From IMG/VR virus record IMGVR_UViG_3300029448_000196, positions 12,579 through 33,025 of that record: DNA of 20,447 nucleotides; one strand, given 5' to 3'. The DNA is from a virus. This document shows positions 1-20,447 of this stretch, piece by piece; positions within the stretch are counted from its first letter, which is position 1, and every line of letters starts with the position of its first letter. The translations under genes and the position numbers were made by a program. The notes under the pieces were generated by a model. It was not told the DNA's origin, ran no database searches, and was given only the letters and a program-made list of their open reading frames with translations.

Positions 1-438
1 ATTAAATACTGTTGCAGGGGAAAGTGCTGCACTATCTGTACCTGCTGCAGTGCTAAAGCCGTCAAATAGAGCAATTAAATCTTGATCCATTTTTTTTGCT
101 ATTGCCTCACCAAATAATCTACCAATATCTGCTGCAACATTTCTTGGTGCTGAGTTTCTTGCTAGATCGGTTAATGTTGTCATTACACCAACTTCTGAAG
201 CTGTTATAGTCACAGAACTTGGGTTGATTGCAGTATTAGATAAATCTGTTGCTTCATTTACTGCGGCGGCTGCGACTGCTGCATAAATAGGAACTTCAAC
301 TGACTTACCACCACCTGCGATTGCGTAGTTCTTCACAAGATTTTTCATTATTGATTTTTCTTGAATAACGAATTGTGCTTCTGCTACGATCTCTGTATAC
401 AGTTCGGAAACCGTACTGGAGGTTGTTTCATTTGCCAT
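1..438 (-). CDS. Major capsid protein, N-terminal part (gene runs off left edge)
   Basis: The first 146 codons are visible; the C-terminus lies outside the window. The protein would form the icosahedral head shell. It opens with a polar, Ser/Thr-rich stretch, then a helix (SELYTEIVAEAQFVIQEKS), a glycine-rich turn with KSVEVPIY, and a long Ala-rich segment with a TTLTDLARNS-type strand/helix. This arrangement is typical of HK97-fold major capsid proteins of marine phages. The ATG at 438 has an AAAGGA ribosome site about 8 nt upstream. It directly follows the scaffold gene, the usual scaffold-then-capsid order, and belongs to the leftward packaging/head operon. The identification rests on overall look and position, not on a diagnostic motif, but both agree. 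Confidence 0.82.
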   Translation of the reverse strand, partial: MANETTSSTVSELYTEIVAEAQFVIQEKSIMKNLVKNYAIAGGGKSVEVPIYAAVAAAAVNEATDLSNTAINPSSVTITASEVGVMTTLTDLARNSAPRNVAADIGRLFGEAIAKKMDQDLIALFDGFSTAAGTDSAALSPATVFN

Positions 439-460
439 TAGTTATATCCTTTCATAGATA

Positions 461-1174
461 TTATTTATTTAAATTAACAATCGTACTAACACTATCTCTT
501 TGCTTTCTATGTTCAGCATAGAGTTTTCTGTCAGCAGGATTGTTCATGTCTAGTTCCGAAATATTTAAAGTCTTATTCGTGTCCGACTTACCCACATTAC
601 CAACACTTCCACTCCCACTTGGGGTTGCGCTTTGAAAGTGTGCGTTTTGTGTCAAAAACTCTTGCACTGCCTCATCAACAGACAATAAATCTCCGTCTTT
701 GTTATATCGAGGTGTTCCAGAATTATCAAGTACTTCTACCTTACCGTCTTTATTTAGATTTATACTAGATTTTAACAAATCTTTTATTTGTTCTGGATTT
801 ATTGCTTTATGCATTGAGGCAGAATTGATTAATTGTTTATCAACTCTTTCATTCTTTAATTCAGATTCTAATTTTGAAAGTTTGTCATTATATTCTTGCG
901 TCTTTTTTTTCATAACATCATCAAACTTACCACGTTCAATTTGTTTTTCTTCGTCGGCTTTTCTTCTTTCGTCTATGGCTTGTTTGACATCATCTAATGA
1001 CCCAACACCTAATTCATTTAGAATTTTTTGTTCTTGTCTATACAATCTATCTTTTACAACTTTATCAATATCAACCTGTTTTTGTTGTGATTGTTCTGTT
1101 GATTGTTCAATAGGTTGTTCTGTTGCTTCTGTTTTGATTTCTTCAACTTGTTCCGTTTTATTCTCGTCAGACAT
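461..1174 (-). CDS. Capsid scaffolding protein
   Basis: This 237-residue protein is very polar. It has a Glu/Gln/Thr-rich N-terminus (residues 1-35), a long charged helical part with heptad-like spacing (about 36-120, predicted coiled coil) and a Gly/Ser linker near residue 185 (SGSGSVGNVGKS). The short C-terminal helix is rich in Lys/Arg (near 205-230). Scaffold proteins of tailed phages usually have this build: disordered ends, a coiled-coil middle and a basic C-terminal tip that touches the coat. It sits between the head-morphogenesis gene and the capsid gene, the standard scaffold position. The ATG at 1174 is preceded by AAGGAG at good spacing. No protease motif is seen. Function is inferred from composition and context. 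Confidence 0.8.
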   Translation of the reverse strand: MSDENKTEQVEEIKTEATEQPIEQSTEQSQQKQVDIDKVVKDRLYRQEQKILNELGVGSLDDVKQAIDERRKADEEKQIERGKFDDVMKKKTQEYNDKLSKLESELKNERVDKQLINSASMHKAINPEQIKDLLKSSINLNKDGKVEVLDNSGTPRYNKDGDLLSVDEAVQEFLTQNAHFQSATPSGSGSVGNVGKSDTNKTLNISELDMNNPADRKLYAEHRKQRDSVSTIVNLNK

Positions 1175-1224
1175 ATTGGATAACTCCTTAATTGTTATTT
1201 ATTTAAGGAATATATAAAAAAAAC

Positions 1225-2151
1225 CTATTCTTCAAGTATGTTTTCCCATTCAGGATTATAGATAGTAAAACTGTGCCTACATCTATAACCACCTCTATCA
1301 ACAAAAGGGTCATTACCAGATTTTCCCTTCCACCTTTGATTTTGCCATAAATCTCTTGCTTGTTGTTCTGTTAAAATTCTACCCATAGTTCTTGCACAAA
1401 AATTTCTTGTTGTATCTATTCGTGTTCCTGCATATTTAAATTGTTTAATACCTGCTTGATCTGCTTTAAATTTTACAAATTGTCCGTCAAATTTCATTAA
1501 ACTATCGTGTGCATATAAACCTGCGTATTTACGCATATTCTCACCAAGAATATCACTACCATATTTTCCTGCTAATGTAGATTTAGCTAATGCAACTCTT
1601 TTTTGAATGTTTTTAGTATCTGAATATCTATTTTTTTCAATAAAGGCGACAAGTCTATTTATAGCATTTTCATTACTTCTTTGGTAAACACCATTGATTT
1701 GACCTGCAATATTTTTAACCATTTCATTAAATGATCTACCAATTAATGCAGATTGGTAAACTTCGTTTGCAATAGTATCTAAGAATCTATTGGCAATATC
1801 TTGAAAACCTGCAAAAGACAAAAATTTTAATTGTGTAATAACTTCAAGGTCAACTTTTTGTAGTGTTTTAAATTTGTTATCTATTGGTAATTTTTTTATA
1901 ACTCTTTGATATTCTATAACTATTTGGTCATATTCTTTTATAATTGCACTTGCTTCTTTAAGAAAAACACCCTGTATTAATGTCTTGATCTTTGGTCTAT
2001 ATGAAATCGCAAACTGCGTATTAAAATTACTGCCACCATTCGTTAATGTGGTTAGTTCATCTCGTATTCTATCTTCTAAGGTTTTAAGAACGCCAATAAT
2101 TCGTTCTTCATGTGTATCAATTAATTTGTTTATTATGGCTTGTTTTGACAT
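1225..2151 (-). CDS. Minor head / head-morphogenesis protein (Mu gpF-like)
   Basis: This 308-residue protein is mostly helical over its first ~220 residues. Its C-terminal module has a Cys and polar signature (TRIDTTRNFCARTMGRIL, then GNDPFVDRGGYRCRHSF). This resembles the Mu protein F-like / SPP1 gp7 family (PF04233 type), where a C-terminal Cys/His cluster follows an R-x-x-C...G-R motif. Such proteins are minor head components made next to the portal and thought to help head assembly or DNA ejection. The ATG at 2151 lies 3 nt after the stop of the preceding 92-codon gene and has no clear Shine-Dalgarno site, so translation is probably coupled. The gene order portal - small proteins - gpF-like - scaffold - capsid supports the call. 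Confidence 0.75.
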   Translation of the reverse strand: MSKQAIINKLIDTHEERIIGVLKTLEDRIRDELTTLTNGGSNFNTQFAISYRPKIKTLIQGVFLKEASAIIKEYDQIVIEYQRVIKKLPIDNKFKTLQKVDLEVITQLKFLSFAGFQDIANRFLDTIANEVYQSALIGRSFNEMVKNIAGQINGVYQRSNENAINRLVAFIEKNRYSDTKNIQKRVALAKSTLAGKYGSDILGENMRKYAGLYAHDSLMKFDGQFVKFKADQAGIKQFKYAGTRIDTTRNFCARTMGRILTEQQARDLWQNQRWKGKSGNDPFVDRGGYRCRHSFTIYNPEWENILEE

Positions 2152-2154
2152 TCA

Positions 2155-2433
2155 TTATAAAGGGAAATTTTTTTTCCATGCTCTGATTGACCAATAGGCA
2201 GGTGATAATGTTTTTTGACCTTTGACTTTCTTTAAAACACCACCCATTCTTGCTAGAAATGATCTCTGTCTTGCAGGAATATTTTTTTTAATTTTCATCG
2301 TAGGGTCGCCAAATCTTACTATTTTTACATTACCACTTGATTTATCTTTAATATAAACACCAAATTTTTTATTTTTATTTGGAGTTCTGAATGGTTTATT
2401 CAGTTTAACTTGACGACCTTTATAATTTGCCAT
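2155..2433 (-). CDS. Small basic phage protein with MKI-R/K..SF.AR..YW..RAW motif
   Basis: A 92-residue, strongly basic protein. From residue ~24 it reads KFGVYIKDKSSGNVKIVRFG, then GDPTMKIKKNIPARQRSFLA, and later SPAYWSIRAWKKNF. It resembles a motif I know from many phages (FGDPxMxIRKxxPxxRKSFxARHxC...YWSCxxW), often beside or fused to prohead protease and head genes. Here the Cys residues of that motif are absent (YWSIRAW instead of YWSC.xW). Function is unknown; a head or prohead-associated role is inferred from position. Its ATG overlaps the stop of the 26-codon gene upstream by one base (TAATG), so translation is likely coupled. Confidence 0.7.
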   Translation of the reverse strand: MANYKGRQVKLNKPFRTPNKNKKFGVYIKDKSSGNVKIVRFGDPTMKIKKNIPARQRSFLARMGGVLKKVKGQKTLSPAYWSIRAWKKNFPL

Positions 2434-2513
2434 TACTTCTTTTTCTTTTTCTTTTTCATTTTCTTTGGTGGTCTTCCGACCTTAGATCCGTATGTTCCTT
2501 TTCCTTTTGGCAT
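2433..2513 (-). CDS. Tiny lysine-rich protein with AT-hook-like GRPPKK (26 aa)
   Basis: The peptide begins MPKGKGTYGSKVGRPPKK and ends in a run of lysines broken by one Met, then TAA. It is 26 residues long. A good ribosome site (AAGGGA, about 7 nt before the ATG at 2513) and a one-base TAATG overlap with the next gene support a real gene. VGRPPKK resembles the core of an AT-hook, which inserts into the minor groove of AT-rich DNA. I know similar 'MPKGKGTYGS' peptides only as unnamed marine phage proteins. It could be a DNA-binding or capsid-interior peptide; this is inference. Confidence 0.7.
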   Translation of the reverse strand: MPKGKGTYGSKVGRPPKKMKKKKKKK

Positions 2514-2514
2514 T

Positions 2515-2601
2515 TTATTTTCCCTTCTTTTTCTTTTGTTTTTTAAGAATGGCCTTTTGTAAAGCCATTGGTAGTTTTTTTTGTTTCTTTGTTAGTGCCA
2601 T
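2515..2601 (-). CDS. Tiny basic protein MALTKKQKKLP-type (28 aa)
   Basis: A 28-residue peptide, MALTKKQKKLPMALQKAILK followed by KQ and a Lys-rich tail ending GK. The ATG at 2601 has a strong ribosome site (AAAGGATAGG) close upstream. Its stop is one base before the ATG of the 26-residue gene. It has an amphipathic helix (LPMALQKAIL) followed by a polylysine tail. I recognise the pattern from marine phage head regions but know no function. It overlaps the end of the ATG-less Cys/His-rich frame upstream, which may extend to 2543. Confidence 0.68.
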   Translation of the reverse strand: MALTKKQKKLPMALQKAILKKQKKKKGK

Positions 2602-2776
2602 TACCTATCCTTTCAAAATAATGTTCCGAACATAGTAGTTCTAGCATACCAAATCTATAATTAAAACCGAATGTTGCAAATTTACCACAAAAGCAAATTG
2701 AATATTTATTGTGTTGTTCATGTGTCCAATTACAAAAGACACTTGAAGAAATTGTTCGTCCCTTTATTTCTTTTTC
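2543..2776 (-). CDS. Cys/His-rich (zinc-binding-like) frame without ATG: candidate -1 frameshift extension or non-AUG ORF
   Basis: This frame is open from the A-rich end of the preceding 79-codon gene to TAA at 2543 and has no ATG, GTG or TTG at its beginning. The translation looks like a real protein: FCNWTHEQHNKYSICFCGK, then FATFGFNYRFGMLELLCSEH. Cysteines and histidines are spaced as C-x3-H, C-x-C and C-x2-H, like a small zinc knuckle. Two entries are possible. One is -1 slippage on A AAA AAG at 2776-2782, which gives a 153-residue fusion to the upstream basic protein. The other is an ATT start at 2750-2752 with AAGGGA six bases upstream, giving 69 residues. The last ~19 codons overlap the 28-residue gene, so that tail may be incidental. 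Without this frame, 2602-2763 would be an unexplained gap in a gene-packed operon. Confidence 0.5.
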   Translation of the reverse strand, partial: EKEIKGRTISSSVFCNWTHEQHNKYSICFCGKFATFGFNYRFGMLELLCSEHYFERIGNGTNKETKKTTNGFTKGHS

Positions 2777-3003
2777 TTTTTTCGTAAATCTAAGTCGTGC
2801 TTACGACTACCTCGTAAGAATGAATTTACCCTACCCATTGACCAAGCCGCCATAGGCACTCTGCGACTACCACTTGATAAAAATGCACCTTGCCCTCTAC
2901 GATAAACTTTAGCTAATGTTCCATAGGTATATCTTTTTGATGCTTTTGCTTTTCTTTGTAGTGTTGCTTTTACAGAAGCCGATAAAGGTTTTCTTGCAAC
3001 CAT
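2764..3003 (-). CDS. Small basic phage protein (79 aa)
   Basis: A 79-residue, highly basic protein. A central segment TYGTLAKVYRRGQGAFLSSG is followed by RRVPMAAWSMGRVNSFLRGS and a tail of KHDLDLRKKKKK. The pattern Y-x-x-L-x-K-V-Y-x-R-G-x-x-A(F/W)...W-x-M-x-R-V-N-S resembles a family of small proteins common in marine phages, sometimes fused to larger head proteins; its function is unknown. Its ATG overlaps the stop of the preceding gene by one base (TAATG). The last six codons contain a perfect slippery heptamer, so the C-terminus may sometimes be replaced by the Cys/His-rich extension. Confidence 0.7.
   Translation of the reverse strand: MVARKPLSASVKATLQRKAKASKRYTYGTLAKVYRRGQGAFLSSGSRRVPMAAWSMGRVNSFLRGSRKHDLDLRKKKKK
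2776..2782 (-). promoter_or_regulatory. Candidate -1 ribosomal frameshift site (A AAA AAG)
   Basis: On the minus strand the codons at the end of the 79-codon gene read CGA AAA AAG AAA AAG AAA TAA. The heptamer A AAA AAG is in exactly the phase used for -1 slippage, as at the E. coli dnaX site. After slipping, the ribosome would read GAA AAA GAA ATA AAG GGA and enter the Cys/His-rich frame. A weak downstream hairpin (GTGTC/GACAC, about 40 nt away) is visible, but I see no strong stimulator. A lysine-rich tail in an AT-rich genome can create this heptamer by chance, so the confidence is moderate. Confidence 0.4.
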
Positions 3004-3179
3004 TATGCCTTTGTCCTTGATCTGAGTAATGATAACGGAATGCGTTTACCTGCTTTATACAATGCAGCAACCTTTTTGATAAGTGATGCTCTTCTTGATC
3101 TTTTTGCACCTTTTAAACCAGATAAATACTTTTTAGGTATCTTTGTTTTTTTATCTTTAGGTACTTTACGCTTCGGCAA
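3003..3179 (-). CDS. Small basic phage protein (58 aa, TTG start)
   Basis: A basic protein reading PKRKVPKDKKTKIPKKYLSG, then LKGAKRSRRASLIKKVAALY and KAGKRIPLSLL. The segment KKYLxGLxGxKRxxRAxLIKKVxxxYKxGKxIPxSL is one I associate with unnamed marine/cyanophage proteins. No ATG exists. A longer TTG-initiated form (from 3218) is open, but the TTG at 3177-3179 has AAGGTG at good spacing and gives a sensible basic N-terminus, so I prefer it. It overlaps the portal gene's 3' end by 14 nt and is coupled to the next gene by TAATG. It is one of a run of very basic small proteins behind the portal. Confidence 0.62.
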   Translation of the reverse strand: MPKRKVPKDKKTKIPKKYLSGLKGAKRSRRASLIKKVAALYKAGKRIPLSLLRSRTKA

Positions 3180-4587
3180 TTTCTTCACCTTCAATTTCTT
3201 CAGTAGCAAATTGACCAATACTTTCTGTTTTTGCCATTATTTCGTTATCAATAGAAGCAATTTTTTCATCATCATCAACAACTGCTCTTGCAATTTGTTT
3301 ATCTACTTCTTTCAAAAATGTATCAGACTCAACACCACTAGCTTTTGCCATTTGTAAAAACTGTAAGTCACTAGCATAATCTCTAAGATTAAAACTATCT
3401 GGGTAGATTATTTCACCATCAAATTCTTTGTCTTGCCATTCTGCAAATAATTTCCATATTTGTTCTTCTGCATTTTGTAAATAATCTGCTTTTTCAGATA
3501 ACCTTGCATTTAAAAGTTGAAATTCAGTTTGTAATGCTATTCCAGATTGCACTCTTGTTTCAGTAGCTCTGATTGCACCCATGTGTGTTATTCTGTTAAT
3601 AGCTTCTACCTTCATAGTTATATTATTCATAATACCGTCAAGTGATTGTGAACTTGGTTGTATAAGATAAGGTTTTAAATTACTATCCATATCACTTGGC
3701 ATTTCAATAACAGAACCTGCACCTGCACTTGCTTCAACTTCTGGTGTTTTTACTAAACTAGGGTGATTTGATAAACGAATTAATTGTTCAATTTCTGAAT
3801 AATCGTTGTAAATGCCTTTTTGTAATTCTGCAACATCATTTAAATCAGATACACCAATACCTCTTCTTTGTGATTTTTGATTATATAAAATTACTGCAGG
3901 TATTTTACCTAACATATTTGGCATTTCATCTTTAATAATTGGCTTCCCTGTAGAATATCCTTTTGAAAAATCAGCAACCATATATGTTGTTATATCTTCC
4001 ATAGTCCAAACTCTAATTGTTGCAACATCTTCAAATAAATCTTCTAACAATGTTAATGAAGTTAAAACGTATTTACCATTCAATGATCTTTCAAAATTCC
4101 AATTTAAAACATTTTCTGAAGTATAGAGACTAATATATGGTCGAATATCAAGTTGTATTTCTTCTGCTCTTGATTGTGATTGAACTGCAGGTTTATCTAA
4201 TATTGCCCAACAAGTACCATAAATACTTGCGTTCATTTGCATCTCACGAATTACATTATCAAACGATCTTCCGTCAAGGTCAGCATCATCAATAAATGAT
4301 TGTAATTGTGGGTCACCTGTCAATGTTCCATAATCTCTTGTTGGTGGAACTCTAAAAAGAAATGAAGAATAAATTTGTACTACATTTTTACAATGATTAT
4401 CAATAGGGGTATTTTCTGATCTTTTCATATATTCTTCATCAGATTCAAGTATATACCTATTTAATTGAAAGCCATTTTGGTAGTCTTGACCACCTAGATA
4501 TGACATTAAATGAAAATGCCAATCATTAAATTTTTCTTCGTAATGTTTATGTTTTTGTGTTAAAAAATCTCTACTGTAAGTCGCCAT
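3166..4587 (-). CDS. Portal protein
   Basis: A 473-residue protein with features of phage portal proteins. It has a mixed alpha/beta N-terminal region (DNHCKNVVQIYSSFLFRVPP near residue 65), and a long stem/clip region with DLNDVAELQKGIYNDYSEIE followed by LIRLSNHPSLVKTP. A helix-rich part with GAIRATETRVQSGIALQTEF and a charged C-terminus (TEEIEGEEIAEA) follow. Twelve copies would form the ring at one head vertex through which the terminase pumps DNA. It directly follows the large terminase, with TAATG overlap at 4587, and AGGTGGAG precedes the ATG. An in-frame GTG at 4596 would add three residues but lies inside the ribosome site. The acidic C-terminus contrasts with the basic proteins encoded next. 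Confidence 0.88.
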   Translation of the reverse strand: MATYSRDFLTQKHKHYEEKFNDWHFHLMSYLGGQDYQNGFQLNRYILESDEEYMKRSENTPIDNHCKNVVQIYSSFLFRVPPTRDYGTLTGDPQLQSFIDDADLDGRSFDNVIREMQMNASIYGTCWAILDKPAVQSQSRAEEIQLDIRPYISLYTSENVLNWNFERSLNGKYVLTSLTLLEDLFEDVATIRVWTMEDITTYMVADFSKGYSTGKPIIKDEMPNMLGKIPAVILYNQKSQRRGIGVSDLNDVAELQKGIYNDYSEIEQLIRLSNHPSLVKTPEVEASAGAGSVIEMPSDMDSNLKPYLIQPSSQSLDGIMNNITMKVEAINRITHMGAIRATETRVQSGIALQTEFQLLNARLSEKADYLQNAEEQIWKLFAEWQDKEFDGEIIYPDSFNLRDYASDLQFLQMAKASGVESDTFLKEVDKQIARAVVDDDEKIASIDNEIMAKTESIGQFATEEIEGEEIAEA

Positions 4588-5801
4588 TAACTCCACCTCT
4601 TTGGCTTATTAGGTTTAAACTCTCGTCTTAATGGGTACAAATATTCTATCATATAACCTAATGCGTCGTTCATGTGATCATAGCCACTATCTTTATCTGG
4701 AATAGTTGTCCCTTCCTTATAAATTTGTCTTTCTAAACTTTTTATAACATTTTTACATCTCTTGTCTATGAATAAACTATTTTTGCCTTTTGCATTTTTC
4801 AATTTTGAATTTACAGAATTGATACGATCTCGGATTAATGGGTGATTACTTCTAACTCTAATATTAAAACCTGCATTTTTTAATATTGAAATATCTGTAA
4901 AACCCCCTGCAGATGTTTTTCTTTGTTTTGAAGCAGGGTCTGGATATACAAAAATACTATAACCTTTGTATCTTTCAATAATCTCCTCACACATTTCTTG
5001 CGTATTACTAGAAAATATTTGAATTTCATCAAATACAAAAAGATTATCTTCTATTATCTCACTTACAACACAACACATCGGGTCAATATTAAAATCCATG
5101 CCTATATGTAATTGTCGTGTCACAGGTTTATATTCAATAATATTTGTATTTCTATCAAAGTTATAATAAATAGCTCCTGCATAATTAACAAAACTAGCCA
5201 TATATTCTTGTTTAAATGTTCTTTCGTCAAGGTCTTGTTTTGCTTGGTCTATTTCTTGAGGTGATACTTGACCACCTTCTAATGTTGTATATTGAAAACT
5301 ATTCCATTCTTCATCTGTTTCGTGTCTTAAAAAAAGATTATAAGACCAATTACCATAACCTCTAGGTGTTCCTGTGAATAATGCGTGTCCATTACGATCT
5401 GACAATGTTGGTCGCAATACTTCAAACCATGCACTATCTTTAATATCAGCGAATTCATCAATAACTAAAAAATCTAAACCAACACCTCTAAGTGATTGTT
5501 CATTATCTGCTCCACGCAAACTTATAGTTGAATTATTTTTTAAATAAACAGTTAAATCGGCATGATTAACTGTTGAAACCCATTTGTGTTTATAAAGCCT
5601 ATCAATCAAATCATTCCAAACAATATTTTTTGCCATTCGATAAGAAGGAGCAACATACCAAACTTTTTTTTTGGGGTATCTTGCAAATCTTGCCAGTTCA
5701 TTGATAGCAAGAAATGTTTTACCAAATCTTCGTCCACTAATTAAGACTCTAAACCTCGCCTTACTATCTATGACAGTCTGTTGAGGTTTAGTTAATCCCA
5801 T
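4587..5801 (-). CDS. Terminase large subunit (packaging ATPase and nuclease)
   Basis: 404 residues. The ATPase domain has Walker A SGRRFGKT (residues 22-29), Walker B LDFLVIDE (Asp115-Glu116) and a coupling motif LFTGTPRG near residue 140. The RNase H-like nuclease follows with HIGMDFNIDP (acidic residues near 224), VYPDPAS in the middle and the late acidic motif GYDHMNDALGYMIEYL near the C-terminus. The protein cuts concatemeric DNA and pumps it through the portal. It overlaps the stop of the small-subunit gene by one base and the portal start by one base. Length and motif order are normal for a T4/HK97-type terminase; nothing is missing. Confidence 0.96.
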   Translation of the reverse strand: MGLTKPQQTVIDSKARFRVLISGRRFGKTFLAINELARFARYPKKKVWYVAPSYRMAKNIVWNDLIDRLYKHKWVSTVNHADLTVYLKNNSTISLRGADNEQSLRGVGLDFLVIDEFADIKDSAWFEVLRPTLSDRNGHALFTGTPRGYGNWSYNLFLRHETDEEWNSFQYTTLEGGQVSPQEIDQAKQDLDERTFKQEYMASFVNYAGAIYYNFDRNTNIIEYKPVTRQLHIGMDFNIDPMCCVVSEIIEDNLFVFDEIQIFSSNTQEMCEEIIERYKGYSIFVYPDPASKQRKTSAGGFTDISILKNAGFNIRVRSNHPLIRDRINSVNSKLKNAKGKNSLFIDKRCKNVIKSLERQIYKEGTTIPDKDSGYDHMNDALGYMIEYLYPLRREFKPNKPKRWS

Positions 5802-6121
5802 TAATCATAAGACCACGGTAATGGCTCATTATTTTCAGATGTTTCAAGTTTATCTTTTTGACCTAACATTTGCTTACCTAACCATATTAACATTGTGGTA
5901 TTTCCAGATTGTGCTTTATCATATTGCATTCTTCGTAAGCTAATTCTTCCTTGATCTCGACCCTTTTTTAAGTACTCGGAAAAATTATCTGCCAAAGTAT
6001 CTGGGTGACACCCTACAATGGTTGATATTTCTTGATTTGTGCAGAATATTGAAGCCAATTTTTCAATTAAATTAATATCTAGTTCTTTTTTTGGTCTGCC
6101 GACCGATTTCTTTTCTGTCAT
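5801..6121 (-). CDS. Terminase small subunit-like HTH protein
   Basis: About 106 residues. It begins with a basic VGRPKKELD segment (AT-hook-like GRPKK), followed by a helix-turn-helix (LIEKLASIFCTNQEISTIVG, then CHPDTLADNFSEYLKKGRDQ). It ends with LRRMQYDKAQSGNTTMLIWL and GKQMLGQKDK. This arrangement is widespread in short phage proteins directly upstream of the large terminase and is annotated as small terminase or packaging DNA-recognition protein. The ATG at 6121 has AAGAGGTG upstream; the in-frame GTG at 6130 lies inside that site and is less likely. It is the first gene after a good promoter. Confidence 0.72.
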   Translation of the reverse strand: MTEKKSVGRPKKELDINLIEKLASIFCTNQEISTIVGCHPDTLADNFSEYLKKGRDQGRISLRRMQYDKAQSGNTTMLIWLGKQMLGQKDKLETSENNEPLPWSYD

Positions 6122-6137
6122 TTTTTTCACCTCTTAT

Positions 6138-6152
6138 ACCCAGAGTGTGGGT
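6138..6152 (-). other. Short hairpin at the 5' end of the predicted terminase transcript
   Basis: A perfect 5-bp inverted repeat (ACCCA / TGGGT, 5-nt loop) lies right where transcription from the 6160-6188 promoter would begin. It has no T-tract, so it is not an intrinsic terminator. It could protect the 5' end of the mRNA or be a protein site; the stem is short enough to be chance. Confidence 0.3.
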
Positions 6153-6159
6153 TGCTCTA

Positions 6160-6188
6160 TTTATGCTGAAAGATTTATTGATTGTCAA
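6160..6188 (-). promoter_or_regulatory. Sigma70-like promoter for the terminase/head genes
   Basis: On the minus strand a perfect -35 box TTGACA (6183-6188) is followed after 17 bp by CATAAA (6160-6165), a 4/6 match to TATAAT. The -35 box lies in the last codons region of the glycosyltransferase gene and the start point would fall near 6153. It is about 30 nt ahead of the small-terminase ribosome site. This would let packaging and head genes be expressed apart from the upstream modification/replication genes. It is the best -35/-10 pair I found in the window. Confidence 0.5.
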
Positions 6189-7068
6189 ATTTTTTTAACA
6201 CAATTCCATATTCATTTACGCCTTTTGGTATGTCAATATCGTCACGTAATAACAAATGATTTTCTCTTTTGAACTTATTATAATTAACATAATGGTGCCA
6301 ACGACCATATCGCCATGTCACTCTTGAAACATCTGGGTGTAATTTCAGTTGCATTTGAGATTTTGGCACTGTTCCCTCTTTTGCATAAAATTCTGCTGTA
6401 TTCCCACCTTTAACTGTTTGTGTTCTAGCTTTTTCTTGTAAAAATATATTGAATTGAATAGTACACCAACCTGCTTTTAACATCTGTAAAGACAGATCAG
6501 TATCTTCGTTATATCTACCACGCCAACGAAAAGGCACATCATTACGAATTAAATTACAACTATAAATTCTTGTATTGACTGTGAATGGCCCATATCTATC
6601 ACCCCATTTATCAATAACAAAGAAAGTATAGTTAGGTCCTGCCATTGCTACATTCTTATAACGCAAACAGAAATCTTCCATGACACGCCACATAACACCG
6701 TCATAAATTTTTATTCTTTTATTTTTATGCCACCTACGAAAACATTTAATATTATCGTCCATTACCCAATGCCATTTATGACCTTCACTTATTGAATGGT
6801 CCCATATAAAATTTCTTGCAGCCCCAGGTCCAACGCTTTTTGACAAACCTAAATCATCACATGTATTATAATTTTCTTGGTAGCTTTTATCTAAAACTAG
6901 AATGTTTTTTTTATCTATAACTTTTGCATAATCAGAATATTCTTGCTCTTCTACTACAACACAATACGGAACATTCATTTGTTCCAGAGCTTTTACTGTT
7001 AGGCGACTTTCTGATCTACCTTTGGTTGGTATATATATTGGAAACTGAGGTTTATTCTTCTGTGACAT
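6175..7068 (-). CDS. TET-associated-type glycosyltransferase (DNA base hypermodification, predicted)
   Basis: 297 residues. A GT-A-like N-terminus has IPIYIPTKGRSES (11-18 region) and VPYCVVVEEQEY, then VGPGAARNFIWDHS (79-92). The metal-binding-like motif VMDDNI follows (Asp104-Asp105) and then the catalytic-region-like RYNEDTDLSLQMLKAGWC (187-191 NEDTD). This layout matches the TET-associated glycosyltransferase (TAGT) family, which attaches sugars to oxidised 5-methylcytosine in phage DNA. The gene lies between a ParB-like gene (17 nt overlap) and the small terminase, so modification would act on DNA about to be packaged. No TET oxygenase, cytosine methyltransferase or nucleotide hydroxymethylase is in this window. 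The acceptor base is therefore unknown, and partner genes may lie outside. An AAGGG site precedes the ATG. Confidence 0.75.
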   Translation of the reverse strand: MSQKNKPQFPIYIPTKGRSESRLTVKALEQMNVPYCVVVEEQEYSDYAKVIDKKNILVLDKSYQENYNTCDDLGLSKSVGPGAARNFIWDHSISEGHKWHWVMDDNIKCFRRWHKNKRIKIYDGVMWRVMEDFCLRYKNVAMAGPNYTFFVIDKWGDRYGPFTVNTRIYSCNLIRNDVPFRWRGRYNEDTDLSLQMLKAGWCTIQFNIFLQEKARTQTVKGGNTAEFYAKEGTVPKSQMQLKLHPDVSRVTWRYGRWHHYVNYNKFKRENHLLLRDDIDIPKGVNEYGIVLKKFDNQ

Positions 7069-7675
7069 AACCCTTGTCTTTTAAGACATTTTTATCAATT
7101 CTTGGAAACCATATATATTTTGTTTTTTCTGTGTAATCTTGCTTTATCATTTTAAAAAATGTTTCAACTGCTTGTTTGTTTACAAAATTTACTCTGATTG
7201 CCATATATGGTGATAAATCATCATGTTCAAAACTTGGCATACCTTCCCATTCTTTTTCTGTATCAAGCCATTCTTTGTCGCCTCGATCAAATGTAATAAT
7301 ACTTTCAAGTTCTGCTTCTTCAAAACCTAAATTACTTAAATCGTAATTGACATCTAAAAGTTCACCTAATTCTTTGTGAAGTTTTGAAAAATCCCAATCA
7401 GAATATTGGTTTGTTTTATTATCTGCAATACGATATGCCTTTGCCTTTTCTGGTGATATGTCAGCAATAACAACAGGTACTTTTTCATATTGCAGCATTT
7501 TTGCTGCCTCATATCTTGAATGACCTGCAATAATTACAAAATTTTTATCAACGACAATAGGTTGTTGCCAACCATATTCTTTAATAGAATTTGCAACTTT
7601 CTCTATATCTCTTTTTTGTCTAGGATTTTCTTCGTAAGGTTTTAATTCTTTTAAATTTAATTCTAATACTTCCAT
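7052..7675 (-). CDS. ParB/sulfiredoxin-fold protein
   Basis: 207 residues. The N-terminal ParB-like nuclease/CTPase-type domain shows YEENPRQ (14-20), a helix, VVDKNFVIIAGHSRYEAAKM with the signature GHSR at 51-54, and then AYRIADNKTNQYSDWDF. The C-terminal half (YMAIRVNFVNKQAVETFF, then KYIWFPRID) is a phage-type extension of unknown role. Phage ParB-like proteins of this type are often found beside DNA methylases, glycosyltransferases and terminases; a few have nuclease or ATP/CTP-dependent DNA functions. There is no ParA partner and no HTH, so a plasmid-style partition role is unlikely. Its end overlaps the glycosyltransferase start by 17 nt, arguing that the two are co-expressed. Confidence 0.85.
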   Translation of the reverse strand: MEVLELNLKELKPYEENPRQKRDIEKVANSIKEYGWQQPIVVDKNFVIIAGHSRYEAAKMLQYEKVPVVIADISPEKAKAYRIADNKTNQYSDWDFSKLHKELGELLDVNYDLSNLGFEEAELESIITFDRGDKEWLDTEKEWEGMPSFEHDDLSPYMAIRVNFVNKQAVETFFKMIKQDYTEKTKYIWFPRIDKNVLKDKGYVTEE

Positions 7676-7869
7676 TAATGATAAGTTATTTCTAATGTTT
7701 CTGTTTTTATCATACCTAATTCTGCAATAATAGTATCAATTAAAAATTGTGCCTGTTCTTTATTTTCAAATCCCGCAAATCGTATATAGGCAGAATGGCT
7801 ACCGTCTTTTTCTTGTAAAACAAAAAAATGTTTTTTAAGCTCATCTTCCATAAATAAAACATAGTTCAT
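7675..7869 (-). CDS. Hypothetical protein (64 aa)
   Basis: A 64-residue protein with an N-terminal MNYVLFMEDELKKHFFVLQE and a middle part KDGSHSAYIRFAGFENKEQA. It appears to be a small alpha/beta fold (strand-strand-helix-strand). I do not recognise the family. The ATG at 7869 overlaps the stop of the upstream gene (ATGA), so I prefer it over a TTG at 7920 that would overlap the upstream gene by 55 nt. Its stop touches the ParB-like start (TAATG). Position suggests a helper for replication or modification, but this is only context. Confidence 0.65.
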   Translation of the reverse strand: MNYVLFMEDELKKHFFVLQEKDGSHSAYIRFAGFENKEQAQFLIDTIIAELGMIKTETLEITYH

Positions 7870-8609
7870 TCTAATTTGTTTGCAAGTTCTTCTAATTGTT
7901 CCATATACCCTCTGCTCCAAGTTGGTAGTCTATGTCCTTTGGCATACATTTCAGCATGACTTTTTAATTTATACGCATCTGCATCTTCTCTACTTTCTTC
8001 TTTTGGTGTTTCATCTTCCCAACCTTCTGCTGATAACCAAGTGCTTGGGTGTTTTGCAAATTTTTTATCACCAAGATTATTATAATATTTATTATATATC
8101 CCTGCTAGTTCACCTGCTTTTTCTTGCCATTCTTTACCAAGTTTTTCAAAATTTCTTCTTGCTTGTCCTTTGCTTATCTTATAACAAACCAAATCCCAAA
8201 ATTTCTGAAAATTTGTATTTATATTCTTTTTAGATATAGATATAGATTTAGATATAGAAGCATTGCGTTCGCTTTGCGAATGATCTACGTTTTTATCCCA
8301 ACGAAACTCTGCTGATTTCTTTGCACTTTCTGTGACACGAACTGCTCTTTCGTATTCTTCTTTTAATCTTTTTTGGTAATAACCAATATCATCTTCAACC
8401 CAATAAAGTTTTAAGATTTTATTTATTGCTTCAGAATTTTTATTGCGTGTTAGATTTACAATAAATTCTATATCTTTTGGTAGATAACCTTCTCTACCCC
8501 AAGCAAAAAATATTAATCTAAAATAAATTCCAAGTTCTTCATCTGTTAAAAAACTTGTATCTGAATTGAAAGCGTCAATCCATAAGTTCATCTTCGGCAT
8601 TTTTGACAT
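7866..8609 (-). CDS. DUF1376/YdaU-like replication protein (putative replisome organiser)
   Basis: 247 residues. Residues 1-80 carry the DUF1376 pattern: NLWIDAFNSDTSFLTDEELG, IYFRLIFFAW, GYLPKDI and a following helical part. KKSAEFRW near residue 100 is typical of the end of that winged-helix-like domain. A low-complexity linker SISKSISISKK (from about residue 118) is followed by a C-terminal part with FQKFWDLVCYK, GKEWQEKAGELAGI and HPSTWLSAEGWED, as seen in phage replication-initiation proteins that load helicase. The start has a good AGGAG site 8 nt upstream. It is the first gene of the leftward block, behind a control region with an intrinsic terminator. The linker DNA is made of repeated 6-mers, a possible origin. 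Confidence 0.75.
   Translation of the reverse strand: MSKMPKMNLWIDAFNSDTSFLTDEELGIYFRLIFFAWGREGYLPKDIEFIVNLTRNKNSEAINKILKLYWVEDDIGYYQKRLKEEYERAVRVTESAKKSAEFRWDKNVDHSQSERNASISKSISISKKNINTNFQKFWDLVCYKISKGQARRNFEKLGKEWQEKAGELAGIYNKYYNNLGDKKFAKHPSTWLSAEGWEDETPKEESREDADAYKLKSHAEMYAKGHRLPTWSRGYMEQLEELANKLE
8229..8258 (+). repeat. Five tandem 6-bp repeats (TTTAGA/TATAGA) in the replication gene
   Basis: The plus strand reads TTTAGA, TATAGA, TATAGA, TTTAGA, TATAGA without gaps, encoding Ser-Ile-Ser-Lys repeats on the minus strand. Ten bases further on lies a GC-richer hairpin TTCGC-TTT-GCGAA (8268-8280). Repeats inside an initiator gene followed by a hairpin resemble the lambda O origin layout. The repeats could equally be only a low-complexity linker. 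Confidence 0.5.
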
Positions 8610-8660
8610 AATTGTACTCCTGTTTAATTATTTCTAATTAAAAATAAGTAAAAAGAAACC

Positions 8661-8695
8661 AAAAAAAAAGGGGAAGGCTACTCAAAACCTTCCCC
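8661..8695 (-). terminator. Leftward intrinsic terminator upstream of the replication/packaging block
   Basis: A perfect 8-bp stem GGGGAAGG / CCTTCCCC (8670-8677 with 8688-8695, 10-nt loop) is followed on the minus strand by nine T residues (plus-strand A-tract 8661-8669). It is the strongest terminator in the window and works only leftward. It lies 50 nt before the first leftward gene, so it stops either a leader transcript from the divergent region or antisense reading through the early genes. Confidence 0.85.
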
Positions 8696-8705
8696 AACAG
8701 GAGGA

Positions 8706-8725
8706 TAGATTTAATAAAAAATCTA
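8706..8725. repeat. Inverted repeat TAGATTT-6-AAATCTA in divergent control region
   Basis: A perfect 7-bp inverted repeat with a 6-nt A/T loop, right beside an orphan ribosome-binding-site-like CAGGAGG (8698-8704) that has no start codon after it. It could be a protein-binding site or part of a leader RNA fold. Confidence 0.4.
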
Positions 8726-8785
8726 ATATTTGTGAACATAGTGTAAAAACCATTGAAAATAAAGACAAATTTTATCATAAAAAAG

Positions 8786-8802
8786 GTTAAGATTTTCTTA
8801 AC
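8786..8802. promoter_or_regulatory. Candidate operator GTTAAGA-TTT-TCTTAAC
   Basis: A perfect 7-bp inverted repeat with a 3-nt centre, lying between the divergent gene blocks and 6 bp from the TTGACA box of the candidate rightward promoter. On the minus strand it also falls between possible -35 (TTGTTA, 8799-8804) and -10 (TATGAT, 8774-8779) boxes, with 19-bp spacing. A dimeric repressor or activator bound here could control both directions. No repressor gene is obvious in the window. Confidence 0.42.
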
Positions 8803-8808
8803 AAAAGA

Positions 8809-8836
8809 TTGACAAGTCCGTACAACAAATTAGTTT
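8809..8836 (+). promoter_or_regulatory. Possible rightward early promoter
   Basis: A perfect TTGACA (8809-8814) is followed after 16 bp by TAGTTT (8831-8836), a poor -10 match; a TAATAC also occurs at 8838-8843 but at too long a spacing. It lies 32-60 bp before the first early gene. Position is ideal, the -10 box is not. Confidence 0.35.
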
Positions 8837-8867
8837 TTAATACATAATGATCATACAGGAGGTCAAA

Positions 8868-9134
8868 ATGTACTACAACGCACTTACACAAAAACACTAC
8901 GAAGGTAAAAATATTGAAATCTTAAAGGCAACAGGTCTTACAGGTGGATTTATGACTTTTAATCAAGCTGTAAAATTAGGTTATAAAATTCCTAAGGGTA
9001 CAAAAGCTATCGCCAAATTAAATAAACCACACTGGAGATTGGTTGAAACTGCTAATGGTAAATTAGAAGAAAAACTATCAGCATCAAAATTTTCAGTATT
9101 TCATTCATCACAATTAATAGAGGAGGGTGCCTAA
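8868..9134 (+). CDS. ArdC N-terminal-domain-like protein (88 aa, first early gene)
   Basis: The start is the ATG at 8868, which has ACAGGAGGT 5 nt upstream; an earlier in-frame ATG at 8847 precedes that site and is not used. The core reads GGFMTFNQAVKLGYKIPKGT, then KAIAKLNKP, and ends SKFSVFHSSQLI. This matches the ArdC N-terminal (DUF1738-type) pattern 'T-x-x-Q-(A/W)-x-x-L-G-x-x-(V/I)-x-K-G-x-K-(G/A)...(V)F-x-x-x-Q'. That domain binds single-stranded DNA and is linked to anti-restriction. Here it stands alone, without the metallopeptidase part. As the first gene of the early block it could protect incoming DNA or serve replication; this is inferred. Confidence 0.6.
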   Translation: MYYNALTQKHYEGKNIEILKATGLTGGFMTFNQAVKLGYKIPKGTKAIAKLNKPHWRLVETANGKLEEKLSASKFSVFHSSQLIEEGA

Positions 9135-9141
9135 GGGCACC
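9126..9141 (+). other. Stem-loop over the stop codon of the first early gene
   Basis: A 6-bp GC-rich stem GGTGCC / GGCACC with the TAA stop in its 4-nt loop, 6 nt before the next ribosome site (CAGGAGGT). No T-tract follows, so it is not a normal terminator. It may set mRNA stability or the relative translation of the two genes. Confidence 0.4.
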
Positions 9142-9157
9142 TTCACAGGAGGTAAAC

Positions 9158-9346
9158 ATGAAAAAATTTAATTTAAATTTAACTCGAAAAGAATTAGATC
9201 AAATTTTCCACGCAATCAATAATAGACACCTAGAGCACAAAAAAAAGTATGGTAAATATTCTTGTGTGACTAAAGAAACTTATGATTTGTATATAAAAAT
9301 TTTAACCAAGTCTGTTGAAGCAGATAAATTTATGGAGGTAAAATAA
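9158..9346 (+). CDS. Hypothetical early protein (62 aa)
   Basis: A 62-residue, mostly helical basic protein (LNLTRKELDQIFHAINNRHL, then EHKKKYGKYSCVTKETYDLY). It starts at an ATG with CACAGGAGGT at ideal spacing, so strong translation is expected. I do not recognise the family. The N-terminal part resembles short phage proteins with an 'L-T-x-x-E-L-x-x-I/L-x-x-A-I' helix that pack as dimers, but that is a weak likeness. It is the second gene of the rightward early block. Confidence 0.7.
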   Translation: MKKFNLNLTRKELDQIFHAINNRHLEHKKKYGKYSCVTKETYDLYIKILTKSVEADKFMEVK

Positions 9347-9347
9347 C

Positions 9348-9824
9348 ATGACTAAAATATTTTATATTTCTACTCAATACATCGAAAATTACAATCTTGA
9401 TAGTGCTGAATTTGATAATCCATATCATAAATTTAAATTTGGTAGTGAGTTTATTATTACAGGAACAGATTGTGAGGCATCAGCGATTGCTTTTGTTCAT
9501 AGAAGATTTTGTGAGGGATCAATAGAATATGTTTGTCATCACGAAGAATGTGATGAATACCAAATGGGTGATCTTGAAAAATCTTATTTAGAATTTGGCG
9601 ATACCCCACATAGTCCTCATAGGATTAATATTCAAGAATACGAAAATGCACCAGATGAAAAAACCAAATATGAACTTTATAAATGGAAGTCCAAAGAAGA
9701 TTTTTTTGGTTTACCTGTTCAGTCAGATATAAACGATTATGAAGACAACTTATCTGATGTAGATGCAGACGCTATGACTTTGGCTTCTGCAGGAATGGGT
9801 ACAGATGAGGATTACGGATGCTAA
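9348..9824 (+). CDS. Hypothetical acidic early protein (158 aa)
   Basis: 158 residues with a net acidic C-terminus (DINDYEDNLSDVDADAMTLA). The N-terminal strands read TKIFYISTQYIENYNLDSAE, then YHKFKFGSEFIITG, reminiscent of a small phage fold with an 'I-x-T-Q-x-x-E-N-Y' motif and a 'K-x-G-S/G' strand. A Cys/His cluster (CEGSIEYVCHHEECDEYQ, residues ~54-71) might bind metal. GGAGGT lies about 8 nt before the ATG. Family and role are unknown to me. The gene's 3' end overlaps a 29-codon membrane-protein gene in another frame. Confidence 0.72.
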   Translation: MTKIFYISTQYIENYNLDSAEFDNPYHKFKFGSEFIITGTDCEASAIAFVHRRFCEGSIEYVCHHEECDEYQMGDLEKSYLEFGDTPHSPHRINIQEYENAPDEKTKYELYKWKSKEDFFGLPVQSDINDYEDNLSDVDADAMTLASAGMGTDEDYGC

Positions 9825-9907
9825 ATATTATTTTAACTACAGTCGGTCATCTTATGATGATCGGCTTCACTTTATATTTCATTAAGGAGTTGTTTGATGA
9901 AAAGTAA
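9818..9907 (+). CDS. Tiny single-span membrane protein (29 aa)
   Basis: An overlapping ORF starting at ATG 9818 inside the end of the acidic protein gene, with GAGGA about 8 nt upstream. It encodes MLNIILTTVGHLMMIGFTLY and then FIKELFDEK. About 20 residues form one hydrophobic helix, with charged residues only at the C-terminus. It ends inside the start of the next gene (overlap 11 nt). The gap 9825-9896 is otherwise empty in a block where genes abut, which supports it. Function unknown; it could modify the host membrane early in infection. Confidence 0.55.
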   Translation: MLNIILTTVGHLMMIGFTLYFIKELFDEK

Positions 9908-10172
9908 ATTTTGGTTGGAAATTGATCATACATGGGAAGGTAAATACGCAATGGTGTGGTGTTATTTTGATGGTGATTGTAGAAAATCTGTAAGAGATTC
10001 TAGTGCTTACTGGAGAGATTTTTTTTGGAAACCATTATCAGATCAATATAAATTATTGGAAGCACCTAATAGTTGGGGTGGACTTGATCCTCTTAAATGT
10101 AAAAGAGAAGATTTAGATAAGCTAAAAAAATTACTCAAACTAAATAAATATAAATTCAAGGAGGTATTATGA
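9897..10172 (+). CDS. Hypothetical early protein, Trp-rich (91 aa)
   Basis: 91 residues with an aromatic-rich N-terminal half (KFWLEIDHTWEGKYAMVWCY, then SSAYWRDFFWKPLSD) and a Lys/Leu-rich C-terminal helix (DLDKLKKLLKLNKYKF). AAGGAG is 8 nt before the ATG at 9897; an in-frame TTG at 9894 is less likely. The stop overlaps the next start (ATGA). I do not recognise the family. Confidence 0.7.
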   Translation: MKSKFWLEIDHTWEGKYAMVWCYFDGDCRKSVRDSSAYWRDFFWKPLSDQYKLLEAPNSWGGLDPLKCKREDLDKLKKLLKLNKYKFKEVL

Positions 10173-10453
10173 AAGAATTTATAAATTGTAAAACTTGTGA
10201 CGGTGCAGGCATCATTCATACTTATGATGCTTTTAAAAAACCATACGAAGAATGCCATGACTGTGAAGGTCATGGTGCCTTCGCAATAGACGGAACAAAA
10301 TTTTCAGTCTTGCCTTTGTTTGATACTGTCAAACATTTCACTAAGATTGAGAAGAACAAAGAGGTAATTTACCATGCTTATTATTTGAATGGTAGATTGC
10401 AAAAAATAATAACAGACGATCAATACAGTCAATTAATACAGGAGGTTTTATAA
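10169..10453 (+). CDS. Small protein with DnaJ-type zinc finger (94 aa)
   Basis: Two CxxCxGxG-like repeats, CKTCDGAG (residues 7-14) and CHDCEGHG (29-36), make one DnaJ-type zinc-binding unit at the N-terminus. The rest (about 55 residues) is an alpha/beta part with IYHAYYLNGRLQKIITDDQY. Such zinc units without a J-domain are common in small phage proteins and probably act in protein or nucleic-acid contacts rather than as full chaperones. CAAGGAGGT precedes the ATG; the gene overlaps its neighbours by ATGA and TAATG. Confidence 0.82.
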   Translation: MKEFINCKTCDGAGIIHTYDAFKKPYEECHDCEGHGAFAIDGTKFSVLPLFDTVKHFTKIEKNKEVIYHAYYLNGRLQKIITDDQYSQLIQEVL

Positions 10454-10674
10454 TGTATATAGACGAATTAAAACTAGAAGTGCTTGATACTTATTACGAC
10501 GAAAAAACAGAGAAACAATCAAAAGATACAAAGATTATTTCTGCAATGAAAATTACTGAAGGAATATTGCCAAAACAAATGGCAAGATTACTTGAGGATT
10601 TAACTGACTATGTAGAATTTAGGGGTGGTCATGTTGTGATTAACATTACAATAGACAAGTCAAAAGAAAGATGA
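10453..10674 (+). CDS. Hypothetical early protein (73 aa)
   Basis: 73 residues: an acidic start (MYIDELKLEVLDTYYDEKTE), a middle helix (LPKQMARLLEDLTDYVEF) and a C-terminal strand (GGHVVINITIDKSKER). The start uses CAGGAGGT and overlaps the previous stop (TAATG). No known family is evident to me. Being in the middle of the early block, it is presumably expressed early. Confidence 0.68.
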   Translation: MYIDELKLEVLDTYYDEKTEKQSKDTKIISAMKITEGILPKQMARLLEDLTDYVEFRGGHVVINITIDKSKER

Positions 10675-10862
10675 GCACACCAAAATTTGAAAAACGACAT
10701 TTTGAATATCTTGGTAGAATATTAATTGAAATTGACTTAATGAATTTTGATGAAATGCCAAACCCAAAAGCAGTCGTTATTACAACTTTTATTGAATATC
10801 TAGCACAAACTAATAAAAATTTTGATGCAGATAAATTTAGGGAGTTTATTTATGCCAGATAA
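10671..10862 (+). CDS. Hypothetical early protein (63 aa)
   Basis: 63 residues, predicted all-helical (FEKRHFEYLGRILIEIDLMN, then AVVITTFIEYLAQTNKNFDA). The pattern of two helices around a short loop, with a conserved-looking end FDADKFREFIY, is like small phage proteins of unknown role. It starts by an ATGA overlap with the gene before. The next gene's ribosome site (AGGGAG) is within its last codons. Confidence 0.65.
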   Translation: MSTPKFEKRHFEYLGRILIEIDLMNFDEMPNPKAVVITTFIEYLAQTNKNFDADKFREFIYAR

Positions 10863-11022
10863 TTTAAAACCATTCTTACCATTAATTTACAGATTATATG
10901 TAAATTTTGGCGAACAAGAATATCCATTATGCAAACAGGAAAGGGTTAGAATAGATGAAAAAATTATTTTTGATTATATTACTGACTACGTCATGCGCTT
11001 ACAATCCAGTAATAGATCATAG
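10852..11022 (+). CDS. Hypothetical early protein (56 aa)
   Basis: 56 residues from the ATG at 10852, which has TAGGGAG 7 nt upstream; an in-frame upstream TTG would overlap the previous gene more. Sequence: MPDNLKPFLPLIYRLYVNFG, then EQEYPLCKQERVRIDEKIIF. It is helical and unrecognised. Its last 68 nt are shared, in another frame, with the beginning of the lipoprotein gene. Confidence 0.6.
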   Translation: MPDNLKPFLPLIYRLYVNFGEQEYPLCKQERVRIDEKIIFDYITDYVMRLQSSNRS

Positions 11023-11245
11023 AGGCAATAATGGAAAAGAGGTCGCTTACAGATACAATGATGATCTTGATACCTGTAAATCAATCGCAAAAAATAATAC
11101 AAATAGTATTATTGAAAGTGCAAAAATTGGTTATAATTGGTATGTGCGACCTCAATTATTATGGCTACCAGATAAATGGGAGTCATCATATAAACCGATC
11201 GTGCAACAATGTCTTCAACAAAGAGGGCATTCAGTATTGAAATAA
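10955..11245 (+). CDS. Small lipoprotein / exported phage protein (96 aa)
   Basis: The N-terminus MKKLFLIILLTTSC is a short signal peptide with a lipobox-like LTTSC, so Cys14 could be lipidated. The mature part has AYNPVIDHRG, DLDTCKSIAKNNTNSI and a C-terminal VQQCLQQRGHSVLK. The pattern 'xxPVxDxxG...C...A...(V)xxCLxxRGxxVL' is one I know from phage and bacterial outer-membrane-type small lipoproteins. It would be anchored in the host envelope, perhaps in exclusion of other phages or lysis; this is inferred. It lies nested with the preceding gene (68 nt overlap). AGGAAAGGG lies upstream at slightly long spacing. Confidence 0.72.
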   Translation: MKKLFLIILLTTSCAYNPVIDHRGNNGKEVAYRYNDDLDTCKSIAKNNTNSIIESAKIGYNWYVRPQLLWLPDKWESSYKPIVQQCLQQRGHSVLK

Positions 11246-11258
11246 ACAGGAGGTAAAA

Positions 11259-11693
11259 ATGTATATTTCACTTCATAAGAAAATACTGAACATAACGCAT
11301 AATGTTCAGTCAATAAAACAAGAAAAGGCAAAAGGTATTCCGTATAAAATTACATCATGGAATGCAGTTCACGATGTCATTAAGAAAGAATTATTAAAAG
11401 AAAATATATTAATAATTCCCAATGTTAGTGAACATTCAAAAGAAGGCAATCTTACAATCATTAAAGTTAATGCAAAAATTATAGATTGCGAAACCAACGA
11501 TACAATTACTGTTGGCGATTATGTAGGGTATGGGGTTGACCAATCTGATAAAGGTTGTGGGAAAGCAACAACATACGCATACAAATATTTATTAATGAAA
11601 TTATTTATGCTTGAAGTTGGTGAAGATGAAGATAGTGAATTTTCAAACCCACCTGTTATAAATAATAAACAACTAGGAAGGGACGATATATAA
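11259..11693 (+). CDS. erf: Erf-type single-strand annealing protein
   Basis: 144 residues. An N-terminal helix is followed by VHDVIKKELLKENILIIPNV and then a strand-rich part. The family signature GYGVDQSDKGCGKATTYAYK, then YLLMKLFML, matches the ERF superfamily motif (G-x-D-x-x-D-K-A...K-A-x-T-x-A-x-K-Y-x-L). Erf proteins form rings that pair complementary single strands in phage recombination and concatemer or circle formation. It is shorter than the common ~200 residues and lacks much of a C-terminal tail. AACAGGAGGT precedes the start. The following SSB-like, HNH, winged-helix and RecB-like genes form a recombination module with it. Confidence 0.88.
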   Translation: MYISLHKKILNITHNVQSIKQEKAKGIPYKITSWNAVHDVIKKELLKENILIIPNVSEHSKEGNLTIIKVNAKIIDCETNDTITVGDYVGYGVDQSDKGCGKATTYAYKYLLMKLFMLEVGEDEDSEFSNPPVINNKQLGRDDI

Positions 11694-11947
11694 TGTTGTA
11701 TTTTAATCTGTTCAAACAAGATGAAGCCACAGGCAATCAACCATTATACAAAAATAATAAAATCGTTGTTGAAGAAGATATAGTCTTAAAAGCAGGACAA
11801 GTTTATAGTGGTGCTTTATGGAAAAAATCTGAAACAAACGACGGTAAACCAATCAATATGGTTTCTTTAAAAATTGAAGAAAACAATTTTGATGTTTCTA
11901 ATATCACAGAGGAAAAAAAAGAACTACCAGATGACGACATCTTCTAA
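11693..11947 (+). CDS. SSB-like small protein with acidic C-terminal tip (84 aa)
   Basis: 84 residues. NLFKQDEATGNQPLYKNN, then AGQVYSGALWKKSETNDG and KPINMVSLKIEE look like the strands of a minimal OB-like or DUF736-type fold. The C-terminus EEKKELPDDDIF resembles the acidic tip of bacterial SSB (DDDIPF), lacking only the Pro. Such tips recruit recombination and replication proteins. Its place right after the Erf gene (TAATG overlap) fits a single-strand DNA-binding partner. A true SSB would be longer (~110 residues or more before the tail), so the fold assignment is tentative. Confidence 0.55.
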   Translation: MLYFNLFKQDEATGNQPLYKNNKIVVEEDIVLKAGQVYSGALWKKSETNDGKPINMVSLKIEENNFDVSNITEEKKELPDDDIF

Positions 11948-12251
11948 GAAAAGAAAGATCATTAAAGATAAAAAATTTATGCAATGGGTGGTTAATACCT
12001 GCCCTTGCTATGTTTGTAATTTAGAAGGCAATCTTAATTTTCACCAAATACAATTTCACCATTTACAAGGTATGCACAGAATTGGTGCAATGATTCGTGA
12101 TGATAGTACAGGTATTCCTATCTGTTATACACATCATCAAGAACTTACATTTAGATTTGGCGAAAGAAAGTTTTGGGAACAATTAGGCATTGACCCTATA
12201 CATTACGCAAACGAATTATATAATGAATATCAACAGGAGCACAAAAAATGA
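11931..12251 (+). CDS. HNH-type nuclease-like protein (DUF968/Ref-like, 106 aa)
   Basis: About 106 residues. A zinc-site CPCYVCNLEG is followed by NFHQIQFHHLQGMHRIG (His-His) and IPICYTHHQELTFRFGERKF (C-x2-H-H), then WEQLGIDPIHYANELY. The order Cys pair, HH, C-x2-HH and a W-x-x-x-G-I-D segment resembles the DUF968/P1 Ref-type HNH nucleases that cut DNA during recombination. I chose ATG 11931 since the longer ATG at 11874 overlaps most of the SSB-like gene. No good Shine-Dalgarno site is seen, so coupling to the upstream gene is likely. Confidence 0.72.
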   Translation: MTTSSKKRKIIKDKKFMQWVVNTCPCYVCNLEGNLNFHQIQFHHLQGMHRIGAMIRDDSTGIPICYTHHQELTFRFGERKFWEQLGIDPIHYANELYNEYQQEHKK

Positions 12252-12556
12252 AATATCCATATACCGCAGGGTATCAGAAAACTGATACAAGCAAACAAGC
12301 AGCAGAAGATATTGAAAAATCATCTGCAAAAACATTACGACAACAAGTTGAAAACTTACTTAAAGAACAACCGAACGGTTTATCAACTGAAGAAATATCA
12401 AAACAATTAAATAAAGAATATGTCAGCATACAACCACGAACATCAGAATTAAGAAACACAGGAATTATTCTTGATAGTGGTTTTAGAGTTTTAAATAGAT
12501 TTAAAAAAAGAGTTATTGTATGGCAACATATTAACTTTCAAAAAGATGCTCGATAG
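12248..12556 (+). CDS. Winged-helix DNA-binding protein (102 aa)
   Basis: 102 residues. After a polar N-terminus (YTAGYQKTDTSKQAAEDIEK), a winged helix reads LRQQVENLLKEQPNGLSTEE, ISKQLNKEYVSIQPRTSELR and then a wing with a basic strand FRVLNRFKKRVIVWQH. Proteins of this shape are common in phages beside replication and recombination genes, with an uncertain role. It could be a regulator or a replication accessory. A CAGGAG site lies 8 nt before the ATG and the start overlaps the HNH gene stop (ATGA). Confidence 0.75.
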   Translation: MKYPYTAGYQKTDTSKQAAEDIEKSSAKTLRQQVENLLKEQPNGLSTEEISKQLNKEYVSIQPRTSELRNTGIILDSGFRVLNRFKKRVIVWQHINFQKDAR

Positions 12557-13307
12557 TTCAGTATTTAAAAAATTTGATTTATTGCCAATGTCGTATAGCA
12601 AACTAAATTCTTTTTCAAATTTCCCCTGTCAATTTATAATTAATAAAATTTATAAACAAGACACAGGAATTAATCCTGCAATGCGTGTAGGTCATCTTGT
12701 AGAAGAAATGCTACATGAAAAATTATTAGGTGATGAGCCAGATCAAGCAGAATATCAAAATAAACTAGAAGACGAATTGTTTGATTATCACGATCAAGAT
12801 AATTTAAACAAATATATTAATTATATCCCACAATTCTATAACCAATGTTTACCTTTATTTCAAAAATTAGGTAATTATAAATTACATAGTTATCAAGAAG
12901 AAATAAAAACTAATATTCTTGGAATTGATTTTATTGGATATACAGATTTTATTTTTGATCTTGATGATTGTTTATTTGTTTATGACCTTAAAACAAAGGG
13001 CAGAATGGCAATTAATCATTCCGAATATTTACAACAATGGGTTTATAGAAAAGCATTACAAGAAAAATATAATAAACCTGTACATTGTCATTTGTATATT
13101 GTGACACCTAAAAAGTATCATATTGAAGATATTGAATTTAGTGACGATATAGAGATTGAAGTACATAATAAATTAAAAGGAATGGCATCTATGTTGCAAA
13201 AATGCAACACACCAGAAGATATTGCACTTTTATACCAACCTAATCTTGATAGTTGGGAATGGAATGTACAAACAATTCCTGCAAGAAAACAAATATGGGG
13301 AATTTAG
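12546..13307 (+). CDS. RecB/Cas4-family PD-(D/E)XK exonuclease
   Basis: About 253 residues from ATG 12546, which overlaps the upstream stop; an in-frame TTG at 12516 is longer but deep inside the previous gene. Near the start PMSYSKLNSFSNFPCQFII is the typical opening of RecB-type phage nucleases, followed by RVGHLVEEMLHE (His/Glu of motif I). The core is DFIGYTDFIFD with VYDLKTK (D...D-x-K) and QQWVYRKAL (the Q-x-x-x-Y motif). It would resect DNA ends for the Erf annealing protein. It is the last gene of the rightward block. No plus-strand terminator is clear after it. Confidence 0.87.
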   Translation: MLDSSVFKKFDLLPMSYSKLNSFSNFPCQFIINKIYKQDTGINPAMRVGHLVEEMLHEKLLGDEPDQAEYQNKLEDELFDYHDQDNLNKYINYIPQFYNQCLPLFQKLGNYKLHSYQEEIKTNILGIDFIGYTDFIFDLDDCLFVYDLKTKGRMAINHSEYLQQWVYRKALQEKYNKPVHCHLYIVTPKKYHIEDIEFSDDIEIEVHNKLKGMASMLQKCNTPEDIALLYQPNLDSWEWNVQTIPARKQIWGI

Positions 13308-13332
13308 TGTTTTAACAGGTCTAGAGTATATT

Positions 13333-13647
13333 TTACATAATTAATGGGTCTTCTATTAATATTTTCTTCTTAATATGCTCTATGCCTTTAAAAACGGGTT
13401 TTTGAGGTATTTTTTTTACATAGGTACAAGTAGATTTTAAGATTACATGCCCACTACCTAATTCTGTGTTAGATTTCATTGTAGATATATAATAGGCAAC
13501 AGAGTCTTCTTTTTCTAAAAAGCCAATTGCCCAACATGGCTCTATCACACAGTCTTTTTCAAATTCTTCATAAGATTGCCATAAATTAGATAACGAAGAA
13601 TGATCTAAAAATTCTAAATAAATTATTGTCAATTTTGTTTTTTTCAT
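13333..13647 (-). CDS. Isolated small phage protein (104 aa)
   Basis: 104 residues, leftward, convergent with the nuclease gene. It reads LTIIYLEFLDHSSLSNLWQS, CVIEPCWAIGFLEKEDSVAY and YISTMKSN, then GHVILKSTCTYVKKI. This follows a pattern of small phage proteins (W/Y-x-D-H/S...C/P-x-x-x-G-(W/I/F)-x-x-x-x-D...(I/V)L-K-S) of unknown function, found in many phages and bacteria. It lies beyond the terminator that ends the lysis block, so it needs its own promoter; I see no convincing one. The ATG at 13647 has only a weak AAAGATA upstream. Confidence 0.68.
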   Translation of the reverse strand: MKKTKLTIIYLEFLDHSSLSNLWQSYEEFEKDCVIEPCWAIGFLEKEDSVAYYISTMKSNTELGSGHVILKSTCTYVKKIPQKPVFKGIEHIKKKILIEDPLIM

Positions 13648-13684
13648 TATCTTTAAAATTAATTAACAATGTGTATATCTTCGC

Positions 13685-13720
13685 AAAAAATCCAAGAGGG
13701 TATTTAAAATATCCTCTTGG
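13685..13720 (-). terminator. Leftward intrinsic terminator ending the tail/lysis block
   Basis: An 8-bp GC-containing stem CCAAGAGG / CCTCTTGG (13692-13699 with 13713-13720), extended by A/T pairs, is followed on the minus strand by A and six T residues (13685-13690). It sits after the small ORFs that follow the holin gene. The stop codon of the 47-codon ORF lies inside the hairpin. Reading rightward, no comparable T-tract follows. Confidence 0.8.
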
Positions 13721-13847
13721 GTCTAATTCTTAACTTAGGCATTTTTCTTTTATATTTACCAAAAGTCAGTTTTTTAAATGTTCTACCTTTACTTCCAATT
13801 ATTTTTGGCTTTATCAAAACCGAAAGTGTTGAGGTAGTAGTTATCAT
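13704..13847 (-). CDS. Candidate small basic protein at end of lysis operon (47 aa)
   Basis: ATG 13847 follows directly after the stop of the 43-codon ORF. The protein begins MITTTSTLSVLIKPK and ends with a very basic tail KLTFGKYKRKMPKLRIRPKR. It stops in the terminator stem, as last genes of operons often do. There is no Shine-Dalgarno site, so it depends on coupling. No family is recognised. Together with the ORF upstream it fills what would be a ~270-base gap, but it may be spurious. Confidence 0.42.
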   Translation of the reverse strand: MITTTSTLSVLIKPKIIGSKGRTFKKLTFGKYKRKMPKLRIRPKRIF

Positions 13848-13979
13848 CTAATGCATTAGTCCATGTAATAACCAAATACAAATCAATGTCACTATTAATC
13901 TAATACCGTTTTGCCATGATAAATACATTTGAAAATTTTCAACTATATCTAACCACCTAGCTCTAATCCAATACATCAT
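13848..13979 (-). CDS. Small membrane protein next to holin (43 aa)
   Basis: ATG 13979 overlaps the holin stop (ATGA). The peptide starts MMYWIRARWLDIVENFQMYL and continues SWQNGIRLIVTLICIWLLHG. This gives an amphipathic N-terminal helix and one membrane span of about 18 residues. Position next to the holin and the single span suggest a lysis accessory such as an antiholin or pinholin-like peptide; this is inferred only from size and neighbours. Confidence 0.58.
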   Translation of the reverse strand: MMYWIRARWLDIVENFQMYLSWQNGIRLIVTLICIWLLHGLMH

Positions 13980-14389
13980 TTACTAATTCCCTTCTGCTTT
14001 TCGTAAGTTCTAAGCGTGGCCATGCCCAAAAGTGACATGACGAGAGGCATCAAAACACTCATATCAAGACTTGGCAAGTCTAAAGTTTCTACTTCAAAAA
14101 CAGCTAAAAAAAATACTATGAATTGTTTTAAAACAAATTCCCAAAAAATTGCTAATGCACATGACATTCCTATTAATGGTCGCCAACTTCTTTGCATGAT
14201 ACCACCAATACCTGTTGCAGTGGATTTAGCATCAGCAAGGTTTATATCTGTCTGTGCTTTGTTTAATTGATTATCTAATTCTTTAAGTTTTATTTTTGCT
14301 TGTGCTTTTTCTTCTTCCGAAGTGTGTAGTTCATCTACTATCTTTCCAACACTATCAACTAACCCACCACCTAATAATTTATTTAACAT
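13976..14389 (-). CDS. Holin (3-TM type)
   Basis: 137 residues. The N-terminal half is a charged helix (about residues 14-58). The motif IMQRSWRPLIGMSCALAIFW (64-83) starts the membrane part, followed by a second hydrophobic stretch (FVLKQFIVFFLAVF) and, after LPSLDM, a third (VLMPLVMSLLGMATLRTYEK). The R-S-W-R-P-L start and the G-M-x-x-L-R-T-x-E-K end match the 3TM holin family found in phages and gene transfer agents. It would form membrane holes so the lysozyme can reach the wall. It is coupled to the lysozyme gene by a TAATG overlap. Confidence 0.86.
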   Translation of the reverse strand: MLNKLLGGGLVDSVGKIVDELHTSEEEKAQAKIKLKELDNQLNKAQTDINLADAKSTATGIGGIMQRSWRPLIGMSCALAIFWEFVLKQFIVFFLAVFEVETLDLPSLDMSVLMPLVMSLLGMATLRTYEKQKGISK

Positions 14390-14829
14390 TATACATCACC
14401 CATTTTGTCAGCTAAATTTTTTGCTCTTGCAGGAACTTGTCTAGCCCACTTACTATCAAGCATCTCAGACCTTGCTAATAAAAAATCATTTTCTTGTAAT
14501 GCTTTTTGAAATTTTAAAAATTTACTTAGGCGTGGGTACCCAAGTTGAAAGCTCATTTCAATTACAATTTCAAATGCTTCTTCTGGAATACTACTTTCGT
14601 CTATAAATTTTTTTGCGTCTTTTAAAGCAACATCAATATCTCCGTTCAATAATTCCATTACTTCACTCATATTAAGTTCTTTATCAAGCAGATATTCTTC
14701 TTGTGGTAATCTTATTAAATGGCCAACTCCTGTGGTCATTGCAGAAGCACCAATTATTGGGTCTTCGTATGCTTTATATCTTATGCCTTCGTGAGCAATA
14801 ATACTTTCTCTCAATCTACTAATGTCCAT
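14389..14829 (-). CDS. Endolysin, T4-type lysozyme (GH24)
   Basis: 146 residues. The catalytic set of T4-like lysozymes is visible: Glu14 in AHEGIRYKAYED, Asp23 nine residues later (same spacing as Glu11-Asp20 in T4) and Thr32 in TTGVGH (as Thr26 in TIGIGH). A three-residue insertion separates Asp23 and Thr32 compared with T4. Later, EMSFQLGYPRLSKFLKFQKA and MLDSKWARQVPARA follow the family. It would cut cell-wall glycan. There is no signal peptide, so it needs the neighbouring holin. The start overlaps the DUF3310 gene by 11 nt. Confidence 0.93.
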   Translation of the reverse strand: MDISRLRESIIAHEGIRYKAYEDPIIGASAMTTGVGHLIRLPQEEYLLDKELNMSEVMELLNGDIDVALKDAKKFIDESSIPEEAFEIVIEMSFQLGYPRLSKFLKFQKALQENDFLLARSEMLDSKWARQVPARAKNLADKMGDV

Positions 14830-15019
14830 ATTTTTTTATCAACCTTTCAAGGTACCATTTTGCCTTCAGCAAATCTTCAAGTCCATTCTTTTCTTTATAT
14901 CTACAAATATATTTTATGCAATTACCCTCAAAATAATTCATTTCATATTCTTCAATAAAGTCAGCAACTTCAATATTTTTTTTGTAATATTTAGGATTTA
15001 TTTTGTCAATTTTGCTCAT
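14819..15019 (-). CDS. DUF3310-family protein (66 aa)
   Basis: 66 residues: INPKYYKKNIEVADFIEEY, then NYFEGNCIKYICRYKEKNGL and EDLLKAKWYLERLI. This is the DUF3310 pattern (H/K-Y...I-E-x-x-D-x-I-E...G-N-x-I-K-Y-x-x-R...D-L-x-K-A-x-x-Y-L). In T7 a related domain is part of the gp1.7 nucleotide kinase; stand-alone copies like this are common in phages and have no proven function. It starts with an ATGA overlap to the phosphoesterase gene. Its position among lysis genes is unusual for a nucleotide-related protein. Confidence 0.85.
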   Translation of the reverse strand: MSKIDKINPKYYKKNIEVADFIEEYEMNYFEGNCIKYICRYKEKNGLEDLLKAKWYLERLIKKYGH

Positions 15020-15735
15020 AAATAAATATTTCTATCCCAACTACCATTTTTCTTTAAAACCATAGGTGTTATAAATGGAATTCCGTCTGTTATGACGGCA
15101 CTACTTAATATTGGTTTTGCAACATTTACCTTCATATATGCCATACTTAAACTATCTTTATTGACCAAACACCCTGTTGATATACCCCAATTTAGAACAT
15201 AATCATTGGCAACATATTTAACCTCGCTAACCGTATGAAAATGGCCCTGCACACAACACATTGAGGTTTCTTTAACTGCCTTCGCAACATCTTTACAAAA
15301 TTGATGTGCAAACATAATTTTATTTTTATCAGTATCTATAAAATGCTTTTCTTTCCATTCCCACCCTATATTGACATCAAGTATTTCATTATATGTTTTT
15401 ATAAACTTTCTTGACATCTTATTTGCTATTGCCCTTCGCAATACCATAGAGCCATGATTACTTTCTAGTAATACCATTTTAGGAAATATTTTTTCTAATC
15501 TTTTTATCCATGACTTAGTCACCTCAAGTTCATCATGTGGACTTGGTAAATCTGGATCTATGTTATGAAAATGTATTGAATGAAAATCTGCTTCGTCGCC
15601 AATATGAACAACACAATCTGGTTTATAATATTTTTTTATTTTTGATAACCATTCAAGGACCTCTGGGTGGCAATAGGGAAAGTGCGTATCACCAATAACT
15701 AATATTTTTTTAGGTGTTTTCATATTCATTAGCAT
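15016..15735 (-). CDS. Calcineurin-like metallophosphoesterase
   Basis: 239 residues. All metal-site motifs of the superfamily are there: GDTHFP (15-20), GDEADFH (46-52), ESNHGS near residue 96, AHQF and GHFHT. The enzyme hydrolyses phosphoesters using two metal ions; phage members include nucleases and protein or nucleotide phosphatases. The substrate cannot be told from sequence. Three in-frame ATGs (15735, 15729, 15723) precede the core; none has a good ribosome site, and the gene overlaps the previous one, so the exact start is open. It sits between a small exported protein and DUF3310. Confidence 0.88.
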   Translation of the reverse strand: MLMNMKTPKKILVIGDTHFPYCHPEVLEWLSKIKKYYKPDCVVHIGDEADFHSIHFHNIDPDLPSPHDELEVTKSWIKRLEKIFPKMVLLESNHGSMVLRRAIANKMSRKFIKTYNEILDVNIGWEWKEKHFIDTDKNKIMFAHQFCKDVAKAVKETSMCCVQGHFHTVSEVKYVANDYVLNWGISTGCLVNKDSLSMAYMKVNVAKPILSSAVITDGIPFITPMVLKKNGSWDRNIYL

Positions 15736-15901
15736 CTACACAAAAAAGTATATATTTGCGAATATTCTGTTTATCTAACATTAACTTTAAATAGTTTGCG
15801 TTTGATTTGCAATCTTCAAGGGATTTATATTTTTCATTGATTGAGATACAATCACCTGCAATACACATATACCCTAATAGGAATATGGTATGTAAGTTCA
15901 C
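15710..15901 (-). CDS. Small, probably exported Cys-containing protein (63 aa, GTG start)
   Basis: 63 residues. A hydrophobic N-terminus (TIFLLGYMCIAG) looks like a short signal segment. It is followed by CISINEKYKSLEDCKSNANY and a C-terminal YILFCVDANEYENT. The later cysteines could form a disulfide in the periplasm. The GTG start overlaps the preceding stop (GTGA), which supports coupled translation. Function unknown. Confidence 0.6.
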   Translation of the reverse strand: MNLHTIFLLGYMCIAGDCISINEKYKSLEDCKSNANYLKLMLDKQNIRKYILFCVDANEYENT

Positions 15902-16110
15902 AACAAAATATCTCTAAGAAGAATTAAAAGATTTGAAAATACTAAAATACCAACAGTCCATAATACTTTTTCTACTGATCTTAATTTTAAATCAAGATGA
16001 ACTAAATGATTAGATTTTATAATATCAATATCTTTTTTTATAATCGCAACTTCTTTGTCAAGTTTGTTTATTTTTTCAGATTGTGTTGCCATTGTTAATA
16101 CCGATTGCAT
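15898..16110 (-). CDS. XhlA-like coiled-coil/membrane-anchor protein (64-70 aa)
   Basis: Residues before the last 20 form a charged coiled coil (KINKLDKEVAIIKKDIDIIK, then DLKLRSVEKVLWTV). The C-terminus GILVFSNLLILLRDILL is a membrane span. This matches the layout of XhlA-type phage proteins, small membrane-associated proteins of lysis regions. ATGs at 16110 and 16092 are both possible; neither has a clear ribosome site. I list the longer form. The gene overlaps the preceding coiled-coil gene. Confidence 0.65.
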   Translation of the reverse strand: MQSVLTMATQSEKINKLDKEVAIIKKDIDIIKSNHLVHLDLKLRSVEKVLWTVGILVFSNLLILLRDILL

Positions 16111-16369
16111 TTAACTTTACTTGTGACTGTTTGTCAAACGCTTCAACTAATTCTTGATCTTTTGCAAATTTCTCTTGGTATGCGATAAATTCTTTTTGAT
16201 GTGCTAAAACATCGTCAATACTCATTGTCATAATTTGTTTTCTTAATTCTGCATTTTTTTCATGTGATAAATCTAGTCTATCCAATAAAAATTTATTATG
16301 TATTCGCAGTTCTCTTACTTCTTTTTTTATATTATTAAGTTCTTTTTTTAATTCTTTTTCAGTAGCCAT
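16076..16369 (-). CDS. Coiled-coil protein (97 aa)
   Basis: 97 residues, almost all helical: ELKKELNNIKKEVRELRIHN, then KFLLDRLDLSHEKNAELRKQ. A second helix is FIAYQEKFAKDQELVEAFDK. No membrane segment. It lies in a group of three genes encoding coiled-coil proteins, two of which have membrane anchors, so they may form a complex in the envelope. Function unknown. Confidence 0.65.
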   Translation of the reverse strand: MATEKELKKELNNIKKEVRELRIHNKFLLDRLDLSHEKNAELRKQIMTMSIDDVLAHQKEFIAYQEKFAKDQELVEAFDKQSQVKLNAIGINNGNTI

Positions 16370-16372
16370 AAT

Positions 16373-16819
16373 TTACTTTAACCCTGCCAAAGGATTTGAC
16401 AATGCTTTTTTAATATTCAATTCTAATTCTTGCTCTATTACTTTTAATTCATCAAATATTTCTCTTGCATCTTCTTTTTGGCGATCTTCTACATCATTAA
16501 CTATTTGAGTTATGTGGCGAATATCTTGCTCCATTTGACGAATTTGTGTTTTTAAATCATTTTTTATATCAATGGTTATTTCTGAAATTAGGCCCACTTC
16601 ATCAAGTATTGTATCTATCTCTGTTTTTAAAATTGCTAATCTCTCGTCATAACTAGATAGGTCTGGTGATGTATAAGTTAAAATCTTAGCTTTCATATCA
16701 AGATAGTCGTCATAAAATTTATAAACTGTCCACCCACCACCAATAATTGCACCAATTAATGATATAATAATAAATACTTTACCACCTTTAAATTTCATGC
16801 CTTGATATTCTACTTCCAT
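16373..16819 (-). CDS. Membrane-anchored coiled-coil phage protein (148 aa)
   Basis: Opens with MEVEYQGMKFKGGK, then one membrane span (VFIIISLIGAIIGGGWTVYK), KFYDDYLDMKAKI and TYTSPDLSSYDERLAILKTE. A long coiled coil covers residues ~70-140 (IRQMEQDIRHITQIVNDVED) and the end is NPLAGLK. I know this arrangement ('YQGMKFKGGK...(G)xxx.F..Y.DM...I..Y..PDLS..D...A') from marine phages; its function is unknown, but it is usually near tail-fibre or lysis genes. Its start overlaps the end of the acidic exported protein gene by 10 nt. Confidence 0.72.
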   Translation of the reverse strand: MEVEYQGMKFKGGKVFIIISLIGAIIGGGWTVYKFYDDYLDMKAKILTYTSPDLSSYDERLAILKTEIDTILDEVGLISEITIDIKNDLKTQIRQMEQDIRHITQIVNDVEDRQKEDAREIFDELKVIEQELELNIKKALSNPLAGLK

Positions 16820-18213
16820 TGTTGATCTACCATTTCATTCATTGTTCCGTAATCTAAATAACCCATTATTTCCGCTTGGTAATCTATTATCACATTTTGG
16901 TCAGCATACAAACTATCTTGATAAAACTGTCCGTCTTGTATTTGTTTATCTAAATAACTGTTAAAATTAGCATCAGATAAAACAACCATTAGGGCCAACT
17001 GCGTGGTTTGAGATTGTGCAGACATTTTATCTTTTTGTTTTGCCATTAATTTATTAGCAATCTTTTGTTTTATTTCTTGTGGTTTAATTTTCTCTGTTTG
17101 TTCTTCTTGTTCTTCTTGTTCTTCCTGTTCAACATCTTCTGTTTGTGTATCTTCTGCAACCTCAATTTCTTCAACACTTTCTATTTCTTCAGTAATTTCT
17201 GCTTCTATTTCAGCTTGTGCCATTTCAACTTCAACAACTTCAATGACTTCTATTTCTTGTATTTCTTCAACAACAGGTATTTCAGTTTGAAAATCATCAG
17301 ATAAATCTATTTCAAAACTTATGGTATCGTCAGGTGTTTCAATTTCTATTTCAATTATATCTTCTGGTGGTGGTGCAATATAACTAGATTCATAAAGATA
17401 TTCGTTGGTTTTTAATTGTATGGTTAATTCAACAGTATTAATTATCTCGTTAATAATTTCTGTTATTTGATTGTATGTGACATTGAAAAAAATATCACTA
17501 AAACCTACACCGTAATATCCTGTATTATATCCACGATCAATTCCGTATAATTCTAATTCGGCATTATCAAAATTAATATTTGATACATCTTGATTAAAAG
17601 CAAAATCCTGTGATCCTACCCAATTAATTCCTGTATAATTATGAGTATATTGTTCTTTTAAGGTATTTCCCTCATATAGTTTTACAGAAATTTTAAAATC
17701 GTCTCTGCAATCACCATTCGTTTGATTACAAGCAGGAACAGTTTGATTTGAAATATGTGAATAAACTTTACTTCCATAATCTAATTCTTGAATGTCATTA
17801 TAATTAGATAAATCAATATCATAAGTTCTAGTTCCACCACCTTGACTTTGATTTCCTGTGGTTATTTCTGCACCTGTCATTCCATAATTATTACCAACAA
17901 CATTGATATTAGAATCTGTGTATGTATCTGTTAAATTTTCTGTTTGAACTTCTGTGGTTGTTGTGACTGTTTGATAAGTCGTTTGTTGTATTTCTTCTAC
18001 AACTGTTTCTGTATAAACCCAAACTTCAGTCGTTTCTAAAAAATCACCAATAACTTCTGTAATTGTTTCTGTCAGTTCTGCTTCAACAATAACTGATATA
18101 ACAGTTCCACCATTTTCACCTGTATCACCAATTTGGTATTGTTGGTCGTATGCTTTAGAGTAAGATGAGCATAAGCATAGCAGTAAGACTAGACCACTTA
18201 ACAATTTGTGCAT
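16810..18213 (-). CDS. Large exported acidic protein (467 aa)
   Basis: A clear signal peptide (MHKLLSGLVLLLCLCSSYSK, cut near A21) is followed by YQIGDTGENGGTVISVIVEA, a Thr/Glu-rich strand region and a more globular part (about 100-260) with Cys pair PACNQTNGDCRDD. A long stretch of alternating Glu and hydrophobic residues (EEIQEIEVIEVVEVEMAQAE) comes next, then EEQ repeats, a basic helix (KIKPQEIKQKIANKLMAKQK) and a C-terminal helical part. I know similar proteins in marine phages, without known function. It could span the periplasm during lysis or coat the cell surface. AAGGA lies about 10 nt before the ATG, inside the previous gene. Confidence 0.72.
   Translation of the reverse strand: MHKLLSGLVLLLCLCSSYSKAYDQQYQIGDTGENGGTVISVIVEAELTETITEVIGDFLETTEVWVYTETVVEEIQQTTYQTVTTTTEVQTENLTDTYTDSNINVVGNNYGMTGAEITTGNQSQGGGTRTYDIDLSNYNDIQELDYGSKVYSHISNQTVPACNQTNGDCRDDFKISVKLYEGNTLKEQYTHNYTGINWVGSQDFAFNQDVSNINFDNAELELYGIDRGYNTGYYGVGFSDIFFNVTYNQITEIINEIINTVELTIQLKTNEYLYESSYIAPPPEDIIEIEIETPDDTISFEIDLSDDFQTEIPVVEEIQEIEVIEVVEVEMAQAEIEAEITEEIESVEEIEVAEDTQTEDVEQEEQEEQEEQTEKIKPQEIKQKIANKLMAKQKDKMSAQSQTTQLALMVVLSDANFNSYLDKQIQDGQFYQDSLYADQNVIIDYQAEIMGYLDYGTMNEMVDQQWK
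17101..17127 (-). repeat. Three 9-bp repeats coding Gln-Glu-Glu
   Basis: Two exact copies and one near copy of TTCTTCTTG on the plus strand, encoding a QEE/EEQ run in the acidic exported protein. Short tandem repeats like this can change copy number by slippage and so vary the length of the acidic region. Confidence 0.6.
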
Positions 18214-18709
18214 TTTCTGAAATATCCTTTGGTTGTTCTATAATTGGTGGAAATATTTTTGAGCCTTTAGGAATAAGATGTCTATTTTCTTCTAATAACC
18301 ATAATTCTTTTGCTTCAAGTCCAATCTTACCTTGAATTGGTGGGTAAGTGCCTGCTAACCATAAACTGTCAAAAACCCTAGCATCATTTTGTGCTAAGAT
18401 AGAAACACTTGCCACTTTAAGACCAAGACTAGCCAATGCCCTTGATAATTTAATTGCCTCACAATTAGGGTCATCAACAGATATACCACTACTGATACCA
18501 AATATTTGGGTGCTAACACTTCCTGCCATAGCAGTCCGACATATATCTGAATTATTAATGACTACACTTGGTGAGATTGCAGAAGGTGGTGTTTTGTCGA
18601 CAGTGACCGTTGAACTTACTGTGTTAGTTTCTGAATATGACTTAGGAATAAATATTAAAAAGGATATTAGTAAAGCTGATATAACATAAATGTACCAATC
18701 ATTTCTCAT
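18155..18709 (-). CDS. Exported phage protein beside tail-fibre genes (184 aa)
   Basis: N-terminal hydrophobic segment (YIYVISALLISFLIFIPKSY) is a signal peptide or anchor. The core reads SDICRTAMAGSVSTQIFGIS, then SGISVDDPNCEAIKLSRALA and LGLKVASVSILAQNDARVFD. This resembles a family of marine phage proteins ('C..(G)(S)G..Q.Q(V/I)(L/F)G(V/L)S.G....D.NCE..K.S..L...G(M/L)KVA(A/S)VS') of unknown role. The C-terminal IVKWSSLTAMLMLILL is a second hydrophobic segment encoded in the same 59 bases as the next gene's signal peptide. Two conserved-looking Cys could form a disulfide. Confidence 0.72.
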   Translation of the reverse strand: MRNDWYIYVISALLISFLIFIPKSYSETNTVSSTVTVDKTPPSAISPSVVINNSDICRTAMAGSVSTQIFGISSGISVDDPNCEAIKLSRALASLGLKVASVSILAQNDARVFDSLWLAGTYPPIQGKIGLEAKELWLLEENRHLIPKGSKIFPPIIEQPKDISENAQIVKWSSLTAMLMLILL

Positions 18710-18714
18710 TCACT

Positions 18715-18924
18715 TTATAATTTATCCATTTCTGCTTTTACTTTTGTCCATGTTAAATTAGAATGAGGATTAGTTGTTGTATGAGAATCTCCTGACTCCC
18801 ATTTAATAGTTCCAAAAGTTGTTTCATTAACTGTCTTGCCCTCAAAAACAAATTTTGCATTTGTATTTAAATTTTTAACTGCTTTATATAGTTTATCCAC
18901 ATTATCATATGCGTTTGTTGTCAT
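18715..18924 (-). CDS. Small fibre-associated protein (69 aa)
   Basis: 69 residues: a helix (NVDKLYKAVKNLNTNAKFVF), a strand/loop (GTIKWESGD) and a final helix with WTKVKAEMDKL. Small proteins of this shape (helix - beta - W-x-x-I/V-x-x-x-x-x-x-L end) commonly follow phage tail-fibre genes and may be fibre chaperones. It overlaps the upstream fibre gene stop by one base (TAATG). Function is inferred from position. Confidence 0.62.
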   Translation of the reverse strand: MTTNAYDNVDKLYKAVKNLNTNAKFVFEGKTVNETTFGTIKWESGDSHTTTNPHSNLTWTKVKAEMDKL

Positions 18925-19424
18925 TATGGTTTTACCTCAAAAATTGTCATTGATGTTGCTCTTGTATAATCTGTATTGTCATATAGTAAAAACTGCCCAC
19001 CTGCATCTTCTTTAAACTGTAATTTAACTGCTACTGAACTTGTAGTATTAGGAGTCCAATATCCGTACATATGTGTCGTTCCAATTTCATTATCACCATT
19101 ACTCGGCAATTTAGTTTGAATATAAGATGTTGCTCTTGTTGTTGTCGGTGAAATTATTTGTAAATAACCATTAGGTGTGGTTGTAGCACTTTGCCCATGT
19201 AATCTGTAAACAGCATTTACAATAACAAATAAATAATTTCCTGTTGCACTTGGCGTATATGTAGTAGATAAAACATCTGCATAAGTACCTGAAGTTGTAT
19301 TAACACCTGTGCCTAAAACATTATCTTGTATGCCTAATAATTTACCTGCACCACTTACAGTTCCTGTAAATGCAAAGTTATCATCTAACTTTAGTCCTCT
19401 TGCTCTAGTTTTTATAAGTGTCAT
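18924..19424 (-). CDS. Fibre/receptor-binding-like jelly-roll protein (166 aa)
   Basis: N-terminus LIKTRARGLKLDDNFAFTGT, then VSGAGKLLGI, is typical of phage fibre and baseplate proteins ('xRxLxLDDxFAFTGTVSG'). The rest (TTYTPSATGNYLFVIVNAVY, YLQIISP, YGYWTPNTTSSVAVKLQFKE and TSMTIFEVKP) alternates short strands like a C1q/TNF-type jelly roll. It would be part of the receptor-binding tip. It starts by an ATGA overlap with the gene before and lies downstream of the larger fibre gene. Confidence 0.7.
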   Translation of the reverse strand: MTLIKTRARGLKLDDNFAFTGTVSGAGKLLGIQDNVLGTGVNTTSGTYADVLSTTYTPSATGNYLFVIVNAVYRLHGQSATTTPNGYLQIISPTTTRATSYIQTKLPSNGDNEIGTTHMYGYWTPNTTSSVAVKLQFKEDAGGQFLLYDNTDYTRATSMTIFEVKP

Positions 19425-19750
19425 TTTTTAGGGTATTTATCCTTTATTGCTTGTACTCTATTTTTTTCTGCAGTCACACCATTTTCCATAATGTTTTCCA
19501 TTTGTTGTTCTAGTGTTCCATACTCTGCTTTGCGTTTTGCAATTTGACCTAAGTTATATTCATAGTCATCAGCTTGTGTTTCTAATGCGTTTAATTCTGA
19601 ATCAGTTGGCTCACTTAATCCATTAACTGACCAAACTTTTATATAATCATTAGAAGCGTCATTTTGTAAAACAATATTTTCTTTTTCAGCATTCCAAGTT
19701 TTTGAATTAGCTTCAAGGTATAATACTACTTTTGTTTTTAATTGTGCCAT
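19421..19750 (-). CDS. Tail-fibre-associated protein, XkdW/fibre-chaperone-like (109 aa)
   Basis: 109 residues. KVWSVNGLSEPTDSELNALE, then a helix with AKRKAEYGTLEQQMENIMEN, and the end AIKDKYPKK. This follows the widespread phage pattern '(L)xxPTxxELxxxxx...(R)xxxYPxxxxQxxxxxx...IxxIKxxYPK' of small proteins just behind tail-fibre genes, thought to be fibre-assembly proteins or part of the fibre. Its start is one base after the fibre stop and its end overlaps the second fibre gene by 4 nt. Confidence 0.72.
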   Translation of the reverse strand: MAQLKTKVVLYLEANSKTWNAEKENIVLQNDASNDYIKVWSVNGLSEPTDSELNALETQADDYEYNLGQIAKRKAEYGTLEQQMENIMENGVTAEKNRVQAIKDKYPKK

Positions 19751-19751
19751 A

Positions 19752-20447
19752 TTATTCTATTAACCTATATCCCCCAATAGTACAAAAATCACCTGCTTGT
19801 AGTCTTGCTTCACTATTTCCGTCAATATATGAATATGCTTGAACATAATCTGATGTGCCATTCATTGAAACAATCACAGCAACATCACTTGACATTACAT
19901 AACCCGCATTACTTGTTAAATTTATTCCATTACTTTTTACTTGAGAGCCATTCTTATAAATCCAAGTAGATATAGTTGTTAATCCTGATGTAGAGCCACC
20001 ATATCCCGTTGATTGTGCTTCAATATAATATTTACCTGCAACATTTGGTGCGAACGCATAAGCAGGTGTTGATATTCCATTTAGTGTGACTGTGCTTCCT
20101 GTGTTATTATAACAACCACCTGTATCTAATTCTTCAGTATTTGCAGGTATCAGTGTGACAGTTGCATCACTTATATTTGTATTGCTTGATAACTTTGCTT
20201 GAAATAAAGGCGTATTAGTTCCACCTGCTGTTGCCCAAGATAAAACACCAGAGCCGTCAGTCTTTAAAAATTCATCTGCACTTCCGTCAGTAGTTGGCAA
20301 GGTTAAAGTATAACTAGCACTTGCACTATGAGCAGGTGATTTAATTTTTACTCCATGACTGTTTTGTGAACAGTTTAGTTGAAGTGTTCCGTCAGTAGTT
20401 CCGTCACCTTTGATCTGTAAACCTGCACCACTTGATGTTGAAACAAA
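19752..20447 (-). CDS. Tail-fibre protein, C-terminal 231 residues (5' end outside window)
   Basis: The frame is open to the right edge, so only the C-terminus is seen. It reads SSGAGLQIKGDGTTDGTLQL, HGVKIKSPAHSASASYTLTL and PTTDGSADEFLKTDGSGVLS-W. This is the repeat-like shaft segment common at the end of marine phage fibres. It is followed by a C1q-like jelly roll of ~150 residues (VAGKYYIEAQSTGY, ISTWIYKNGSQV, SSDVAVIVSMNGTSDYVQAY, GDFCTIGGYRLIE). The jelly roll probably binds the host surface. The TTG inside TLTLPTTDG is not the start. Confidence 0.85.
   Translation of the reverse strand, partial: FVSTSSGAGLQIKGDGTTDGTLQLNCSQNSHGVKIKSPAHSASASYTLTLPTTDGSADEFLKTDGSGVLSWATAGGTNTPLFQAKLSSNTNISDATVTLIPANTEELDTGGCYNNTGSTVTLNGISTPAYAFAPNVAGKYYIEAQSTGYGGSTSGLTTISTWIYKNGSQVKSNGINLTSNAGYVMSSDVAVIVSMNGTSDYVQAYSYIDGNSEARLQAGDFCTIGGYRLIE

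Follow-up and report, generated by a model that had tools for sequence, protein, structure and literature searches.

How a small protein can be translated from a reading frame that overlaps the end of another gene in the -1 frame and has no ordinary start codon is the question raised by the head operon studied here. The window, that is, the whole stretch of DNA analyzed (20,447 nucleotides, positions 12,579 to 33,025), belongs to the 33,025-base IMG/VR virus record IMGVR_UViG_3300029448_000196, and every feature treated at the locus lies on its minus strand. There, the gene order is terminase, portal, a 71-aa protein, gene A (79 aa), the Cys/His frame, a 28-codon gene, a 26-codon gene, and a 92-aa protein. 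Gene A (2764–3003) is an open reading frame for a basic head-operon protein that matches phrog_28338 (unknown function, E=2e-19) and, weakly and under the cut-off, Pfam DUF5824. Its relatives occur in the pelagiphages HTVC026P, HTVC111P, and HTVC202P, so that the window likely derives from a SAR11 phage. An earlier, sequence-only reading of the locus had proposed two routes into the Cys/His frame, a -1 slip on a heptamer at the end of gene A or initiation at an ATT codon.

A conserved Cys/His reading frame behind gene A

As that reading had stated, the -1 frame is open from the heptamer to its stop codon (2543–2545), contains the motifs C-x3-H, C-x-C, and C-x2-H, and lacks ATG, GTG, and TTG altogether; a -1 slip would give a fusion of exactly 153 residues, as computed from the sequence. 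Its view that a well-formed Cys/His protein is encoded was borne out by relatives in 74 distinct viral-contig haplotypes with invariant ligands, and the assembly error that it had named as a possible objection is ruled out, since the gene order recurs in 31 haplotypes. The 74 haplotypes were gathered in viral-contig scans, three of them started from the Cys/His protein or from alignments of it, a fourth from another homolog, and one from gene A; they include L235, which was excluded from the counts that matter. In positions 1–160 of L235 (IMG/VR contig 3300032087_000109), the Cys/His gene is joined to poly-C and an Illumina adapter (CTTTCCCTACACGACGCTCTT...), identifying it as an assembly chimera.

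Among 21 aligned Cys/His sequences C20, C22, C41, and H44 are invariant, with C-x-C and C-x2-H present without exception, and the core follows the consensus VSxxEFxNWTHQQHNxKKCFCGKFAxIGFNYRFGMLELLCxxHYxER. The gene is under purifying selection with conserved zinc-ligand positions. Judged by this conservation, the Cys/His frame truly codes for protein and is a previously unnamed small gene. Read from the ACG codon discussed below, it would span 2543–2785 (80 codons plus stop), with a zinc-finger-like domain at about 2752–2603 delimited by family conservation and AlphaFold. The AlphaFold model of the core has a fold of two helices, a beta-hairpin, and a helix (mean pLDDT about 85–90 over residues 1–50). 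It shares with treble-clef/GATA-like and ribosomal-protein zinc fingers the C-x-C knuckle, the beta-hairpin, and the C-x2-H at a helix. In contrast to these fingers, no sequence family was found for it in the curated libraries (Pfam, PHROGs, NCBIfam), and a Foldseek search against the PDB gave nothing significant (E>1; its top matches, GATA fingers and ribosomal proteins of archaea, were insignificant); the best viral match had E=0.098. The product may be a free zinc-binding protein of about 80 aa. Its position in the head operon, its small size, and its basic neighbors suggest that it may serve as a minor structural or packaging-related DNA/RNA-binding protein. Gene finders miss such a gene, and relatives were found neither in cultured phage records, none of which reports it, nor in contigs of the genome collection.

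Genomic contexts of the Cys/His gene

The Cys/His gene was found in four contexts. In context 1, that of the window, it follows gene A in the -1 frame, with the TAA of gene A at -14 from a conserved Val/Ile codon; none of the 31 haplotypes has an ATG, GTG, or TTG start. In context 2 the preceding gene encodes a protein of about 245 aa with the C-terminus EDVTYSA, and the Cys/His gene lies in the +1 frame, mostly with an ATG 30 nt upstream that has no well-placed Shine–Dalgarno (SD) sequence. In context 3 it overlaps a more distant gene A in the +1 frame and starts with TTG or ATG 42 or 39 nt upstream, with an SD 8–13 nt before the start; one member, L230, lacks this start and SD and has a GTG further down. 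In context 4 it stands behind related or other structural-type genes and starts with TTG or, in L239, with a clean TAATG giving MPKGNKVS. The sequence-only reading had held that homologs started by ATG as separate genes would speak against a frameshift; such stand-alone homologs, in another frame and mostly with ATG or TTG, do occur elsewhere, but none was found within the clade of the window. Since the gene has ordinary starts behind other genes, it is normally stand-alone, and context 1 is the odd one.

In a tree of gene A, context 1 forms a single clade (93/95 support), whereas in the Cys/His tree members of context 2 group with members of context 1 (100/95 for the group holding L027). This mixing indicates that the gene has moved between neighbors, and the Cys/His family, as far as the trees tell, shifts between head-operon positions.

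Near-identical Cys/His genes were also seen behind two unrelated upstream genes, in the +1 and -1 frames (L008, L017, and L191 versus L027 and L153). They seem to be alike from the upstream stop codon (TAAAAGG/TAAAGG) onward, which indicates that recombination has swapped the gene in front. In the context-2 homologs L013 and L014 (positions 2974–3003 in both), no ATG, GTG, or TTG precedes the Cys/His core, and ATA stands where relatives have ATG; these two are a second candidate for noncanonical initiation.

In the contexts other than that of the window, the upstream stop codon precedes the conserved Val/Ile codon by 10, 4, or 1 nt, always 1 mod 3. A +1 frameshift as the general mechanism there was rejected, as the codons before the stop (GCC, TCC, GGG, GAC, GAA) show no consistent tendency to shift, and an ATG or TTG is present in most of these homologs.

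Coding constraint upstream of the ATT codon

The ATT codon at 2750–2752 does have, as the sequence-only reading had proposed, AAGGGA at 7 nt, and all clade members carry an SD-like AAGG or AGGG at this distance. The start itself was contradicted by the codons immediately upstream. Between the stop codon of gene A and the Val/Ile codon, and hence outside gene A, lie four codons of the Cys/His frame, Lys-Gly-Arg/Lys-Thr (AAG GGA CGA ACA in the window, 2753–2764), in which 16 of 21 parsimony changes on the clade tree fell at third positions (p=7e-5) and the only replacements were between K and R. This excess indicates that the four codons are translated in the Cys/His frame and that the start is not the ATT. 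In nearly all relatives the codon aligned to ATT reads GTA or GTT, otherwise ATT or ATA, and wherever it was read it is never ATG, GTG, or TTG; AUU is thus not conserved at the position, as a rare AUU start of the infC type would demand. The SD-like sequence is missing in several homologs (L029, L030, L191, L273). Initiation at ATT is therefore very improbable; the codon is taken as an internal Ile/Val codon, and translation enters the Cys/His frame before this point, where the frame overlaps gene A.

Conserved SD-like sequence, hairpin, and ACG codon in the 3′ end of gene A

Among all 12-codon stretches of gene A, the final one (GSRKHDLDLRKK) showed by far the strongest synonymous suppression in the clade. 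Parsimony counts of synonymous and other changes were made for each codon in clade and control; judging from the gene body, 38% of the changes would be expected to fall in the clade. The 3′ end had 20 changes in the clade versus 100 in the control (p=3.6e-7), and the best stretch of gene A away from the 3′ end reached p=0.0037. The last 13 codons of gene A are also a signal for the next frame. The pattern can be read as an RNA element made up, in 5′ to 3′ order, of GAGGU, AGUCG, the loop NAAACA, CGACU, 7 nt, and ACG.

GAGGU (2809–2813), an SD-like sequence within Arg-Gly codons of gene A, is predicted to pair with the 16S 3′ end at -6.6 to -7.3 in 31/31 clade haplotypes; in gene A copies without a Cys/His gene the pairing energy is variable, with a mean of -5.5. 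The third base of its Gly codon changed 0 times in the clade versus 10 times in the control. The adjoining hairpin (2793–2808) has a 5-bp stem and a 6-nt loop, and all five pairs are possible in 31/31 clade members versus 1/64 sequences outside. The synonymous changes lie in the loop base N, which changed 7 times, and one stem pair varies, as G-C or G-U; among the 31 clade haplotypes, whose stem hardly varies, no compensatory double changes were found. In longer contexts, other folds of the window's own sequence compete with the hairpin, which is then not the most probable one (P 0.00–0.61, depending on context), and a lower stem AGGU/ACUU could hide the SD.

The ACG (2783–2785), a candidate start codon of the Cys/His frame 7 nt after the hairpin, is invariant in 31/31 haplotypes, a count that weighs less than 31 independent cases, context 1 being one lineage. 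It is formed by the third base of a Leu codon and the start of an Arg codon of gene A; the Leu third base changed 0 times versus 5 in the control, and the Arg first base 0 times versus 6. The Arg codon CGT, which would put a TAA directly after the ACG, occurs at this position in 0/31 clade haplotypes versus 17/64 controls, whereas in the same clade 13/31 have CGT at a neighboring Arg. By these comparisons, the SD-like sequence, hairpin, and ACG are conserved beyond the needs of gene A itself and solely where the Cys/His gene follows, and the 3′ end of gene A holds a real noncanonical entry signal, just upstream of the heptamer. The reading of this element as SD, hairpin, and start codon was drawn after the conservation pattern had been viewed and not predicted beforehand. 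A terminator was rejected as an explanation of the hairpin, because the A run that follows it on the coding strand fits neither direction.

The slippery heptamer and its distribution

The 3′ end of gene A reads CGA AAA AAG AAA AAG AAA TAA, and the perfect heptamer A_AAA_AAG claimed for 2776–2782 is indeed present on the minus strand in the phase of gene A. AAAAAAG occurs 19 times in the window versus 19.0 expected from shuffles, so the heptamer alone means nothing. Asked of the homologs, the slip site was kept in part: some in-phase slip motif is present in 31/31 haplotypes with the gene order of the window, and the perfect heptamer is not conserved. A_AAA_AAR was found in 6 of 30 distinct clade members versus 19 of 52 gene A copies without a Cys/His gene, and any in-phase slip motif in 30/30 versus 37/52 (Fisher p=7e-4, uncorrected for kinship). 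Most clade members have C_AAA_AAG, which leaves just the tetramer A_AAG. Gene A copies without the Cys/His gene have lysine tails too, many with a perfect A_AAA_AAG, and the slip motif is thus mostly a by-product of the lysine tail.

Possible internal initiation at ACG and competing routes into the frame

Internal initiation at ACG 2783–2785 is the route that we favor over a -1 frameshift, tentatively and with rather less than even confidence. In this mechanism, a stand-alone zinc-finger-like gene would have come to lie behind gene A in the -1 frame without a canonical start, and ribosomes would start inside the end of gene A. The GAGGU, 23 nt upstream of the ACG, would be too far away alone; the 5-bp hairpin would take up 16 nt and leave 7 nt. 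That the hairpin bridges the SD to the ACG, and that the ACG serves as initiation codon, is what we infer from a known arrangement in T4, in which a hairpin cuts the SD-AUG spacing of gene 38 from 22 to 5 nt and that of gene 25 from 27 to 11 nt (PMC3014915). The present locus resembles this split ribosome binding site in its distant SD (23 nt versus 22 and 27), in the hairpin between, in the residual spacing (7 nt versus 5 and 11), and in the conservation of the element in close relatives and its absence in distant ones. It differs in that the putative start is ACG in 31/31 haplotypes rather than AUG or another recognized start (GUG, UUG), that the element is part of the coding sequence at the end of the preceding gene, and that it is known here from sequence alone. 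A near-cognate codon would be the sole start in the overlap that spares gene A, because an NTG in the -1 frame needs a TGN (Cys/Trp) codon, which is absent from the conserved tail. In context 3, a sister arrangement, the SD lies in the homologous Arg-Gly part of gene A, 8–13 nt before the TTG or ATG of the Cys/His gene, which argues that in context 3, too, the gene is read by internal initiation from this part of gene A. Against the ACG stands that it is a very poor bacterial start, which in one E. coli reporter gave 0.1–1.5% of the ATG level (PMC6925171), and the yield would be low; an unstimulated slip is not clearly better. The tetramer A_AAG is barely shifty in E. coli without a stimulator: unstimulated tetramers gave 0.147% versus a background of 0.112%, marginally above it, and unstimulated heptamers were 2- to 10-fold above theirs (PMC4066793).

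A programmed -1 frameshift would take place on the lysine run, which reads A_AAA_AAG in the window and C_AAA_AAG or A_AAA_AAA in relatives, and would yield a minor form of gene A extended C-terminally by the Cys/His protein, with the SD and hairpin possibly acting as stimulator; we consider it somewhat less likely than initiation at ACG and the most serious competitor. It accords with the -1 relation of the frames, which have no stop before the join, with the in-phase slip motif in 31/31 haplotypes, and with the presence of such a motif in all clade members as opposed to 37/52 copies outside. The stop codon of gene A (2764–2766) is moreover TAA in 31/31 clade haplotypes and never TGA, although this single change would place an ATGA or GTGA start in the Cys/His frame, as if a free protein were unwanted. 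Like dnaX/IS911-type signals (PMC4066793), the window has an in-phase A_AAA_AAG, an overlapping -1 frame, and an SD-like sequence upstream, and a slip motif precedes the overlap in all 31 haplotypes if tetramers are allowed. Unlike in those signals, the SD is 26 nt (linear) from the slip site instead of 10–14 nt, no downstream stem-loop or pseudoknot was found, and the heptamer is neither conserved beyond background nor commoner than in relatives without the second frame, the third bases of the lysine codons being ordinary. Folding scans of 12 clade members, in which pseudoknots were not exhaustively covered, gave no consistent signal of a downstream stimulatory structure, with z-scores scattered around 0 except in L004. 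In a 70S system, an upstream hairpin that adjoins the slip site attenuates -1 shifting (PMC6321510), and homologs in other phages stand alone, which also speaks against a fusion.

Transcriptional slippage was set aside, as the A runs are short (A5–A6; A8 in L004 and L005). In a known case of hairpin-driven transcriptional slippage one base is deleted, which would give the wrong frame for Cys/His.

Termination–reinitiation, in which a ribosome that has stopped at the TAA of gene A would step back by one base and restart on the overlapping GTA or ATA (ATA 2765–2767 in the window) to give Met-Lys-Gly-Arg-Thr, is improbable. Its geometry equals the ATGA overlap that starts the next gene in many gene A relatives; in nearly all gene A copies without the Cys/His gene the next ATG lies at the stop of gene A (ATGA or TAATG), as in pelagiphage head operons, where the next gene likewise starts within a few bases of that stop. 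The homolog L239 with its TAATG, and the conservation as codons of everything from Lys-Gly onward, also fit. However, the overlap codon in the clade of the window is GTA or ATA, which is no start, next to an invariable TAA; GTA hardly initiates, and the change to TGA that would make a proper start is found in 0/31 haplotypes. The distance from hairpin to stop varies (4, 5, or 6 codons after the Arg) and that from hairpin to ACG is fixed, and reinitiation leaves the conservation of SD, hairpin, and ACG unexplained. A role of the hairpin as operator for a regulatory protein or as RNA-processing site, with the Cys/His frame reached by another, unrecognized route, appears unlikely to a similar or slightly greater degree: the stem is conserved and the A-rich loop constant in the clade, as such a site would predict, but the element is found just where the Cys/His gene follows and directly beside the entry to its frame.

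If the ACG start is true, near-cognate initiation would here be workable, in a natural and conserved case, thanks to RNA structure, and the split-site idea from T4 would extend to an overlapping gene. That ACG initiation occurs naturally in bacteria and is conserved throughout a marine phage clade, forced by an overlap and served by a hairpin-bridged SD in the preceding gene, is possible rather than probable. If the frameshift is true, it would be one in a head operon rather than a tail gene, and one without the usual stimulators. Either outcome would show by what means a gene survives in a compact phage genome once recombination has separated it from its start codon.

Neighboring genes in the window

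The 28-codon gene MALTKKQ... (2515–2601, minus strand, MALTKKQKKLPMALQKAILKKQKKKKGK) shares 59 nt with the 3′ end of the Cys/His gene and is followed by the 26-codon gene (2433–2513, minus strand, MPKGKGTYGSKVGRPPKKMKKKKKKK), both being tiny, very basic head-operon genes. Relatives of the 26-codon gene reappear behind the Cys/His gene in several contexts. A 308-aa gene, for which the family search gave no match, lies upstream of a gene for a head scaffolding protein (461–1174, minus strand; phrog_206, E=2e-13). Upstream of the terminase genes, the minus strand encodes a ParB/Noc-like N-terminal domain at 7052–7675 (NCBIfam TIGR00180, E=3e-13, under its cut-off).
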